Positions 1 to 64,000 of a DNA stretch of 64,000 bases are shown one piece after another. The notes beneath the pieces were generated by a model. It worked only from the letters and a program-made list of their open reading frames with translations, was not told the origin of the DNA and did no database searches. Position 1 is the stretch's first letter, and each line of letters starts with the position of its first letter. The stretch covers positions 124,001-188,000 of the forward strand of contig JACZWU010000003.1 in assembly GCA_022571985.1 (NCBI GenBank). The letters run 5' to 3'. The position numbers and the translations under genes are program-made. The DNA is from Candidatus Zixiibacteriota bacterium. GTDB taxonomy: Bacteria > Zixibacteria > MSB-5A5 > GN15 > FEB-12.

Positions 1-49
1 TCAAAAAGTATGATGCCGTTTTTTAATTAATGTTATGGAGGTTATTTAG

Positions 50-562
50 TTGGCAGTACACATAAGACTTCGTCGGATGGGTAAAAAGAAACAACCTTTT
101 TACCGGATTGTGGCCGCAGACCACCGCCGTGCCCGCGACGGCCGCTTTATTGAAATTTTGGGAACTTACAATCCGATGACCGTACCGGCCAAGGTGACGT
201 TGTTGGAAGATAAAGTCACCAAATGGCTTAACGAAGGTGCCGAGCCATCGGATACGGTCAGCACTCTGTTCACCCAGATTGGCTTTACAGAAAAGTATCT
301 GAAACTCAAAAAGGGTGAAGATGTTTCTGCAATTGAAATCAGGACAGAGATAACAGAGCGTCGCAAAAAAACTAAAGGGATGAAAAAGGCTGTCGCCGCC
401 GAAGCAGAGGCCAAAAAAGCCAAAGCAGAAGAAGCGCCTGCTAAAGTTGCTACGACAGAATCAGCTCCCGCAGAAGAAGCTGCCCACGAAGAAAAGGCTG
501 CGCCCGCCGAAGAAACAGCTCCCGCAGTAGAAGCTGATAGCAAAAAGGAAGACAAAGAATAG
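50..562 (+). CDS. rpsP: 30S ribosomal protein S16 with long acidic/Ala-rich tail
   Basis: Small-subunit ribosomal protein that helps assemble and stabilise 30S. Residues 1-85 are a canonical S16 domain ([19 protein letters not shown] near the start). The protein is 170 aa against about 80-90 for most S16, because a low-complexity Ala/Glu/Lys/Pro tail fills roughly residues 105-170. The start is TTG at 50, supported by a GGAGG at 37-41. It is the first gene of a classic rpsP-khpA-rimM-trmD-rplS order. The tail resembles the one on L19 at the other end of the operon. The identification is secure; the function of the tail is unknown. Confidence 0.97.
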
Positions 563-655
563 ACAGAAATTCGTGATAGTTGAAATTCATATTGATATGA
601 ACCGACCTGAATCTAATTTTGGAACTCAAACGAGTATGTAAAGGGGTACCCAAAA

Positions 656-886
656 ATGAAAGAATTTATTGAGTACATCGTCAAGAATCTGGTAGACAAT
701 CCGGATGCAGTAAATGTTGTCGAAATTGAAGGAACCCGTACCACGGTTTATGAACTGCGGGTAGGCGAGGGTGACCTGGGCAAAGTTATTGGCAAGGAAG
801 GCAAAACAGCCAGATCAATCAGGACTATACTCTCAGCGGCCGCAGCCAGACAAGGCAAACGGGCTGTACTGGAAATTCTCGAATAA
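656..886 (+). CDS. khpA: KH-domain RNA-binding protein KhpA
   Basis: Single KH-domain RNA-binding protein of the KhpA/YlqC family, cytoplasmic, usually lying between rpsP and rimM as here. At 76 aa it has normal length. The KH GxxG loop is seen as [11 protein letters not shown] around residues 46-56, preceded by a conserved [11 protein letters not shown] strand-helix. The ATG has an AAAGGGG ribosome site about 9 nt upstream. The stop is separated by 2 nt from the rimM start, so the two are translationally close. In other bacteria KhpA pairs with KhpB/Jag; no partner is in this window. Confidence 0.95.
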
Positions 887-888
887 CA

Positions 889-1410
889 TTGGCGGCCGAT
901 CAAGAGTTTGTGACGGTTGGACGTCTGGGACGGCCACGGGGGTTGAGTGGAGAAATTTTTGTGACTCCCCTTACAGATTTCCCCGAGCGTTTTGAAAACA
1001 TTAAGGAGATTTTTGTAAGCAGCAAGAAAGACTGGGAAAAGAAGAAAGTTGTTTCGAGCAAACTTGTATCGGGACGCCCGGTATTGTTGTTTGAAAACAT
1101 AAACAGTCCCGAACAAGCATCGCGTCTGACCAACCGTTTCCTGGCAATACCGAAAAATATGGTAATGGAGCTGCCTGAAGGCAGCAACTATATATTTGAC
1201 TTAATTGGCTGCCAGGTAATTGATGAAAACACAGGCGAAACGATTGGCATGATTACAGATGTGGAACTGTTCCCGGCCAACGACGTCTATATGATTGAAA
1301 CTAATGACGGCAGAATTAAAAGCCTGCCGGTAATTGAAAGATATGTTAAAAAAGTTGACGCTGATTCAAAGAAAGTGTTTGTCGATCCCTCGGGGATGAT
1401 TGAACAGTAA
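889..1410 (+). CDS. rimM: Ribosome maturation factor RimM
   Basis: Factor for 16S rRNA processing and 30S head assembly that binds S19. The N-terminal RimM beta-barrel begins VGRLGRPRGLSGEIFV at about residues 8-23, and a PRC-barrel follows (ELPEGSNYIFDLIGCQV onward, ending in SLPVIERYVKKVD). Length 173 aa is typical. The start is a TTG at 889, two bases after the khpA stop, and the conserved N-terminus begins straight after it, so no upstream start fits. It is followed two bases later by trmD. Confidence 0.95.
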   Translation: MAADQEFVTVGRLGRPRGLSGEIFVTPLTDFPERFENIKEIFVSSKKDWEKKKVVSSKLVSGRPVLLFENINSPEQASRLTNRFLAIPKNMVMELPEGSNYIFDLIGCQVIDENTGETIGMITDVELFPANDVYMIETNDGRIKSLPVIERYVKKVDADSKKVFVDPSGMIEQ

Positions 1411-1412
1411 AG

Positions 1413-2165
1413 ATGAAATTTGAAATTATTACATTATTCCCTGATTATTTTGTGCAGTCGCTTAAACAGTCCCTGCTGGGTAAAGCAGTAGCTGACGGAC
1501 TGGTAGAATTTGAGATAGTCGACCTGCGCAAATTCACGACTGACAAACACCGCACGGTTGACGACACTCCCTTTGGCGGCGGTGGCGGTATGGTTTTAAA
1601 AATCGAACCGCTTGATCAATGTTTAGCTTCCTTAGGCTATGAGCACAAAGTAAACGCAGAAAAAAGTGACGGTTCAAGGATTATGCTGACTTCAGCCGCT
1701 GGCGAAACATTTAATCAACGAAAAGCCATAGAATACTCCGGCTGCCAGAGGCTGACTATTATCTGCGGGCATTATCTGGGAATAGATGAACGATTATCAG
1801 AGCTATACAATGTTGACGAAATTTCTATTGGCGATTATGTCTTAACCGGCGGCGAACCGGCTGCAGCTGTGATAGTTGATGCCGTAGCCCGGCTGTTACC
1901 CAAAGTTCTGGGAAATTTCCAGTCGGCCTTAGGTGATTCCTTTATGGATCAAATTACCGGCACACCGGTCTATACCAGGCCGGCTGAGTACGAAGGCTTG
2001 AGTGTTCCCTCGGAATTGCTTTCGGGCAACCATGAAGAACTGAAGAAATTTCGCAAAAGAGCAGCCATTTTAAAATGCTCCAAAAACAGACCTGACCTGT
2101 TACGAAATATGGAAATAACTGATGAAGATTTAGAACTATTAAAAAACGTAAAAAGCGAAAAATAA
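1413..2165 (+). CDS. trmD: tRNA (guanine37-N1)-methyltransferase TrmD
   Basis: Uses S-adenosylmethionine to methylate G37 next to the anticodon and so prevents +1 frameshifting. The SPOUT trefoil-knot domain is visible: the Gly-rich segment FGGGGGMVLKIEP near residue 53, the ICGHYLGIDERL loop near 117-130, and the knot GDYVLTGGEPAA near 143-154. The C-terminal half has SGNHEELKKFR, typical of the family. At 250 aa it has normal length. It starts 2 nt after the rimM stop. Confidence 0.97.
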   Translation: MKFEIITLFPDYFVQSLKQSLLGKAVADGLVEFEIVDLRKFTTDKHRTVDDTPFGGGGGMVLKIEPLDQCLASLGYEHKVNAEKSDGSRIMLTSAAGETFNQRKAIEYSGCQRLTIICGHYLGIDERLSELYNVDEISIGDYVLTGGEPAAAVIVDAVARLLPKVLGNFQSALGDSFMDQITGTPVYTRPAEYEGLSVPSELLSGNHEELKKFRKRAAILKCSKNRPDLLRNMEITDEDLELLKNVKSEK

Positions 2166-2204
2166 TATTTTATATAAACTTTTTCTAAAAAGAGGTAAAT
2201 TAAT

Positions 2205-2717
2205 ATGAAAAGAGTACAACAGATAGAAAAGAGCTATTTGACCCAGAACTTGCCAGAATTCTCTTCTGGTGACACTCTCCGCGTTCACGTAAAAATTAAA
2301 GAAGGTGACAAGGAAAGGATTCAGGTTTTTCAGGGAATAGTTATCAGCCGCCGGGGCAGCGGCACCGGCGCTACATTTACAGTCCGTAAAATGTCGGCCG
2401 GGATTGGCGTCGAAAGAATTTTCCCGCTACACTCACCCAACATCGACAAAATTGAAAGAATCAAAATCGGTTCTGTGAGGCGCGCCAAACTTAATTATCT
2501 GCGTGAACTAACCGGCAAGTCCGCCAGAATCAAAGAGCGGATAGTAGACTCCACTAAAAAAACCACTAAAACAGTTGCCGAAGCTGTCAAAGAAGAAAAC
2601 GCTGAACCTAAACTTAATGAAGTCCCTGAAGTTTCAGCAACTGCTGCTGACAGCGCTAGCGAAGACACTACTGTGCAGCTTGATTCGGCAGAAGAGACTG
2701 AAGCAGCTAAGAAATAG
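2205..2717 (+). CDS. rplS: 50S ribosomal protein L19 with C-terminal extension
   Basis: Large-subunit protein at the 30S-50S interface. Residues 1-115 are a standard L19 ([58 protein letters not shown]). After about residue 118 comes a Lys/Thr then Glu/Ala/Ser-rich tail of some 50 residues that ordinary L19 lacks. The ATG is preceded by AAGAGG at about 10 nt. It is the last gene of the operon and is followed by a hairpin with a T-run. The tail parallels that of S16 in the same operon. Confidence 0.96.
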
Positions 2718-2746
2718 TTTATAGTATTTGATTTGCTAAATGATTG

Positions 2747-2780
2747 AAGCGTTCTCTCAAATTGATTGAGCGCTTTTTTT
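2747..2780 (+). terminator. Rho-independent terminator of the rpsP-rplS operon
   Basis: An interrupted stem, AAGCG with CTCAA pairing to TTGAG with CGCTT around a 5-nt loop, runs straight into seven T residues 30 nt after the rplS stop. The T-run overlaps the end of the convergent rsmD, so this element closes the operon at the convergent junction. Confidence 0.85.
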
Positions 2781-3387
2781 ATTCTGCTATTAGAATCGTA
2801 AAAGTAGTATTGCCGTATTTTCGCTGGTCTTTTATTCTGAAATCCAATGACTCTATACTGTCGGTCTCAGAGCTGTCGTGCTGACAAAGCAAAAACCCGC
2901 TATCCGCAAGAACCGGATTTTCCCGCAGGCATTTCAGGGTCTCGTCTATGATGCCTTTATACTGAGGCGGGGCTATCATTATAATGTCAAACTTTTCGTC
3001 TGATGATTTTAATTTCGGCAGAGCCTTAAAAACATCATCGCAGCGGCAGAAAAGCTTATCACCAATATCAAATACGTCAGCCTGAGCGTTAATCGATTCA
3101 GCCAGTCTGGGCTCCTTTTCGACCCCCACAGCTTTGACCACGCCCCTTGATACGGCCTCAAATAGGTAACTTCCGGTGCCGCTGAACAGGTCCAGATAGC
3201 TGGCATCTGCCAGATAAGGCACCAGAAAATCAAAAATAGAACGCCGTATTCGTGATAGCGGCGGGCGGGTAATGCCCAGATCCGGCGCTGTTATTATCCT
3301 GCCTTTTAATTGTCCGGCAATGACTTGAAAGCTGAAGTCAGCTGCTGTGTCTGTTTTCTTTTTGGGCATACTATTCGTAAATGTCAC
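2779..3387 (-). CDS. rsmD: 16S rRNA G966-N2 methyltransferase RsmD-like
   Basis: SAM-dependent methyltransferase expected to modify G966 of 16S rRNA. The Rossmann core is seen: RPPLSRIRRSIFDFL near residues 42-56, the SAM motif YLDLFSGTGSYLFEAVSRG near 63-81, and the acidic VGVEKEP. The usual catalytic DPPY/NPPF tetrad is instead IAPPQY, so the Asp is replaced by Ala. A similar APPQY form is, from memory, found in some RsmD homologues, so the enzyme may still be active. It is transcribed convergently to rplS. A start at 3369 (MPKKKTD) is equally possible. Confidence 0.85.
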   Translation of the reverse strand: MTFTNSMPKKKTDTAADFSFQVIAGQLKGRIITAPDLGITRPPLSRIRRSIFDFLVPYLADASYLDLFSGTGSYLFEAVSRGVVKAVGVEKEPRLAESINAQADVFDIGDKLFCRCDDVFKALPKLKSSDEKFDIIMIAPPQYKGIIDETLKCLRENPVLADSGFLLCQHDSSETDSIESLDFRIKDQRKYGNTTFTILIAE

Positions 3388-3494
3388 TTTCCTGACTTTA
3401 ATATCGATTGCAAAAAGCTAACGAGATTGGCTGTCATAGTCGATAATTAAATTAAGAGTTTTTATTGATTTAAGGTGGCAAAATCGGCTATCAA

Positions 3495-4163
3495 ATGACG
3501 ATGCCAACACGAATGAAACAAAATAATCAGCAAACCATTATTGATTTATCCCACATGGAAGAGATGCTCCGCGACAAGGGCTACCAGACTATCTGCGGCG
3601 TCGACGAAGTCGGCCGCGGTCCTCTGGCCGGTCCGGTGGTAGCAGCAGCAGTCATATTGCCGGCTGGTGTCGTAATCGAAGGCTTAGCTGATTCAAAGAA
3701 GCTGACCAGCAGCAGACGTGATGAACTGTTCGATGAAATTGTCAGCCTGGAAATCCCCTGTGCGGTCGGTATTATTGATAACGAAGAAATCGACCGGCTG
3801 AATATTTTGAAAGCATCACTGCTGGCCATGAGAAAAGCGGTGACCGACTTAAAAGAAACTCCGGAAATTGTTCTGGTTGATGGCGATTATCCTATTCCCA
3901 AAATTCCTCATCCGCAGCTTTCTATAATTAACGGCGACAATCTTTGTGATTCGATAAAGGCGGCCTCGATAGTAGCTAAAGTTACCCGCGACCGCATTAT
4001 GGACCGCTATGAAAAAATGTATCCCGCCTTTTCTTTTTCTCAGCACAAAGGATATTATACTGCGGCTCATATGAGCGAGCTGAAAATGCACGGTCCCTGC
4101 GACATTCACCGCAAATCGTTCAGGCCGGTGGCAGAATTAGTGGAGCAGTATGCCCTCACCTAA
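3495..4163 (+). CDS. rnhB: Ribonuclease HII
   Basis: Endonuclease that cuts the RNA strand of RNA-DNA hybrids, including single embedded ribonucleotides. The active-site Asp and Glu lie in GVDEVGRGPLAGPVVAAAV (about residues 35-53), the third acidic residue in VLVDGDYPIP, and the fourth in DSIKAASIVAKVTRDR. Length 222 aa is typical. An AAGGTGG lies about 18 nt before the chosen ATG, rather far, so the exact start is uncertain within the first 8 codons. It overlaps yraN by 14 nt, indicating coupled translation. Confidence 0.95.
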   Translation: MTMPTRMKQNNQQTIIDLSHMEEMLRDKGYQTICGVDEVGRGPLAGPVVAAAVILPAGVVIEGLADSKKLTSSRRDELFDEIVSLEIPCAVGIIDNEEIDRLNILKASLLAMRKAVTDLKETPEIVLVDGDYPIPKIPHPQLSIINGDNLCDSIKAASIVAKVTRDRIMDRYEKMYPAFSFSQHKGYYTAAHMSELKMHGPCDIHRKSFRPVAELVEQYALT

Positions 4164-4533
4164 GAATAGAAAACCAGAAAAAGACAGAGTCAAAATTGGG
4201 CGCAGCTATGAAGAACTGGCAGCCCATTTTTTTTTGGATAGCGGCTATCTGATTCTTAACAGGAACTATCGCGCCGGTCAAAAAGAGATAGATTTAATTG
4301 TTCAAAAAGGAAACATGCTGGTCTTTGTGGAAGTTAAGTCAGCCTCATCGACTAAATTTGGCCATCCGGCAGAGCGGGTCGACAAAAGGAAGATTTCTAA
4401 TCTGGTTCATGCTGCGCAGCAATATCTGATCGAAAACAAGGTCGAGGGCTGCGACCTTCGCTTTGACGTGGTGACATTTGTAGGGGGAAAGCTGGAGCAC
4501 TATCCGGCCGCCTTTGAAATTGAAGAAAATTAA
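4150..4533 (+). CDS. yraN: UPF0102 endonuclease-like protein YraN
   Basis: Member of the YraN/UPF0102 family with a restriction-endonuclease-like fold; its biochemical role is not established, though it is often beside rnhB. The PD-(D/E)xK signature is visible as KEIDLIVQKGNMLVFVEVKS around residues 47-66, followed by the family segment KFGHPAERVDKRKISNLVHAA. At 127 aa it has the usual size. The ATG lies inside the end of rnhB and the stop overlaps by 4 nt the end of the convergent gene at 4530. Confidence 0.9.
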   Translation: MPSPKNRKPEKDRVKIGRSYEELAAHFFLDSGYLILNRNYRAGQKEIDLIVQKGNMLVFVEVKSASSTKFGHPAERVDKRKISNLVHAAQQYLIENKVEGCDLRFDVVTFVGGKLEHYPAAFEIEEN

Positions 4534-4916
4534 CTGTCCGGAGTGAATACGCTTTTTATAGTATCAGGCGTTGCTTTTATAATCGAATCTTCAATAGCCA
4601 CCAGCGAATCAACATAGAATTTCACAAAACCGGCATAGCCGACATACTTTTCGGCCTCATTCTTGTATTCAGACAAGAAAGACTCTATTTCGTCGATTGT
4701 TGTATTCTGAGCTGTCAGGAGTGATTCCCGGAAAGCTATATATTTTTCAGGCTCATCCTTGAATTTGGCCGTGGCCAGCCAGGATTGGGCTGTTATCAGG
4801 GCATATTTTTGGGATAATTCCCTATTTTGAGCTGTTTTGTAGTTGCCGTAGATAAAATATGCGGACGGAAGCCCGATAATAGCGGCCAACAGCAGCAACC
4901 TTTTAAACCAGAACAA
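4530..4916 (-). CDS. Hypothetical membrane-anchored protein
   Basis: I do not recognise this 128-aa protein. It has a short basic start and one hydrophobic helix (residues 4-24, rich in Leu/Ala/Ile), then a predicted helical soluble part rich in Glu, Lys and Tyr with no cysteines. It is probably anchored in the inner membrane with the helical part in the periplasm. It ends convergently against yraN. The second hydrophobic half lacks any catalytic-looking motif, so no function is proposed. Confidence 0.6.
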   Translation of the reverse strand: MFWFKRLLLLAAIIGLPSAYFIYGNYKTAQNRELSQKYALITAQSWLATAKFKDEPEKYIAFRESLLTAQNTTIDEIESFLSEYKNEAEKYVGYAGFVKFYVDSLVAIEDSIIKATPDTIKSVFTPDS

Positions 4917-4995
4917 ATTAGCGCCAACTTTCTGTTGCAGTTATTTGTTTAAGATGATAAACTACATGGTGCGAAAAATGGGGTCAACAAGATAG

Positions 4996-6093
4996 ATGCT
5001 GAAGCTTGAATTTCCGATAAAAAGGCGAAAATGCCGGGTTATAAAAATCGGCGAAGTTTTAATCGGCGGCGGTTTTCCTATCGCCATACAGTCGATGACA
5101 ACCACCGACACCCGCGATGTCGAGGCTACGGTCGCCCAGATAAATCAGCTTTATGATGCCGGCTGTGATATCGTGCGCATTTCTGTCTTAAATCACGATG
5201 CCAGCCATCACTTAAAGAAAATACGCCAGACGGTAGACAAGCACAGACCACTGGTGGCAGATATTCATTTTCAATATAAACTGGCTCTAAATGCTATCGA
5301 AGCTGGTTTTGAAAAAATTCGCATTAATCCAGGTAATATCGGCGCTGAGTGGAAAGTGCGCGAAGTTACCAAAGCAGCCCAGGAAGCTTATGTGCCGATT
5401 CGCATCGGTGTAAATTCCGGCTCACTCCCCAAAGACCTGCTTAATAAATATGGCCCTGAAGATCCCATAGCATTTGCCGAAGCCGCCATGCGCGAAGTGC
5501 ATGTTTTAGAAGATATGAATTTTGAAAATATCGTTATCTCGGTTAAATCGACCAACACCCAGACAGCTTTCTGGGCCTATCATATGATTGCTGAAAAATG
5601 TGACTACCCGCTGCATGTCGGCATTACCGAGGCCGGCACCCTCAATACCGGCTCAATCAAATCTTCAGTCGGCATTGGCGCTATTTTAATGACCGGTGTC
5701 GGTGATACTATCAGGGTATCGCTTAGCGCCGACCCGATTCACGAAGTCAAAGTCGCCAAACAGATTCTTACCTCCTGCGCTCTCAGTCAGGAGGGCCTCG
5801 AAGTTATCGCCTGTCCTACCTGCGGACGCTGTCAGATTGATATGATTCCGCTGGCTGAAGCTATTGAAGCCAAGACGCGTAATATTAAAACCAAGCTCAA
5901 AGTTGCCGTTATGGGTTGTGCAGTCAACGGCCCGGGCGAGGCCGCCGCAGCCGATGTCGGCATTGCCGGCGGTGATGGTCAGGCTTTGCTTATCAAAAAA
6001 GGCAAGATAGTCAAACGTTTTGACGAATCGATGCTTGAGACGGCGCTCTTAGACGAAATCGAAGCCATGACCGGCGAAAAAGTCGATAGGTGA
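4996..6093 (+). CDS. ispG: 4-hydroxy-3-methylbut-2-enyl diphosphate synthase
   Basis: Penultimate enzyme of the MEP isoprenoid pathway, an iron-sulfur enzyme that turns MEcPP into HMBPP. The N-terminal TIM-barrel starts with IGGGFPIAIQSMTTTDTRDV (residues 22-41). The C-terminal 4Fe-4S domain has its ligands in ACPTCGRC (about 273-280) and GCAVNGPGE near residue 309. Length 365 aa is that of the short bacterial form without the extra plant-type domain. The ATG has no strong ribosome site. It ends with an ordinary UGA stop, which matters for the recoding argument made elsewhere in the window. Confidence 0.97.
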   Translation: MLKLEFPIKRRKCRVIKIGEVLIGGGFPIAIQSMTTTDTRDVEATVAQINQLYDAGCDIVRISVLNHDASHHLKKIRQTVDKHRPLVADIHFQYKLALNAIEAGFEKIRINPGNIGAEWKVREVTKAAQEAYVPIRIGVNSGSLPKDLLNKYGPEDPIAFAEAAMREVHVLEDMNFENIVISVKSTNTQTAFWAYHMIAEKCDYPLHVGITEAGTLNTGSIKSSVGIGAILMTGVGDTIRVSLSADPIHEVKVAKQILTSCALSQEGLEVIACPTCGRCQIDMIPLAEAIEAKTRNIKTKLKVAVMGCAVNGPGEAAAADVGIAGGDGQALLIKKGKIVKRFDESMLETALLDEIEAMTGEKVDR

Positions 6094-6137
6094 CGTAGTC
6101 ACTTTTTCTCTGACGATAATTTAGCGAGGATTACAAT

Positions 6138-6383
6138 ATGAGAATGCTTGATGCAGATAAGCAGGCTGAGGTGTATACTTTTCAGTTATATTTGGCTCCG
6201 AACGAAGCTAAAGAATTGATTACCGAACTTGAAAAACTCTTAAAAGACCCGGAAGCCAACGAACATTTTCATGTTGGATTAGATACTGGCAGAGATTTTT
6301 CCTGTTCCTTGATTACAGATAACAAGATGAAAGATGTTTCTGGCTACACAAAGTTGGAGCAGGAGATTCTAAAGAAAAGATAA
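6138..6383 (+). CDS. Small hypothetical cytosolic protein
   Basis: An 81-aa protein of no family I recognise. It has a mixed alpha/beta look: a strand (VYTFQLYLAPNE), an amphipathic helix rich in Glu/Leu/Lys, a His-containing strand (HFHVGLD), and a short C-terminal helix ending in KKR. It has no signal peptide, membrane helix or cysteine motif beyond a single Cys. A GCGAGGA ribosome site lies about 10 nt before the ATG. It follows ispG by 44 nt and precedes the repeat island, so it could be the last gene of that transcript. Confidence 0.65.
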   Translation: MRMLDADKQAEVYTFQLYLAPNEAKELITELEKLLKDPEANEHFHVGLDTGRDFSCSLITDNKMKDVSGYTKLEQEILKKR

Positions 6384-6977
6384 TTCCACTTTGATCGCCG
6401 GGTGCCCCACCCCCTCGGCTACACTCGGGACGATGCCTTTTAGGTGGGTTCTAGACTATGCTTGAATGGCAATTGAAGAGTCATGCTGAGCGGAGTCGAA
6501 GCATGTAAATAGAAAAGATGGATTCCAGCCTGCGCTGGAAAGACAAAAAGAGACTGGAATGACAGGTCCTACCCCTCCGGTTTGGTTGGGCGGGTGGCCC
6601 ACCCCTCGGCTACGCTCGGGACGACGCCTTTTAGGTGGGTTCTAGTGGCACTCAAAAATTGGAATTAGACACGAAACTACTACAAATTTAATATAGCCTG
6701 GTGCCCATCGCTTGTAACATCGGCGGGTGGCCCACCTTTTAGGTGGGTTCCTGTGGCACTCAAAAGTGTTTTGTGGGCGACAGATGTCCTCACGCTGTCC
6801 TGAGCGAAGTCGAAGGGTCTGCCCCATGTGGATGAAAAGATGGATTCCAGTCTGACCCTTCGACAAGCTCAGGGTGACTCGGTGTGGTAGCCCACAGCTT
6901 GCTGTGGGATCATAACGACTTGAAGATGGATTCCAGCCTCCGCTGGAAAGACAAAAGAAAGATTTGCCCTGAGCCTG

Positions 6978-6996
6978 CGACAGTCCCGACCGGGGG
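6978..6996. repeat. 19-bp hairpin insert inside a palindromic repeat
   Basis: The standard palindrome CCCTGAGCCTG-TCGAAGGG is split at its centre by CGACAGTCCCGACCGGGGG. The flanks (6967-6977 and 6997-7004) join perfectly when the 19 bases are removed. The insert resembles the one at 7301-7319 (shared AGTCCC, spacer, GGGGG). Confidence 0.7.
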
Positions 6997-7300
6997 TCGA
7001 AGGGTGACGTTTGAACGAAGATGGGTTCCAGCCTCCGCTGGAAAGACAGAAAGAAGTATCTGTGCGCGGCAGATTCCCTCTTCTGCCGCTTGGCTCAAAA
7101 AGTCAATCTATTGGAATCCGTAAACTCTGTGGGTTTTGGGTCGCCCACGGAACGACGAAGAAACTACGACTCGATAGTTTATTCTTCGTATTACCGACTG
7201 GATTCCGGAACAAGTCCGGAATGACGGGATTGGGTCACCCACTATTAGTCATGCTGAGCGGAGTCGAAGCAAGTTTCTATAGAAGATGGATTCCAGCCTG

Positions 7301-7319
7301 CCCCCCTATGGGGACTAAA
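7301..7319. repeat. Second 19-bp hairpin insert inside a different repeat
   Basis: The GATTCCAGCCTG / GCTGGAAAGAC repeat is split by CCCCCCTATGGGGACTAAA. On the opposite strand this reads TTTAGTCCCCATAGGGGGG, sharing AGTCCC and a G5-6 run with the insert at 6978-6996 but sitting in an unrelated host repeat. The three complete copies of the host element in the island lack it. Confidence 0.7.
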
Positions 7320-7538
7320 GCTGGAAAGACAGAAAGAAGAATGGCAATCTTGTAGGTCAGGAACCTTGTGTTCCTGACTATTGCTATCTGCGAAGTGTCA
7401 GGACTGCAAGCCCTTCGGCTTCGCTCAGGATTGTAAAGTCCTGACCTACCAAAGATGGATTCCCGCCTACGCGGGAAAGACAATAAAGGCGAAAATAACA
7501 ATTGGTCAGGGTGGCCCACTTTTCAGGTGGGTTCCTGG

Positions 7539-9212
7539 CTACCCCTCAGGTTTGGCCGGCGCGACCATGACCGACTTTTCGCGCTCGACTGTAACCAGGC
7601 CTGGTTTAGATTTGCGCGGTTTGCGCACATATTTACGCGGGGTATACAACACCGGCACCAGTGTATCTTTACGGGCCTTACTAAAGTATGCTGCCACAGC
7701 CGCGGTTTCTTCGATCTCGCGCCTGGATGGCTCAAACGATTTATTAGGGAATTTGAGCACCACATGCGAACCGGCGCACTGCTGGGTGTGAAACCAGAGT
7801 TCGTACGGTTTGGCAAAGTCAAAAGTTGTGCGGTCGTTATCACTTCCATCGCGCCCGACAAATATTTTTACGCCGGATTTAAGCTCGTATTCTTTGTAGG
7901 GCAGGCGCTGGAAAGTTTCCGAAACTCCCCCCTCTTTGGGCATAATTTCAGCCAGTTCCGACTGGTATTGATTTTTGGCTCTTTCAAAATTTGACTCTAA
8001 ATCGCTCTGGATGCGCAGCAGATTTTCAAGTTCCAGATTAGAGATTTCAAAGCGGCGCTTCATCTGCTCTAAGCCCTCGCGGGCTTTACGATGCTTTTGA
8101 AAATACTTTTCGGCGTTTTTAGCCGGGGTGAGGGCCGGGTCTAATTTGATAGTTAGCTTGGCGCTGGAGTCCAGATAGATATCATCGAAGGTTATTTCTT
8201 TGGTTCCTTTTTTGATATTGTTTAAGTTTATCTGAATAAGCTCAGCCATTTTTTTATATGTTTCATAGTCTTCGGCTTTTTCTATTTCCGTTTCGATTTT
8301 TGCGATCCGTTTTGTGAGGCGCTTAATGGTGCGCTTAAGAGCGTTCGTGATAGTCTTTTCTTCGCTGGCCTGCTCGACAATAGACTGACGACGCCTAGTC
8401 AGTTCCTGCACAGCAACAGACAGAGTCTTGAATTTTTCCGACTGTGATTCCTGACTGGACAGCTTAAAGGGATAAACTTCAATAGCGCCGGCTATTTGAT
8501 AAAGATACCCTACAGATGCGCTCTCAAAAAGCTTGGTAAGTTCTCTGATATTTTTTGACAGCTGCTCAAAATTATTTTCTGACAGACTTCGGAAATCTTC
8601 ATCTTCAAGGCCGCTTCGTTTGACCAGCTCTGAGGCTATGGTTTTGTTGACACCAAATAGCTGCTTCTGCAAAAACTGTCTGACAGAATAGAACCTCTGG
8701 TTCTTTGTGGACTGTTGAAGTTTGTCAGCTGAAAGGTCAATGGGAGAGACTGCATCGGGGAGTTTTGGCTGCTGATATCTGGCGCCTGGGCTGTATTCTC
8801 TTTTTCGCAAGGTAGCCTGAATAATATCATCTTTATCAGTCAGCCAGATATTGCCGTTGGGACCGATTGATTCGAACACCAACTGCCGCTTTGTTCTGTC
8901 ATTCTCTATTGTGATTTGAAAGATGCGGTCAAAGCCGAGTTGTTTGATTTCTGTTATTGTTGCCCCAACCATGTCAAATATCGGCCAGGGTTTTTCCTTT
9001 GTTTCTACTTTTACTTTCGAGGCCGGCACGCAAAAGGTACCGAACCCGGCCGGATGAAAAACAAAACCGATAGCGCCTGTTGATTTATCTTTTTTGATAA
9101 AGATATAGGCCGCGCGTTCCTTCTTGTAAAACTCTGTTGACACAATTGTTCCGCCCAGGATTGTGTTGGCTAATTCTTTTACGAGTGACAGAATGTGAAA
9201 GGCGGTTTGCAT
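7539..9212 (-). CDS. rqcH: NFACT-family ribosome quality-control protein (RqcH-like)
   Basis: Homologue of bacterial RqcH, eukaryotic Rqc2 and the fibronectin-binding A proteins. RqcH binds stalled 50S subunits with peptidyl-tRNA and adds C-terminal Ala tails. The NFACT-N domain fills roughly residues 1-200 and keeps the Asp-Arg pair (GFDRI, D95-R96) that RqcH needs to bind tRNA. A long coiled coil occupies about 270-410. An NFACT-R domain (about 445-550) has VGRDGSDND and ELWFHTQQCAGSHVV. At 557 aa it has normal length. Its end abuts the repeat island and the last codons overlap it, so the extreme C-terminus may have been altered by a repeat. Confidence 0.88.
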   Translation of the reverse strand: MQTAFHILSLVKELANTILGGTIVSTEFYKKERAAYIFIKKDKSTGAIGFVFHPAGFGTFCVPASKVKVETKEKPWPIFDMVGATITEIKQLGFDRIFQITIENDRTKRQLVFESIGPNGNIWLTDKDDIIQATLRKREYSPGARYQQPKLPDAVSPIDLSADKLQQSTKNQRFYSVRQFLQKQLFGVNKTIASELVKRSGLEDEDFRSLSENNFEQLSKNIRELTKLFESASVGYLYQIAGAIEVYPFKLSSQESQSEKFKTLSVAVQELTRRRQSIVEQASEEKTITNALKRTIKRLTKRIAKIETEIEKAEDYETYKKMAELIQINLNNIKKGTKEITFDDIYLDSSAKLTIKLDPALTPAKNAEKYFQKHRKAREGLEQMKRRFEISNLELENLLRIQSDLESNFERAKNQYQSELAEIMPKEGGVSETFQRLPYKEYELKSGVKIFVGRDGSDNDRTTFDFAKPYELWFHTQQCAGSHVVLKFPNKSFEPSRREIEETAAVAAYFSKARKDTLVPVLYTPRKYVRKPRKSKPGLVTVEREKSVMVAPAKPEG

Positions 9213-9275
9213 AATGAAAATATAATATAGAGTTTAGGCGTCAGGCAACTTAAGAGAGTCGCTTGCCGGTTGTGA

Positions 9276-10673
9276 CTACTTCTTTATATTTGGCTTGACC
9301 ATATCTGCGGGTCGGACTTTCTGGTCAAACTCTTCGGCTGTCATCAGTCCCAGCGCGACTGCTGCTTCTTTTAGGGTGGTGTCATCCGCGTGAGCTTTTT
9401 TGGCGATTTTAGCGGCGTTGTCGTAGCCGATGTGCGGGTTTAAGGCCGTTACCAGCATCAGGGAATTATCAAGATACTCTTTGATTTTGGCATGGTTGGG
9501 CTCTATTCCTTGAGCGCAGTTTTTTGCAAAACTATCGCAGGAATCAGCTAGTAACCGCAGTGACTGCAGCACGTTGTAGATTATCATTGGTTTGAATACA
9601 TTGAGTTCAAAATTACCCGAGGCGCCGCCAATGTTTACAGCAACATCGTTACCCATGACCTGGGCGCAGACCATTGTCATCGCCTCGCACTGGGTCGGGT
9701 TGACTTTGCCCGGCATAATCGACGAGCCCGGTTCGTTGGCCGGTATAATAAGTTCGGCAAAACCGCCGCGCGGACCGGAAGCCATCCAGCGGATATCGTT
9801 GACGATTTTCATAAGCGAGACCGCAATAGTTTTGAGGACGCCCGAAAATTCGACCATGGTGTCATGACTGGCTAAGGATTCAAACTTATTGGGAGCTGTC
9901 ACAAACGGCTGGCCTGCCAGTTCTGAGATTTTTGCTGCGAACTTAACGGCAAACTCCGGATGGGTATTAATACCGGTACCGACTGCCGTGCCGCCCTGAG
10001 CAAGCTGATACAATCTTTTTTTAGCATCGCTGATTCTGTCTAAGCTGTTTGAAAGCATGGTGACATAACCGGAAAACTCCTGTCCTAATGTCAGCGGGGT
10101 GGCGTCCATTAAATGCGTCCGGCCAATTTTGATAATATCTTTGAAACTTTCTGATTTCTGTTTAAGTGTGTCGCGCAAATTTGTTATAGCAGGGATTAAC
10201 CGCCTGTGGATTTCTTCAATAGTAGCCACGTGCATAGCCGTCGGGAAAACATCATTGGACGACTGCGACTTGTTGACATCATCATTGGGATGCACCGGTG
10301 TTTTTGAGCCAATCTTTCCACCGGACAGTTCGATGGCGCGGTTGGAAATTACTTCGTTACAGTTCATATTTGTCTGGGTACCCGAGCCGGTCTGCCAGAT
10401 AACCAGCGGGAAATTGTCATCGAGTTTACCTTCGATAACTTCTTCGGCCGCCTGGATTATCATATCCCGTTTGTCAGCGGCTATCAAGCCGAGCTCGGAG
10501 TTGACCAAAGCTGCGGTTTTCTTAATCAACCCCAAGGCCCGGATAATTTCGCGCGGCATTTGTTCACTACCGATTTTGAAATTTTCTAAAGAGCGGGCAG
10601 TCTGGGCGCCGTAATATTTATCAGAGGGGACCTTAATCTCCCCCATCGAATCTGACTCTGTACGAAATGACAT
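9276..10673 (-). CDS. fumC: Class II fumarate hydratase
   Basis: TCA-cycle enzyme interconverting fumarate and malate, a homotetramer without metal. Fumarase/aspartase superfamily signatures are complete: [13 protein letters not shown] near residues 95-107, the [17 protein letters not shown] segment holding the catalytic His near 185-200, and the mobile signature [15 protein letters not shown] near 317. THLMDATP rather than the aspartase equivalent favours fumarase. Length 465 aa is standard. The AGGCAATATG context gives the start at 10673. It is monocistronic as far as can be seen. Confidence 0.96.
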
Positions 10674-10816
10674 ATTGCCTCCGAAAGCTGTTATGTTGCT
10701 TCAAGTTCCGGCCCAGTATGGCCGGCATTTTCAAAAAAGGACTTGTAAAACAACAATCAGGTCTATATATTTACAGGTAATCATAAGCAATACATTTCAA
10801 AAAGGGAATCCAAATT

Positions 10817-11782
10817 ATGGACTGTAAAATAAAGAAAATTTACTTTCTGGTATTTGTGGTTGCTGTCTTTTTTACGGCAAGTCAAGTTTTGGCCGCCACA
10901 GCTTCTTTGATCGAGCTCTTTGACGGCACAACTTATGAAAATGTTAAATTCAGGGCTGATAAATCTTACAAAGTAATCAGCTTTAAAATAGACGGTAAGA
11001 AAAAGAATATCAGCTTTACGGATATTTCAAGAATACTCGACAACAATGGAGAAGATGTTACCGCCAGATATCTTGGCAAGTACCTGAGGACCAGCCAGAC
11101 TGCACAGAGCGAAGCTGTGGAAACTGTCCAGAAAAGGGAAGACTGGCTGGGTGAAACCGATCCTGTCAGAGAAAAATATAATAAGCCGCTCTGGAGTGTG
11201 GCCTTTCCGGTAAGTGTCAATTTCAGCATTCCCGCAGGCAGTTATTACCAGGGGTTTAAGGCCGGTGTGGGATTTACAGGTGAAATTTTGATTGCAATCA
11301 ATAGAAATCTTTCGCTGCGGGGTACGGTTTCCAAATCCGGCATGCAGGACGACTTAAATGAGATTGCTCCCGGGTTTAGAATAATTGATGACAACCTCAA
11401 GTTTAATGTCTGGAAATATTTTATTTCATTACAATTCAGCAACGGCCCTAACTGGTCGGCCAATAAAAAGATGGGACTTTACGGTTTCGGTGGAATTGGC
11501 GCAGTCTCTCATAAACTCACCGGAGCGGCAATTATACAGGACCCGTTCACAGACTCAATGTTCATTATAATCGGCTCAGGTGAAGGCGAATCGAAACTTG
11601 CCTTTACATCCGGCTTCGGCTTTGTTGGTCTGCTCTCCCCGTCTTTTGGAATAGAATTTGGGGCCACTCTTGATATGATAATGATTGGCACCAGACAGAA
11701 CACCGTTGCCTTTGACCCCTATGGAAATGTTGAGACTGCCTTACACATGGATTTTCACGTTGGCCTTATAACTTTTTTGTAG
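10817..11782 (+). CDS. Secreted protein with predicted outer-membrane beta-barrel
   Basis: A 321-aa protein of no named family. A signal peptide (residues 1-27, cleavage after VLAA) is followed by a small beta-rich domain (about 30-75) that resembles a repeated-strand periplasmic module, then a linker. From about 130 there are alternating amphipathic strands with aromatic-Gly turns, ending in a terminal LITFL, which fits an 8-strand outer-membrane barrel. It lies 33 nt upstream of a lipoprotein gene on the same strand, so the two probably act together in the envelope. Confidence 0.7.
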   Translation: MDCKIKKIYFLVFVVAVFFTASQVLAATASLIELFDGTTYENVKFRADKSYKVISFKIDGKKKNISFTDISRILDNNGEDVTARYLGKYLRTSQTAQSEAVETVQKREDWLGETDPVREKYNKPLWSVAFPVSVNFSIPAGSYYQGFKAGVGFTGEILIAINRNLSLRGTVSKSGMQDDLNEIAPGFRIIDDNLKFNVWKYFISLQFSNGPNWSANKKMGLYGFGGIGAVSHKLTGAAIIQDPFTDSMFIIIGSGEGESKLAFTSGFGFVGLLSPSFGIEFGATLDMIMIGTRQNTVAFDPYGNVETALHMDFHVGLITFL

Positions 11783-11815
11783 CCAAATAGTTTAACTAAA
11801 ACCGGGGAGTAAATT

Positions 11816-12394
11816 ATGAACTTTTGGAAAAGAACTTTACCGCTTTTTGCCGTCATGGCAATACTTATTGCCGGTGGCTGTGCCAAAAACTACCGCATCA
11901 CTCACGAACTGGAAGCACCCATTGATAGAATAGCAATCGCAACAATAGGTGAGATAGTAGATATGCTTCCTGAAGATTTTGAAGAAGGCAAGAAGCCTAC
12001 TACCGAGCAGATTGAGGCGTTTAAGTTTCATCTCACCAAGCAATTGCGAAACAAGGAAATTTTTGCTTCAGTGGCCTACGATGAACCTGATGCTCAGTAT
12101 GTTGTTGAGGGTTCTATTTTGCAATTCAAAAAAGGCAGCGGCCTTGTTCGTGCATTGATTGGTTTCGGTATCGGCAGCGCAAAAGTGACTACTGAATTGA
12201 GGCTGATTAGAAGAGCTAAGAGCCCCGAAGAACAGGACGAAGTGATATTCGCCGGCAATTTTAAACAGACAGTTTCAGATTGGACGGAATCTGGCGACAA
12301 GATTTTTGAACGGGTCGCCAAAGATTTTGCCAAAGTTCTCAAGAAGAGAATGAAAAAATTACAAAAAGAGATGAATTCCGGAAAAGACAGCTAA
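11816..12394 (+). CDS. Lipoprotein, DUF4410-like
   Basis: A 192-aa lipoprotein: residues 1-21 end in a lipobox-like AGGC with Cys22. The body resembles DUF4410-type lipoproteins, with a strand GSILQFKKGSGLVR, then LIGFGIGSAKVTTELRLI, and a C-terminal helix rich in Lys. These proteins are thought to bind other envelope components, but no function is established. A GGGGAG site sits just upstream of the ATG. It follows the barrel gene at 10817 by 33 nt. Confidence 0.7.
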   Translation: MNFWKRTLPLFAVMAILIAGGCAKNYRITHELEAPIDRIAIATIGEIVDMLPEDFEEGKKPTTEQIEAFKFHLTKQLRNKEIFASVAYDEPDAQYVVEGSILQFKKGSGLVRALIGFGIGSAKVTTELRLIRRAKSPEEQDEVIFAGNFKQTVSDWTESGDKIFERVAKDFAKVLKKRMKKLQKEMNSGKDS

Positions 12395-12440
12395 GCATAG
12401 TTCATCTGTCTGTTTTAATGAAAAAGCAACCGCCGGCTAT

Positions 12441-14015
12441 TTAAGAGTTCTCCTCTTTGGCAATCTGTGCCAGTATTTTGGAAAACTGCCCGGAGCCGTC
12501 GCCGGCATCTTTCATCTGAGGAAACAGAATAACGTCCCGGATAGTCTGCTGATTGGTCAAAATCATGACCAGCCGGTCAATGCCGAAACCGAGCCCGGCG
12601 GTAGGGGGCATGCCGTAGGCCAGGGCCGTCACAAAATCATCATCCAAAGGCTGGGCTTCTTTGTCACCGGCTTCCAGAGTTTTGCCCTGCTCCATAAACC
12701 GCTGCAGTTGGTCGATCGGGTCGTTTAGTTCGCTGAAGGCGTTACCCGTTTCCTGTCCGGCAATGAAAAGCTCAAAGCGCTCAGTCAGACGGGGGTCATC
12801 GCGATGCTTTTTAGCCAGAGGTGAGATTTCTACCGGAAAATCTGCCACAAATGTCGGCTGCACTAAAGTATGCTCTACTTTTTTTTCCCATAAGGCTTCG
12901 ATTACTTTGCCGCGGTTGATTAAATCTTCGCCATCTACTCCGTGTTCTTTGGCGGTCTTTTTTGCTTCTTCAAATGACATCTCGGTAAAATCAACGCCGA
13001 TGGCCTCGTTGATTGAGCCAATCATGGTGATCCACTTGAATTTTGGCTCAAAGTCCAGTTCTTTGTCGCCATATTTTATTTTGTAACTTCCATGGATTTT
13101 AAAAACTACATCCCGTAATAACTCTTCAAAAAGCGCCGCGATATCTTTGTAGTCGGCGTAGGCCCAGTACATTTCTATCATTGAAAATTCCGGGTTGTGC
13201 AGCCGGCTTAAGCCCTCGTTTCTGAAATCTTTGCAGAACTCCCAGACTTTATCGAAGCCGCCGACAATCAGGCGTTTCAGATAAAGCTCGTCGGCGATGC
13301 GAAGAAACATTTCTTTGGCCAGTTTTTCGTGATAAGTTTTAAACGGTTTAGCGGCAGCGCCTCCGTAAAGCGGCTGAAGAATCGGCGTTTCCACTTCGAG
13401 AAATCCTTTACGATTTAAAAAATCGCGAATTGTCTGAATAATTTCTGTCCGTTTTCTGAAGACTTCGCGCACTTCGGGACTGACTATCAAATCAGCATAG
13501 CGTCTGCGGTAACGGGTTTCGACATCGGTCAGACCGGCATGTTTATCAGGCAGCGGGTGCAGTGATTTACATAAAATTTCGAAGCTGGCGACTTTGATGG
13601 TTTTCTCTCCGGTGCGGGTGGTAAACATCGTCCCCCGGCAACCGACAATGTCTCCCAGATCCAGGATATCAAATCGCTGGAAGCTCTTTTCTCCGACATC
13701 GTTAGTTTTTAAGTAAACCTGAATTTTTCCGCTTTGGTCGTGGACATCGGCAAAAATTGATTTGCCCATTTTGCGTTTGAGCATAATCCGGCCGGCTACT
13801 GCTACCTCGGTGGCGCTTTCGGCAAGTTCGTCAAAATTTTTATGTACTTCTGCGGCGCTGTGTGTCCGCTCGTATTTATAAGGATAGACGTTTATGCCTT
13901 CTTCTTCGAATTTGAGAACTTTACTGCGGCGGATCTTTACTAACTCCGCAAGCGGTTTTTGGGTTTCGGTTTTATTGTCGCTCTGATTTTGATTTATACG
14001 TTTTTCGTCTGACAT
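12441..14015 (-). CDS. lysS: Lysyl-tRNA synthetase, class II
   Basis: Charges tRNA-Lys. An N-terminal OB-fold anticodon-binding domain (about 70-180; VAGRIMLKRKMGKSIFADV) is followed by the class II catalytic core. Motif 1 is near YRRRYADLIVSPEVREVF, motif 2 is FRNEGLSRLHNPEFSMIE, and motif 3 is GLGFGIDRLVMIL close to the C-terminus. Length 524 aa is typical. It lies 26 nt downstream of coaD on the same strand. Confidence 0.97.
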   Translation of the reverse strand: MSDEKRINQNQSDNKTETQKPLAELVKIRRSKVLKFEEEGINVYPYKYERTHSAAEVHKNFDELAESATEVAVAGRIMLKRKMGKSIFADVHDQSGKIQVYLKTNDVGEKSFQRFDILDLGDIVGCRGTMFTTRTGEKTIKVASFEILCKSLHPLPDKHAGLTDVETRYRRRYADLIVSPEVREVFRKRTEIIQTIRDFLNRKGFLEVETPILQPLYGGAAAKPFKTYHEKLAKEMFLRIADELYLKRLIVGGFDKVWEFCKDFRNEGLSRLHNPEFSMIEMYWAYADYKDIAALFEELLRDVVFKIHGSYKIKYGDKELDFEPKFKWITMIGSINEAIGVDFTEMSFEEAKKTAKEHGVDGEDLINRGKVIEALWEKKVEHTLVQPTFVADFPVEISPLAKKHRDDPRLTERFELFIAGQETGNAFSELNDPIDQLQRFMEQGKTLEAGDKEAQPLDDDFVTALAYGMPPTAGLGFGIDRLVMILTNQQTIRDVILFPQMKDAGDGSGQFSKILAQIAKEENS

Positions 14016-14041
14016 CTGTTCTTTTCTTCTGGTTCAGATTG

Positions 14042-14545
14042 TTATTTTATTTTCTGCTCAAACATCTTTACTACGTTTGCCGGAACCAGGTCTGCTACAT
14101 TGCCGCCATGGCGAGCGACATCTTTGACGATTGTCGAAGAAAGATAGACCCAGGACAACGAGGGCATTAGAAAAACCGTTTCTACATTTCTAGCCAGTTT
14201 ACGGTTCATCAGGGCCATCTGAAACTCGTATTCAAAATCCGAGACAGCTCTCAGTCCGCGGATAATTGCCACCGCTTTTTCACGCTGGGCCAGTTCAGCT
14301 AAGAGTCCCTCGAATCCGATTACTTTCAGTTCGCAGGCCATACTTTTATCGGCGCTGGCCTGTTTGACCATGTCTAAGCGTTCTTCGAAACTGAACATGG
14401 CTGATTTTCCGGCAGATTTTGAAACAGCAATTGTCAGACTGTCAAAGAGATGGCAGGCACGTTCCATCAGCGAAATATGGCCGTTTGTAACCGGGTCAAA
14501 TGTCCCCGGATAAATAGCCATTCTTTTGCTTTTATTTTCGCTCAA
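14042..14545 (-). CDS. coaD: Phosphopantetheine adenylyltransferase
   Basis: Fourth step of coenzyme A synthesis, transferring AMP to 4'-phosphopantetheine. The nucleotidyltransferase HxGH-type motif is seen in YPGTFDPVTNGHISLMERA (residues 12-30) and the second in SSTIVKDVARHGG near 138-150. The family loop AIIRGLRAVSDFEYEFQMA is intact. At 167 aa it has normal length. It is followed by lysS. Confidence 0.96.
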   Translation of the reverse strand: MSENKSKRMAIYPGTFDPVTNGHISLMERACHLFDSLTIAVSKSAGKSAMFSFEERLDMVKQASADKSMACELKVIGFEGLLAELAQREKAVAIIRGLRAVSDFEYEFQMALMNRKLARNVETVFLMPSLSWVYLSSTIVKDVARHGGNVADLVPANVVKMFEQKIK

Positions 14546-14620
14546 TATATAGTCCGCACTTTTTTGTATATCAGAAAATCTGTCGTGGCAAAATATAGAA
14601 GAGGTACGAAGCAGGCAAGT

Positions 14621-15469
14621 TTATTCGGTCGTCAATCCCAGCGCTACCAGGAAATCTATAGCGGCTATGCCTGTTTCTGAGACTGAGTCAGACAGGCAGG
14701 AAAGCCTTATAGCAGGCTCACTTACCTTTAGTGCCAGTTTGCGCTCGAGTATTTCAATATCTTCGTCAGCAAAGGAATGACCGCAGATATAAAGGCTTGC
14801 AAGTGCAGCATCCGGGTAATGTCTGCCAAGAGAGTTGAGCTTAAAATTCAGGAAAGTTTTCAGCTCAGCTGCTAATCTGAAAATATCCCTGTCGCTGCCG
14901 CTGGTGAGCCTTTGCCAGTCAAAATGTCCCAGGGCAACAATCCTTTTATCATAAATGAAACAGAGCGAAGCTCTATTGACTGAAAAATCTGTCAGGCACA
15001 TCAGGCCACCCGGCTGATTATCGCAGTAGCATAAAAATCCAAGACCGAGGGCCACCGCTCTCATCTTAAAACCTGATATATTGTTCTCTTTAGCCAGCAG
15101 ATCAGACAGCACGGTTCTTCTGGTAAGAAGACAGATGAAGCGGTTCTTCTGGTTGGTCTCTATCGTATCATAGCAGAACTGTTCGGGATCATCCGGCAGG
15201 GAGTGTTTTAGCTCAAACTTAATTTGTTCGTCTATTTTACCGGCATCTGGGTTGGCGATGCTGACCTCTTTGACCATCACCAGATTATCCGCTATAGAAA
15301 AATAGTTTTTAGATCCGTTTAGTGCGGTTTCCGGCCGCACTCTTTCGTCAATTAAATGCGAGGAAATCGAAATTATGCTGGCACCATTCTCGGTTATAGC
15401 CACTTCGACAGCCTTGCGCCGGCCTCCGGCAATATCCAGTCCTAATATTCTATCGCTTGGGTGGTCCAT
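14621..15469 (-). CDS. PilM-like actin-fold protein
   Basis: A 282-aa protein with an actin/FtsA-like ATPase look: phosphate-1-like ILGLDIAGGRRKAVEVAI at residues 8-25, and a central segment matching the PilM-type motif (EEQIKFELKHSLP equivalent, here KIDEQIKFELKHSLPDDPEQ). PilM is the cytosolic ring of type IV pilus and type II secretion alignment complexes. No PilN, PilO or PilQ gene is visible beside it, so a stand-alone or diverged role is possible. It overlaps the upstream ComEA-like gene by 28 nt. Confidence 0.6.
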   Translation of the reverse strand: MDHPSDRILGLDIAGGRRKAVEVAITENGASIISISSHLIDERVRPETALNGSKNYFSIADNLVMVKEVSIANPDAGKIDEQIKFELKHSLPDDPEQFCYDTIETNQKNRFICLLTRRTVLSDLLAKENNISGFKMRAVALGLGFLCYCDNQPGGLMCLTDFSVNRASLCFIYDKRIVALGHFDWQRLTSGSDRDIFRLAAELKTFLNFKLNSLGRHYPDAALASLYICGHSFADEDIEILERKLALKVSEPAIRLSCLSDSVSETGIAAIDFLVALGLTTE

Positions 15470-15834
15470 TTGTTTATTTTTAAGTAAGGTTTCAATTTTT
15501 CAAATTTTTTGGCGCCAATACCGGAAACTTCGGTAATGTCTACTTCTTTTTCAAATCTATGGTGCTGCCGATATTCGATTATTCTATCAGCTAAAACTTT
15601 GCCCACACCCGGTAAAAGTTCCAGCGAATCAGCCGGTGCGGTGTTGGGGTCCAGCACAAAGATACCGGCTAATTTCCGCTCCGTCTCGTCAATGTAAACC
15701 TTAAAACCCGGTGGAGCCGAGCTGGGTACAGAAAACGACTTTACAAACAGGTAGCCGGCCATTATCAGTATGCTGCCACTGAGAATCGCCAGAAATTTTA
15801 ACTGCCTTGACGAAAATTCAAAAAACCGATTCAT
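15442..15834 (-). CDS. ComEA-like helix-hairpin-helix protein
   Basis: A 130-aa protein with one N-terminal membrane helix (about 12-32), a short linker, and a tandem helix-hairpin-helix DNA-binding unit (DPNTAPADSLELLPGVGKVLADRIIEYR written across about 57-85, then ITEVSGIGAKKFEKL). This is the architecture of ComEA, the membrane DNA receptor for transformation, and of related HhH export proteins. It is followed, overlapping, by the PilM-like gene, which supports a pilus or DNA-uptake context. A role in DNA uptake is inference. Confidence 0.75.
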   Translation of the reverse strand: MNRFFEFSSRQLKFLAILSGSILIMAGYLFVKSFSVPSSAPPGFKVYIDETERKLAGIFVLDPNTAPADSLELLPGVGKVLADRIIEYRQHHRFEKEVDITEVSGIGAKKFEKLKPYLKINKWTTQAIEY

Positions 15835-15889
15835 AATTTTAATATAAGATTTACTTACAGAAAGTAAGACGAAAAATTAAAAATGGCAA

Positions 15890-16453
15890 CTATTCTGAGC
15901 TGTTCTGGTTGTCCCGAATTGTTCCTGAGACCCGATTAAGAATTTTGATGCGGGTCAGACCCGGGTCCGTTTCCATGCCCCAGCCGGTGATGACATCACC
16001 GTCTTTGGTAATCCTGACGAAAGCGTCAGTTTCGATTTTATCAGTATTAAAATTCCAGAAGAGGTAATCAGTTTCGAGTTTGGAGCTGTCGTCGGTTGTG
16101 ACTACCACATTGCCGTAAACATAAAGAAGCTTGCTTCTTTCCCGTATAATCCCGGAATCACCAACCAATTCTGTTTTAAGCTGACCGAGAGAATCAAAAA
16201 AATCAATTTCCAGCTGATAGGCCATAGTCGAATCTTGAGCTTCGAATTTCAAAAGTCTCTCAGCTATAATTTCTGTTGTTACTACCTCTCTTTCATAGAG
16301 ATAAATGGTGGCTCCCCGTAATTCTGAGTCAGGGATTAGAGTCTGATTTGCAGTAGAGTCGGAGTCCAAAGAGACTTTTTCTTCTCTGGAACAACCGGAA
16401 ATAACAACTGCCATGAGAGATAAGAGAGCTAATATGTAGAAACTTTTTTTCAT
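15890..16453 (-). CDS. lptC: LPS export periplasmic protein LptC
   Basis: A 187-aa lipoprotein-type LptC, which takes lipopolysaccharide from the LptBFG transporter and passes it to LptA. Residues 1-20 form a lipoprotein signal (VISGCS, Cys21), unlike the membrane helix of E. coli LptC. The rest is an all-beta jellyroll with segments of LptC character: GATIYLYEREVVTTEII, LYVYGNVVVTTDDSSKLETDYLFWN and DAFVRITKDGDVITGWGM. It is the last gene of the KDO/LPS operon beginning at kdsA. Confidence 0.85.
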   Translation of the reverse strand: MKKSFYILALLSLMAVVISGCSREEKVSLDSDSTANQTLIPDSELRGATIYLYEREVVTTEIIAERLLKFEAQDSTMAYQLEIDFFDSLGQLKTELVGDSGIIRERSKLLYVYGNVVVTTDDSSKLETDYLFWNFNTDKIETDAFVRITKDGDVITGWGMETDPGLTRIKILNRVSGTIRDNQNSSE

Positions 16454-16516
16454 TCTATCTTTCTAAGTTAAAGTCAGGGCGCCAAATGTCGTCAATTTGC
16501 CAAAAATGTCAAGTCC

Positions 16517-17428
16517 TTAATCAGCCTCTGGCGCCGTATGCCAGCGGTTGTGCATCCAGATCCATTGTTCACGGTATTGGTCGATTAGTTCTTCGAGGAC
16601 GTGGTGGCAGTCCAGGGTCGTCCGGACAATATCAACTTTTGAGCCTCCCTTATAAGTATATGTTATCGGAATCTCGGGTTTGATAATTACCTGATACCTG
16701 CCCAGATTAGTCCTGACACAGACCATAGGAATAAGAGCTGCGCCGGTCCTGGCGGCTATAATCGATTGTCCCGCAGGCACTTTGGAGAGGCGGCCGAATG
16801 TCGGCAGGAAAACAGACCTGAGCTTAGTAGAATCCAGATCGATCGCCGCTCCAATCGCCCCCCCGGCTCTCAGCCAGCTGATAATTTTTTGAGGCGGCTC
16901 AGTAGAATCAAAATTGACGATACCCATTTTCTGGCGTTTTTTTAGAAGCAGATTATTAAGTTTTGAGTCGGCCAGTTTTCTGCCGATTGCTCCTACTTTA
17001 TACCCAAGCTTAGCCAGATAAGCGGCCAGCAGCTCAAAATTCCCTAAATGCCCGGTAATCCCCAGCACTCCTTTGCCTCTATTGTAAGCACGGTCAAAAT
17101 ATCTGAGCCCACTACAATCTACAACTTTTAGAATTTCATCCGAATGCGAAGAGGAAAACCTCATCAGGTCGGCAATGTTTCTGCCGCTACTTATATAAAA
17201 TGTTCTGCCGATCGATATTTTTTCATTGGCGCTCAGAGAATTTTCGTAGGCAATAGAAAGATGTCTGAACATTCTTATCTGGTCGCGGGTAACAATTTTA
17301 TAAGCCAAAAGCCCCAGCCAGCTTCCGGCAAAAAGCGCCAGTGGCCGCGGCAGGTAATTAAACAAACGATCGAACATAACAGCAATGCTGTAAACTGATT
17401 TTCGTCGAAATTCTTGAGCAAGTTTCAT
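16517..17428 (-). CDS. Lipid A biosynthesis acyltransferase (LpxL/HtrB family)
   Basis: Inner-membrane acyltransferase of the LpxL/HtrB group, which adds secondary acyl chains to KDO-lipid A. A hydrophobic N-terminal helix (about residues 24-44) anchors it. The H-x4-D/E catalytic motif appears as ITGHLGNFELLAAYL near 124-138. Downstream strands RTGAALIPMVCVRTNLGRYQ and the terminal WIWMHNRW are characteristic of the family. At 303 aa it is close to E. coli LpxL (306). It lies between kdsD and lptC, consistent with lipid A work. Confidence 0.88.
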   Translation of the reverse strand: MKLAQEFRRKSVYSIAVMFDRLFNYLPRPLALFAGSWLGLLAYKIVTRDQIRMFRHLSIAYENSLSANEKISIGRTFYISSGRNIADLMRFSSSHSDEILKVVDCSGLRYFDRAYNRGKGVLGITGHLGNFELLAAYLAKLGYKVGAIGRKLADSKLNNLLLKKRQKMGIVNFDSTEPPQKIISWLRAGGAIGAAIDLDSTKLRSVFLPTFGRLSKVPAGQSIIAARTGAALIPMVCVRTNLGRYQVIIKPEIPITYTYKGGSKVDIVRTTLDCHHVLEELIDQYREQWIWMHNRWHTAPEAD

Positions 17429-17504
17429 CAGGCTCTTCTCACTCTATTTCATTGAAGTGCTATAACAAATAAATCAAAGAATTATTTGTCGGCCATGTGA
17501 ACAA

Positions 17505-18470
17505 TCAGACAAGTTTCGATTTGAGAATATCATGAAGGTGAATTATGCCGATTAGTTTTTGATTTTCGTCTACTGTCGGAAGTTGTGAAATCGAATGTTT
17601 TTCCATAATCGCCAGGCCGGCATCAAGCACCGCCGACTGCGCTATGGACTTCGGATTTTTTGTCATGACATCTTCGGCTTTATATCTAAACAGTTCCTGG
17701 TTCTGTTCTGCCAGCCTTCTTAAGTCGCCATCGGTAAAAATCCCGGCTATTTTATCTTTGTCATCTTTGATAACAACGCAACCCAAACGCTTGGACGTCA
17801 TCATAAGAATCATTTCTTTCATGGAAGCGTCTTTATTGACCAGCGGAATGTCATCGCCGGTGTGATGCAGCTCAGAGATAAGTTTGACCAGCCTCATGCC
17901 CAAAAATCCACCCGGGTGAAGAGCTGCAAAATCATCCGCTGTAAAATTTCTGGCTTTGAGCAAAGCAATTGCGATGGCGTCGCCCATTACCAGAGCCGCT
18001 GTAGAAGACGAGGTCGGCACCAGATTATTCGGGCAGGCTTCTTTGTCTACGGAACAGTCCAGTGGAATATCGGCGCGTTTATATAATTCTGAGTTTATCG
18101 TGCCACACAGTCCTATTATCGTTACCCCAAGTCTGCGGGCAGTTGCCAATAGCAATTCTATTTCGCCCATCTGTCCGGACTTGGAAATTAGTAACATAAC
18201 ATCGCTGGCGGCAATCAGCCCCAGGTCGCCGTGCATGGCATCGGCCGGATGTAAAAACGATGAAGGAATTCCGGTTGAATTAAATGTCGCACTGATTTTT
18301 TTTCCAATCAGTCCGGACTTGCCCATACCGGCCACCACCACCCGCCCCTGGCAGTTTAAGATTGTCTCGACCGCCCGGTTAAAATTTTGATCGAGTCTGT
18401 CGGCCAGCGCCGCTATGGCCTCTGCTTCTATAGAAATAACTTCTTTGGCCAGTTTGAGATAGTCTGTCAT
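17505..18470 (-). CDS. kdsD: Arabinose-5-phosphate isomerase
   Basis: Converts ribulose-5-phosphate to arabinose-5-phosphate, the first step to KDO. The N-terminal SIS sugar-isomerase domain has GMGKSGLIGKKISATFNSTG (about 49-68) and HPADAMHGDLGLI; two CBS domains follow (about 205-260 and 270-321, the latter with ISQLPTVDENQKLIGIIHLHD). Length 321 aa matches KdsD. The start overlaps the kdsC stop by 4 nt. The neighbouring kdsA and kdsC confirm the assignment over other SIS-CBS proteins. Confidence 0.95.
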   Translation of the reverse strand: MTDYLKLAKEVISIEAEAIAALADRLDQNFNRAVETILNCQGRVVVAGMGKSGLIGKKISATFNSTGIPSSFLHPADAMHGDLGLIAASDVMLLISKSGQMGEIELLLATARRLGVTIIGLCGTINSELYKRADIPLDCSVDKEACPNNLVPTSSSTAALVMGDAIAIALLKARNFTADDFAALHPGGFLGMRLVKLISELHHTGDDIPLVNKDASMKEMILMMTSKRLGCVVIKDDKDKIAGIFTDGDLRRLAEQNQELFRYKAEDVMTKNPKSIAQSAVLDAGLAIMEKHSISQLPTVDENQKLIGIIHLHDILKSKLV

Positions 18471-18997
18471 TGCAAAAATTCCTTAGGGTCTTTTTCTACT
18501 GCTTCGAAGTAATATTCCAGAACTTCCCGCACGGCGCCATTTCCTCCGCTCTTGCTTGTTACGAAATCAGCGCTGTCTATTAACTCTGCAGCCGAATCCG
18601 CTACGGCTATGCCCAGGCCTGCTTTTTTTACCAGGCTGACATCCAAAATTTCGTTGCCGACAAAAGCTATTTGATCGTAGCCTAAGTCGAGTTTCTGCAG
18701 CAGCGGTTTGACCATTTGAACTTTTTCTTTATACTCCTGCAAAACATGCTTGACGCCAAGGTCTTTCATTCTTGATTCGGTGGCTTTTGAATAACGACTT
18801 GAGACAATAGCAATCTCCAGTCCGGCCCGCATGGCCAGCACCATAAAAAGACCGTCAGAGATATTAAACTTTTTTAGTTCAAAGTTGTCCGGCCCAATAT
18901 AGATGCTGTCATCGGTCAGTACACCGTCAACATCGAGAGCTAACAACTTTATTTCTTTTAGTTTTGCTTTTAGTTCTGTCGCTGAAAGTTTTGGCAT
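18467..18997 (-). CDS. kdsC: KDO-8-phosphate phosphatase
   Basis: HAD-superfamily phosphatase that releases KDO. The nucleophile motif is LLALDVDGVLTDDSIYIG (about residues 18-35); motif II Ser is in IVSSRYSKATESRMKDLGV; motif IV is IAFVGNEILDVSLVKKAG, where an Asn-Glu replaces the common Asn-Asp. It is a tetrameric C0-type protein of 176 aa, the usual size. It starts 5 nt after kdsA and overlaps kdsD by 4 nt. Confidence 0.93.
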   Translation of the reverse strand: MPKLSATELKAKLKEIKLLALDVDGVLTDDSIYIGPDNFELKKFNISDGLFMVLAMRAGLEIAIVSSRYSKATESRMKDLGVKHVLQEYKEKVQMVKPLLQKLDLGYDQIAFVGNEILDVSLVKKAGLGIAVADSAAELIDSADFVTSKSGGNGAVREVLEYYFEAVEKDPKEFLQ

Positions 18998-19002
18998 AAT
19001 TG

Positions 19003-19821
19003 TTAAATTGAAACTGCTCCTCTCACTTTCATAACCGCCAGCAAGAGCGATTCAATTTTATCCAGAGGCAGCATGGCGCCGGAATCCGAAAGAGCCTCTT
19101 TCGGGTTAGGGTGCGTCTCCACAAATAAGCCGTCAATGCCCACCGCTGCCGCTGCTTTGGCCAGAGCTTCTGCAAATTCTGGCTGACCGGTCGAGGTGCT
19201 GCCGCTGCCGCCGGGAAGCTGCAGAGAATGAGTAGCGTCAAAGACAACCGGCAGGCCGGTCTCTTTCATTATCAGAAGTGAGCGAAAATCCACGACCAGG
19301 TTATGATAACCGAAGGTGGTGCCGCGCTCGGTCAGCATCACTTTTTTCGAATTTGCTTTTTGGGCGATATGTCTCATGTCTTCGGGTGCTAAGAACTGTC
19401 CCTTTTTAATATTGACCCATTTGCCGCTGGCGGCGGCCTGTCGGACCAGTTCTGTCTGCCGGCTCAAAAAAGCCGGAATCTGCAAAATGTCGGCAACTTG
19501 CGCGGCTGCAGAGATCTCGGCGGTCTCGTGAATATCAGTCAATATGGGTAGTTGAAATTTTTCGCGGATTGTGCTTAAGATTTTTAAGCCTTCATCTATG
19601 CCGGGCCCGGAATATGATTTTCCGGAAAGCCGGTTGGCTTTGCTGTAAGAAGATTTGAAAACCAGCGGGATTTTGAGTCTGTCTGCGATTTCGGCCAGCT
19701 TTTCGGCAACTCGCAGACACAGCTCTTCGGATTCTGCGACACAGGGGCCGGCGATGACAAAAAACTGGCCCTGTTCGATTTTGGCTATAGTCTTCTCTGG
19801 CATCTGGCAAATATAGTGCAA
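19003..19821 (-). CDS. kdsA: KDO-8-phosphate synthase
   Basis: Condenses phosphoenolpyruvate with arabinose-5-phosphate. The aldolase-type barrel shows FFVIAGPCVAESEELCLRVA (residues 16-35), FKSSYSKANRLSGKSYSGPG, the ILTDIHE strand and VVFDATHSLQLPGGSGSTSTG. The Cys in IAGPCVAES and the overall pattern are compatible with a metal-dependent form, but this cannot be settled by eye. Length 272 aa is normal. It is the first gene of the kdsA-kdsC-kdsD-acyltransferase-lptC run; kdsB is not in the window. Confidence 0.95.
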   Translation of the reverse strand: MHYICQMPEKTIAKIEQGQFFVIAGPCVAESEELCLRVAEKLAEIADRLKIPLVFKSSYSKANRLSGKSYSGPGIDEGLKILSTIREKFQLPILTDIHETAEISAAAQVADILQIPAFLSRQTELVRQAAASGKWVNIKKGQFLAPEDMRHIAQKANSKKVMLTERGTTFGYHNLVVDFRSLLIMKETGLPVVFDATHSLQLPGGSGSTSTGQPEFAEALAKAAAAVGIDGLFVETHPNPKEALSDSGAMLPLDKIESLLLAVMKVRGAVSI

Positions 19822-19860
19822 GATTCGGTAAAAATCAGTCTTTATCGAAAAGCTGTAAAT

Positions 19861-20223
19861 TTACGGTATAATCTGGCGGAAATACCAGACGACTTCGTCT
19901 CCCGGGCCGATTTTTTTCAGATTTGAAGCCATAGCGCCCATAGTATCATTTACCGAATAAACCCAGAAATAGCCGTCAAACTGGTCAACAGAATTTATCG
20001 AAGCTACGAAATACCCCTGTGCTGTCTTATCGTATTCTACCGGGCCCTGGGCTACTGTCAGGTCAAATACGGTTGTGGAATCCTCGGCAGTCAGCTTTAG
20101 AGTCAGGCTGTCTTTAGGAGCGGCTGCATCGGAGCCGGAATCTTTTTCTTTTTTGCCACCGCAGGAGGCGATCAGCATAATAGCCAAAAGCAGACCAAAA
20201 CTCGCCAGTAAAATCTTTTTCAT
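19861..20223 (-). CDS. Lipoprotein with DUF4430-like domain
   Basis: A 120-aa lipoprotein: residues 1-20 end in IASCG with the lipid Cys at 21, followed by a charged linker. The body has the look of DUF4430 (transcobalamin C-terminal-like): a strand LTAEDSTTVFDLTV, the YFWVYSVNDTMGAMASN segment with its usual aromatic-VN, and the closing GPGDEVVWYF. Such domains bind ligands in other proteins, but the ligand here is unknown. It lies 38 nt downstream of kdsA's start side and may have its own promoter. Confidence 0.7.
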   Translation of the reverse strand: MKKILLASFGLLLAIMLIASCGGKKEKDSGSDAAAPKDSLTLKLTAEDSTTVFDLTVAQGPVEYDKTAQGYFVASINSVDQFDGYFWVYSVNDTMGAMASNLKKIGPGDEVVWYFRQIIP

Positions 20224-20396
20224 TCTTAGCAGACCCTTCTAATAATAAACGCGAACAGTCGCGCAAAATTTTCTAATTCCCAAGTCAGCTATATTTATGG
20301 CGGTTTGTCAATCTTTTCTTGCCGTCTTTTTTAAGTTGCCCGAAAGCTTTAAGCAAATGATTTTTGTTCCAGAGTAGTTATGGGAAAGCTAAGTAT

Positions 20397-21290
20397 ATGA
20401 AATACGGCAAAATAATTGAAGATTCTTTCGGGCTGGGCTGGAAATATAAGTCGCTCTGGTTTTTTGGCTTGTTTGCAGGTTCGTTCGCGGAATTTAATTT
20501 CAATTACAAAACAGAGCAGCAATTGGACATCGACTCGATAGAATTTGAATCTTTCGAGCAGCTGTTTGCCTTTTTCTCTGAGTATTTGGCGCCAATTTTA
20601 CTTCCTGTCATATTTCTGACACTTGTACTTTCTGCAATGCGCATCATTTGTTCCCCCGCACTGATTGATGGAGTTAACAAAATCACGCGTGGCGGAACTT
20701 ACAAATTCTGGGGTTCTTATTCACGAGGGTTAGATTTTTTCTGGAGATATCTGGGACTTAACGTTTTGTTTGCTGCGGTCATGGTAGGCATGATCATAAT
20801 CTTATTTGGGATTGCTGTTATGATTCACTGGCTCATGATTTTTTTGATGTTCCCGGTTATTATGATCTTTGGTTTTGTCGGCAGCACAGTTTTTGGACTG
20901 GCCGAGAGATCTCTGGTAGTTCGTGATAATTCTATCGGTGATGCGCTGGAAGAAGGCTGGGTTCTTTTTAAGAATAACATCGGCAAGTGCATAGTAATAA
21001 TGCTGATAGTATTCGGTCTGGCTATGGGCCTGGCGATTGTTCTGTCGCTTCTGGGATTAATGTTTTATTTTCCTATTAATTTTATCGTAGGCGGCATTAC
21101 TGAAAATATCGCACTTACTTTTGTACTTGCTTTTATTTTGGGACTACCGGTTTCTGTTTTTCTGGGTGGCTTTGCAGGCACATTTTTCCACTCACTTTAT
21201 ACTTTGTTTTATTTCGGACTGGTTGACCCCTCAACTCCCTATGCCGATCAACCTCCAGCAGCACCAGCACCGACTCCGACACAACCATAA
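20397..21290 (+). CDS. Multi-pass membrane protein with Pro/Ala tail
   Basis: A predicted inner-membrane protein with about six hydrophobic segments. The N-terminus (KYGKIIEDSFGLGWKYKSLW) and the segment VVRDNSIGDALEEGWVLFKNN resemble DUF7544/glycerophosphodiester-phosphodiesterase membrane-domain proteins found in many Gram-negatives and archaea; function is unknown. The ATG at 20397 is preferred over an in-frame TTG at 20364 because GGGAAAG lies at a usable distance and the conserved start follows it. The C-terminal 15 residues are Pro/Ala/Thr-rich. It is followed 41 nt later by the PDZ protein. Confidence 0.65.
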   Translation: MKYGKIIEDSFGLGWKYKSLWFFGLFAGSFAEFNFNYKTEQQLDIDSIEFESFEQLFAFFSEYLAPILLPVIFLTLVLSAMRIICSPALIDGVNKITRGGTYKFWGSYSRGLDFFWRYLGLNVLFAAVMVGMIIILFGIAVMIHWLMIFLMFPVIMIFGFVGSTVFGLAERSLVVRDNSIGDALEEGWVLFKNNIGKCIVIMLIVFGLAMGLAIVLSLLGLMFYFPINFIVGGITENIALTFVLAFILGLPVSVFLGGFAGTFFHSLYTLFYFGLVDPSTPYADQPPAAPAPTPTQP

Positions 21291-21331
21291 GGTCTTAAGT
21301 GTATAAGATTAAAAGGGGTAATTGTTAAAAT

Positions 21332-22519
21332 ATGAAAAAGATTTTTGCTGTCTGCTTGTTGATTTTACTGGCTGCCTGTGCTGTAAGCGCTCAGCAGACC
21401 TACTACTCACTTTTTAGCTATGATAGTTTTGTGCCGGCAGTATCGATTAACGATCGCGCTGTGGGATTACAAAGTTCGCTCTATCCGGAGATGTACAAAA
21501 ACCGTTCGGCTGAACGGGATATCCGCTGGGTCACAGAAAATGACAGCAGCCTGATTGCCTTCTGGCAGCAGACGGGTGACACTATTCTGCATATTATAAC
21601 CGAGCTTTCCGGTTTTGAATGGGTCGAAGCTGAGTTTGAAATTTATTTTATCAGGCACTACCCCACGCCCGGTTCCGGCAACCCCATGATTCTGGCACTT
21701 GATGGTGTCGGTTTTTCTCCGATGATTGAAGCTGTTCCCGATGATGTCCGCTGGTATTTGAATCTTACATTTCAGTTATCGCGCCGGCTTTTGTCTCAAG
21801 CAGAGCGCTCCGAAGACGCCCTGAGTTACGCCATATCGCGTCACCCTCTGATGCGCCCCACCGCATACCGCCGTGATAATCTGGCTATGCTTTTGGCGCT
21901 GACTACCTGCCAGAATATTTTCGGCTATGATTCGGCCAACACAGCTTATGAATCGATATACTGGAGTCGTCATTTTAAGGGCAAAGAGACATTTGAACGG
22001 TTTTTCAGAAACAAATGGATACTGTCGCCCTCGAGAACTTTGGCCGATAGAATTCTGGATGAACCGCTTAACTCAAATATAGTCAACGCCACCCGTCCGC
22101 CGCGGGTGAGACGGCCAAAACCAAAGCAGCAGACGCCTTCAGCTATTGCCGGAATCTCTGCCACCGGCCGCCTTGGCTTTTCTATGAAATACAACCAACT
22201 TGGTCAGCTTGTTGTCGATACGCTGGATATTTTCCGTCTGGGCTACGCTAACGGACTTCGCTCAGGCGACAGGATACGAAGAGTCGAAGGTAAGATCATA
22301 AAATCGTTTCGAGATTTAGTCGGCAAGCTCTTAGCTGGACTCGAACAGGGTGGTGCTGAGATCGAAATTACCCGCGCTGGTGAGTCAATGTTTTTAGTGT
22401 TCCAGCCGATGCTGCTGCCGGAGTTTGAGGAAGATTATTACGAAGAAGACCCGGAGCTTGACTCCCTGCTATTTCCGGACGAAGACTTTTCTGAAGAAGA
22501 CGATTATGATGATGAGTGA
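21332..22519 (+). CDS. Secreted PDZ-domain protein with acidic tail
   Basis: A 395-aa exported protein: the signal peptide is residues 1-20 (ending VSAQ). The first 270 residues contain no motif I can name; a His-rich helix-like stretch (AISRHPLMRP) and two aromatic segments suggest a peptidase-like or scaffolding domain, but no HExxH is present. Residues 280-365 form a PDZ domain (LGYANGLRSGDRIRRVEGK carries the usual GLxxGDxI). The last 40 residues are almost all Asp/Glu/Tyr. It probably acts in the periplasm; no protease site is seen. Confidence 0.65.
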   Translation: MKKIFAVCLLILLAACAVSAQQTYYSLFSYDSFVPAVSINDRAVGLQSSLYPEMYKNRSAERDIRWVTENDSSLIAFWQQTGDTILHIITELSGFEWVEAEFEIYFIRHYPTPGSGNPMILALDGVGFSPMIEAVPDDVRWYLNLTFQLSRRLLSQAERSEDALSYAISRHPLMRPTAYRRDNLAMLLALTTCQNIFGYDSANTAYESIYWSRHFKGKETFERFFRNKWILSPSRTLADRILDEPLNSNIVNATRPPRVRRPKPKQQTPSAIAGISATGRLGFSMKYNQLGQLVVDTLDIFRLGYANGLRSGDRIRRVEGKIIKSFRDLVGKLLAGLEQGGAEIEITRAGESMFLVFQPMLLPEFEEDYYEEDPELDSLLFPDEDFSEEDDYDDE

Positions 22520-22529
22520 GGGGAGTCGT

Positions 22530-22830
22530 GGTGTCAGATTGCGTCATTCCACGCTTGTCGTGGAATCCAGCCGGTAATACAAACAACTCAGTCAAAAGTA
22601 TTGTCTCTAACGAATGACCGTCCCATAGCTGTGCATTTCGTGTTGAGCTATACTAACAACTGACGACAGACCCTTCGACAGGCTCAGGGTGACTGTCGCA
22701 GCAAGCGGGTCGAATCATCGACGCCCACTCTCCTGTTTCCTGCCCACCTTTCGACTAGTCTCAGAACAAGCGCAGGAATGATAAAAGGGGAGGAATTCGC
22801 AAACTCCCTCCATTTACGCATCAGCATGAA
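22530..22830. repeat. Intergenic palindromic repeats
   Basis: A 325-base gap without a gene. A TTCCACG-loop-CGTGGAA hairpin lies at about 22546-22564. A CCCTTCGACAGGCTCAGGG palindrome at 22671-22689 is flanked by GACAG and CTGTC arms, so again one palindrome sits in the loop of another, as in the island at 6.4-7.5 kb. Confidence 0.75.
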
Positions 22831-22844
22831 ACAGGCTACGCCTG

Positions 22845-23660
22845 CTAATAACTCCTGAACTGATAGCCATCTGAAGTTATGATATTTACTTTTACCAAAT
22901 TGCCCGACTGATTTTCATACGCCTGCACTAGATTGCTTAAAGCTGTGGTGTCGCCGGTGTAATTGTAGATGTACGAAAACAGAGAATCTGTGCCTATTGA
23001 TGGACCAAGGCCCAAAATAGAATCAATCGCATTTGTACTGTCTATAAAGAAATAACCATAGTGACCCGTTGAAAGCGTGTCCGGAGTAGCGCCCAAACTT
23101 TCCAGCGAATCAAAAAATGTCAGGGCGCTGTCTCTTAAGACCGGGTCGTTATAGCCGGCCTCGCCCCAGATAGTATTTGCTGGCACTCTGTACAAAATAG
23201 AACGGACAATGTTCGTCCAGGTGCTGTCGCCGTTCAAAATTTGGATAGTTGAATCGGTTAGTATCAGCTGGGCCGAAACTGTCACTCTGTCGACCGTGAT
23301 AGAAAAATCGTAGCTGATATTGACTAAGGCACCCAGAATGACTATAGCCGCAGCAGGCGCAAAACCATCCAGACAAAATGTGAGGTCGGAAATTCTCGTA
23401 AAAGTCAGAGCCAGCGTATTGGAGGTTGTACTTAGATCATATTCTATGAGAAAATTGGCGCAAGGGAAAATTGAATCGGTAACGCAGCGGAGCTGCACAC
23501 TGCGTAGGCCGTTGTCTAAGTTTTCAAAAATCTCGATGTTGATGACGGTGTTGATGCTGTCAATTTCGGGGCCGATTATGACTTCTTTGGTGTTATCGCA
23601 GCCGAGCGACACGATAATCCAGAGTGACAAAAGCACAAACAATATTATGATTCTTCGCAT
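22845..23660 (-). CDS. Hypothetical lipoprotein
   Basis: A 271-aa protein beginning with a hydrophobic signal and a likely lipobox (IVSLGC, Cys21), so it is probably a lipoprotein. The remainder is beta-rich with many Asp/Ser/Thr residues and a central hydrophobic strand-turn-strand (AAAIVILGALVNISYDFSI). It lacks cysteines after the lipid Cys apart from three and shows no motif I recognise. It is bracketed by repeats on both sides and has no same-strand neighbour close by. Confidence 0.6.
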   Translation of the reverse strand: MRRIIILFVLLSLWIIVSLGCDNTKEVIIGPEIDSINTVINIEIFENLDNGLRSVQLRCVTDSIFPCANFLIEYDLSTTSNTLALTFTRISDLTFCLDGFAPAAAIVILGALVNISYDFSITVDRVTVSAQLILTDSTIQILNGDSTWTNIVRSILYRVPANTIWGEAGYNDPVLRDSALTFFDSLESLGATPDTLSTGHYGYFFIDSTNAIDSILGLGPSIGTDSLFSYIYNYTGDTTALSNLVQAYENQSGNLVKVNIITSDGYQFRSY

Positions 23661-23734
23661 TTATAAACCCAGTATTTCTTTCTGTTTATAGTCTCAAACA
23701 TAGGATTTTGCGCCGTCAAAAACAAGAATTCCCT

Positions 23735-23835
23735 GTCATTGCGAGGAGCGAAGCGACGAAGCAATCTCATATCATTCAGCGGTGAGAATGCCACGTTACC
23801 GCCCAGGCGGCAACTCGCAATAACGTTTCCAGGCA
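23735..23835. repeat. Interspersed repeat between two genes
   Basis: A unit beginning CTGTCATTGCGAGGAGCGAA and continuing GCGACGAAGCAATC matches, from memory, a widespread intergenic repeat type, ending in an inverted CTCGCAATAACG. It lies upstream of the M16 gene and contains no reading frame of note. Confidence 0.65.
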
Positions 23836-23980
23836 GGAGCTAAAACAAGAAAAACTTTTCGATCTTCCCCTCGTATAAGTACCGAAATAGCTGTTGGCTG
23901 GCCTGTCTTTTGGCCTTATTATAGACAAATATTACAGATATCTTATGTCCAAACTCTTGCTCAAAATAAGGACGAATAAA

Positions 23981-26900
23981 ATGACCAAAATGTTAAAAGT
24001 TCTGCTTGCTTTATTCCTGACGTTTGTCTTAGTCACGCCGGCCTTCTCACAAATTTCTCTGAATGATTTAACTGAAGATCAAAAGATCGCCTCGTTTGAG
24101 ACCGAAGCGGTATATATAAATCAAGATGGCAAACGTATCGGCGCGCGGTTCCGTCATATTCCCAGTCAGTTCGTGCTGGATATTTTGCGGATTCAGTCTT
24201 TGCCGCAGGCCCTTATGTGGGTCAATACACCGCCGCCGACCGACCAGGGAGAGCCTCATACGCTGGAGCATTTATTGTTGGGAAAAGGTACCAAAGGCCG
24301 CTATGTGGCCAGCCTTGAGGACATGTCGCTGGGCAGCAGCTCGGCCTTTACTCAGCAGATTCGTACCTGTTATCATTTTAATACTTCTGCCGGCAGCGAA
24401 ACTTTTTTCAATCTGTTTGAAGCCAAGCTCGACGCCATGATTCATCCAAATTATTCCGATGAAGAAATCCGCCGCGAAGTTCGCAATATGGGCGTTGCCG
24501 TAAATAACGAGGACGGTTCAAAATACTTAGAAGAAAAAGGGACTGTCTATAACGAAATGGTCAGTTCGTTTGAGCGGCCCTGGGGAAATCTTTATTTCAA
24601 TCTTTTGAAAAATGTCTATGGCGACGGTCATCCGCTGTCTTTTTCAGCCGGCGGGCTGCCAGCTGCAATCCGCACCATGCAGCCCGAAGATATCAGAAAT
24701 TTTAGAGAAAGATATTACCATCTGAATAATATGGGTGCGGTTCTGTCTATCGGTGATGAAATCTCACTTGCTGATTGTCTGAAGAGCCTTTCTCAAATTT
24801 TTGATAGAATTGAACCAAATTCAAAAGCGGGCGTTGATCCGGCCGAGTTTGCCGCAGGCCTGCCCCAGGCGTCACCAGCAGAACAGGGAAAAATAGCAAC
24901 GGTAGGCTTTCCGCATTCAAACGAGAATGAACCGGGACTGTTAGTTTATGCCTGGCCGCCCGAAAGAGATTTGAGCCTCAACGAATACCTTTTGTTTAAT
25001 CTCTTCGTTGAAAATCTTGCCTCGGGGCAGACCTCAAATTTGTACAAGCGCTTTATTGATTCGCAAGAGCGGCTGCTGGATATCGGGGCCAGTTCGTCGT
25101 TCGGCTGGATTTCTGACCATCCGGGGCAGGCGCTGTTTATCGGGTTTCGTAATGTCAGCCGTGATGCTACCGGCGAAAAGATGATTGACTCGGTGCGCTC
25201 AGTTATTATAAGAGAGATAGAAATGATTTCATCGTTTGCGGATAACTCTCCTGAACTGTTTGAGTTCAACGAGCGCCTGCGGTCTCTCTCGATCAATAAC
25301 AAAAGAGAAATAAAAGAGTTTCTTAATTCACCCCCCCGCTTTGGCTATCGCGGAACCGGCTCAAGGTGGTTCGATCATCTGCAGCTGCTAAAAAATGAAA
25401 AAGGATTTGAGCGCGATGTTTCCGGCCAAGCTGCTTTTGCATTTGTTGAGCAGATGCTTGACTCTAAAGAGAATTTCTGGCACAAGCATATTACGAATTG
25501 GAAACTTCTGAGCACGATTCCTTTTGGAGTAGCCACCCATCCTGACCCCGAACTGTTAACCAGAAGCAACAACTCTCGTGCAAAAAGAATAGATGATTAC
25601 GTAGCGGAGCTTCAAGCAAAGTACAAATCAGACAGCAGGGAAGCCGCCATCGCAATCTACGAAAAAGAATATGCCAAGAATACTGAGATTATAGACGCCG
25701 AGGCTGCCACCATCGAGATGCCCCCGTTTGTAGAAAACCCGCCGCTGACGCTTGACGACCAGCTAAATTATTCGGTCGAGAAACTTCCGGGCGGAGGCGA
25801 CTGTGTTTATTCCCGTTTTGATAATATTTCAAGTACAACCGTTGGACTTGTTTTCGATTTATACTCGGTGCCGGAATCACTGCTGGTCTTTCTGCCGGTA
25901 TTACCGACTGTCATGACCCAGATTGGCGTTATCAAAGACGGGCAGCCGATTTCGTTTGATGAAATGAATCAGGCTATAAAAAGAGACATTCTGGGACTTA
26001 ACGCTTACTTTTCTACCGGAAACCGCACCGAGCGCGTTGGTCTGACTGTAGAAGCAGCTGGCGGCGACAAAACTGAAACCAAAAAAGCTCTTGACTGGCT
26101 CAGCACAGCTTTGTTTTCTCCGAACTTAGGCGAAGCTAATCTGCCTCGAATCAGAGATGCAGTAGATTTGAAACTTAAGTCTTTGCGCAATCGCATGCGC
26201 GGCTCTGAAGAAAGCTGGGTAAATGAACCGATGTACGGCTACTGGCGACAGCACAATCAGCTCTTTTTGAGTGCCCGCTGCTTTTTGACACAGGCGCATC
26301 TGGTTCATCGTCTGCGCTGGATGTTAAAATCTGCCGGCGACCCGGATCAGTTTATTTTCTTTGAAAAGTTTATGGGTCTTTTGTCGAACGAACTTGCACG
26401 TTTAAACCGAGAGCAGGTTCAGACGCTTCTTGCTGCGCTTTCTTCGAGTGACAACGAAACCCAACCTATGCAGCCTCTGGTACTAATGCTCAACCCTGCT
26501 CCCGAAGATGCCAGGCAGCTGCTGGCGGATGCTTTCGGAGATTTAACTCAAAGCCTTTCTGATATCCCCGACAACAGTTTGTCAAAAGATTTAGTTTATC
26601 TTTGCAGTCAGATAACTGCTGATCTGAAGAAAGCGCCGGCCGATGTGCTTGGTTCTTTGAATCACCTGCTCGAAATAATCAGGCATCAGGATAACGTTCG
26701 CGCCTACATTGTATCAAATGAAGAAAATAAAAAAATAGCAATGCGTAAACTAACCGGCATTGTCAGCAGACTTGCTGACGGAGAGGCCGAGAGATACGAC
26801 TATAATAGTTCGCCGCTCATTAATCAACGGCTGTCTGAACGGACGCCTTTGTCGTCAAAGCCGGTCTGTATCGGACTGGTCAATGAAAACACCCGTTCAG

Positions 26901-27553
26901 GTGTTCATAACAACACTTCTGACTGTGCCTCTTACGAAGAAACTGACAGGGAGACACTATTGAAATTTTTGTCGGCTCGCCTTTATGGCGGCGGTGGAGC
27001 GCACTCTATGTTTATGAAGACCTGGGGTGCCGGGCTGGCTTATTCCAACGGCCTTAGAAGTAACGAAAACGACGGCCGTTTGATTTACTATGCCGAGCGC
27101 TGTCCTGACCTGGCTCAGACAATGCAATTTGTCATAGACCAGTTGGAAAATGCCCCCTATGACCCGTCGCTGGCTGATTACGCCGTCTCACAGGCTTTCA
27201 CCGGAATTCGATCGGGCTCGACTTATGATTCGCGCGGCGAAGCGATGGCGGCTGATCTGGCCGATGGTCTGACACCTGAAATTGTCAAACGATTCAGAAG
27301 CAGCATATTAAATTTGCGAAAAATCGAAAACCTTTATGACAAACTTCATAAGCGAATGGCTTCAACTTATGGCGAGGTTCTCCCCGGTTATGGCCCGACA
27401 ACAAAAGAAGCCAATCAAAACTCCAATGCTGTCATTTTTGTGATCGGCCCGGAGAAACAGCTGACTTCTTATGAGCAATATCTAAAGAGTGTGGAAGATG
27501 ACATCACGCTTCACCGCATTTACCCCAGAGATTTCTGGATAGTGGCAAATTAG
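23981..27553 (+). CDS. Secreted M16-family metallopeptidase (presequence-protease-like)
   Basis: A large zinc peptidase of the inverted-HxxEH (M16) superfamily, 1190 aa from the chosen start, in the size class of M16C presequence proteases. The zinc site is GEPHTLEHLLLGKG (His93, Glu96, His97), with the second Glu expected in the following EVRNMGVAVNNED region. Residues 1-23 form a signal peptide, so it acts outside the cytoplasm. The start at ATG 23981 is chosen because AAGGA lies 9 nt upstream and the signal peptide begins there; in-frame upstream codons to 23894 are unlikely to be coding. Substrate unknown. Confidence 0.85.
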   Translation: MTKMLKVLLALFLTFVLVTPAFSQISLNDLTEDQKIASFETEAVYINQDGKRIGARFRHIPSQFVLDILRIQSLPQALMWVNTPPPTDQGEPHTLEHLLLGKGTKGRYVASLEDMSLGSSSAFTQQIRTCYHFNTSAGSETFFNLFEAKLDAMIHPNYSDEEIRREVRNMGVAVNNEDGSKYLEEKGTVYNEMVSSFERPWGNLYFNLLKNVYGDGHPLSFSAGGLPAAIRTMQPEDIRNFRERYYHLNNMGAVLSIGDEISLADCLKSLSQIFDRIEPNSKAGVDPAEFAAGLPQASPAEQGKIATVGFPHSNENEPGLLVYAWPPERDLSLNEYLLFNLFVENLASGQTSNLYKRFIDSQERLLDIGASSSFGWISDHPGQALFIGFRNVSRDATGEKMIDSVRSVIIREIEMISSFADNSPELFEFNERLRSLSINNKREIKEFLNSPPRFGYRGTGSRWFDHLQLLKNEKGFERDVSGQAAFAFVEQMLDSKENFWHKHITNWKLLSTIPFGVATHPDPELLTRSNNSRAKRIDDYVAELQAKYKSDSREAAIAIYEKEYAKNTEIIDAEAATIEMPPFVENPPLTLDDQLNYSVEKLPGGGDCVYSRFDNISSTTVGLVFDLYSVPESLLVFLPVLPTVMTQIGVIKDGQPISFDEMNQAIKRDILGLNAYFSTGNRTERVGLTVEAAGGDKTETKKALDWLSTALFSPNLGEANLPRIRDAVDLKLKSLRNRMRGSEESWVNEPMYGYWRQHNQLFLSARCFLTQAHLVHRLRWMLKSAGDPDQFIFFEKFMGLLSNELARLNREQVQTLLAALSSSDNETQPMQPLVLMLNPAPEDARQLLADAFGDLTQSLSDIPDNSLSKDLVYLCSQITADLKKAPADVLGSLNHLLEIIRHQDNVRAYIVSNEENKKIAMRKLTGIVSRLADGEAERYDYNSSPLINQRLSERTPLSSKPVCIGLVNENTRSGVHNNTSDCASYEETDRETLLKFLSARLYGGGGAHSMFMKTWGAGLAYSNGLRSNENDGRLIYYAERCPDLAQTMQFVIDQLENAPYDPSLADYAVSQAFTGIRSGSTYDSRGEAMAADLADGLTPEIVKRFRSSILNLRKIENLYDKLHKRMASTYGEVLPGYGPTTKEANQNSNAVIFVIGPEKQLTSYEQYLKSVEDDITLHRIYPRDFWIVAN

Positions 27554-27562
27554 GAGAACTTT

Positions 27563-28240
27563 TTGGAAAATATGGAACCTACCCGACTTTCACTAACCGA
27601 ACAGCTCAAACAGATGAGAGTGCGAAACCTGTCTACTGCAACTGCTGAATCAAAACGAATCGGTCAGCAGATAATGGAGGAGCTAAATAATTTTAATATC
27701 GCCAATACCCATCTTAAAGCGGGGGACGCCGCACCTCTGTTTGAACTACCCGATGCCTACGGCCGCATTGTAAATCTGGCGGACTTGCTCAAGCAAGGTC
27801 CGGTTGTTGTCAGTTTTTTCAGAGGCGCCTGGTGTTCTTTTTGCACGGCTGAACTCAGGTCGCTGCAACAGAACTTATATGAAATCATGCAGCTAAAATC
27901 CTCTCTGGTGGCTATTTCACCGCAGACCCTTGATAAGTCGCTCTTGACAGTTGAAAAAAATGAACTGACGTATGAGGTGCTTTTAGATTTAGCAAATAAG
28001 ACCGCCCACCAGTTTGGCATTGCTTATAAAGTTCCGGAGCTAATGAACAATATCCTGGCTGGCAGCGGCGTCAACCTCGAGGAGTATAACGGTTCCGAAA
28101 AATTTGAACTGCCGGTTCCGGCGACATATGTGGTGGATACTGCCGGCATTATAAAATACGCCTATGTAAATCCGGACTATTCGCAGAGGGCAGACCCAAT
28201 TGAAATTATTGGGGCTCTTCGCCGGTTAAGAACAAACTAA
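27563..28240 (+). CDS. Peroxiredoxin-like (AhpC/TSA-type) protein
   Basis: A thioredoxin-fold protein of 225 aa with the alkyl-hydroperoxide-reductase/TSA look. Strand GPVVVSFFRGAWCSFCTAEL at about 80-99 ends in a C91-S-F-C94 motif; a following helix and a VSFF strand match the fold, and the first 50 residues form a charged helix. The CxxC arrangement is commoner in reductases than in true peroxidases, so substrate is uncertain. No signal peptide. The TTG start at 27563 is supported by an AGGAGA overlapping the M16 stop; a downstream ATG (27572) is less well spaced. Confidence 0.75.
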   Translation: MENMEPTRLSLTEQLKQMRVRNLSTATAESKRIGQQIMEELNNFNIANTHLKAGDAAPLFELPDAYGRIVNLADLLKQGPVVVSFFRGAWCSFCTAELRSLQQNLYEIMQLKSSLVAISPQTLDKSLLTVEKNELTYEVLLDLANKTAHQFGIAYKVPELMNNILAGSGVNLEEYNGSEKFELPVPATYVVDTAGIIKYAYVNPDYSQRADPIEIIGALRRLRTN

Positions 28241-28260
28241 CTTACCCGTGTAATACTGCT

Positions 28261-29229
28261 TTACTTAATTAGTTCAGTCTCCGGGAAAAAACTCACCCAG
28301 GCAAACCAGTAGGCGGAGATAACAGGAAAAGCTTTGGCAGTCTGATCATTGATTTCTATCTTGCCGGCCAGCCTTAATGAATCGGGCAAAGCAAAAGCAG
28401 CTACGGACATTTCGGATACATCGTATGACAAATAGATGCGCTTCGAATCATTTACTATCAGCGCAAATCCGTTTTTCTTAAGATAGCTTTCAGAAACCGC
28501 GAATTCACTGTTTTCAAAACGAATGCCGTAGATTTTATCTTTACCGGCCAGCCTTTTGAAATTATCGACTCTGCCAAAAATACCCAGCTTTTCTTTGTCG
28601 GCAAAGTAAGAGACATAACGAGCACCATCAATTTTATTGGTACTATCGGCTGGCTTTTTCAGGAGCTTCCCATGGGGGTACTGTTTTTTAAAAGCAGCAA
28701 ATGTAGTGTGGCTAAAAGGGACGGTCTTGAGTTTACTGCCTTCCATTTTACCCTGAATACATATTCCTGAAATTTGAGACCAGAGCGACTTGGTTTCTAA
28801 ATCCTGCATGACCAGGGCGTCCTGCCAGAGTGATCCGGAGGCTTGAAAGGTGTAACGTTTGTTATCGATTTCGGCGGCATAAACTATGCCGGTAAAACAA
28901 AGTGGTCACCAGGTTACGGCGATGGCAGCCCCGCCTATCTGTTCGTTTACAATTTCGTGATGATCCAGATGCCAGGTGCTGTAACCGCGGGCATCGTCAC
29001 CTCTGACTACGACCAGCAGCGGTTCGTCGGCGTAGTAAGTTTTTTCCGCTTCAGTTACAGAAACGAACTGCGGCTCAAAAATTGCCGGTATACCGCCGGG
29101 TTCGAGCAGGGTGTACATGGTGTGTCCCTGAATCTCTGTTTTTTTTGGCTCAGAACGCTGCGCCAATACCGAACTGGTCAACAGCATGGCAAATAACAGC
29201 ACAGATACTAATCTGTCTGGTTTAAACAT
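28261..29229 (-). CDS. DUF3179 selenoprotein candidate (in-frame UGA, UPLC motif)
   Basis: One 322-aa DUF3179 protein read through a single in-frame TGA (28906..28908) at codon 108. Both sides are the same frame and both belong to the family: the upstream part has a signal peptide and STWHLDHHEIVNEQIGG; the downstream part has SLWQDALVMQDLETKSLWSQ, the usual DUF3179 second motif. The UGA sits where the adjacent paralogue has Cys119 of YCPL, giving W-U-P-L-C. A hairpin 14 nt downstream looks like a bacterial SECIS. It is probably periplasmic. Function is unknown; DUF3179 proteins have no established reaction. The alternative is a pseudogene with a single TGC-to-TGA change. Confidence 0.8.
28875..28891 (-). 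promoter_or_regulatory. Candidate SECIS hairpin of the DUF3179 gene
   Basis: On the coding strand, CGGCATA and TATGCCG form a perfect 7-bp stem around the loop GTT. The stem begins 14 nt after the in-frame TGA, putting the loop 22 nt after it. Bacterial SECIS elements have a short apical loop with an early G, about 16-37 nt after the UGA, inside the coding region, as here. Confidence 0.75.
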
Positions 29230-29303
29230 TTTTAATCCCTTTCTCTATCAAATAAGGAATGAAAACAGGTCATTTTACACAACAATAATTTTGGCAATCG
29301 TAC

Positions 29304-30428
29304 TTACGAACCGGGATTACCATCCGTAACATCCTGAGCCTCGATCGAAAATATATTGAGGTCAGGATAAAATGCGGCCAGAGCGAACCAATAGGCAATA
29401 AATGAAGTTGTGGCTGTTAACTGCTGGCCCTCTCTCGGTCCGCTGACGGCAACTCCAAAAATATCCCACTTGTTACCTTCTGTATCCTCAAGTATTATCG
29501 GCAGGGAGTTTTGAACTGCCTTAAATGTCAGCACAGAATCATCAGACAATTTGCGACTGAAGACGACAGCCAGGTTTTTGCTGCTGCTTCCGGCGGCAAC
29601 CACCGGCAAACCGTTAAAATCATGAACGAAAATATTGAGGCTGTCGGCAAAGTCTGAAATTCGATATGCTAAAGCGTTTCCATCGACAATTAAGCTCAAC
29701 ACACGTTCTTTGCCCGGAAGTCTGGAGTCGCTGTTTGATACCGGAAACAGCAGCCGAAATTGATTTGTCCGGTAATCACCATAAGGATATCTGCCATAGG
29801 GACGTGAAAATCCGGTGTTGGTAGAGACGACCAATGTATTGGGATACAATTCTTTCCAGGTTTTCCAGGTCGTTTCGACAATATTAAACAATTGCGGTGT
29901 TTGCCCAATCAGCTCACCGTTGACACACTGCAATTTCATCTGTGACCAGTTGCTTTGAGTTAATCTGTCATACGGGATAAGATTAGTGTTGTACAATAAT
30001 CCGGAGACGCCAAAGGTTGTTTCGGTTCCATTTATTATTCTGTTCCAGGCCACGGCGCTTCCCGTAAGCGGACAATAGGTAAGGGCAAAAGCATTTGAAG
30101 CGATTTTGTCGTTTATAATTTCATGCCAATCTAAGATAGGATGCGGATAAGCCCTGACGACATTGCCAATTTTAATACCGACAACAAGATCATTATCTGA
30201 TAGATATGAATTAGCAGGATCATCTGCCGCTATGAATACAGGCTTATCAACTGAGGGAATGCCGTCCCGCCCGGGGCCGCCGTCAAAGACTTCGTTCACC
30301 GGAATCAACCAGGCCGAAGGATCTGAACTGGCACCTCCCAGTGATGAACTATCATCGTCACTGCAGCCAGAAATTAAAAACAGAACTATGAAAACAAAAG
30401 CTGTTCCGAAAATGTATTGCTTTTTCAT
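29304..30428 (-). CDS. DUF3179 lipoprotein (Cys form)
   Basis: A 374-aa DUF3179 protein with a lipoprotein signal (LISGCS, Cys22) and a Ser/Asp-rich linker. The conserved core holds ILDWHEIINDK and ALTYCPLTGSAVAW (Cys119), then TTFGVSGLLYNTNLIPYDR and a repeat of SNWSQMKLQCVNG. The residue aligned with Cys111 of the neighbour is Thr, so this copy has one Cys in the motif where the next gene has Sec and Cys. The gene sits between an outer-membrane barrel (12 nt upstream) and the Sec form (75 nt downstream), forming one operon. Confidence 0.85.
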   Translation of the reverse strand: MKKQYIFGTAFVFIVLFLISGCSDDDSSSLGGASSDPSAWLIPVNEVFDGGPGRDGIPSVDKPVFIAADDPANSYLSDNDLVVGIKIGNVVRAYPHPILDWHEIINDKIASNAFALTYCPLTGSAVAWNRIINGTETTFGVSGLLYNTNLIPYDRLTQSNWSQMKLQCVNGELIGQTPQLFNIVETTWKTWKELYPNTLVVSTNTGFSRPYGRYPYGDYRTNQFRLLFPVSNSDSRLPGKERVLSLIVDGNALAYRISDFADSLNIFVHDFNGLPVVAAGSSSKNLAVVFSRKLSDDSVLTFKAVQNSLPIILEDTEGNKWDIFGVAVSGPREGQQLTATTSFIAYWFALAAFYPDLNIFSIEAQDVTDGNPGS

Positions 30429-30439
30429 CAGTTGCTCCT

Positions 30440-31420
30440 TTAGAATGGAAATTTTATGTCTTTATCCGGCGGTGAGATCGTATAGAATAGTGAAAATGAA
30501 ATCGTGTAGCTGGTTGTAAGTTGGGTACCGTTCAATTTCCTGTACAGAGGCAGTTCGCCTTCGCCCCGAACTCCAAACTTTTCATAAATATTCAAGTTGA
30601 GTCCGGGCACAAAATTCAGCCATTTGCCGCCGCTATTGTTAACATCATTATTATCAAAGGCATCTGCCTTAGTTGATCTATATCGAAGTCCCAAATTGTA
30701 ATTTATGGTGGTCATATGATTGAAATTAACAGCCAGTGATGTTACCAGTTCATTGCCAAATCTGTAGCCAAGCGGACTTTGGCCGAACCTGTCATTAGTT
30801 CCGTTAAGCCGGTACGAAAAAGTTGAATATACAGTTATGGGAAATTTTGTAAACAATCCCTGCTGGGCATGTCCCCACAATACCATATCCCAGGCCCCGG
30901 TACCAAGCTGCATATCAGCAGCTAACAAAATGTTATTACTTCTTATATCCGACCGACCTATCGGTACTTTAATACCGCCGCCAATGGATATTTGTCTGCG
31001 GTTTTGTATTGACTGAGGTAAAACGGCGTATTTTAGAAGGAGCAGACCATCTCCAATTCCGCGGGTGCGCAAAATTTCACTAATTGAAAAGTTGGATGTT
31101 GTCTGGCGCTGCTGCTCCAGCAGAGTAAAAATTGCTGAGACTGAAAAATGTTCAGTCAGACCATAATTGATTTCAAAAAGTCCTGTTCGCACCCGGCGAC
31201 TGCGAACATCATCATCTAATTTTTCGCTGCCGCTATATACATTTGTAATAGAACTGAATTTATAAGTCAGCCCGAAATGCCAGACTCCGGTAGGTGTTGA
31301 AGGAATTTCAAGGGAGCTTAGAAGCGGCGCTCCGCCGCAGCTGCAAGCCTGAGCCCCGACCGCCGAAGGCAGGTTAAGTAAAACTACGATTGTCAAAACC
31401 AGGGTAGAAAAAATTTTCAT
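30440..31420 (-). CDS. Predicted outer-membrane barrel with N-terminal Cys pair
   Basis: A 326-aa protein with a signal peptide (cleavage near AVGAQ, residue 23) whose mature start reads A-C-S-C-G-G, followed by alternating amphipathic strands with Tyr/Phe-Gly turns up to a closing strand ending FPF, as in 10-14 strand barrels. Its segments LRTRGIGDGLLLLKY and ISIGGGIKVPIGRSDI resemble the barrel at 49347..50333, which carries Sec in the equivalent N-terminal region. It is first in the DUF3179 operon. The role of the exposed Cys pair is not known; metal binding or a disulfide are options. Confidence 0.7.
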   Translation of the reverse strand: MKIFSTLVLTIVVLLNLPSAVGAQACSCGGAPLLSSLEIPSTPTGVWHFGLTYKFSSITNVYSGSEKLDDDVRSRRVRTGLFEINYGLTEHFSVSAIFTLLEQQRQTTSNFSISEILRTRGIGDGLLLLKYAVLPQSIQNRRQISIGGGIKVPIGRSDIRSNNILLAADMQLGTGAWDMVLWGHAQQGLFTKFPITVYSTFSYRLNGTNDRFGQSPLGYRFGNELVTSLAVNFNHMTTINYNLGLRYRSTKADAFDNNDVNNSGGKWLNFVPGLNLNIYEKFGVRGEGELPLYRKLNGTQLTTSYTISFSLFYTISPPDKDIKFPF

Positions 31421-31741
31421 TGACGTGACTCCGCCCCCCGGTTCACTCTCATAAAAGATATCAATATATTAAAACGCCTCAACTTCCATTAAGGTTCAGT
31501 TTAATCTATTCATTATGTTAGTCGCTAAATTTACCAGAGTGTTACATATGACTGCCAAATTGTTTTTAAGGTATTGAAAGACAATGCCTTACTCTTTACA
31601 GGGGAAGCTGCTAAATCGAAATGAGTGTTGATTAATACTTTAACCTAATTCGAAAAAACCGTTCCTGGTATGACTGTGATAGGGTTATAATCTATAAATA
31701 GAAAGGACAATGAAAGAATAACATTGCTCGGAGATTGTCAC
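31421..31741. other. Intergenic region, divergent promoters
   Basis: About 320 bases between the divergent barrel and DUF4846 genes, AT-rich, with no gene seen. A TATAAT at 31686-31691 is a possible -10 box for the rightward gene, but no good -35 sits 16-18 nt before it. A short ATG-AAA-GAA-TAA frame at 31710 is not considered coding. Confidence 0.5.
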
Positions 31742-32599
31742 TTGAAATTATTACTAAGAATCACAACTCTTGCCGCTTTATCTTATTTCTTTATTTTTAA
31801 TCTGCAGGCGCAACCACAGAGATATAATAAATACAACTGGGCGAACGATTACGACTTAAGCTCTGCCCTCATAAATCACATTCCCTTACCAACCGGATAT
31901 AAAAGAACCGCCGTAGCAGCTGACAGCTATGCTGACTGGTTGAGACATCTTCCGGTAAAAGACGGACGGAAAACAGCTTATACTTACGACGGCAGACCAG
32001 CCATGTCCGAAGATGTAGTTTTTGCTGTTTTAGATATTGACATTGGCACCAAAGATTTACAGCAATGCGCCGATGCAATAATACGCCTGCACGCCGAATA
32101 TCTGTACACACTCGGTAAATACCGTGACATAAAATATAATTTTACCAGCGGCGACACCTCCCGCTACGTCAACTGGATTAAAGGTTATCGGTCACTTGTA
32201 GATGGTAACGAGGTCAGCTGGACAAAATCGGCAACGGTGGACTCAAGTTATAAATCTTTTCGGAGTTATCTTGAAGATATTTTTATGTACGCCGGAACAT
32301 TCTCGTTAGAAAAAGAAATGGACAGTATTAAGTCATACGGCAGTATTCAGATCGGTGACGCTTTAATACTTCCCGGATTCCCCGGCCACGCCGTTATGGT
32401 AGCAGACATTATTTTCAACCAAGCATCAGGAGAAAGCTCGTATCTTTTTATTCAAGGCTATACACCGGCACAGGATATTCACGTTATCAAAAATCCTTCA
32501 CGGCAGGACGGTTTACCCTGGTTCGAATTGAAAGCCAATCAAAATCTACAAATAATGCACTGGATATTTGATGAAAAAAACATAAGGCGATTTAAATGA
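31742..32599 (+). CDS. DUF4846 secreted protein
   Basis: A protein of the DUF4846 family, typically found as exported proteins in FCB bacteria. The signal peptide is residues 1-22 (ending LQAQ). The family core is clear: HIPLPTGYKRTAVAADSYADWLRHLPV, the TYDGRPAMSEDVVFAVLDIDIG stretch, and CADAIIRLHAEYLYTLGKY. A central SIQIGDALILPGFPGHAVMVADI carries the His of the putative active site. TTG at 31742 is preferred over TTG 31724 because GGAG is 8 nt upstream and the signal peptide starts there. Function is not established. Confidence 0.85.
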   Translation: MKLLLRITTLAALSYFFIFNLQAQPQRYNKYNWANDYDLSSALINHIPLPTGYKRTAVAADSYADWLRHLPVKDGRKTAYTYDGRPAMSEDVVFAVLDIDIGTKDLQQCADAIIRLHAEYLYTLGKYRDIKYNFTSGDTSRYVNWIKGYRSLVDGNEVSWTKSATVDSSYKSFRSYLEDIFMYAGTFSLEKEMDSIKSYGSIQIGDALILPGFPGHAVMVADIIFNQASGESSYLFIQGYTPAQDIHVIKNPSRQDGLPWFELKANQNLQIMHWIFDEKNIRRFK

Positions 32600-32640
32600 C
32601 GCTACGGGCTAAACAGTTTACAGAGATTCAATTCTAAGCC

Positions 32641-33042
32641 ATGTTTTACCGAATTTTAGCAGATGCGATAATGGTCATTCATTTGGCCTGGATAATTTTT
32701 ATGATCTGGGGGTTCGCGCAGACGATCAGGGGTTTTTTTCATCCGAAGTTTTTTGAGCGCTGGCTCTTTAGAACTATTCATTTATCCGGGATTCTGTTTG
32801 TGACCACGTTGGAAATATTGGGCAAATACTGCCCGCTGACTCTTTGGGAAAATACGCTGAGAAGTCATTACAATCCAGAAACCGATTACCCCGGTTCATT
32901 TATCATAAAGCAAATTGAACAAATGATTTACCCCGATGTCTCGCCGTTGGTTGTAATTATTCCAACCATACTAATAGCAGCTTTTACTCTGGCAGTATTT
33001 GTCTTGAAACCTCCGGCAAAACTTATGACCTTGTTCAAATGA
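32641..33042 (+). CDS. DUF2784 family membrane protein
   Basis: A 133-aa inner-membrane protein with three to four hydrophobic helices. It matches the DUF2784 pattern: an opening RILADAIMVIHLAWIIFMIWG, a HLSGILFVTTLEILGKYCPLTLWEN segment (written across about 47-71) and a C-terminal helix. Function is unknown. It overlaps the following gene by 4 nt. Confidence 0.8.
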   Translation: MFYRILADAIMVIHLAWIIFMIWGFAQTIRGFFHPKFFERWLFRTIHLSGILFVTTLEILGKYCPLTLWENTLRSHYNPETDYPGSFIIKQIEQMIYPDVSPLVVIIPTILIAAFTLAVFVLKPPAKLMTLFK

Positions 33043-33500
33043 ATAACATGAAAGACAATATTGACTCTCTCGACCGACACATTGCCAACTGGATGTACAA
33101 GTATGGGATGCTGGTTCTGCGCCTTTCGCTGGCTGTAGTTTTTATCTGGTTTGGAGCCTTGAAGCCATTGGGGATCAGCCCGGCCGAAGAATTGGTAAAG
33201 CGCACAGTCTACTGGTTGCCGCCAGATTTGTTTTTGCCCCTGCTTGGCTACTGGGAGGTCGCAATAGGTGTCTGTCTTTTGTATCGACCGTTCATTCGAG
33301 CGGCAATACTATTATTGTTCCTGCAGATGCCCGGAACAATGCTGCCATTAATACTTTTACCCGACGTCTGTTTTACGTCATTTCCGTTTGGTCTTACTTT
33401 AGAAGGTCAGTATATCATTAAGAACCTGATTTTAATAAGCGCCGGACTGGTAATAGGCGGCACTGTGCGACTTAGAAACGATAAAAGTCATTTAATCTAA
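33039..33500 (+). CDS. Small membrane protein, DoxX/DUF417-like
   Basis: A 153-aa protein with four predicted membrane helices, the first after a charged 20-residue start: LRLSLAVVFIWFGALKPLG, FLPLLGYWEVAIGVCLLY, AAILLLFLQMPGTMLPLIL, NLILISAGLVIGG. The FIWFGALK and GYWEVAIG segments resemble DoxX/YkgB-type proteins, many of which touch quinone or thiosulfate metabolism, but the similarity is loose. The gene begins at ATG 33039, overlapping the previous by 4 nt, and precedes the nitroreductase by 16 nt. Confidence 0.65.
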   Translation: MNNMKDNIDSLDRHIANWMYKYGMLVLRLSLAVVFIWFGALKPLGISPAEELVKRTVYWLPPDLFLPLLGYWEVAIGVCLLYRPFIRAAILLLFLQMPGTMLPLILLPDVCFTSFPFGLTLEGQYIIKNLILISAGLVIGGTVRLRNDKSHLI

Positions 33501-33516
33501 AAATTGAGGCTAATAA

Positions 33517-34185
33517 ATGAAAGAGTATAAATTCCTGCCTTTGAGTACATACCAGGAATATCCTCCCGCAGAAATGAAAGCGCGCGCAAAAGGATTTTAT
33601 GCCGAGATGAAACGTCGCCGCACCATCCGCGAATTTTCGACTAAACCTGTGGCCCGGGAAATAATCGAAAATTGCCTGATGACTGCCGGCACTGCCCCCA
33701 ACGGCGCCAATATGCAGCCCTGGCATTTTGTAGTAGTCAGCGATGCCGAAATTAAAAGGAAAATCAGGGTCGAAGCGGAAATAGTAGAAAAAGACTTCTA
33801 CGAAAATCGTGCTCCTGATTACTGGCTGGAAGCGCTAAGGCCTCTGGGCACCGACAAAGACAAGCCGTATCTGGAAGAGGCCCCTTATTTAATAGTTATT
33901 TTTTCGCAAAGGTACACGCTTGCCGAAGACGGCAGTAAAAAACATAATTATTATCTGCCTGAATCGGTCGGCATTGCTACCGGTTTTTTGATTTCCGCCA
34001 TTCACAACGCCGGACTGGCTTGTTTAACCCACACTCCCAGCCCGATGGGTTTTTTGAGAAAAGTTCTGGACCGCCCCAAATACGAAACTCCCTTTTTGGT
34101 GCTGGTAGTCGGCTATCCCAGCGAAGACGCCAAAGTGCCGGATATCAGCAAAAAAAAGTTAGAGGAAATAGCTACTTTTATCTGA
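33517..34185 (+). CDS. Nitroreductase-fold flavoprotein, iodotyrosine-deiodinase-like
   Basis: FMN-dependent protein of the nitroreductase superfamily, 222 aa. The phosphate-binding RRRTIREFS (residues 33-41) and [12 protein letters not shown] (60-71) are intact. The active-site lid carries Glu91, Tyr95 and Lys116 in [13 protein letters not shown] and TDKDKPYL, exactly the E-x3-Y-x20-K spacing of iodotyrosine deiodinase, which these residues use to hold halotyrosine zwitterions. A bacterial IYD homologue (reductive dehalogenase or deaminating flavoprotein role) is therefore likely. It follows the small membrane gene on the same strand; no signal peptide. Confidence 0.85.
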
Positions 34186-34194
34186 ACATTTAAA

Positions 34195-35361
34195 TTAGTA
34201 GCGAAAAATTGCTGCCACAGATTTTTTGTCGGGCATTTTATCGCGCGACAAAGGATAGACCACGCCGTGGTTTATCAAAGTGTGGACAGCGGCGAAATCC
34301 AGCAGGTCTTCGTCGCCGGCATCATGCTGGTCGTGTGCTTCGACCTGATTTGAGTACTTATAGTACTTACCCCACCTCTGTTCGTTTATTGCTACAAAAA
34401 GCGTGTCTATTCTTTTGTTATTTGCGGCCGGAATTATTTGTTCCAGTTCGGTAACTGCCTGAACGCTGCCTAAGCTATACAACGTTTCAAATTTCTGAAC
34501 CGCTGTTTTTTGCGACTTTTCAAAAATCGGCGAAGCTATTTTCCAAGCCTTGTCATGCAGCTCCGAAGCCGGCAGATAGTCCGGGTTACCGACGATACCC
34601 TCACTTACAAGCTGTGCATAGCGGCTGGCTTCACGGTAAATTGGTAAAAGATAATCCACGCCGGCGATAACCAGCGGAGAGTTTTTACTTTTAAGAAATT
34701 CGCAGACGCCCTTGTCTACCTGTTGAAAATATCTCAAGAGTCTGTCTTTTTCATCGGGGTCACCGGCACCGGTTCCAAAATACTGGGCGTCCCGTTTACC
34801 GCCATGCCTGGGAGCGCCGGTGTGGTATTGAAGTTCTTTTTGGGGAAAATCATATTTTAAGGCTTCTGCCAGACTGCCGGGCACGCCATCAATATTAATT
34901 TCACTGGCACTATATTTTGTGCCTTGAAGCAAGCGGACTTTATTTTTGCTGAAAGCCAGCAGGTAAAACAAGCCGTCTTCGCTGAACATTGGCAACAGAG
35001 GTTTTATATGAAACCGTCCGGAAACAAGTGCCAGTTCCTTGAAATTGAGAGGTAAACGGTAATGAAAAAATTCATTTTCAGATCTAAACAGCGCCAGCCC
35101 CTGGCTTTGATTTCTCCAGAACAATGTTTCGTCTACATATGTTTTTAAGGGTGATAAAAGATGTTTGACTTGTGACGGGCGCAAGTCTGTTCTGTTCAGC
35201 TTTTCAGATACGATACGAAAAAGATTTTTGTAGCGAATTTGGTTTTGTCCGACTTCGCTGCCCGACACAAATGTCGGCAAATAAATCGAAATACAGTAAC
35301 TCTCCTGAGTTTCCATTAAAGCACTGAGATCTCGTGTTGTCAAAAGGTCCATAACTTGCAT
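34195..35361 (-). CDS. Bacterial eRF1-like protein (baeRF family)
   Basis: A 388-aa protein of the bacterial archaeo-eukaryotic release factor (baeRF) group, whose members are proposed to act in ribosome rescue or stress. Typical segments are the N-terminal SALMETQESYCISIYLPTF (residues 14-32), FRSENEFFHYRLP, and the C-terminal VYPLSRDKMP. It has no eRF1-type GGQ: the nearest Gly-rich segment is HTGAPRHGGKRD, so peptide release by the classical mechanism is not shown. It lies alone on the strand between the nitroreductase and lpdA. Confidence 0.75.
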   Translation of the reverse strand: MQVMDLLTTRDLSALMETQESYCISIYLPTFVSGSEVGQNQIRYKNLFRIVSEKLNRTDLRPSQVKHLLSPLKTYVDETLFWRNQSQGLALFRSENEFFHYRLPLNFKELALVSGRFHIKPLLPMFSEDGLFYLLAFSKNKVRLLQGTKYSASEINIDGVPGSLAEALKYDFPQKELQYHTGAPRHGGKRDAQYFGTGAGDPDEKDRLLRYFQQVDKGVCEFLKSKNSPLVIAGVDYLLPIYREASRYAQLVSEGIVGNPDYLPASELHDKAWKIASPIFEKSQKTAVQKFETLYSLGSVQAVTELEQIIPAANNKRIDTLFVAINEQRWGKYYKYSNQVEAHDQHDAGDEDLLDFAAVHTLINHGVVYPLSRDKMPDKKSVAAIFRY

Positions 35362-35416
35362 GTCTGTTTAAGACAAAACAATCTACTCTAACATCTAATA
35401 GGCTTTGTCTCCCTTT

Positions 35417-36862
35417 TCATTTTCGCTTCGGTTTATAATAATGAGTCGACTGTCCTTCAAACATCTCAGCCGCCTCCATAACTGTTTCTGAAAGAGTCGG
35501 ATGGGGATGAATGGTCAGCTCTAAGTCTGAAGCAAGAGCTGCCATTTCAATCGCCAGAACGCCCTCTGTGATAAGCTCGCCGGCGCGTGGGCCGGCAATG
35601 CCGACACCCAGAATACGGCCGGTTTTGGCATCAACTATATGTTTGGTGAGACCATCGGAGCGGTCAAGGGTTACCGCCCGCCCCGAAGCTCTCCAGGGGA
35701 ATTTTAAAATTTTAACATCCCGCCCCGATGCTTTGGCCTCTGTTTCGGTCAGTCCGCACCAGGCAATTTCAGGATCTGTAAAAACTACGGCCGGGATTGC
35801 TTTCGGTTCAAAGACCGTTTTTCTGCCTGCGATTACTTCCACCGCTACTTTGCCTTCATGCGAAGCCTTATGCGCCAGCATCGGCTCTCCGGCAACGTCG
35901 CCAATAGCAAAAACCGAGCTTTCAGCTGTGCGGCGCTGTAAGTCTATTTTTATAAAACCAAACTTATCTGTTTCTGCCTTTATGTTTTCAAGACCAATAT
36001 TTTTTGAATTCGGCTGGCGGCCGATTGATATCAAAACTTTACCAAACAGCTGTTCTTTCTTTTCTGTTTGGCTACCATCGTCACTCTCGAAACTTACCTT
36101 GATACCGCTTTTTTCTTCTTTAAGACCGACAACTTTTGTTTTAAGCAAAATGCTGTCAAATATGTTTTCAATTCTTTTGAATAGCTCTGCTGCCAAATCA
36201 CGGTCGGCTCCGGGTAAAATTCCATCGGTCATTTCCACAACCGTAACTTTGGAGCCAAGTGCGGCATAAACTGTCCCCATTTCCAGGCCAATATAGCCTC
36301 CGCCAATTACCAGTAGACTTTTGGGAACATTATCCAAGTTAAGAGCCGTGGTTGAGTCCAGTACATTTTTGCTGTCGATTGAAATGCCGGGAATTTGTGA
36401 TGGCGAAGAACCGGTGGCTATGATGGCGTTTTCAAACGACAGCTTATAAGATTCGTTGTCGTTAATTTTTATTTTGAGCGTGCCGGAATTTTCAAAAGTT
36501 GCCAGTCCTCGTAGATGCTCGACTTTTCTAAGTTTGGCCAGTTGTCCTACTCCGCCGGTTAATTTGCTGACGACATCGTCTTTCCAGCTTCGAAGTTTAC
36601 TCAGATCTATTTTAGGTTTGCCAAAATCTATCCCGAAGTTTTTAGCGTGCTCTGCTTCGCGAATAATTTCCGCCGCGTGTAAAAGTGCCTTTGATGGAAT
36701 GCAGCCGTGATAGAGACAGACTCCGCCGGGGTTCAGCTCGGGGTCAACAATTGTAACTTTCATGCCCAAATCAGCAGCATGAAAAGCTGCCACATAGCCT
36801 CCCGGTCCGCCCCCGATGACTACTAACTGTGTCGATTTATCTTTGGCGTTTACAACTGTCAT
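35417..36862 (-). CDS. lpdA: Dihydrolipoyl dehydrogenase (E3)
   Basis: FAD enzyme that re-oxidises the lipoyl arm of the pyruvate dehydrogenase complex and reduces NAD. Rossmann GGGPGGYVAAFHA near residues 17-29, the redox disulfide in CLYHGCIPSKALLHAA, the NAD-binding VIGGGYIGLEMG and the C-terminal HPHPTLSE with the catalytic His-Glu are all present. Length 481 aa is standard. It is last in the aceE-aceF-lpdA operon, 9 nt after aceF. Confidence 0.96.
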   Translation of the reverse strand: MTVVNAKDKSTQLVVIGGGPGGYVAAFHAADLGMKVTIVDPELNPGGVCLYHGCIPSKALLHAAEIIREAEHAKNFGIDFGKPKIDLSKLRSWKDDVVSKLTGGVGQLAKLRKVEHLRGLATFENSGTLKIKINDNESYKLSFENAIIATGSSPSQIPGISIDSKNVLDSTTALNLDNVPKSLLVIGGGYIGLEMGTVYAALGSKVTVVEMTDGILPGADRDLAAELFKRIENIFDSILLKTKVVGLKEEKSGIKVSFESDDGSQTEKKEQLFGKVLISIGRQPNSKNIGLENIKAETDKFGFIKIDLQRRTAESSVFAIGDVAGEPMLAHKASHEGKVAVEVIAGRKTVFEPKAIPAVVFTDPEIAWCGLTETEAKASGRDVKILKFPWRASGRAVTLDRSDGLTKHIVDAKTGRILGVGIAGPRAGELITEGVLAIEMAALASDLELTIHPHPTLSETVMEAAEMFEGQSTHYYKPKRK

Positions 36863-36871
36863 TTATCAATT

Positions 36872-38194
36872 CTATTTATCCACGAACAATGTTAAAGGAT
36901 GTTCAACCGCTTCGCAGACCCAGCGCATAAAACGGGCGGCATCGGCGCCGTCGTTGGCACGATGGTCGTACGACAGTGACAAAGGCATAATCAGTCTCGG
37001 CACAAATTCGCCGTTGACATAGACCTGCTGCATAGAGGCTCTGCTGACGCCCAGAATAGCCACTTGCGGCCAGAGAACTATCGGGGTGAAATTTATGCCG
37101 CCGATTCCCCCTTGATTTGAAATAGTAAATGTGCCGCCATCGAGTTCGTCCGGGCTGATTTTTTTAGCGCGGGTACGCTCGGCTATATCTATCAGTTCTC
37201 TGGCAAGCTCGACTATGCTTTTACTATTAATATCGCGAATGACCGGCACCAGAAGGCCCCGGTCGGTATCCGCGGCAATTCCGATATTGCAGTATTTTCT
37301 GTATACAATTTCACTGGTCGCGTCATCTATACTGGCATTAAAGCGGGGAAATTTAATAACTGCCTCGGCGATAACTTTCATCAGTATCGAAGTTACCGTA
37401 AGTTTGACTCCGTCATTTTTGTGGCGCTTATTAAATGTCTTGCGAAATTCTTCAAGCTGAGTTATATCGGCCTGATCAAACTGGGTAACGTGGGGAATTA
37501 TTGACCAGGAATAGCCGGTACCTTTGGCAATAAGCTCTCTGACGCGGGACATTTTTTCTCTTTCAATTTCTCCCCACTTGCTTAAATCCGGCAGAGGCAT
37601 AAACTGACGGGCGCCGGATGGTTCTGCGCCTCTGGCCAGTACCAGGCGTTTTACAAAGGCTTTAACATCTTCGTCGGTAATACGCTCTCCCGGACCGGTT
37701 CCGGAAACTTTGTTGATATCCGCTCCCAGCTCCCGCGCTAAACGCCTGACAGTGGGCGATGCCGGAGCAGAATCAGACGCTACCGGTATATCTTTAAGCG
37801 GCTCTGCTTTAGTTTTTACTAAAGCCGGAGCTTCTGCTTTTATTTTTTCCAGTGCTTCTTGTTTTGGTTTGCTGGCTGCAGGCTCTTTTTCTTTTTCATC
37901 TGTAACAGTCGGAGCAGACTTTTCTTTTGCTTTTTCTATTTTAGACTGAGCGGCAACTTCGGTTTCGATTTTTATTATAACTTTGCCAATACTTACGGTA
38001 TCACCTTTGGCAATCAAAATTTCGCTGACTGTTCCCGCAAACGGCGAGGGAATATCAACTACCGCTTTGTCGGTTTCAAACTCAATTAAGCCCTGCTCTT
38101 CTTTGACCAGCTCACCTTCGGCAACTAAAATATCAATCACAGTCCCTTCGGTAATGTTTTCACCTATATCAGGAATACTGACTTCTTTAATCAT
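36872..38194 (-). CDS. aceF: Dihydrolipoamide acetyltransferase (E2)
   Basis: Core of pyruvate dehydrogenase, 440 aa. It has one N-terminal lipoyl domain with the lipoyl Lys in ETDKAVVDIP (Lys43), a Glu/Lys/Ala-rich linker, a peripheral subunit-binding domain (ASPTVRRLARELGADINKV) and a catalytic acyltransferase domain with DHRANDGADA (His411, Asp-Gly) near the end. It overlaps aceE by 8 nt and precedes lpdA by 9 nt. One lipoyl domain, against three in E. coli, is common outside the Enterobacterales. Confidence 0.95.
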   Translation of the reverse strand: MIKEVSIPDIGENITEGTVIDILVAEGELVKEEQGLIEFETDKAVVDIPSPFAGTVSEILIAKGDTVSIGKVIIKIETEVAAQSKIEKAKEKSAPTVTDEKEKEPAASKPKQEALEKIKAEAPALVKTKAEPLKDIPVASDSAPASPTVRRLARELGADINKVSGTGPGERITDEDVKAFVKRLVLARGAEPSGARQFMPLPDLSKWGEIEREKMSRVRELIAKGTGYSWSIIPHVTQFDQADITQLEEFRKTFNKRHKNDGVKLTVTSILMKVIAEAVIKFPRFNASIDDATSEIVYRKYCNIGIAADTDRGLLVPVIRDINSKSIVELARELIDIAERTRAKKISPDELDGGTFTISNQGGIGGINFTPIVLWPQVAILGVSRASMQQVYVNGEFVPRLIMPLSLSYDHRANDGADAARFMRWVCEAVEHPLTLFVDK

Positions 38195-40862
38195 GGTGCG
38201 GATTCAATTTTTGAGGATTAATGTCTAAGTCTTTGTACGCTTTGGTAACTACAGATTTTTCAACTGTGCCCTGTTCGGCCAGCTGAGTTAGGGCAGCTAT
38301 GGTTACAAAGCGGTGATCGATTTCGAAGAAGTTTCTGAGCGCAACTCTGGAAGCAGAGCGGCCGTAGCCATCGGTGCCCAGTGCTGCCAGTGGTCCGGGC
38401 AGCCACTTGGCGATTGAGCAGGGCAGCGATTTTAGATAATCAGACGAGGCGACAAAGACGCCGGTTTCGTCTTTGAGTACTTCAGAAATATACGGAAGTT
38501 TCTGCTCTTTATCGGGGTTCAGCAGATTCCATCTCTCGGTCTCTATGGCATCGTGATAAAGTTCTTTGTAACTGGTCACGCTCCAGACATCGGCTGAGAC
38601 GTCATATCTTTCTTCAAGAATTTTCTGTGCCTTTATGACTTCGTTGATAATTGTGCCGCTGCCAAATAAGTGCGCTTTACTTTTAGATGGATGCGATGAT
38701 TTGCTGAAGCGATAGATGCCTTTCAATATGCCTTCTTCTGAATCCTCTGGCATCTTTGGCATTTTGTAGGTTTCATTCATAACGGTCAGGTAATAAAACA
38801 GATCTTCCTGTTTGACGAACATTCTGTTTATACCCTCTTTGATGATAACAGCCAGTTCATAGGCAAAGGCCGGGTCGTATGCTTTCATGTTAGGCAGCGC
38901 GTAGGCATAGACGTGGCTGTGACCGTCCTGATGCTGCAGTCCCTCGCCGTGCAGGGTGGTTCTGCCGGCTGTACCGCCTAATAGAAAACCGCGCACCTGA
39001 ATATCTCCGGCAGCCCAGATAAGATCGCCAATTCTCTGAAAACCAAACATTGAGTAAAAAATAAAAAATGGAATCATATTAATGCCGTGCGAGGCATAGG
39101 CGGTGCCGGCAGCAATGAATGATGACATTGAACCGGCTTCTGTAATTCCTTCTTCTAAAATCTGACCATCAGTCGCTTCTTTGTAATAGAGCAGCGTTTC
39201 TCTGTCAACCGGCTCATAAAGCTGACCGACCCGTGAGTAAATGCCGACTTTTCTGAAAAGAGATTCCATGCCAAAGGTACGGGCTTCATCCGGTACAATC
39301 GGAACTACATATTTGCCGATTTTCTTGTCAGCCAAAAGTTTTGACAAAAGCTGTACGACTACCATGGTAGTGGCAACTTCCCGCTCACCGCTGCCTTCAT
39401 AAAATTCTGAAAAAATTTCGTCGGGAGGAGGTTTAATCGGGTCGACAGACACGATTCGCCTCGGTACAAAGCCCCCTAACTCTTCTCTGCGCGCGCGCAG
39501 ATATTGCATCTCTTCACTATCGTTGGCAGGTTTATAAAAAGGCGCTTCGGCTACATCGGCATCTGAAATTGGAATGCCGAATCTGGTACGGAAGTCACGC
39601 AGTTCCTGTTCGTTCAACTTTTTTTGCTGGTGGGTAACATTTCTGCCCTCACCCGCTTCACCCAGCCCGTAACCTTTGATAGTTTTGGCAAGTATCACGG
39701 TCGGCTGGCCGGTATGTTCGACTGCTTTTTTGTAAGCTGCGTAAACTTTTTCCGGATCGTGCCCGCCGCGATTGAGCTTGTGCAGCTGTTCATCGGATAA
39801 ATTACTGACCATTTCAGTCAGCTTCTCATATTTTCCGAAAAAACGCTCTCTGATATATTTACCACCGGAAACCGAATATTTCTGGTAATCGCCGTCAACA
39901 GCTTCTTCCATTCTTTTTACCAGAGTGCCGTCATCGTCCTGCTCAAAAAGCGGGTCCCAGCCGTCTCCCCAGATAACTTTGATAACATTCCAGCCTGCCC
40001 CGCGGAAAGCAGCTTCAAACTCCTGAATAACTTTGCCGTTACCCCGGACAGGTCCGTCGAGTCGCTGAAGATTGCAATTCACTACAAAAATCAGATTATC
40101 CAGCTTTTCACGGGAGGCCAGGGTGATGGCTCCCAGCGATTCCGGTTCATCCAGTTCTCCGTCGCCCAAAAAAGTCCAGACTTTGGGGCCATCAGTATCT
40201 TTTATACCTCTGTCTCGCAGATAGTGATTGAATCTGGCCTGATAGATAGCCATTATTGATGACAGCCCCATTGAAACTGTCGGGAACTCCCAGAAGTCCG
40301 GCATCAGGCGGGGATGCGGATACGACGAAAGACCGCCACCATCACTTAGTTCACGCCGGAAATTTTCCAGATGCTTGAGAGTCAGCCTGCCTTCTAAAAA
40401 GGCCCGGGCATAAATCCCCGGTGCGGCGTGCCCCTGGAAATATATCTGGTCACCCTGATAATTTTCTCCTTTGCCTCTAAAAAAGTGATTGAAACCGACC
40501 TCGAGCAAAGTCGCCGCCGAGGCATAAGTTGAGATATGCCCGCCAATACCGGCCGACTGGCGGTTGGCCCGGACCACCATAGCCATCGCGTTCCAGCGGA
40601 TAATGCTCTTTATGCGGCGTTCGATTTTGCGGTTGCCGGGATAGACCGGTTGTTCCTCGACCGAAATCGTGTTTATATAGGGAGTGTTGGCGGTAAATTG
40701 TAGGGGCACGCCAAGCTGCTGCGCCCGCAGCTGGAGTTTTTTCAAAAGCTCCACCACTCGCTTGGGTCCCTGGTTTTGATAGATATAATCTATCGATTCC
40801 AGCCACTCTTTATTTTCAAATTCTAACTGTTTGACTATATCATGCGGGTCTTTGACGGCCAT
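38187..40862 (-). CDS. aceE: Pyruvate dehydrogenase E1, homodimeric AceE type
   Basis: TPP-dependent decarboxylase of 891 aa, the homodimeric class, unlike the alpha/beta E1 of most Gram-positives. The TPP motif is WTFLGDGELDEPESLGAITL (about 228-247) ending VVNCNLQRLDGPVRGNGK. NRQSAGIGGHISTYASAATL and GKVIQEFEAAFRGAGWNV are characteristic. A strong GAGGAAAG lies before the ATG. The three genes together make a complete pyruvate dehydrogenase complex. Confidence 0.96.
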   Translation of the reverse strand: MAVKDPHDIVKQLEFENKEWLESIDYIYQNQGPKRVVELLKKLQLRAQQLGVPLQFTANTPYINTISVEEQPVYPGNRKIERRIKSIIRWNAMAMVVRANRQSAGIGGHISTYASAATLLEVGFNHFFRGKGENYQGDQIYFQGHAAPGIYARAFLEGRLTLKHLENFRRELSDGGGLSSYPHPRLMPDFWEFPTVSMGLSSIMAIYQARFNHYLRDRGIKDTDGPKVWTFLGDGELDEPESLGAITLASREKLDNLIFVVNCNLQRLDGPVRGNGKVIQEFEAAFRGAGWNVIKVIWGDGWDPLFEQDDDGTLVKRMEEAVDGDYQKYSVSGGKYIRERFFGKYEKLTEMVSNLSDEQLHKLNRGGHDPEKVYAAYKKAVEHTGQPTVILAKTIKGYGLGEAGEGRNVTHQQKKLNEQELRDFRTRFGIPISDADVAEAPFYKPANDSEEMQYLRARREELGGFVPRRIVSVDPIKPPPDEIFSEFYEGSGEREVATTMVVVQLLSKLLADKKIGKYVVPIVPDEARTFGMESLFRKVGIYSRVGQLYEPVDRETLLYYKEATDGQILEEGITEAGSMSSFIAAGTAYASHGINMIPFFIFYSMFGFQRIGDLIWAAGDIQVRGFLLGGTAGRTTLHGEGLQHQDGHSHVYAYALPNMKAYDPAFAYELAVIIKEGINRMFVKQEDLFYYLTVMNETYKMPKMPEDSEEGILKGIYRFSKSSHPSKSKAHLFGSGTIINEVIKAQKILEERYDVSADVWSVTSYKELYHDAIETERWNLLNPDKEQKLPYISEVLKDETGVFVASSDYLKSLPCSIAKWLPGPLAALGTDGYGRSASRVALRNFFEIDHRFVTIAALTQLAEQGTVEKSVVTKAYKDLDINPQKLNPHHD

Positions 40863-41270
40863 AGCTCTTTCCTCGTTTTGGGTGCGCTGCTGTAAATTTA
40901 TTGTATCAGCGGCATTTTATTCAGCATAATTTAACAATTGCCAGCGGCAGTCTCAACAAGTTTTATTGCTTAAGATTGTCATTATCTGGGGGGAAAATAG
41001 CAGCAATTTTCCGGTATGCCCATACTTTAGAAGTCGAAATCCGGTTCACAAGTCTGGCACAAGCAAGCATGCCTCTACGCTAAGTCACATCTCTTCTTTG
41101 GTAGTCGTCCACAATGTAATACTGGCAGGCATAGCCCTACACCTTGCCATAAATTCTCAGAACAAGGCTCCATATTTCGCTTTGAAAACTGGATTCTGTT
41201 TTCTATTTTTGAGATTGAATCTATTAGATTGATCCGGGCTCAGTTTTTTTTACAACCATAGGGAGGCACG
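40863..41270. other. Intergenic region
   Basis: About 400 bases between divergent aceE and the first DUF3857 gene, AT-rich, with no gene seen. A GGGAGG at 41261-41266 is the ribosome site of the rightward gene. Short frames through it have neither ribosome sites nor protein-like sequence. Promoters for both directions must lie here but no convincing boxes were found. Confidence 0.5.
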
Positions 41271-43199
41271 ATGAGCAGGCGTGTGTATCTATTTGCTGTA
41301 TTATTTCTTTGTCTAACTACAACTTTAGCTTTTGCCGGTAATAAACCAAAATGGGGCAAAATCAGTGAGGCCGAATGGGCCACTCCCCTGCCGGAGAACT
41401 ATCCTGATGCGAATGTCATAATCCTTTTCGATATTGGCGAGATGGAAATCGAACCGGACGGCATCTCTTTTTATCGGCATGTTCGTATGAAAGTATTTAA
41501 TGACGCCGGCGCCAAAGAAGTGGGAGATATTGCCATCTGGTATCGGAAGGGTGATAAGATCAAAAGTCTCAAGGCTCACACTATAACACCCGACGGAAAA
41601 AAGCATAAAGTTAAAGGCGGCAATATTCAAAAACAAGAGCATGGCAATAGCCGTACCAAAACTTTTTCTTTTCCCCATGTCGAGCCGGGTGCTATTTTAG
41701 AATACAAATTCCGCAATTTTAACGATCGTTTTTCGGCACTGGATTCCTGGGAATTTCATAACAAGCAATACACGCTTTCTTCACAATTTTCACTGACGCT
41801 GGCACCGGGGTTTATTTATTCATCCGCTTACAATAATATCCCTTTGCCATTTCAGGAACCAACCGAAGAAATTAACGCACTGAACAAATATAAAACCTTT
41901 ACCTGGACAATGACCAATTTACCTCCTTTGCGCGATGAGCCAATGAGCGGCGCCATTTACAATTTCGAATCATCGTTGAAAAACCAGCTTGTTTCCTACA
42001 CCAGCGCCTATCAGTTTGTAGCTTTTGTGGAAGGCTGGCAGGATCTTGGTGAAGTTTTCACTAAGCAAGTGATTAAGAAATATATAAGAAAAAGCAAAGG
42101 GTTAAAAGAACTTGTGGCATCTTTGACAGCAGACGCTGTAGACGAAGACGCCAAAGCGCTGGCCATATATAAATTTGTACGTGACAGTATACAGACTACC
42201 AAAGCCGACGTCAGTACCTGGTTTTATAATGACAACGTTGAAAAAGCGCTGAAAACCAGAGAAGGTACCGTAGAGGAAAAAAATGTGCTGCTGGTTGCCA
42301 TGTGCCGCCAGGCCGGCTTTCAGTCGTGGCCGGTTCTTATTGCTACCAGTGACTATGGCGTCTTCAGCCCGAAACTTTATCAGCTGAGTCAGTTTAATCA
42401 TATTATTGCAGTAGTGGATTTTTCCGATGGCGGCGCTATTGTTGATGCTTCCAGTAAGTACTGCCCTTTTGGCGTCTTGCCGCCGACCTGTCTTGTCGAT
42501 GGAGGATTTTTATTGGACGGTGAAAAGTCTAAAATAATTACGATCAGGCCGGCCCCGCCAAAAAGTTACCGGCTCGATAATAATTATATTACAATTGATG
42601 ACTCCGGCCTGGTACACTGTTCGACAGCAATAACGCTTAGCGGTTACTTTACCCACAGATTTGGCGAACAAATCGAAACAAACGAAGAAGAGGATTTTAT
42701 TGAAGATGTTCTGCTGGCTGACCTTGAGGCAGAGTTTGATCTGATAGATTTTGGAATTGAACAGAAAAGAGAAGAACAGGTAATCGAAATTTTTGCAACC
42801 TACACCAGCAAAGATTTGGTAGAGGTTCTTGACGGCAACTTGTTTTTCACACAACCAACTCTGGTACTTAACACCAATCCCTTTGTTGATAAAAAGAGAT
42901 TTTTCCCTATAGATTTTCAGTTTCCGTGCACTTACCATACTAAAACCAGTTATTCGGTATCCTCAAAATATACTCCGGTAGACATGCCCAAAGATATCAA
43001 TTCTAAAACCTCTATCCTGAATTTTCACAGAGTCAGCTTTGTTGACAGCTTCAATGTGATAATCGAAAGCAGGCTGGTTATTAACAGCACCCTGGTCGGT
43101 CCGGTCTATTATGAAGGAATCAGAAGGATTTTCGAAGAAATTGAGCAGGCCAACAAAGAACAGATTGTTTTTGCACCGGTTGAAATCAAGAATGACTAA
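41271..43199 (+). CDS. DUF3857-transglutaminase secreted protein
   Basis: A 642-aa exported protein: signal peptide residues 1-22 (ending AFAG). The N-terminal half is DUF3857 (VRMKVFNDAGAKEVGDIAIWY through FPHVEPGAILEYKFRN) and the central part is a transglutaminase-like domain (about 270-370). Where active transglutaminases have GxCxDxA, this has GTVEEKNVLLVAMCRQAG, so the catalytic Cys seems displaced or lost (it may be the Cys of AMCRQAG). Such FCB proteins are often inactive and of unknown role. It overlaps by 8 nt the paralogue at 43192. Confidence 0.75.
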   Translation: MSRRVYLFAVLFLCLTTTLAFAGNKPKWGKISEAEWATPLPENYPDANVIILFDIGEMEIEPDGISFYRHVRMKVFNDAGAKEVGDIAIWYRKGDKIKSLKAHTITPDGKKHKVKGGNIQKQEHGNSRTKTFSFPHVEPGAILEYKFRNFNDRFSALDSWEFHNKQYTLSSQFSLTLAPGFIYSSAYNNIPLPFQEPTEEINALNKYKTFTWTMTNLPPLRDEPMSGAIYNFESSLKNQLVSYTSAYQFVAFVEGWQDLGEVFTKQVIKKYIRKSKGLKELVASLTADAVDEDAKALAIYKFVRDSIQTTKADVSTWFYNDNVEKALKTREGTVEEKNVLLVAMCRQAGFQSWPVLIATSDYGVFSPKLYQLSQFNHIIAVVDFSDGGAIVDASSKYCPFGVLPPTCLVDGGFLLDGEKSKIITIRPAPPKSYRLDNNYITIDDSGLVHCSTAITLSGYFTHRFGEQIETNEEEDFIEDVLLADLEAEFDLIDFGIEQKREEQVIEIFATYTSKDLVEVLDGNLFFTQPTLVLNTNPFVDKKRFFPIDFQFPCTYHTKTSYSVSSKYTPVDMPKDINSKTSILNFHRVSFVDSFNVIIESRLVINSTLVGPVYYEGIRRIFEEIEQANKEQIVFAPVEIKND

Positions 43200-45078
43200 A
43201 TTAAATTTTTCAAAATTTACTTTCACTATATTTGTCTCTCTGATTCTGTTTACAACTGGTACCATTGCCACAGATGACAAGTCTGCCAGGTGGGACTTCA
43301 TCAAAGAACATATCGAAGTTAAAGGCGAACGCGTTATAGTTCGTACGCATCGTCAGATTACAATCAATAATGCAACCGGTGTCGAGCATTCAGTACTCTA
43401 TTTTTTTGAAAATAAATTTAAACGTTTAAAAAAACTTAAAATCATACTGAAAGACTTAAACGGTAAGACGATCAAAGAGTTAAAGAAGAAAAACTTGAAA
43501 AAAACATGCGGATTTGGCGCCTCTTTTCAAGTGTTTGATGATATTTGTTATTATAAATTTGAGCCCACCCCGAAAAGTTATCCTTTCAGTATCGAATATT
43601 CATTCGAAAAACATCTTAAGAACAAGTTTTACCTGCCGACTATTTTCATTCCTACAAAATTGCCGATTACTTCAGTCGCCTGCACGCTTATTTATCCGGC
43701 CGGCGTCAATATCAGGCACAAAACTTATGCTCTGCCGATGGAAACGATCGAAATCAATATTGGCAACAAAATGGCTCTAATATGGAATGGCTCGGATATC
43801 GCTCCTCTGGATTTTGATACATTGAGCGCCCTCGATTATGACAGGGCGGGACAGATAAGTCTGGTTGCGGATGAGTTTGAATTTATAAAATCCAGATTCT
43901 TTGGAGCTTCATGGAAAGAGATTGGCAGGTGGGACGCCGGCGTTATTAAAACGCGCTACGGCTGGAACAGAATCAAAGCCGAAGAGTGTGTGACCGATTT
44001 TGATTTTGAGCTTCTGAAGAATGCTCTTGATGGTGTAACCAGTGACTACCGCTATGTCTCAATTTCTATTGGTGTTGGTGGCTGGAGACCGCGCCGGTTT
44101 GAGGATATCATAGATACCAAGTATGGGGACTGCAAAGATTTTTCGATGCTTTTAGTTCGTGAGCTTAGAAGCAAAAATGTTGAAGTATATCCGGCTAACA
44201 TCTTGACTCGGTCTGATGGGAATAAGATCGATACATCTTTTCCATCCTTTAGATTTAACCATCAAATATCGGTAGCGGTAACCTCTAATGATACTATCTG
44301 GATGGATCCGACCTGCCGGACCTGCCCGCTGGGTGTTATCCCCTGGCAAGACCAGAACAACTACGCCCTTATAATAACCGATACCGGCGGAGTTCTGGCT
44401 CGTACTCCCACTTCAAAAGCGGAAGATAACGCCATAGTAAGAAATACGAAAATCATGGTTGACAGAAATTTGATAGTTCATTCTGAGATTGTCACAAAAT
44501 ATACCGGGCAATTGAGTCAGGGATGGAGGAACTCTTTTGAACAAATGACAAATCAAGAGCTTATTCAATTTGGCGAGTCAATGCTAAAGAGCAAAGGCTC
44601 CGCCTCAGAAATTATTGAGATTTCGTATCAAAATCTTGAAAATTTATATGAACCACTCTATCTGACTATCAAAGCAAAATCTGTTAAACCACTGCGGTCT
44701 GTCAGGAATACGGTCTATCTCGACCCGTGTCTGGTGGAGCCGGGCATCTGGTTTACTGATTCAGACTATGATCGTATTCGCCCGATAAAACTTCGCTATC
44801 CTCGTCTTGTTATAGACTCTGTCTGGCTGTCGGTTGACTCTGGTTTAACAGGAGCAGAGTTTGTGCTGCCATCGGCCGACACCTTAAGAAACGATGTCGG
44901 CTTCTGGAACATCAGCACGGACTTATCGATTTCAGGTTCTTTAAAGCAGCCGCTACTAATTTCTGCTTATGCTCTTGAAGCTCCAGTAATAGAACCTAAG
45001 GAATTCGCACAGCTTAAAGAATTAGTGAAAACAGTAGCAAATCGAGATAAACGTCTGGTAAAAATCAAGCTGAAGTAA
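43192..45078 (+). CDS. Second DUF3857-transglutaminase secreted protein
   Basis: A 628-aa paralogue of the preceding gene: a signal peptide (residues 1-24), DUF3857 (about 40-230) and a transglutaminase domain with DTKYGDCKDFSMLLVRELR, so here the active-site Cys (YGDCKDFS) is intact and the conserved GDC-K-D is visible. The C-terminus is beta-rich. The start is ATG 43192, inside the previous gene's last codons. This copy could be an active thiol enzyme while the first may be a structural partner; this is inference. Confidence 0.8.
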   Translation: MTKLNFSKFTFTIFVSLILFTTGTIATDDKSARWDFIKEHIEVKGERVIVRTHRQITINNATGVEHSVLYFFENKFKRLKKLKIILKDLNGKTIKELKKKNLKKTCGFGASFQVFDDICYYKFEPTPKSYPFSIEYSFEKHLKNKFYLPTIFIPTKLPITSVACTLIYPAGVNIRHKTYALPMETIEINIGNKMALIWNGSDIAPLDFDTLSALDYDRAGQISLVADEFEFIKSRFFGASWKEIGRWDAGVIKTRYGWNRIKAEECVTDFDFELLKNALDGVTSDYRYVSISIGVGGWRPRRFEDIIDTKYGDCKDFSMLLVRELRSKNVEVYPANILTRSDGNKIDTSFPSFRFNHQISVAVTSNDTIWMDPTCRTCPLGVIPWQDQNNYALIITDTGGVLARTPTSKAEDNAIVRNTKIMVDRNLIVHSEIVTKYTGQLSQGWRNSFEQMTNQELIQFGESMLKSKGSASEIIEISYQNLENLYEPLYLTIKAKSVKPLRSVRNTVYLDPCLVEPGIWFTDSDYDRIRPIKLRYPRLVIDSVWLSVDSGLTGAEFVLPSADTLRNDVGFWNISTDLSISGSLKQPLLISAYALEAPVIEPKEFAQLKELVKTVANRDKRLVKIKLK

Positions 45079-45095
45079 CTGGAGAACTTCATAGG

Positions 45096-45554
45096 TCAGT
45101 CTTTTTTCGGCCGTGTATAGACAACGCCGTGTTCAATATAGAATTTAAGCAGAGTTGCGGCTTCACCCCAGCCTGAAGCACAATCTAATATCATGGCGCG
45201 GGCTGCAGGCGTGTTCACATAGCCGTCTTCAGTTATAGTCAGAACCGTCCCGCCATGCTTTTCTTCGAGTTTGAAGCGAATAGTCGTTTCGTTACCTTTT
45301 GAACCCCATTGAAATGAGAAAAGGCTGGGTCTGTTTGCTTCGACTACTTTGCCCGGAGCAGACATACTATAAGAATCCGGTCCCCAGTCTTTCCAGCTGA
45401 AGGTGCATTCTCCGCCCGGTTTTAAGTCGAGAACCATACCAGTCGTAAAAAACTTATCCCACTCTGCTGCCGTAGTAATTGTATCATAGACTTTTTCAGG
45501 CGAGGCCGCGATAAAAGTCCGCTGCTTTATTTTGCCGTCAAAGAGCTTAGTCAT
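45096..45554 (-). CDS. SRPBCC/AHSA1-type protein
   Basis: A 152-aa helix-grip (START/Bet v1) domain protein of the AHSA1 group. Segments typical of the family are VYDTITTAAEWDKFFTTGM, DLKPGGECTFSWKDWGP and the C-terminal GWGEAATLLKFYIEHG, which matches the WxxxLxxLxxxL helix of AHSA1. It has no signal peptide. Members bind small hydrophobic ligands or modulate chaperones; a specific role cannot be given. Transcribed convergently to the second DUF3857 gene. Confidence 0.8.
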   Translation of the reverse strand: MTKLFDGKIKQRTFIAASPEKVYDTITTAAEWDKFFTTGMVLDLKPGGECTFSWKDWGPDSYSMSAPGKVVEANRPSLFSFQWGSKGNETTIRFKLEEKHGGTVLTITEDGYVNTPAARAMILDCASGWGEAATLLKFYIEHGVVYTRPKKD

Positions 45555-45668
45555 TTTTAAATCTCCTTACAGAATAATATGACTTTTCCGGCCAATCGCA
45601 ATTTTTAATAAAAGGATGTGCTATTATTTGGATAAAAAGGCGAATCCTGCGACAATGCTATAGAAATA

Positions 45669-45709
45669 TAAAAAATAGGGCGAAGAGCGCCATGGCCCTT
45701 CACCCTATT
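45669..45709 (-). terminator. Rho-independent terminator after the VWA gene
   Basis: On the minus strand, AATAGGG-TGAAG and CTTCG-CCCTATT pair into a long stem around a GGCCATGG-type centre, followed by a T-run. It lies 23 nt after the stop of the VWA lipoprotein gene and closes that transcript. Confidence 0.8.
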
Positions 45710-45731
45710 ATAAATCAATTCTGATTACTAC

Positions 45732-46499
45732 TTAACCGACTCGTTTTGAACGGACTCCAAAATCCACGTTGTCTTTGACCCATTCAAAAAACCGGTCCTG
45801 CTCTTCAAAGCGTTTGTTCGGCAGTAAAATCTTGGAGTCTTTCCAGGAGACAAGAACTTCCGCATCCTGAGTCCAGATTTTAACGCGCGAACGTTTTACT
45901 TTGGTCTGCCAGTTTCTGCCCACTACTGCGTCAGTATACAAAAGACGCAAGGTGACCGATCTGGAAAGTTTCTCAAGCGGCCTTAAGACTATGCTTGAAA
46001 AATCGGTCTTGCCGTTGCGTTTGATATCTGGAATGCCGTCGCTGAGCATTACCACCGATATCGGCCTGAGAGCCAGGTTTTTGTTTTTGACAGTCAGTGC
46101 AACTTGCTCAAAGAAAGCGTTGTAATCGGTAAACGGATTAGGGTTTTCCTTGGGGAAAATTTTCCGCAACTCCGTTTCGATTTCTTTGACAGATTTATTC
46201 TGAAACGACTGGATGGGGAAAAACGTTTTTGGTTCGTTAGTTTTGGCGCCGCCAATAGAGCTGACGAACAAAACATTAGGAACTTCCATACCGCCCAGTC
46301 CGTGCAAATGACCATAGATATAGTGCGCTAAGAATTCGATAGAATCATCGAAATACTTACCATTCATAAACGACCCGCTGATATCTACGCCCACGAACAT
46401 ACACAAACGCGGATTCGGTTTGCCAGTCGTCATACTGCAGCCGCTCAGGACAATTGCGGCCAGCACGATTGTCACTAACAGAGATTTATATCTGGACAT
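45732..46499 (-). CDS. Lipoprotein with VWA-like domain
   Basis: A 255-aa exported protein: the signal ends in a lipobox (VLSGCS). The mature part has the von Willebrand A MIDAS-type start VGVDISGSFMNG and a later ISVVMLSDGIPD strand, so a divalent-metal binding site is plausible. The start at 46499 is chosen because GGGAG lies 7 nt before it, while the ATG at 46505 is only 1 nt from it. The first codons overlap the end of the upstream membrane protein (46486). Partner and role are unknown. Confidence 0.75.
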   Translation of the reverse strand: MSRYKSLLVTIVLAAIVLSGCSMTTGKPNPRLCMFVGVDISGSFMNGKYFDDSIEFLAHYIYGHLHGLGGMEVPNVLFVSSIGGAKTNEPKTFFPIQSFQNKSVKEIETELRKIFPKENPNPFTDYNAFFEQVALTVKNKNLALRPISVVMLSDGIPDIKRNGKTDFSSIVLRPLEKLSRSVTLRLLYTDAVVGRNWQTKVKRSRVKIWTQDAEVLVSWKDSKILLPNKRFEEQDRFFEWVKDNVDFGVRSKRVG

Positions 46500-47790
46500 T
46501 GTCATGCTCCCGTTGCTGTTCTGTCTGAGGAACTGCCGGCGACTGTACTGATACTGGCGACGCAGTTGTGACAGAAGGTTTAACTGCGACCGGCGGCGGC
46601 TCGCTTTGCTGGATATTTTTCATCAAAGTCCTGGTGTCTGTTACAGCCGACATCGACTTAAACGGCAACTCAAAAAGATGTTTCGAATTGAGCAGCAGCG
46701 TACAAAAGTTAAGCGCCGCGGCTACTATCTGCAGCGGCGGCAGCATCAAGTCGGCCATGACTTCTTCGCCTTTGGCGCGCATCCAGTCCATCTCATACTT
46801 GATGCGGTCAACAAATTCCGGGGATATACTGACCAGTCTGCTGGTATTGCTGCCATTCTGTCTGAAGACCACCACACCTTTACCCTGTATCAGATACAAA
46901 ATGGTGGGCGTGCCATGAGCAGCAAACAGGAACCACGTCAAACTTCTGATTCCAAACCAGACAAAGCAGGAAATTGCCAGCGTCCCGAAGATACCAAGTT
47001 CAAAACTTTCTGAATACTGTGCGAACCACGGCACCAGCGAATCGACAAATTCACGATACAAGAACAGAACTTCGACAAACAACACTACAGCTTCAATAGC
47101 GCCTATCCCAATTATGGAATGGAAGTTCTTTTGCTTAACAGAATCAATTAAGTTTGACAGCACCGCGTAACTTCCCAGCACTATAAAGAACAGGAAAGTA
47201 AACAAAGGAACTCTGACAACATTAAGCTGCAGCTGTTCTCCGGTAATATTTGAGAAGACGTCAAGCACCAGCGGCGTCATGACATAAGTAAAAATAGTCG
47301 CTTCAACAAGGCACCAGAAAATGGTCATAAAGACAGCCAGCCAGGGCACAGGTGAACTCAGTATATTCTGGCTCATGCTCTTAAACATACGAAACGGAGT
47401 AAAGAGTATTTCTTGAACCAGTGACCAGAGAGCCATCGCGGTAATTTTGGCAAACTCTAAAACAGCCACCACAAAAGTGAAAGCGAACTTAATAATGCCG
47501 CCCCAGAACATTACGATGGACTTTCCGAGATCCCACCAGGTTATAATGAGGCTGGTCAGAAACTCCCGGCGGTTCTGCCGAATGACAACTGTCAGGAGAC
47601 AGGCAATACTGGCCCAGCAGCCAAGAATTATGGCCATGACCGGCAGCAAGAGGAAAATTCTTTTGGCGGATTGAATCCAAAATTGGTCAGTTGCCGCCCA
47701 GGCAAAGTAAACAAAACTCTCCTGAAAAAAGAGCGGAAAAAACAAAACCGAAAAGACAATTTTCAGGATGACACTAGATTCGCTATTCAT
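46486..47790 (-). CDS. Large multi-pass membrane protein of unknown function
   Basis: A 434-aa protein with about eight to nine hydrophobic segments, a cytoplasmic domain (VVVFRQNGSNTSRLVSISPEF onward), and a Pro/Val/Gln-rich tail after about residue 400. I do not recognise the family. The start ATG 47790 has GGAGG 8 nt upstream; the TTG at 47796 is too close to it. Overlap with the VWA lipoprotein gene suggests that the two proteins form an envelope unit. Confidence 0.65.
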   Translation of the reverse strand: MNSESSVILKIVFSVLFFPLFFQESFVYFAWAATDQFWIQSAKRIFLLLPVMAIILGCWASIACLLTVVIRQNRREFLTSLIITWWDLGKSIVMFWGGIIKFAFTFVVAVLEFAKITAMALWSLVQEILFTPFRMFKSMSQNILSSPVPWLAVFMTIFWCLVEATIFTYVMTPLVLDVFSNITGEQLQLNVVRVPLFTFLFFIVLGSYAVLSNLIDSVKQKNFHSIIGIGAIEAVVLFVEVLFLYREFVDSLVPWFAQYSESFELGIFGTLAISCFVWFGIRSLTWFLFAAHGTPTILYLIQGKGVVVFRQNGSNTSRLVSISPEFVDRIKYEMDWMRAKGEEVMADLMLPPLQIVAAALNFCTLLLNSKHLFELPFKSMSAVTDTRTLMKNIQQSEPPPVAVKPSVTTASPVSVQSPAVPQTEQQREHDNVQI

Positions 47791-48026
47791 AATCAATGCC
47801 TCCTTTCTATGGTAAATTGAGGGTATAAGACTATGAGCGATAATCCTTTTATCGGCCTCTTTCTACCAATATTGAAAACTATTTTCGATTATTATTGCAC
47901 ATGGCAAACCGTAACGGGGCAATGTTTTGAAGGCTAATTGTTCAATCTTTGAGCAGCACCGAAGAGACGCCTGAGTAGTAGCTGCTTATCTAATATAAAT
48001 GACCATGAATATCTGGAAACAATAGT

Positions 48027-49322
48027 CTATTGCTTTTTCATATACTCAGCTATTTTTTCTGCCAGCATGTCACCGTCAAGCCGAGGGGAGATCTCTTCAG
48101 AAATTCCGATCTGATTCATAAAAAAGTCCGGATAAGACGGAATATCACCCCAACTGTCATTTTTGTCATAGAGAAAATAAATATCCCAGGCTACGTTTGC
48201 TATATCTATAACTTCCTGCCACTCAGCGCCGGTTCGTTTATACCTGTCCCAATAATATGATACGCGCGGGTCATCAAATTCTGTGGAGCGCAAATAGGCT
48301 GAGTACTTATCATCTGACTGCAAAATATCAATCCAAATTACATATATAACTAAATCATCACCAAGATTAGCGCTAATTGCATCCTGAACGACGGAGAACC
48401 CCCGTCTGCAACCCGGTCACGTTGGCGATAGTAATGTTATTAGTCTGACTTTGCCGCTGTCTTTTTCAAAAGCTTCCTGCAACTGCCCAAAATCGAGCAG
48501 GTCACGGGTGCGTAGCGTGTCAGCACCTAAATCGGCATAGGTTTTTCCTACCGACTCTGGTGGTGCATAATTACTGATCTTTAGTTGGGAGATTTTATTA
48601 GTTTCATCAAACTTCATATAAAATCCCATTGCCTGACCCTCAAAATAAATCGGTAAGAGAACACTCGAAGGGTCATTAACTTCTAACTTGCCAGTTTCAA
48701 TCAATTCTCCCCATCTGCCGTGCATTTGTGCTATGAATGAATGATAGTCTTCAACAGTCTTGTCATCGTCATCGTCATCGTCTTTCTTCATTAAGGATAA
48801 TATTAGTTCAGCGTTAGTATCTCTGAATGCCTCGGCAAATTGATCGGCATAAGGCTGGTAGCGTTCCTTAATTTTGCGCTTTTCATGATCGCTCAAGTCC
48901 AGGCCCGAAGGATCCGCTTTATGGGAGTACCAGCTTAAACGCTCGATTTTGTTATCACTATTGATACGAATGTGAAGGTCTAGCTTTTCGCTTTCTGTCT
49001 CGACGAAAACAAGCGCCCTGCTGCCATCGGGACTAATATCGGCGCTGTGAGATATTATTGAGTCCTGCTCATCCACACCGACATCCAGTATATTTTCGAT
49101 TTTCTCAAGCGTAAATTTTCCTTTGAGCTTTTCGCTGAAATTTTCCCGATAGGCAACGGCATCTTTTTTATTATAACTCGTCACCAGTTTGTCGATTATC
49201 AGCTGCAGGCTTGAAGCTTCATTCTGAGCTGTCGAAGCTCCCGGAAACATGGCAAACATCACGGCACATAACGCGACTGCCGCAGCCAATCTCGTAATTG
49301 TGGTTTTAATATTTTGGCTCAT
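48027..49322 (-). CDS. Secreted thioredoxin-fold selenoprotein candidate (U-P-G-C)
   Basis: A 431-aa protein read through one in-frame TGA (48417..48419, codon 302). Residues 1-32 are a signal peptide (ending STAQ); about 35-260 is a helical/beta domain with a DDDDDDD stretch; from about 275 a thioredoxin fold begins, with VRLITLLSPT leading straight into U-P-G-C-R-R-G, then a helix (VVQDAISANLG) and strand DLVIYVIWIDIL. The UGA occupies the first Cys of the CxxC. A hairpin begins 10 nt downstream. An AGGAGG site precedes the ATG. It is the last gene of the MerR operon and likely acts as an exported redox or metal-handling protein. Confidence 0.8.
48390..48406 (-). promoter_or_regulatory. Candidate SECIS hairpin of the Trx-fold gene
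   Basis: On the coding strand GACGGGG and CTCCGTC form a 7-bp stem (one G-U) around a GTT loop, starting 10 nt after the in-frame TGA so the loop is at nt 18. An outer TTGCA/TGCAA pairing extends it. Stem length and loop are the same as in the DUF3179 hairpin. Confidence 0.75.
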
Positions 49323-49346
49323 TCATTTGCCTCCTGTAGTTCATCA

Positions 49347-50333
49347 TTAGTTCCTAGTGCCCGGAACAGTAAATATATCAGGCTTTTTGTTCTGTTCGTC
49401 ATGTCCAAAAATGCTAATGCCAGTTGACAGTCCGAAACGAAGATTCCATTTTTCGGTCAACTGTACGTCTGTGACGTTAATATAAACTGGCAATTGAAAT
49501 TCTGTCCAAAGTCGGATTGCTGATTCGCCGTCTCCAACTAGAGTTTTTGAACCTCCTGCGATAGCATAGATCCAGCTGCCGCCGCTGTTTGGAAACAGGC
49601 TGCCGCTGATTTCGTCCTGAGATCTGCTGACAGCCAGCATACCAAGATTAGCTGTGTAGCTTCTCCCCAGCGGAGCGTAATTAGTTTCCAGTACATAACT
49701 ATAGTGATTTCCTGTTCTTTGATTGTTCGATGAAGATGCCACTACCTGGCGAGCGAAGAATTTGCCGGTCAGAATCCAGCCGGGAGAAATCCCAGCAGCA
49801 ATTATCAGGCTGGCTATAGGGTCTACGGTGCCACTTGCAAAATTACGTTCATCAGTCATGACGTTTGTCACACCGCCGCCTACCGGAAAAGTAGCGCCTA
49901 GTGCTACCTGTCCGTTTACTGGCTTTGAGAACAACCTCGTGCCAAAGAACAGTTGTGCCGTGACCGATAGATCGCCGAAATTCGTCTGGGTTCGGTCAAG
50001 CGATTTGTTAACACTTCGATTGATAATCAGCGGCACCGAAGCAGACAGACTAAGATGGTTTGAAACTCCGAATGACATTGAGGCAGAGATTATATGCGAC
50101 TCTGTCTTCTGCTTAAGTGTATCAACCAAGGTTACTGTCCCGCTGCGCAATCTGTCCCTGCGAGTGAAGGCATAATCCAGACCAAGGCGAAGATCGCCCT
50201 GGTGGATAATTGTACTAACTGATCTGCCGACCGGCAGATTGGGTGTGCTTCAGAGAGCTCATTGAGCTTCAGCAGATTCAACCAGCCAGACTGAAGTTAG
50301 TAGTAATCCGGCAATAGCCCAATTTCTAATCAT
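49347..50333 (-). CDS. Predicted outer-membrane barrel selenoprotein candidate (U-A-L-U)
   Basis: A 328-codon frame open from an ATG at 50333 with an AGAGGT site, containing two TGAs at codons 25 and 28 (50259..50261 and 50250..50252). Codons 1-24 encode a good signal peptide ending AEAQ; the mature start would be U-A-L-U-S-T-P-N-L. Beyond that, amphipathic strands (ISASMSFGVSNHLSLSASVPL; LSVTAQLFFGTRLF) form a barrel like that at 30440..31420, whose mature start is A-C-S-C. Sec28 lies near the position of the paralogue's second Cys. Without recoding, the protein would have lost its signal peptide. It is the fourth gene of the MerR operon. Confidence 0.7.
50222..50239 (-). promoter_or_regulatory. 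Candidate SECIS hairpin of the barrel gene
   Basis: A perfect palindrome: ATCTGCC and GGCAGAT pair (7 bp) around GGTC on the coding strand. It starts 10 nt after the second TGA, with the loop at nt 18 from that TGA and nt 30 from the first, so one hairpin could serve both. Confidence 0.7.
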
Positions 50334-50362
50334 CTGTCTACCTCTATCGTTTAGTTGTAACA

Positions 50363-50686
50363 TCAATGACTTTCTTGCCGGGCTGCTTGTATCGCCCTGC
50401 TTAGAAGTTCTTTTGGTGGAATACCCGACTGACTTTCAGCTGTGCGATAAATTCGGCAGCGCATCGAATACTGCGTAGTAGCATCTTCTTCTATTTCTAA
50501 GTCTTTTCCGTTTACTCTGACTGAAGGTGAACCGAGGAATCTTTTCGCTACCGCATCATCATTGTCCACAACTGTAACGACTTCAATTTTAACATCGTCG
50601 CCAAGTTTAGACATAGTTTCGCGAATCAACTTTTCGGTCGGTTCGCTATTTGGGCAGCCATCAAATACGAGCAATTCTATTTTCAT
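50363..50686 (-). CDS. Small thioredoxin-like protein
   Basis: A 107-aa protein with a thioredoxin-like start: KIELLVFDGCPN (Cys11), a helix, the KIEVVTVVDNDDAVAKRFLGSPSVRVNG strand-loop written across about 33-60 with the cis-Pro-like SPS, and a second Cys in SMRCRIYRT (Cys77), as in small CPN-type Trx-fold proteins found beside mercury and redox genes. No signal peptide. It overlaps the end of the MerTP gene by 4 nt. A metal- or thiol-related role is likely; substrate is unknown. Confidence 0.75.
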   Translation of the reverse strand: MKIELLVFDGCPNSEPTEKLIRETMSKLGDDVKIEVVTVVDNDDAVAKRFLGSPSVRVNGKDLEIEEDATTQYSMRCRIYRTAESQSGIPPKELLSRAIQAARQESH

Positions 50687-51285
50687 CTGTTCCCTCCATT
50701 TTCTTCAACGAGTTCTGCAAGGTATCCAACCGATGCCAAAGCTTCGTTAATAACATTTAAGTCGAGCTGGTCTTGATTATACCAGATGTAAGCTCTGCTT
50801 TCGATAAAACTAGATTTGACACTATCAACCAATCCGGTAGCGGTAATGGCACCGTTGATCGCTATTTCACAGCCACCGCAAGTCATACCCTCTACTTTGA
50901 AAACGGCTAACTGAGCCGATGACGCACTTACCATGACCCGGTTGCTGTCTGTACCGAGGATATAAGGATAAACCGACCAGACGAAAAAGCCCGATACAAC
51001 CAAAGTTGAAATAGTTAACATTATTTTTGTAAAGCTGCTGCCGGCCATTTTGCAGCCGGTAGTCTTGCATTTTTTCTTTTCACGAAAATACAGCCAATAA
51101 GAAAATAGAACTCCCGTTGCCGCCAGCGGCATTATAAACCACTTCACAGATCCAAGCGTAGTTGAAAAACCTGCCACACCCGCTGTTCCTATTCCCAAGA
51201 GTGACAAACCAAGCAGGGCCAGCGGAAGTACGCAGCACGACGAGGCTGCTATCGCTGACAGAATTGAAACTTTTTTAGCGTCCAT
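50683..51285 (-). CDS. merTP: MerT-MerP type metal transport fusion
   Basis: A 200-aa inner-membrane protein with three hydrophobic helices (about residues 8-40, 48-67, 86-110), a Cys-Cys pair (C17-C18) in the first, a loop CKTTGCK (C73, C78), and a C-terminal heavy-metal-associated (HMA) domain carrying FKVEGMTCGGCEIAI (C136, C139). This is the layout of MerT fused to MerP, which take up Hg(II). MerA, merB and merC genes were not found. It follows the MerR gene by 11 nt. Confidence 0.85.
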   Translation of the reverse strand: MDAKKVSILSAIAASSCCVLPLALLGLSLLGIGTAGVAGFSTTLGSVKWFIMPLAATGVLFSYWLYFREKKKCKTTGCKMAGSSFTKIMLTISTLVVSGFFVWSVYPYILGTDSNRVMVSASSAQLAVFKVEGMTCGGCEIAINGAITATGLVDSVKSSFIESRAYIWYNQDQLDLNVINEALASVGYLAELVEENGGNR

Positions 51286-51296
51286 ATTTTTGCTCC

Positions 51297-51689
51297 TCAG
51301 GCTTTGATTAGTTCATCAAGAATCGGACAGTCTTTTAATGTTTTTAAATTCACGCATTGTGAGACCAAATTGGATAAAGTCCGTTCCATCGATTTTAAGT
51401 TTCTGATCTGAGATTGTATTTTATCCAAACGGTTCGCGGCAAACTCTCTTACTTCATCACAGCCGCGGACTTTGCCGTCTGCCATGCTCAATAGTACTTT
51501 GATATCGTTAAGGCTGAAACCTATCTCTTTAGCACGCCTGATAAAACGCAGCCTGAAAACTGCATCTTCATTATATAGGCGGTAGTTAGATTCAGTTCTT
51601 TCGGGCTCAGACATCAAGCCCAGTCGTTCATAATAGCGAATAGTCTGAGCGTCTGTTGCCGATTTTTGAGCAAGAACACCAATAATCAT
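51297..51689 (-). CDS. merR: MerR-family regulator with mercury-type Cys triad
   Basis: A 130-aa MerR regulator. The HTH is visible as SATDAQTIRYYERLGLMSEP and NYRLYNEDAVFRLRFIRRA. Cysteines at 77, 112 and 121 have spacings 35 and 9, the same as Cys82, Cys117 and Cys126 of mercury-sensing MerR from Tn501, which hold Hg(II) as a tricoordinate complex. The start at 51689 is chosen because AAGGAAG precedes it; an upstream ATG at 51716 would add nine residues. It is the first gene of the operon, under the palindrome at 51728..51749. Confidence 0.9.
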   Translation of the reverse strand: MIIGVLAQKSATDAQTIRYYERLGLMSEPERTESNYRLYNEDAVFRLRFIRRAKEIGFSLNDIKVLLSMADGKVRGCDEVREFAANRLDKIQSQIRNLKSMERTLSNLVSQCVNLKTLKDCPILDELIKA

Positions 51690-51727
51690 TCTGTCTTCCT
51701 TCATTAAATTATTCATATATATATACT

Positions 51728-51749
51728 ACCTTATAGTTTGCTATAAGGT
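51728..51749 (-). promoter_or_regulatory. MerR operator and promoter
   Basis: A perfect inverted repeat, ACCTTATAG and CTATAAGGT with a 4-nt centre, lies between a -35-like CTGAAC (51748-51753) and a -10-like TAGTAT (51723-51728) read on the minus strand. The spacer is 19 nt, the long spacing typical of MerR-family promoters, so the regulator probably activates its own operon. Confidence 0.8.
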
Positions 51750-51822
51750 TCAGGTAAATTTTTATTTTTTTTGAATAATTATTATCGCTAGCTGGCGGCA
51801 GGCATAAAGCGTTGTTATATAA

Positions 51823-53019
51823 CTACATATGGCGAGTAAGCTGGAATTCGAAAAAATCGTCATCTCTCAAATCGTAGAGTAATTCTCTGCTCGTCTGATT
51901 AAAAAAGCCCCTGAATTCTATATCCAATGACCACCAGTCACTTAGACGTGTGCCCATTTCAACAAAGGCCAGAACCGAGCCAATTTTGGTATCGATAATC
52001 AATCCTCCCAGTATATCAGTGCCGCTGACATTATTAAAGACCAGCCGCCCGCCTACAAGAAGGTCATGTTCAAAGGGAGTAAAGCTGCTTCCGCGGTCAT
52101 CATACATATATTCAATGAGTAGCCCCAGATCATATTGGGAGCCAGACACCCCCACCAGAGTGTATTCGAAGCCGCCGGTAAAGGCATGTTTTCTGTCATC
52201 AAACGAGGCATCAATTGACAGAGCCTCAAGTTTCCAGATCCAACCTCCGCTTACATAGAGCAGATCCAGCCCTAGTCGTTTTGTTTGATAATAATAGGGC
52301 GCCAGTTCAATTTGGTTGCCCGGCTTAAATAGCGGCTGAAAAAGTGGCTGCCTTTCTGTTCCGGAAAAAAAAGACAGTCCGATATCGTATTGACCTATTG
52401 TATGATACCAGCGCACAGCCCAGTCCTGATGCCACTCTCTGGCATCGGATTCATATAATGCTTTATCAGTATTGATTGGCAGCGACGGTCTCAGACGGCC
52501 ATCAACTCCGGCGAATGTTCTCTCCCTGAAATAAGGCAGCCAGAAAAAATCAAACGTCCCGAAGTTACTAAGCCAGGTAGTTTGCAGCATCGGCTGGCCA
52601 AGTTTGTCTTCGCCGTCAATATTTTCGATCCAGTCGGTTTGATTTATTATATCTACCAGATGAAGTCCTTCGGTCTGCCCCCAAAATACTTTGCGAAAGC
52701 CGATATTAAAATCCCAGTCAGAAAATCTCTTCTGCCAGAACAATTCACGCCAGTCAAAGTGGCTGCGTTTGCTGTCGTTTGCGTCCAGACGGACGAAAGG
52801 TACTATTACCAGCTGTACATTTCTATCTGTCCAGTCATGATAGTATTCCAGCTCGGCGGAAATAGATCCAAACAGCTTGTCATCTACATTATATGCTGAA
52901 CTGCCGGGAAACAATCTTGTCTCGACAGAGAAATCATAAGTTATCTCTTCGCTGGCGACTTGATCGGCTGGTATAATTGAAGCGAAAAATAAAAACGTAA
53001 AGAAAGAAACAGATCTCAT
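51823..53019 (-). CDS. Predicted outer-membrane protein, DUF1302-like
   Basis: A 398-aa protein with a signal peptide (residues 1-24) and beta-strand-rich remainder with many aromatic residues (GFRKVFWGQTEGLHLVDI; DWAVRWYHTIGQYDIGLSF). The WGQ and YDIGLSF segments resemble DUF1302/alginate-export-type barrels. It is last in a TetR-RND-LolA-like operon, 4 nt after the LolA-like gene, and probably supplies the outer-membrane component. Assignment to DUF1302 is tentative. Confidence 0.65.
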   Translation of the reverse strand: MRSVSFFTFLFFASIIPADQVASEEITYDFSVETRLFPGSSAYNVDDKLFGSISAELEYYHDWTDRNVQLVIVPFVRLDANDSKRSHFDWRELFWQKRFSDWDFNIGFRKVFWGQTEGLHLVDIINQTDWIENIDGEDKLGQPMLQTTWLSNFGTFDFFWLPYFRERTFAGVDGRLRPSLPINTDKALYESDAREWHQDWAVRWYHTIGQYDIGLSFFSGTERQPLFQPLFKPGNQIELAPYYYQTKRLGLDLLYVSGGWIWKLEALSIDASFDDRKHAFTGGFEYTLVGVSGSQYDLGLLIEYMYDDRGSSFTPFEHDLLVGGRLVFNNVSGTDILGGLIIDTKIGSVLAFVEMGTRLSDWWSLDIEFRGFFNQTSRELLYDLRDDDFFEFQLTRHM

Positions 53020-53023
53020 ATTA

Positions 53024-53845
53024 TTATCGTACCGACTTCAGTACATTCTGCTTAAAGTCTTTCTCACTCAAGCCCGTTTTAAATTTGTATTGACTAAACA
53101 GAAGAGTAGTCGATTTGCCGGTCTGATGGTTAATCATTTCCATTCTGTTTGCACGCCAGAATTTGTCAAGATATTGTTTGTAGTCATGTAATGTCAGCGT
53201 TTTTAAAAGCGATCCTTTGCGGTCATAGTATTCGAGTTTCTCTGGAATGTACAATACTTTATCAATCCAGACAATTTGTTTAGTGTAGCCGGAGTTTTTA
53301 TCTGTCGGAATCCGTTCCACCACAAAACAGGCCGCGCCGTTTAAAGTGTCATCCTTGAGATATCTGTAAGTATATTTTTCAACTTCCTGTGAAGACAAAT
53401 CTTCATAGGCAAACTCGCTGCCCATAAACGGACCCGATTTATTATTGGACGCTATCCGCTTGACCCGCTTCAGCGCCGGCAGATAAATCCACTGGTCATC
53501 CTGTCCTTTAACATGAGTGTAGGACAAGAAAGCTGTGCCTTTAATATCGCGCGGAGTGTCAAAAATTATCAGGCTTTTGTCACCATCGCCGGTGACTTCC
53601 AGAGTCCGCATCCTGATAATACGCTTACTCTCCTGGCCATGGCGATTGCGCAGTATCATTTTCATAGAGGCGGTGTTGTCTATAAATCCGGAATCCCGCC
53701 GGTCAATTTCCCGGGCGATACGAAGCCCTTCTTCCTCCGGTGTGGCATTAGCATGAGTGGCAAGCGAGGCCGTCGATAGAAATATAAGCAGCATTAATTG
53801 CTTCATGCGATTGACAAAAAATAATCTTTCTGAATCCTTTATCAT
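53024..53845 (-). CDS. Outer-membrane lipoprotein-sorting-like protein (LolA-like)
   Basis: A 273-aa periplasmic protein of the LolA/LppX-type fold (PF17131-like). After the N-terminal hydrophobic signal come segments typical of the group: SLIIFDTPRDIKGTAFLSYTH, QWIYLPALKRVKRIASNNKS, FMGSEFAYEDLSSQEVEKYTY and a final YKFKTGLSEKDF. In many bacteria such a gene follows an RND exporter and probably carries its lipid-like substrate across the periplasm. An AAAGGG lies before the ATG at 53845. It is preceded by the RND gene and followed 4 nt later by the barrel. Confidence 0.85.
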   Translation of the reverse strand: MIKDSERLFFVNRMKQLMLLIFLSTASLATHANATPEEEGLRIAREIDRRDSGFIDNTASMKMILRNRHGQESKRIIRMRTLEVTGDGDKSLIIFDTPRDIKGTAFLSYTHVKGQDDQWIYLPALKRVKRIASNNKSGPFMGSEFAYEDLSSQEVEKYTYRYLKDDTLNGAACFVVERIPTDKNSGYTKQIVWIDKVLYIPEKLEYYDRKGSLLKTLTLHDYKQYLDKFWRANRMEMINHQTGKSTTLLFSQYKFKTGLSEKDFKQNVLKSVR

Positions 53846-53861
53846 TTCGTTATCCCTTTAG

Positions 53862-56243
53862 TCATGTTTTTTGAGCAGCCAAATCAGAATTGACTTCTTC
53901 AGCTTCGTCGCTCGCACCATTTGATTTTATATTTTTTGATCTGTCTAAGGCAAGCAAAAGGGCTGGAAGTAGCAGAAAATCTGCGATCAAGGCAAAGGCA
54001 ATAGTCAAAGCCGCCAGCTGCGCCAGGTCTGAGTTGAGTTTGAAATGCGAAGTTGTCAGCACCAGAAATCCGGCAACCAGCACCACCGATGTAATAAATA
54101 AGGCCCTGCCTACAGTATTAAAAGCATAGCGCACAGAATCTGCCGGCGAGAGACCTCTTTCTCTTCTGGCTCTCAGATATTTATTTAAAAAGTGCACGGT
54201 GTCATCGACTACAATGCCGAGAGTCATGCCTACTACCGAAGACTGCGCCATGCCCAGTTCTCCGACCAAAAGCGCCCAGGCGCCAAAGCCCAAAACCATT
54301 GGCACCATATTCGGGATTACACTTATCAGTCCATACTTGATACTGCCTAGGGCTATGACCATGCACAAGGTAATCAAAATAAGTGCAATGGCTGAGCTGT
54401 TTATCATACTCAAAACTTGCCTTTTTGACAGATGCGAAAACATCAAAGCAGAACTAGAGGCAGCTGCAAACATTTCTTTGGGCGCATGATCAATAAGCCA
54501 TTTTTCACCTTGCTCAGAAAGCGCTATCAATTCCGCTGACGGCAAAGTCTTACAGATAATAGTCATTCGTGTTGATGACTTGTCAACACTAATCATATTG
54601 TTTAAGTCCAGCCCGTAGGGCAGAGACATTTCATACAATAAAGTATACTGGGCGGCCAGGTTACGTTCGTCCGGAATGCGATAGTATGTCGAATCGTCGC
54701 CATGCATGTTCATGTTCAGCCGTTTCATTACTAAGCCGAAATGACTGACATACACAACGCCCGGTAGGGTCTTGTAAAACTCCGCCAGACTGTCCAGCTT
54801 AGACAGATACTCAGGCTCGGCAATACCGCCTTCTTCTCCTGAGCCTATTGAATGCTCAATCGATCCCATGCCGGTCAAATGTTCGCTGGCAAAATCGGTG
54901 TCTGTGCGAAATCTTATGGTAGTATCAAAAAACTTAACAAATTCATCGTTTAATTTGTTTTGCGGAACCATAACGGCCGCAAATATTACTATTACTGCCG
55001 AACCAATTAAAATCAAGCGATGCCTGCCAATGACCCAGTCAGCCCAATCACCAAAGATGTTTGACTTTCGTTCCTTTTGCTGACGGACTTTTATAGGTAG
55101 TAGTGACAGAACGGCCGGCAGAAATGTTATTGAAAGAAGAAAGGCAACAGTTACTCCCATCGCCGTAATATTACCTAAATCGCGATAGGGGGGTGAGTCG
55201 CTGAAATTGAGACTCAAAAAACCTATGACAGTAGTCAGGCTGGTCAAAAATACCGGCACAAAATTTACCCGCAAACTTTCTATAATAGCATCTTTCCGCG
55301 AACGACCAAATCGCATCTCCTGAAGCATCGTGACCAGCAGGTGGATACTGTCTGCCACCGCCAGAGTCATTATCATGGTCGGTGCCTGGGCCGAGAGTGG
55401 TGTAAGCTGCACTCCGAACCAGCCGGCCATGCCTACTGCTGTTGCCGCAGAAAAGCCTATTAATAGTACAGTTGTCATAGTCCCCCAGAATGAACGAAGC
55501 AGGATTATCATCAGGAAGACGATCATTAAAAACATCAAAGGAAATACAGTCACAAGATCGCCCTGGGTGGCGCTGACAAAAGCATTATTGATCATGACCA
55601 TGCCGGTCAGATAAATTTTTGTACCCGGATATTTATTTTCTAAGCTGTCCGCCAGGGCAGTAGCTGCTGCTGCTGTTGATGGAACCTCGTTTAGGGATTC
55701 ACCTGGAAGATGAATTGTAACATTTACGCCGGCCAATTTTCCATCATTGGAAACTAAATGGCCTTTTAGCAGCGGCTCATTTATGGCTATCAGGCGCACT
55801 TTTGCCAGTCCCTCCTGACTGATCGCATCGGCATCTTCAACCAGATCTGCGACTATCAGGTCATCGCCGTCAGCTTCGGAGTGCTGAAAGTTGGTGACGC
55901 CATCGACACGAATTGCAAACGGAAGCAGCCAGCTCTTTTCTGTAAGTTCTGCAATAATCTTGACTGACTGCGCACTAAACGGATCGTGATCCGGGACGTC
56001 TATTACAAATAGAATATTATCGTTTCTTGTATAGACATCCTGCAACTCATTAAACGCCAGAAGCTGCGGATTATCTTCTGAGAAAAAAACCCGATAGTCT
56101 GTAGCAAGTTCGATGAAGCGCGCACCCGAAGCGGCTAAAGCAATCAGGACAAGAAGCCCGACTATAACAGCCCAGCGGTACCTAAGAATAAACTTACCGT
56201 ACCTGCCGCCAAACCCATTGCCGTTTTGATTATTACTTTCCAA
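53862..56243 (-). CDS. RND-superfamily (MMPL-type) exporter
   Basis: A 793-aa inner-membrane transporter with two MMPL-type repeats. Each has a large periplasmic loop (about 50-210 and 410-600) between its first helix and a five-helix bundle, with typical segments SAATAVGMAGWFGVQ, APTMIMTLAVADSIHLLVTML and QSSVVGMTLGIVVDDTVHFLNKYLRARR. MMPL exporters move lipids, hopanoids or hydrophobic small molecules. The TetR gene 143 nt upstream and the LolA-like and barrel genes downstream make a complete envelope-spanning set; its substrate is not known. Confidence 0.92.
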   Translation of the reverse strand: MESNNQNGNGFGGRYGKFILRYRWAVIVGLLVLIALAASGARFIELATDYRVFFSEDNPQLLAFNELQDVYTRNDNILFVIDVPDHDPFSAQSVKIIAELTEKSWLLPFAIRVDGVTNFQHSEADGDDLIVADLVEDADAISQEGLAKVRLIAINEPLLKGHLVSNDGKLAGVNVTIHLPGESLNEVPSTAAAATALADSLENKYPGTKIYLTGMVMINNAFVSATQGDLVTVFPLMFLMIVFLMIILLRSFWGTMTTVLLIGFSAATAVGMAGWFGVQLTPLSAQAPTMIMTLAVADSIHLLVTMLQEMRFGRSRKDAIIESLRVNFVPVFLTSLTTVIGFLSLNFSDSPPYRDLGNITAMGVTVAFLLSITFLPAVLSLLPIKVRQQKERKSNIFGDWADWVIGRHRLILIGSAVIVIFAAVMVPQNKLNDEFVKFFDTTIRFRTDTDFASEHLTGMGSIEHSIGSGEEGGIAEPEYLSKLDSLAEFYKTLPGVVYVSHFGLVMKRLNMNMHGDDSTYYRIPDERNLAAQYTLLYEMSLPYGLDLNNMISVDKSSTRMTIICKTLPSAELIALSEQGEKWLIDHAPKEMFAAASSSALMFSHLSKRQVLSMINSSAIALILITLCMVIALGSIKYGLISVIPNMVPMVLGFGAWALLVGELGMAQSSVVGMTLGIVVDDTVHFLNKYLRARRERGLSPADSVRYAFNTVGRALFITSVVLVAGFLVLTTSHFKLNSDLAQLAALTIAFALIADFLLLPALLLALDRSKNIKSNGASDEAEEVNSDLAAQKT

Positions 56244-56386
56244 TCTATATTTCTTTCTTTAAAAAACCAGGATGATCTGCATCTTCCGCATGTATGAAAT
56301 ACAGTCCATCCGGTCTGGTTTTGTTGTTATATATTCGTTTCTATATGTTTTATTTTCAATATTCATTTTTGTTTGTTGATAGGCTT

Positions 56387-57007
56387 TTAGGTAATCGATT
56401 CTACCTGTTTAGCCCTGAGAGAATCAAGGTATATGATCAGTTGCTCACCACAGCGAACAAAAATCTTTCCATCGTTAGAAGTTTTGGCCATGCCGATTGC
56501 ACCTTCAAAACATGCTACAATAAAACAGGCGACATTGCTGGTATCTACATCAGGCCTGACATATCCGTTCTTGATTCCAAGAGAGAAAACTTTGGACAAA
56601 CCGTCCTGCCAGGCTTTGAGAACCTCATTTAGTTTCAAGCGAAAACCTTCGTCGATTCCGGACATTTCATGAGCCAGATTCGCCAAAGGACAGCCCTTTA
56701 TTACGGCTTGTTTGGGAGTATTCTTGATTAGTTCAGCCATGCTGTCTATCAGAGCATCAATCGGATTTTCACTTTTACTGAGCGGGTCCAGCCAGCGCTC
56801 TTTCATCAGAGGCCTAATTACCTCATCTATTACAGCATAGCCAAGCTCGGTCTTGCTTTTGAAATGATGATAAAGCGCCCCTTTGGTGGTGCCGGCTCTC
56901 TTGATAATTTCATTCATGCTGGTGGCCTGAAATCCATAGCTGTGGATTTCTTCAAAAGCAGCTTGAATTATTTTTTCTCTGGTGGCGCTGGCATTTCTAA
57001 TAGTCAT
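56387..57007 (-). CDS. TetR-family regulator of the RND operon
   Basis: A 206-aa TetR protein. The N-terminal HTH reads SATREKIIQAAFEEIHSYG then ATSMNEIIKRAGTTKGALYHHFKSK, with the family's YHHF. The C-terminal half is a ligand domain of the AcrR/YfiR-like kind. It lies directly upstream of, and on the same strand as, the RND gene, and a 22-bp imperfect palindrome is just upstream of its start, so it probably represses itself and the exporter. Confidence 0.93.
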   Translation of the reverse strand: MTIRNASATREKIIQAAFEEIHSYGFQATSMNEIIKRAGTTKGALYHHFKSKTELGYAVIDEVIRPLMKERWLDPLSKSENPIDALIDSMAELIKNTPKQAVIKGCPLANLAHEMSGIDEGFRLKLNEVLKAWQDGLSKVFSLGIKNGYVRPDVDTSNVACFIVACFEGAIGMAKTSNDGKIFVRCGEQLIIYLDSLRAKQVESIT

Positions 57008-57026
57008 AATTTATTCACTTTTCCTT

Positions 57027-57048
57027 ACAGACCAACCGGTCGGTATGT
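57027..57048 (-). promoter_or_regulatory. TetR operator
   Basis: An imperfect palindrome of 11-bp halves (ACAGACCAACC and GGTCGGTATGT; 9 of 11 pairs match) lies 20 nt before the tetR start. The CCGG-centred form ACCAACCGGTCGGT is similar to operators of AcrR/QacR-like regulators. Confidence 0.75.
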
Positions 57049-57281
57049 ATAACAGCATAAGTAGCTGAATTGTTTCCAGACTTTCGAGTTTATTTTTAAT
57101 AAAATTTATATGTTTAGTTAAGTCACTGAATAACAACATATTATAAATTACGGTTTTGGCGTTTCTCTGACATATTAGGCCGGTAATCTGCGCAATATGT
57201 GATTGAGAATTTCAACAAAGTCTCAATTATTTCGTATAAAATATTTGAAAAGATATTCAAACTGTCAAAGGAGTACCAGCC

Positions 57282-57692
57282 ATGACCGACAAAAAATCCC
57301 AAGATCAGAAGGAAATTCTTGAACATATTCATTCCATCTTCAGCTCATTTATAAATCGAGACCGAGATGCCATCCAGAATGCACATACCGAAGATTGGAA
57401 AGGTTTTCTGGTTTCCAGCACTTTGATAGAGCGAGGAATCGATGCCTATATGTCGAATGTTGATAAGTCATTCAAAAATTTCAGGGGAGTAGGTTTCGAG
57501 ATACTCGATTCTGAGATACAAATCTATGACAGCATTGCCATCGTCTATTATGTAGCCAGATATGACTACAAAAATGATGCAGGTGAAACTCATTCCCTGC
57601 CGCTTCGGTCGGTGGATATTTACAGGCGGGAACCAAACGGCTGGATTCAATGCGGCTCACATATAACTATAATTCCAACAGATAAAGTCTAA
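57282..57692 (+). CDS. SnoaL/DUF4440-like (NTF2-fold) protein
   Basis: A 136-aa protein with the NTF2/SnoaL fold: an N-terminal helix pair, then strands FEILDSEIQIYDSIAIVYYVARYDY written across about 63-88 and RSVDIYRREPNGWIQCGSHIT. Typical features are the Arg-Asp in FINRDRDAIQNAHTEDWKGF, and the terminal W-x-x-x-x-H. DUF4440-type proteins have diverse or unknown roles. No signal peptide. A GGAGTACC lies before the ATG. It stands alone on its strand. Confidence 0.8.
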   Translation: MTDKKSQDQKEILEHIHSIFSSFINRDRDAIQNAHTEDWKGFLVSSTLIERGIDAYMSNVDKSFKNFRGVGFEILDSEIQIYDSIAIVYYVARYDYKNDAGETHSLPLRSVDIYRREPNGWIQCGSHITIIPTDKV

Positions 57693-57754
57693 GACGAAAG
57701 AGAATCAACACCGCCTGAAATTATTAACCCGTTATTTACTGAATAGAAATTGAA

Positions 57755-58705
57755 CTATTCATTTTCGACTCTATTCAAAAAGTCACCAATAGCTTTGATA
57801 TCGGCCTCGACGTTATCTTGCATGGTCAGGTGCCCGGCGTTTTCAATAATTACCAGTTCGGCACCCGGAATGAGGCTCTGGTAATATTTCGCAGTTGCGG
57901 GAGTAGATATATCATACTCACCGGTAATTAGTAAAGTCGGCAAATTGATTTCACTAAGTCTTTCAATGCGATTGTATCCAGCCAGAGTTCCGGTAGAGTG
58001 AAAATTATAAGGACCAAACATATATACTCCCATGCTGTGATTCATTGTGGCAAATGCCTGGTTCAGTTCATCGGACCAGGGCTGTTTACGCGCAAAGAAC
58101 TGCCCCAGGAATACCATTATTGCCGGCATGTAATCAGGGGAATCTAGAGTGCCTTCCAGTTCATTTTTCTTTATCACTTTCGAGATCGAGTCCGGAAGTG
58201 TCTCCAGCAGTTTCACCTTATCTTGAAAGTATCTTTCAATACTTAGTACAGGACTTGCCAGAATAACACTTCGTACTCCCGCTGGTTTGCCAAGCATATA
58301 ATCAGTCGCCAACATGCTGCCCCAGGAATGTCCGTACAAGTGAACTTGTTTTAAGTTCAGTGCTTTTCGTACAGCTGCAATCTGTTCAACAAACTTTTCG
58401 ATTGTCCACAAGGCTGTATCTGAGGGACCGGGAGAGTTGCCGCAGCCAAGTTGGTCAAAAAACACTACCGGGCGCTGGTCCGCCAGAGCTTCGAGAGGTC
58501 TCAGATAAATACTCGAGACTCCGTACCCGCCGTGAAGCATCAATAGGGGAATGCCGGTGCCACTACCGACTATTTTGTACCACACTTTCCCGCCGGTCAC
58601 TTCAACAAAGCCTTCACCCGCTGACAGGCTATCGGTCTGGCCGTAGCCCAAGACAGTAACTATCAGATAACTGAAAAATACTAGAACGAATATTAATCTT
58701 TTCAT
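57755..58705 (-). CDS. Prolyl-aminopeptidase-like alpha/beta hydrolase, exported
   Basis: A 316-aa alpha/beta hydrolase of the proline iminopeptidase (S33) group, with a signal peptide of about 22 residues. The oxyanion loop is LLMLHGGYGVSSIYL, the nucleophile elbow HLYGHSWGSMLATDYM, the acid ITGEYDIST and the catalytic His NAGHLTMQDN. Members cut an N-terminal Pro or other small residues, or act on other esters; the exact substrate cannot be read. It stands apart from its neighbours. Confidence 0.85.
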   Translation of the reverse strand: MKRLIFVLVFFSYLIVTVLGYGQTDSLSAGEGFVEVTGGKVWYKIVGSGTGIPLLMLHGGYGVSSIYLRPLEALADQRPVVFFDQLGCGNSPGPSDTALWTIEKFVEQIAAVRKALNLKQVHLYGHSWGSMLATDYMLGKPAGVRSVILASPVLSIERYFQDKVKLLETLPDSISKVIKKNELEGTLDSPDYMPAIMVFLGQFFARKQPWSDELNQAFATMNHSMGVYMFGPYNFHSTGTLAGYNRIERLSEINLPTLLITGEYDISTPATAKYYQSLIPGAELVIIENAGHLTMQDNVEADIKAIGDFLNRVENE

Positions 58706-58777
58706 GGTCGACCCTTTCTGGAATAAGACTAAGTTGGCATCTTTGGGCAGCTAAGTCCACAACAATTTATTGTGTTA

Positions 58778-59191
58778 TCAGGCCTTATTCTGGATTAACT
58801 CTTTTAGCTCAGCTATCGACGTTGTCACATAGGCCACCTGCAGTTCTAAGCGCTTAATTTCTCTTCTGATGGCGTTTTTGCTCATCTCCATCCAACTCCA
58901 GATTTTGATTGCCGAAACTCCCGAAAGTGCAAAAAAGCAAACGGCCCCCCAAAGAATCATTTCCCGCACGCGTCCGGTGTCCAGGAACTTGATGGCCGCA
59001 AACACTGCCACAACCATCAGAAATAACATGGCTATTATCGAGCCATAGACCAGCCATCGTGAACGTCCTTGAAAAAGAGACATTGCCTCCGCAAATGACG
59101 ACTGCTCTCCTCCTACACTCTCAAAACGGGCGGCATCTTCCTTACTCAAGGCTTCTCTAATCATGCTGTCAATTTCGTTTTCTTTCATCAT
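58778..59191 (-). CDS. DUF6768-like membrane protein, ECF partner
   Basis: A 137-aa protein with two membrane helices (about 44-68 and 78-100), a helical N-terminus and a helical Lys-rich end. The start KENEIDSMIREALSKED and the IKIWSWMEMSKNAIRREIKRLELQ segment match the small membrane proteins that commonly follow ECF sigma factors (DUF6768). It overlaps the sigma gene by 4 nt, so the pair is co-expressed. It may anchor or hold back the sigma factor; this is inferred. Confidence 0.75.
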   Translation of the reverse strand: MMKENEIDSMIREALSKEDAARFESVGGEQSSFAEAMSLFQGRSRWLVYGSIIAMLFLMVVAVFAAIKFLDTGRVREMILWGAVCFFALSGVSAIKIWSWMEMSKNAIRREIKRLELQVAYVTTSIAELKELIQNKA

Positions 59192-59745
59192 ATACTCCTG
59201 TCTATTAGTTTTCTTAATTGTTCTCGCGCTTTAGATAAACGAGATTTTACTGTCCCTTCTGGTACTACCAGGCAGGAAGAGATTTCTGATACTGGACGAT
59301 CTTCTAGGTAGAACATCTTCAAGATAGCATGTTGCTCTGCGGGCAATTTTGTTAGCGCCTCTCTTAGAAGTTCAATCTGATTATCGAAACTTATTCTGTT
59401 AGAAGAAATTTGTTTAGACGTTTCGACTTCTTCAGTCGACTCTTTTATCAATGTGTGCTCTCTTTTTTTCTTTCGAATCCAGTCAACAGTACGCGCCGAG
59501 GCGATCCGATATATCCATTGTCCAAAGGCAGCGGGGTCGTCGAGACTTTTTAATTTTCGGACAACTGAAACCCAGATCTCCTGCATGACATCGGCGGTAT
59601 CGTCGCTGTTACCGGTCTGCCGGAATACAAATCGCGCCAGTCTCATCTGCCAGCGACTGATAAGCTCTTTGATGGCATTGGCTTCTCCGCCCTGACATCG
59701 CAGCACCAGCAATTCATCATAAATTTGTTCCGTGGATCTTTTCAT
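59188..59745 (-). CDS. ECF RNA polymerase sigma factor
   Basis: A sigma-70 ECF of about 185 aa. Region 2 is ANAIKELISRWQMRLARFVF through ADVMQEIWVSVVRKL; region 4 is LTKLPAEQHAILKMFYLED and EGTVKSRLSKAREQLRKL, the usual HTH. No ribosome site is clear. The ATG at 59745 (MKRSTEQIYDELLVLRC) is chosen over the TTG at 59787 because ECF families of this kind begin with that sequence. It overlaps its membrane partner by 4 nt, and its target promoters are unknown. Confidence 0.9.
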   Translation of the reverse strand: MKRSTEQIYDELLVLRCQGGEANAIKELISRWQMRLARFVFRQTGNSDDTADVMQEIWVSVVRKLKSLDDPAAFGQWIYRIASARTVDWIRKKKREHTLIKESTEEVETSKQISSNRISFDNQIELLREALTKLPAEQHAILKMFYLEDRPVSEISSCLVVPEGTVKSRLSKAREQLRKLIDRSI

Positions 59746-59899
59746 CGCTTTGAATCTAAGGTCGCTCGAATTTACCCTTCGGTTCAATGTTTTTTTACAG
59801 AAATTATTGCAATATTAGAGAAAAAGTAGAACTGAGCGCTGATTCTTCTAATGATGAAGGAGAGAAAACCAACAGAGAACTAACGAGCTCTACTTGAGC

Positions 59900-60880
59900 T
59901 TAAAACCGCTTCTGATAAATATGACAATAGGGCGATTGGCCGTTCTTGGCATAGTAGTCCTGATGATAATTTTCACCGTCCCAAAACGTACCGGCTTTGG
60001 CCAGTTCTGTGGCGACATCAAATCCTTTACCTTTCAGAATCTGGATAAGGTTTTCGAGAATTTCTTTCTCATTGTTATCTGAATAGAACATGGCCGAGCG
60101 GTACTGGTCACCAATGTCCGGACCCTGGCGATTAACCTGAGTCGGGTCATGAATTTCAAAAAAGAAACGCGCCAGTTGCTCGTAGCTAATTATAGACGGA
60201 TCGAATTCGATTTCCACAGTTTCGGCGTGTCCGGTATTCCCGTTGCAAATTTCTTTATATGTCGGATTATTGGTGTGACCGCCCATATAGCCGACTGAAG
60301 TTGCCAGTACTCCTGCGACGTCTTTTAAGAGATGCTCCGTCCCCCAAAAACAACCGCCGGCAAAATATGCTTTCATTGTGGTGGCCTCTTGACCAGCGGG
60401 AATAAAGTTCATCGAAATTGAGTTAACACAGTGACGGATATTTTTGTCGGTCAGCTGCTCTCCTAGGAATACATGCCCCAGATGCCCGCCGCATTTGGCG
60501 CAGGTGATTTCGGTCCGGCGGCCGTCGGCATCAAGAGTCCTTTTGACCGCACCGTCGATTTCATCGTCAAAACTCGGCCAGCCGCAGTTGGAAGAAAATT
60601 TATCAGACGAATTATAGAGCGGGGCATCGCACTGCTTGCAGGTGTAAGTTCCTTCAGCAGAATGCCTATCGTATTTACCACTTGAAGCCGGCTCGGTGCC
60701 TTTGTGAACTATTACTCTTTCTTCTTCGGGCGTCAGTTTATTTAAGGCCATCTTATTCTCCGATTTTTCAGTAGTATAATCTTTGGACTTCATCGTCATT
60801 GGTGCCAGCCCAATCATTACAACAGCAGCAATTATTGCCCAGATAAAGCCAGTTGAAATAGGTAATGATTTTTCAGACAT
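59900..60880 (-). CDS. msrBA: Membrane-anchored MsrB-MsrA methionine sulfoxide reductase fusion
   Basis: A 326-aa fusion repairing both epimers of methionine sulfoxide. An N-terminal membrane helix (about 12-30) is followed by MsrB (residues 47-165, zinc Cys 81, 84, 127, 130, catalytic Cys151 in RHCVNSISMNF) and then MsrA (170-326, catalytic Cys177 in AGGCFWGTE). In the common fusion the MsrA part comes first; here the order is B-A. The helix points to action in the periplasm or on the membrane face. Confidence 0.94.
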   Translation of the reverse strand: MSEKSLPISTGFIWAIIAAVVMIGLAPMTMKSKDYTTEKSENKMALNKLTPEEERVIVHKGTEPASSGKYDRHSAEGTYTCKQCDAPLYNSSDKFSSNCGWPSFDDEIDGAVKRTLDADGRRTEITCAKCGGHLGHVFLGEQLTDKNIRHCVNSISMNFIPAGQEATTMKAYFAGGCFWGTEHLLKDVAGVLATSVGYMGGHTNNPTYKEICNGNTGHAETVEIEFDPSIISYEQLARFFFEIHDPTQVNRQGPDIGDQYRSAMFYSDNNEKEILENLIQILKGKGFDVATELAKAGTFWDGENYHQDYYAKNGQSPYCHIYQKRF

Positions 60881-60998
60881 ATAATTACTCCTGCTAATAA
60901 TACTCTATAGATATCATTTCGTCCAATTGTTATGTTCGATGAGTAAGAACAATCATAAACAAAGATAGTTCGGCTAAATAAATTTGCCCCAATATATA

Positions 60999-61034
60999 GA
61001 GCAGCCCGGAAGGACTGCTACCTTCCAGGCTCTC
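60999..61034 (-). terminator. Stem-loop downstream of the small peptide frame
   Basis: On the minus strand, a GGAAGG/CCTTCC stem with a GCC/GGC extension lies 45 nt after the peptide stop. It has no T-run, so it may be a structured or Rho-dependent end rather than a textbook terminator. Confidence 0.45.
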
Positions 61035-61078
61035 TAATTTGACATATATTATGTGGCAGTTTTTCGTCTTGCCCGGGA

Positions 61079-61135
61079 CTATAGCCTGCAGCCTTCGCCG
61101 CAATGGGCAACTCTTGGAATCGCAAAGCGTATCAT
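61079..61135 (-). CDS. Possible 18-aa Cys-containing peptide
   Basis: A short frame, MIRFAIPRVAHCGEGCRL, has a perfect AAGGAGA ribosome site 5 nt before its ATG and ends in TAG. The two Cys residues in CGEGC could bind metal. It follows ArsR on the same strand and lies between ArsR-box-like repeats and a stem-loop. I do not know a homologue. It may be a real metal-responsive peptide or the remnant of a longer gene. Confidence 0.4.
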   Translation of the reverse strand: MIRFAIPRVAHCGEGCRL

Positions 61136-61206
61136 AAGACTCTCCTTGGTTTAAGGTTTCCAAGCCACCCCGCCAATAAAATAAGGCCGGCCGGCTGTTA
61201 TGCTTA

Positions 61207-61236
61207 TATCTATATATGCGTATATGACGATATATG
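61207..61236 (-). promoter_or_regulatory. ArsR-box-like repeat downstream of arsR
   Basis: TATATGACGATATATG at 61221-61236, with further ATATATGCG-type repeats before it, shares 13 of 16 bases with the box upstream of arsR. It precedes the short peptide frame, so it may be a second operator. Confidence 0.55.
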
Positions 61237-61249
61237 TTTCAAAAAAATA

Positions 61250-61549
61250 TTACTTTCTTTTCTTCTTTGTCTTTTTAGGTGATTCAAAACAATCGCAAAA
61301 ACCCATGCAGCAGCCTTTTATGGCCTCTTTGTTAAGAGAGCAGATAACCATCTGCCCGTCGCGACGGTCATCAACAATCCCGGAATCTCTTAAGACACTC
61401 AAATGACGGCTGACAGTAGACTGCGAAAGACCTACTATGGCCACTATCTCGTTGACTGTCATTTCCTTGCCGGCCAGCAACCCTAAGATTCTCAGTCTGG
61501 AGCGGTCGCTGAAGGCCTTAAAATATTTGCTGTATCGCTTTGTATCCAT
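61250..61549 (-). CDS. ArsR-family metalloregulator
   Basis: A 99-aa winged-helix regulator. The DNA-binding part is MTVNEIVAIVGLSQSTVSRHLSVLRDSGIVDDRRDGQMV, written across about 30-68 with the classic SQSTVSRHLSVLRD. The last 30 residues are Lys-rich with a cluster CCMGFCDC (four Cys), a likely metal- or thiol-sensing site, though it lies at the end rather than in the alpha-3 CxC position of ArsR/SmtB. Whether it senses arsenic, other metals or oxidants is unknown. Confidence 0.87.
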   Translation of the reverse strand: MDTKRYSKYFKAFSDRSRLRILGLLAGKEMTVNEIVAIVGLSQSTVSRHLSVLRDSGIVDDRRDGQMVICSLNKEAIKGCCMGFCDCFESPKKTKKKRK

Positions 61550-61603
61550 AATCTGTTTTACCTCGCTGGTCGAACTGGCTGCTCAGCCCTCTCAACCGCT
61601 TAT

Positions 61604-61625
61604 GCACATATAACGATATATATCG
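61604..61625 (-). promoter_or_regulatory. ArsR-box-like dyad upstream of arsR
   Basis: CATATAACGATATATA at 61607-61622, a partly palindromic AT-rich site with the ACGATAT core, lies 55-75 nt before the arsR start. It matches the repeat at 61221-61236, so the regulator may bind both sides of its gene. Confidence 0.6.
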
Positions 61626-61709
61626 GCAAAAGTTCCCTTTGTCAATAGGTTTTTATCTAAAATATGCCCGACAGGTAAAAGAAGCTGGCAAATTACAAAT
61701 TTTCCTGCT

Positions 61710-62675
61710 CTAGATAACTACCAGATTGTCATACGTATACCAATCAGACGGGTCGAGAACCTGAGCTGGTGTCATTGGGTCAGCCAGAATCGAAACCATC
61801 AAGTCATCTAATCGATGTCCTGGTGTTCCTTCATTATTCGAAGGTCTGTAGGTTCTTCCATTCTCGGCCATCCAACTTTCCCAGATTCTGTCCACATTGC
61901 AATGGTTGAGAAAAAACACAGGATCATTGGGAGAAGTCCCCGGACCCATATCTCCGCCAATCCAGACGTGCACCAGGTTATGCAGTTGTGGTCCATCGAT
62001 CCATCCTTCAAGAATATTACGATGACTTATAGAATTAGCCGACCAAGGTGGTCTGTCATATTCCTGTTGGTTCAAGCACCAAGCTACGTCGTCCTGGTTT
62101 GGAAGACTTCTTGAACGAGATGACAGTCCGGACCGGCGTTCCAAACGTCGAGGCGAGATCGAAAAAAGAACTGGAGCATTATCTATAGTACCACCAAGGA
62201 GTTTTACTCTCATTCGTCCAATCAGACCAGAGCGAACTCTACCACGAGGTTCTCCAATATAGTCAGCACTCCAAAGATCTGTTCGTATTTGGTCAAATCT
62301 GGATAACTCTCCGTCCTCAGCCCAATCCCAGTAAGGAAGCCCGAAATTCCGGTCATTTAAAACACGTTGCAGGTTCTGCTCCAATCTAATCAAATACATT
62401 CGATGCCAGGGCAGAAACACCGGTCCGCCATGCGCCGCATTACCTGTTGAATACATAACGTTCATCGCATAAATGTGCCAAAAAACAAACAAGTCATAGG
62501 TAGTAAGGCTTTGATCAATACCACTCATAGGAAGTTGCACGCCGGAGGACTGAATATAATCTAATACATCCTGTGCCATAAACTCTGTCGACTCTTCTGC
62601 TAACATGACCATTCCTCTTAGAAACTTGTCTCGAGCGTCAATATCAAACATTATGTTTCTTCTTATTGCTGCCAT
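61710..62675 (-). CDS. Tyrosinase-family type-3 copper protein
   Basis: A 321-aa tyrosinase-type protein with six copper ligands in place: His67 (FWHIY), His82 (NAAHGGP) and His91 (LPWHRMY) for CuA, and His232, His236 (LHNLVHVWIG) and His258 (PVFFLNHCNVDRIW) for CuB. GPVFLPWHRMYLIRLEQ and NDPVFFLNH are the classic motifs. It could hydroxylate and oxidise phenols; the exact substrate cannot be read. No signal peptide. The start overlaps the stop of the upstream small gene by 1 nt. Confidence 0.9.
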   Translation of the reverse strand: MAAIRRNIMFDIDARDKFLRGMVMLAEESTEFMAQDVLDYIQSSGVQLPMSGIDQSLTTYDLFVFWHIYAMNVMYSTGNAAHGGPVFLPWHRMYLIRLEQNLQRVLNDRNFGLPYWDWAEDGELSRFDQIRTDLWSADYIGEPRGRVRSGLIGRMRVKLLGGTIDNAPVLFSISPRRLERRSGLSSRSRSLPNQDDVAWCLNQQEYDRPPWSANSISHRNILEGWIDGPQLHNLVHVWIGGDMGPGTSPNDPVFFLNHCNVDRIWESWMAENGRTYRPSNNEGTPGHRLDDLMVSILADPMTPAQVLDPSDWYTYDNLVVI

Positions 62676-63055
62676 TAGGACTTACCTCCCGGTTCGCGCA
62701 TTGAATCATCTTTCAATTCATTTTTCGGTGGACTGACGTACTGATTGTCGACTATATGTTTTATCATCTCCATAGCAGAGGAAAATGAATAATTAGGAAA
62801 AGCATGGCAGTGTACCTTGCCATCATTGCTTACACCAGTATGAACAGTAAACGGTTTCTTATCTATCGTGATGCGGTAAGTTGTTTCTATACGAATTTCC
62901 CTGCCTCTATAGCAGGATTCCCGCAACGTAACAAACTCTTCACGATGCTTATGCTTTGGTAGCTTGTAGCCACCGGGAAATTGTGGCTTTACGTTTTTGA
63001 GATATTCCCCCGGCTTAAGTAGACTTCCTTCTGAGCCAGGCTTTGCCTTAGACAT
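62675..63055 (-). CDS. Small partner of the tyrosinase (possible caddie-like protein)
   Basis: A 126-aa protein translationally coupled to the tyrosinase. It has KLPKHKHREEFVTLRES, a TVHTGVSNDGKVHCHAFPNYSF segment rich in His with one Cys, and a helical MEMIKHIVDNQYV. The position and His/Cys content recall MelC1-type caddie proteins that load copper into tyrosinase, but the sequence is not recognisably MelC1 and has no signal peptide. The copper-loading role is inference from the coupling. Confidence 0.65.
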   Translation of the reverse strand: MSKAKPGSEGSLLKPGEYLKNVKPQFPGGYKLPKHKHREEFVTLRESCYRGREIRIETTYRITIDKKPFTVHTGVSNDGKVHCHAFPNYSFSSAMEMIKHIVDNQYVSPPKNELKDDSMREPGGKS

Positions 63056-63327
63056 AATTCTCCTCCTGTTTATTTATTTCCCTGCGACAACTACTGCTGT
63101 ACATAGTAGAGATGATGTCCCGGGTTGCAGATTCGATATGTTATAAAATGAGTGCCGCTACTTACTGATTTAGTATAAACTAAGGTCAGCCAGTTGTCGA
63201 GAGAAAATATAGAATTTCAGAGTAATTATTGGATAAAATTAGATTTTCCCAAATCTGATGGGTTTTTCGACTTGGATAGAGATTGCTTTTCCCCGTCCAT
63301 TAATAGAAAGTATTGGAGCAGTTTGAC
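63056..63327. other. Intergenic region
   Basis: About 270 bases between the small tyrosinase partner and the DinB gene, AT-rich, with no gene seen. A promoter for the tyrosinase operon must lie at its left end; no clear boxes were found. Confidence 0.5.
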
Positions 63328-63816
63328 TTAACTCTTTACTCTAATCACCCACCTCGGGGCAGAATCTGTTTGCTGTCTTAGTAGCAGATTCAACTGCGCC
63401 GCGTGGTGCTGAACGTGGCGCATAGTGTAGAGATACAACTCGGCCACTGTTAAATCTTTTTTGAACCCACAAGGCTGATGGGCTATTTCTTCGGTCAGAG
63501 AATCAATAACTTTGCGTGATTTATTGCGGCCATGCTCGAGATATTTTAAAAGTTCTTCTTTGGTGTAGACCCGGTCAGGGAGCACACCCGACGGGTCGAG
63601 TTCGCTTAGAGTAAAAGGTTCAGGCGGTACAAAGCCCTGGTCTGTGCCGGACATATAGTAGTCCAGAAAGAAAAGTGTATGGTAAGCAAGGTACCAGAAT
63701 TCATGGGACCCCGGTTTGTCACCCCAGACTTTTGCCGGGCAGGCGTTGATGGCATTTTCAAGCGATTCTATCGCCGCCCCAAACTGCTGCCAGATGATTG
63801 ATTTCCAATTATCCAT
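63328..63816 (-). CDS. DinB-superfamily protein
   Basis: A 162-aa four-helix-bundle protein of the DinB/YfiT-like group. The metal-ligand His residues occur as EFWYLAYHTLFFLDYY (His47) and YTMRHVQHHAAQLNLLLRQ (about residue 135-139). Members are metal-binding proteins of mostly unknown chemistry, some being thiol transferases (bacillithiol or mycothiol). It is alone on the strand here. Confidence 0.85.
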   Translation of the reverse strand: MDNWKSIIWQQFGAAIESLENAINACPAKVWGDKPGSHEFWYLAYHTLFFLDYYMSGTDQGFVPPEPFTLSELDPSGVLPDRVYTKEELLKYLEHGRNKSRKVIDSLTEEIAHQPCGFKKDLTVAELYLYTMRHVQHHAAQLNLLLRQQTDSAPRWVIRVKS

Positions 63817-63855
63817 TTTGCTTAAGTAGTATAGTGCATTTGTATCAGATGTACA

Positions 63856-63999
63856 TCACAATTCACTTTGAGACAGCTTGCTTCGGACATCCCAAATTCC
63901 TACTCCTGCAAGAAAAGCAAGATTAACAAACAGCAGCGGCGCAAATATGGGAGCGGTTGACACAAGATTTTTAAAGAAAGAAGTATCTACCCCGCTGGT
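63856..63999 (-). CDS. Partial membrane protein, C-terminal end
   Basis: The last 47 codons of a protein whose start lies beyond the window. A hydrophobic stretch (APIFAPLLFVNLAFLAG) is followed by a short charged tail ending QSEL and a TGA stop. It is probably the last helix of a multi-pass membrane protein; the family cannot be told from this piece. Confidence 0.5.
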   Translation of the reverse strand, partial: TSGVDTSFFKNLVSTAPIFAPLLFVNLAFLAGVGIWDVRSKLSQSEL

Positions 64000-64000
64000 C

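Follow-up and report, generated by a model that had tools for sequence, protein, structure and literature searches.

What does a mer-type operon do when it carries no mercuric reductase, and when two of its genes read through in-frame TGA codons? This question is raised by a locus in a stretch of 64,000 nt (referred to here as the window) from the genome of a Candidatus Zixiibacteriota bacterium (contig JACZWU010000003.1, positions 124,001 to 188,000). A first-pass annotation described the locus as an undescribed soft-metal system. This description largely stands, as the two selenoproteins appear to be unreported, while the metal can be named more specifically as mercury, one of the proteins (DF) was already known, and precedents exist for selenocysteine (Sec) in metal handling. 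The affinity of selenolates for mercury far exceeds that of thiolates, and the antagonism between selenium and mercury in animals is well known. We consider the operon to be probably a mercury-responsive variant of the mer systems, with selenoproteins performing the envelope steps and no dedicated mercuric reductase. It makes two questions testable: by what route mercury gets through the outer membrane, and whether Sec can act as a metal ligand instead of a redox catalyst.

Operon layout and regulation

The operon is encoded on the minus strand, from 51,716 to 48,027, and consists of the genes for MerR, a MerT-MerP fusion (MerTP), a small thioredoxin-like protein (DF), a barrel with a Sec pair and a protein with a U-P-G-C motif (UPGC), exactly the five genes and the order initially proposed. 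The spacings that had been given hold for the merR–merTP gap (11 nt), the merTP–DF overlap (4 nt) and the barrel–UPGC gap (24 nt). For the barrel gene, however, the most likely start is the ATG at 50363, which overlaps the DF stop codon, and an ATG is found at the matching place in two congeners; the gap of 26 nt previously placed between DF and the barrel is therefore probably an overlap of 1 nt. The five-gene order, which had been suggested as something to look for elsewhere, was found again in two more genomes of the genus, and a fourth contig is compatible with it. This recurrence, together with conservation of the TGA codons, a dN/dS of 0.06–0.16 past the TGAs and covariation in the SECIS-type hairpins, argues that the operon is not a chance arrangement. 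An origin from a mobile element was rejected, as UPGC has no match among plasmids or phages.

Upstream of merR lies a MerR-type promoter with its operator (51723..51753, minus strand). Hexamers assigned by eye are a -35 CTGAAC (51753-51748) and a -10 TAGTAT (51728-51723), separated by a 19-bp spacer, and the operator is a perfect 9-bp dyad, ACCTTATAG-N4-CTATAAGGT, at 51728-51749. A near-identical dyad precedes merR in three related loci (L052, L053 and L054) and in L064, a merR-merTP-merA operon. The merR gene (51297..51716, minus strand) encodes an Hg-type regulator that exceeds the cut-offs of PF09278 and PF13411; its likely start codon is the ATG at 51689, which is served by a good ribosome-binding site. 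Counted from this ATG, the cysteines reported at positions 77, 112 and 121 (spacing 35 and 9) are indeed present, and the triad is kept in all 12 of the Zixibacteria-type MerRs examined.

The merTP gene (50683..51285, minus strand) appears to encode an inner-membrane MerT joined to a MerP-like HMA domain, as judged from motifs, relatives and a PF00403 match over the cut-off. Both Cys pairs previously read in this protein, the CC pair (SSCC) and the HMA pair (GMTCGGC), are there, and it also carries a C-x4-C pair. Its relatives are 58–94% identical, and one of them adjoins merA. Scores against the curated models are 19.8 bits for MerT (PF02411, cut-off 32.9), 82.8 bits for the MerTP fusion (NF033556 MerTP_fusion, cut-off 180) and 130 bits for the top NCBIfam match of the regulator (TIGR02051 MerR, cut-off 150.85), so that MerR, MerT and MerTP all fall under their family cut-offs. 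The third gene (50363..50686, minus strand) belongs by curated cut-off to the DF family of (seleno)proteins (NF049942, 105 bits, cut-off 70). DF was listed by deep-Sep as a hypothetical protein, in a family whose Sec members have been catalogued (PMC12013277). The DF protein is thus not new; it occurs in the window in its Cys form.

The outer-membrane barrel

The fourth gene (49347..50363, minus strand) encodes an outer-membrane β-barrel selenoprotein, in which a signal peptide is followed by QUALUSTPNLPVGR (hence UALU barrel). Its two Sec codons, TGA at 50259..50261 and at 50250..50252, are both conserved in 12 genomes. A SECIS-type hairpin, ATCTGCC-GGTC-GGCAGAT (50222..50239, minus strand), starts 10 nt after the second TGA and has a 7-bp stem and a GGTC loop; it is the single hairpin found for the two TGAs. 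Its covariation score of 0.240 (0.157 when shuffled) was reached in 0 of 500 shuffles.

The AlphaFold model (pLDDT 74.5) matches Pput2725 (4rl8), a channel of the 12-stranded COG4313 type, with an E of 1e-10 at 13% sequence identity, with the N-terminal segment being of low confidence (pLDDT below 50 at residues 40-51). A Pfam search returned no family at E up to 1, although HMMER filters can hide weak matches. Where the Sec pair stands, remote paralogs have AQNCC or AQTCSC, and no CxxC form was found at these positions among homologs. In 4rl8, the N-terminal ~14 residues fold into the barrel lumen, and the substrates of COG4313 channels are thought to be hydrophobic molecules (PMC4493636).

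The barrel is encoded in a MerR-headed cluster in 8 of the 12 genomes, together with DF or another thioredoxin-like protein and usually also with MerTP or MerC. The other four genomes (G055, G071, G073 and G074) have it with no mer neighbours, so its function may exceed mercury. It is conceivable, though unlikely, that the barrel is a separate outer-membrane protein, for instance a channel admitting hydrophobic compounds, whose link to the other genes goes no further than the shared operon, and that only UPGC serves mercury. The orphan copies, the substrates of COG4313 channels and a sister operon without the barrel (L054, merR-merTP-DF-UPGC) would agree with such a division, whereas the clustering in two thirds of the genomes and the Sec pair, a plausible soft-metal ligand, favor a part in metal handling.

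Mercury as the best-supported metal

Among the candidate metals, mercury is best supported, on the basis of the MerR triad and the dyad that are common to Zixibacteria merA operons, and of fusions between UPGC and MerTP or HMA domains in other phyla. The orthologous merR-merTP pair lies directly 5′ of a true merA in G073 and adjoins merA in G074, the genome in which the operator dyad shared between the window operon and merA-linked relatives is clearest. The earlier reading as a MerR-controlled MerTP operon, probably for mercury, is therefore backed by the same triad and operator in the merR-merTP-merA operons of relatives. In sister operons with the order MerR-DF-MerC-barrel, MerC (PF03203) takes the place of MerTP. 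Beyond Zixibacteria, UPGC is fused in-frame with MerTP (L102 and L137) and with HMA (L101, L114 and Planctomycetota). Of 50 UPGC loci outside Zixibacteria, 21 have mer-like neighbours (MerT, MerTP, DF or HMA) on their own strand and no more than 3 kb away, against a background of 0.16 per equal stretch, while about half of these loci have no mer-like neighbour within that distance. In Pyrinomonadaceae, UPGC is found a few kb from a merR-merTP-oxidoreductase-merC cluster.

The same proteins might instead handle a different soft metal (Cu(I), Ag(I), Cd(II) or As(III), for instance), a reading to which we give rather little weight. It would be in line with the unreached MerR and MerTP cut-offs, with an opposite-strand heavy-metal P-type ATPase gene adjoining two barrel loci (L057 and L075), and with the operator (ACCTTAT...ATAAGGT), which also resembles copper-type MerR-family operators. 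However, a 35/9 Cys spacing characterizes Hg-type MerRs and differs from that of CueR- and CadR-type regulators, and TIGR02051 is the best-scoring regulator model. Likewise, merR-merTP of the same clade heads merA operons with the same operator type, and MerC replaces MerTP in the sister operons.

As first observed, no merA is present in the operon, and no protein in the genome exceeds the TIGR02053 cut-off for MerA. A MerA encoded elsewhere was rejected on this ground, the four MerA-related oxidoreductases of the genome being flavoproteins without the C-terminal Cys pair. A search for MerB in 11 genomes gave no match, which is a weak negative since no control genome gave a match either. Mercury methylation was rejected as well, as HgcA has no match in the genome. 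None of the Sao models (SaoL, SaoC, SaoB, SaoX, SaoP and SaoT) was among the NCBIfam matches of the five operon proteins and five neighbouring proteins.

The UPGC thioredoxin-fold protein

The last gene (48027..49322, minus strand) encodes an exported selenoprotein. It comprises a signal peptide, an NTF2-like domain, a DUF3887 domain (PF13026, 28.7 bits, cut-off 31.8) and a TlpA/ResA-type thioredoxin fold, with U302-x-x-C305 opening the first helix of the fold. The AlphaFold model has a pLDDT of 82.7, and structure matches place the fold in the TlpA/ResA type (Z about 12). The window protein matches no Pfam or NCBIfam thioredoxin model, and the thioredoxin domain of this protein and of two Cys relatives was assigned to no family in either collection. 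The Sec codon (TGA at 48417..48419) is retained in 48 loci, which come from over 12 phyla, and 18 relatives have Cys at the site.

A SECIS-type hairpin, GACGGGG-GTT-CTCCGTC (48390..48406, minus strand), starts 10 nt after this TGA. In a position-specific pairing test on 21 sequences of common register, 98.6% of cells were paired, 19 cells showed double changes, and the covariation score was reached in 0 of 500 shuffles. The hairpin is clear only in this test; when folding energy after the TGA was measured against synonymous shuffles, Sec and Cys forms could not be told apart (mean z -0.90 versus -0.73). A scan of the window for Rfam families gave no match anywhere.

A UxxC site on a TlpA/ResA-type fold is the classic arrangement of a disulfide reductase. 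UPGC could accordingly be a periplasmic disulfide reductant in a thiol/selenol system called upon under redox or electrophile stress, to which mercury is incidental. We regard this as improbable in view of the MerTP and HMA fusions, the Hg-type MerR and the shared operator, and it can be folded into the mercury reading if UPGC keeps MerP and MerT reduced.

Selenocysteine coding

We read the TGAs in both selenoprotein genes as selenocysteine with high confidence. The Sec machinery of the genome comprises selA, selB, tRNA-Sec and a Sec-containing selD, the TGA sites of the two genes have been retained across families and phyla, Cys exchanges with Sec at the UPGC site, dN/dS is low, and the hairpins covary. 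The two selenoprotein candidates put forward at the outset are thus borne out by SECIS covariation, purifying selection past the TGAs and the Sec machinery. SelB exceeds its cut-off in 113 of 132 genomes of the phylum, and more often in genomes with the TGA form (26 of 33) than in those with a non-Sec form (5 of 15; Fisher p = 0.004); one complete relative with Ser at the UPGC site has no SelB. That the TGAs are stop codons, sequencing errors or pseudogene lesions, as a frameshift in the UPGC gene of one congener (G033) might hint, can practically be dismissed in the light of their retention in 12 and 48 loci, the purifying selection, the covarying hairpins and the full Sec machinery. As the standard code ends both genes at TGA, they are easily mis-annotated.

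A possible route for mercury

By homology, the dyad promoter of the operon would be activated once Hg(II) occupies the Cys triad of MerR. The barrel may act as a COG4313-type outer-membrane channel whose mature N-terminus, QUALU, would sit in the periplasmic part of the lumen; there, its two selenolates could coordinate entering Hg(II) or neutral mercury species. In the periplasm, UPGC would either carry Hg(II) or keep the thiols of MerP and MerT reduced. The metal would then pass to the MerP-like domain and presumably inward through MerT, with the DF protein as the likely cytosolic acceptor. Final disposal may follow another route, in which the metal is sequestered by thiols or selenide or is handled by a general flavoprotein. 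In principle, a cell that takes up mercury through MerT but has no MerA should become more sensitive, and the missing sink is a real gap in this scheme.

The more specific idea of a Sec-dependent mercury branch without MerA, in which the Sec pair in the channel lumen captures mercury and works together with a periplasmic seleno-thioredoxin, is one we hold tentatively, at somewhat less than even chances. The seleno-thioredoxin occurs in over 12 phyla, with repeated fusions to MerT and MerP. If true, this branch would include the first mercury-specific outer-membrane channel. More broadly, the operon suggests that some bacteria deal with mercury at their surface by exploiting its strong binding to selenium.

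Comparison with known systems

The UALU barrel and UPGC families are absent from Pfam, NCBIfam and a 2026 catalogue of 119 prokaryotic selenoprotein families, and we found no earlier description of either in the open-licence literature. Both selenoprotein families are apparently unreported, with UPGC occurring in many phyla and showing clear SECIS covariation. A bacterial mer-type operon with dedicated outer-membrane and periplasmic Sec proteins likewise appears not to have been described before.

The window operon shares with the classical mer operon (merR-merT-merP-merA) the MerR triad, the dyad promoter with its 19-bp spacer and, judging by motifs and relatives, MerT and MerP (here fused); MerC occurs in its sister loci, and merR-merTP of close relatives adjoins merA. 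In contrast to the classical operon, it lacks merA and merB and has three additional proteins, namely DF, an outer-membrane selenoprotein and a second selenoprotein. DF, for which Sec members are known, is present here in its Cys form. COG4313 channels resemble the barrel in its predicted fold and in the N-terminal segment modeled before the first strand, but have ordinary residues where the window barrel has QUALU. UPGC resembles the TlpA/ResA/DsbE proteins in fold and in its exported CxxC-type site, but has Sec first and NTF2-like and DUF3887 domains in front. Sec precedents in metal handling include a MerT with Sec, the UxxU metal-binding protein (NF041115), MerT_CopZ_Se (NF045683), SAO and Sec-containing HgcA/HgcB (PMC13188914). 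None of the Sao and Hgc families matches the five operon proteins. What the window proteins have in common with these known Sec metal proteins is the use of Sec, including the UxxU pair, for mercury or metals; they differ in their folds, which here are a COG4313-like barrel and a TlpA/ResA-type thioredoxin.

Operon layout and its variants

The operon lies on the minus strand of a 2.93-Mb genome (phylum Candidatus Zixibacteria) and follows the gene order proposed by the first-pass annotation. It opens with merR (51716-51297, likely start at 51689) and merTP (51285-50683), a fusion of MerT to a MerP-like HMA domain, followed by a thioredoxin-like gene of family NF049942 in Cys form (DF; 50686-50363). 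The fourth gene (50363-49347) specifies a predicted outer-membrane beta-barrel and is interrupted in frame by two TGAs at a distance of nine bases (UALU); the fifth (UPGC; 49322-48027) specifies an exported thioredoxin-fold protein and contains one. The likely barrel start, an ATG at 50363, overlaps the stop codon of DF, and an ATG occurs at the same position in two congeners. The search of other genomes suggested alongside this order recovered all five genes in two more members of the genus; a fourth contig carries the barrel end, then UPGC. Variants are merR-merTP-DF-UPGC (L054), merR-merTP-CMD-like-UPGC (L060), merR-DF-MerC-barrel (L057, L058), merR-DF-MerC-HMA-barrel (L075, labelled Bacteroidetes) and merR-Trx-barrel-CsoR-like-merTP (L155). 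The barrel stands alone in four of 12 barrel genomes.

Selenocysteine at the in-frame TGAs

Short of proteomics, comparative sequence evidence practically settles that these TGAs encode Sec, bearing out both suspected selenoproteins. The genome encodes selA adjoining selB, tRNA-Sec, and a selD that itself has one TGA; across the phylum, SelB scored above cut-off in 113 of 132 genomes. Both barrel TGAs are kept in 12 genomes within a nearly invariant AQUALUSxPNLPVGR. At the UPGC site, 48 loci spanning more than 12 phyla have TGA and 18 relatives (Planctomycetota and archaea among them) have Cys; one has Trp, and a single complete Zixibacteria genome, in which SelB is absent, has Ser. Outside Zixibacteria, SelB was above cut-off in 26 of 33 TGA-form genomes versus 5 of 15 non-Sec-form genomes. 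Between the window and its relatives, dN/dS 3′ of the TGAs is 0.06-0.16. SECIS-type hairpins start 10 nt past the second barrel TGA (GGTC loop, 7-bp stem; 5-7 bp in the remaining 11 copies) and 10 nt past the UPGC TGA (GTT-type loop); both show compensatory changes, with a covariation score equalled by none of 500 shuffles.

One congener's UPGC gene (L053, G033:C7, 8069-6778) is broken by a frameshift near codon 173, either an assembly error or a recent lesion; its Sec codon and the part 3′ of it remain under selection. UPGC relatives in L113 (Calditrichia) and L070 (G127), with Trp or Ser replacing Sec and no Cys partner, are apparently without redox activity.

Predicted structures

The model of the barrel (pLDDT 74.5) gave structural matches to the COG4313 channel 4rl8 (E 1e-10) and to FapF. 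Numbering from TTG, signal cleavage was predicted by eye before Q35 from an AxA motif, which would place QUALU at the extreme N-terminus of the mature barrel. In 4rl8, about 14 N-terminal residues fold into the lumen on the periplasmic side (PMC4493636), so the selenolates, in a low-confidence part of the model, may line the channel. Remote Sec-free paralogs carry AQNCC or AQTCSC at the corresponding position. In three Zixibacteria loci (L044, L047, L049), such paralogs show AQNCC at their mature N-terminus and sit close to DUF1573-like genes, forming a distinct and conserved gene set; L051 is similar but truncated. In the UPGC model (pLDDT 82.7), NTF2-like and DUF3887 domains precede a TlpA/ResA-type thioredoxin fold, with U302 at the start of that fold's first helix.

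Mercury as the likely substrate

The MerR Cys triad, its spacing of 35 and 9 already noted in the first pass, is common to all 12 Zixibacteria-type MerRs examined; this is the spacing of classical Hg-type MerR. In related genomes G073 and G074, a true merA lies directly downstream of, or adjoins, orthologous merR-merTP. The window's operator dyad, ACCTTATAG-N4-CTATAAGGT, is matched by the G074 merA operon (AACCTTATTG...CTATAAGGTT) and less well by that of G073. Sister operons replace MerTP with MerC.

Outside Zixibacteria, in other phyla, the UPGC domain is fused in frame to MerTP (L102, L137) or to an HMA domain (L101, L114, and also Planctomycetota) and adjoins DF in L089; in Pyrinomonadaceae, merR, merTP, a disulfide oxidoreductase and merC lie a few kb from it. 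Among the 50 such loci with enough flank, 21 have MerT, MerTP, DF or HMA within 3 kb on the same strand, versus a background of 0.16 per equal stretch. Together, these sequence features make mercury the best-supported substrate.

Between merC and UPGC, one Pyrinomonadaceae locus (L090, 6248-7888) encodes a 546-aa protein of unassigned family that ends C-terminally in a GDCCVxC (seleno)protein domain (NF041374). L105 (labelled Bacteroidetes) has a mer-like cluster of HMA, MerT, DF and MerB, and some kb past it lie UPGC in Cys form and a gene resembling the barrel.

Reduction, methylation and sink

The merA gene reported missing from the operon has no counterpart above cut-off anywhere in the window's genome, and HgcA gave no match there. 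Four related flavoproteins were rejected as MerA, all lacking the C-terminal Cys pair; one has a CVNVGC motif. The MerA-like flavoprotein at L154 (G000:C9, 4979-6370), with GGTCVNVGC and no such pair, is a candidate for a general oxidoreductase that supplies the reduction step otherwise missing. HgcA was above cut-off in a KSB1 genome with the UPGC family (L150, G133). MerT-type uptake should be harmful if there is no sink, so either the cell has one or the system works chiefly in the envelope.

Comparison with known selenoproteins

Among the 119 prokaryotic selenoprotein families of a 2026 catalogue are DF, Sec MerT, a UxxU metal-binding protein, Sec HgcA/HgcB and Sao proteins; neither the UALU barrel nor the UPGC thioredoxin has a counterpart there (PMC13188914). 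Pfam and NCBIfam likewise hold no family for either. The operon is a mer-type operon carrying two selenoprotein families that are apparently unreported.
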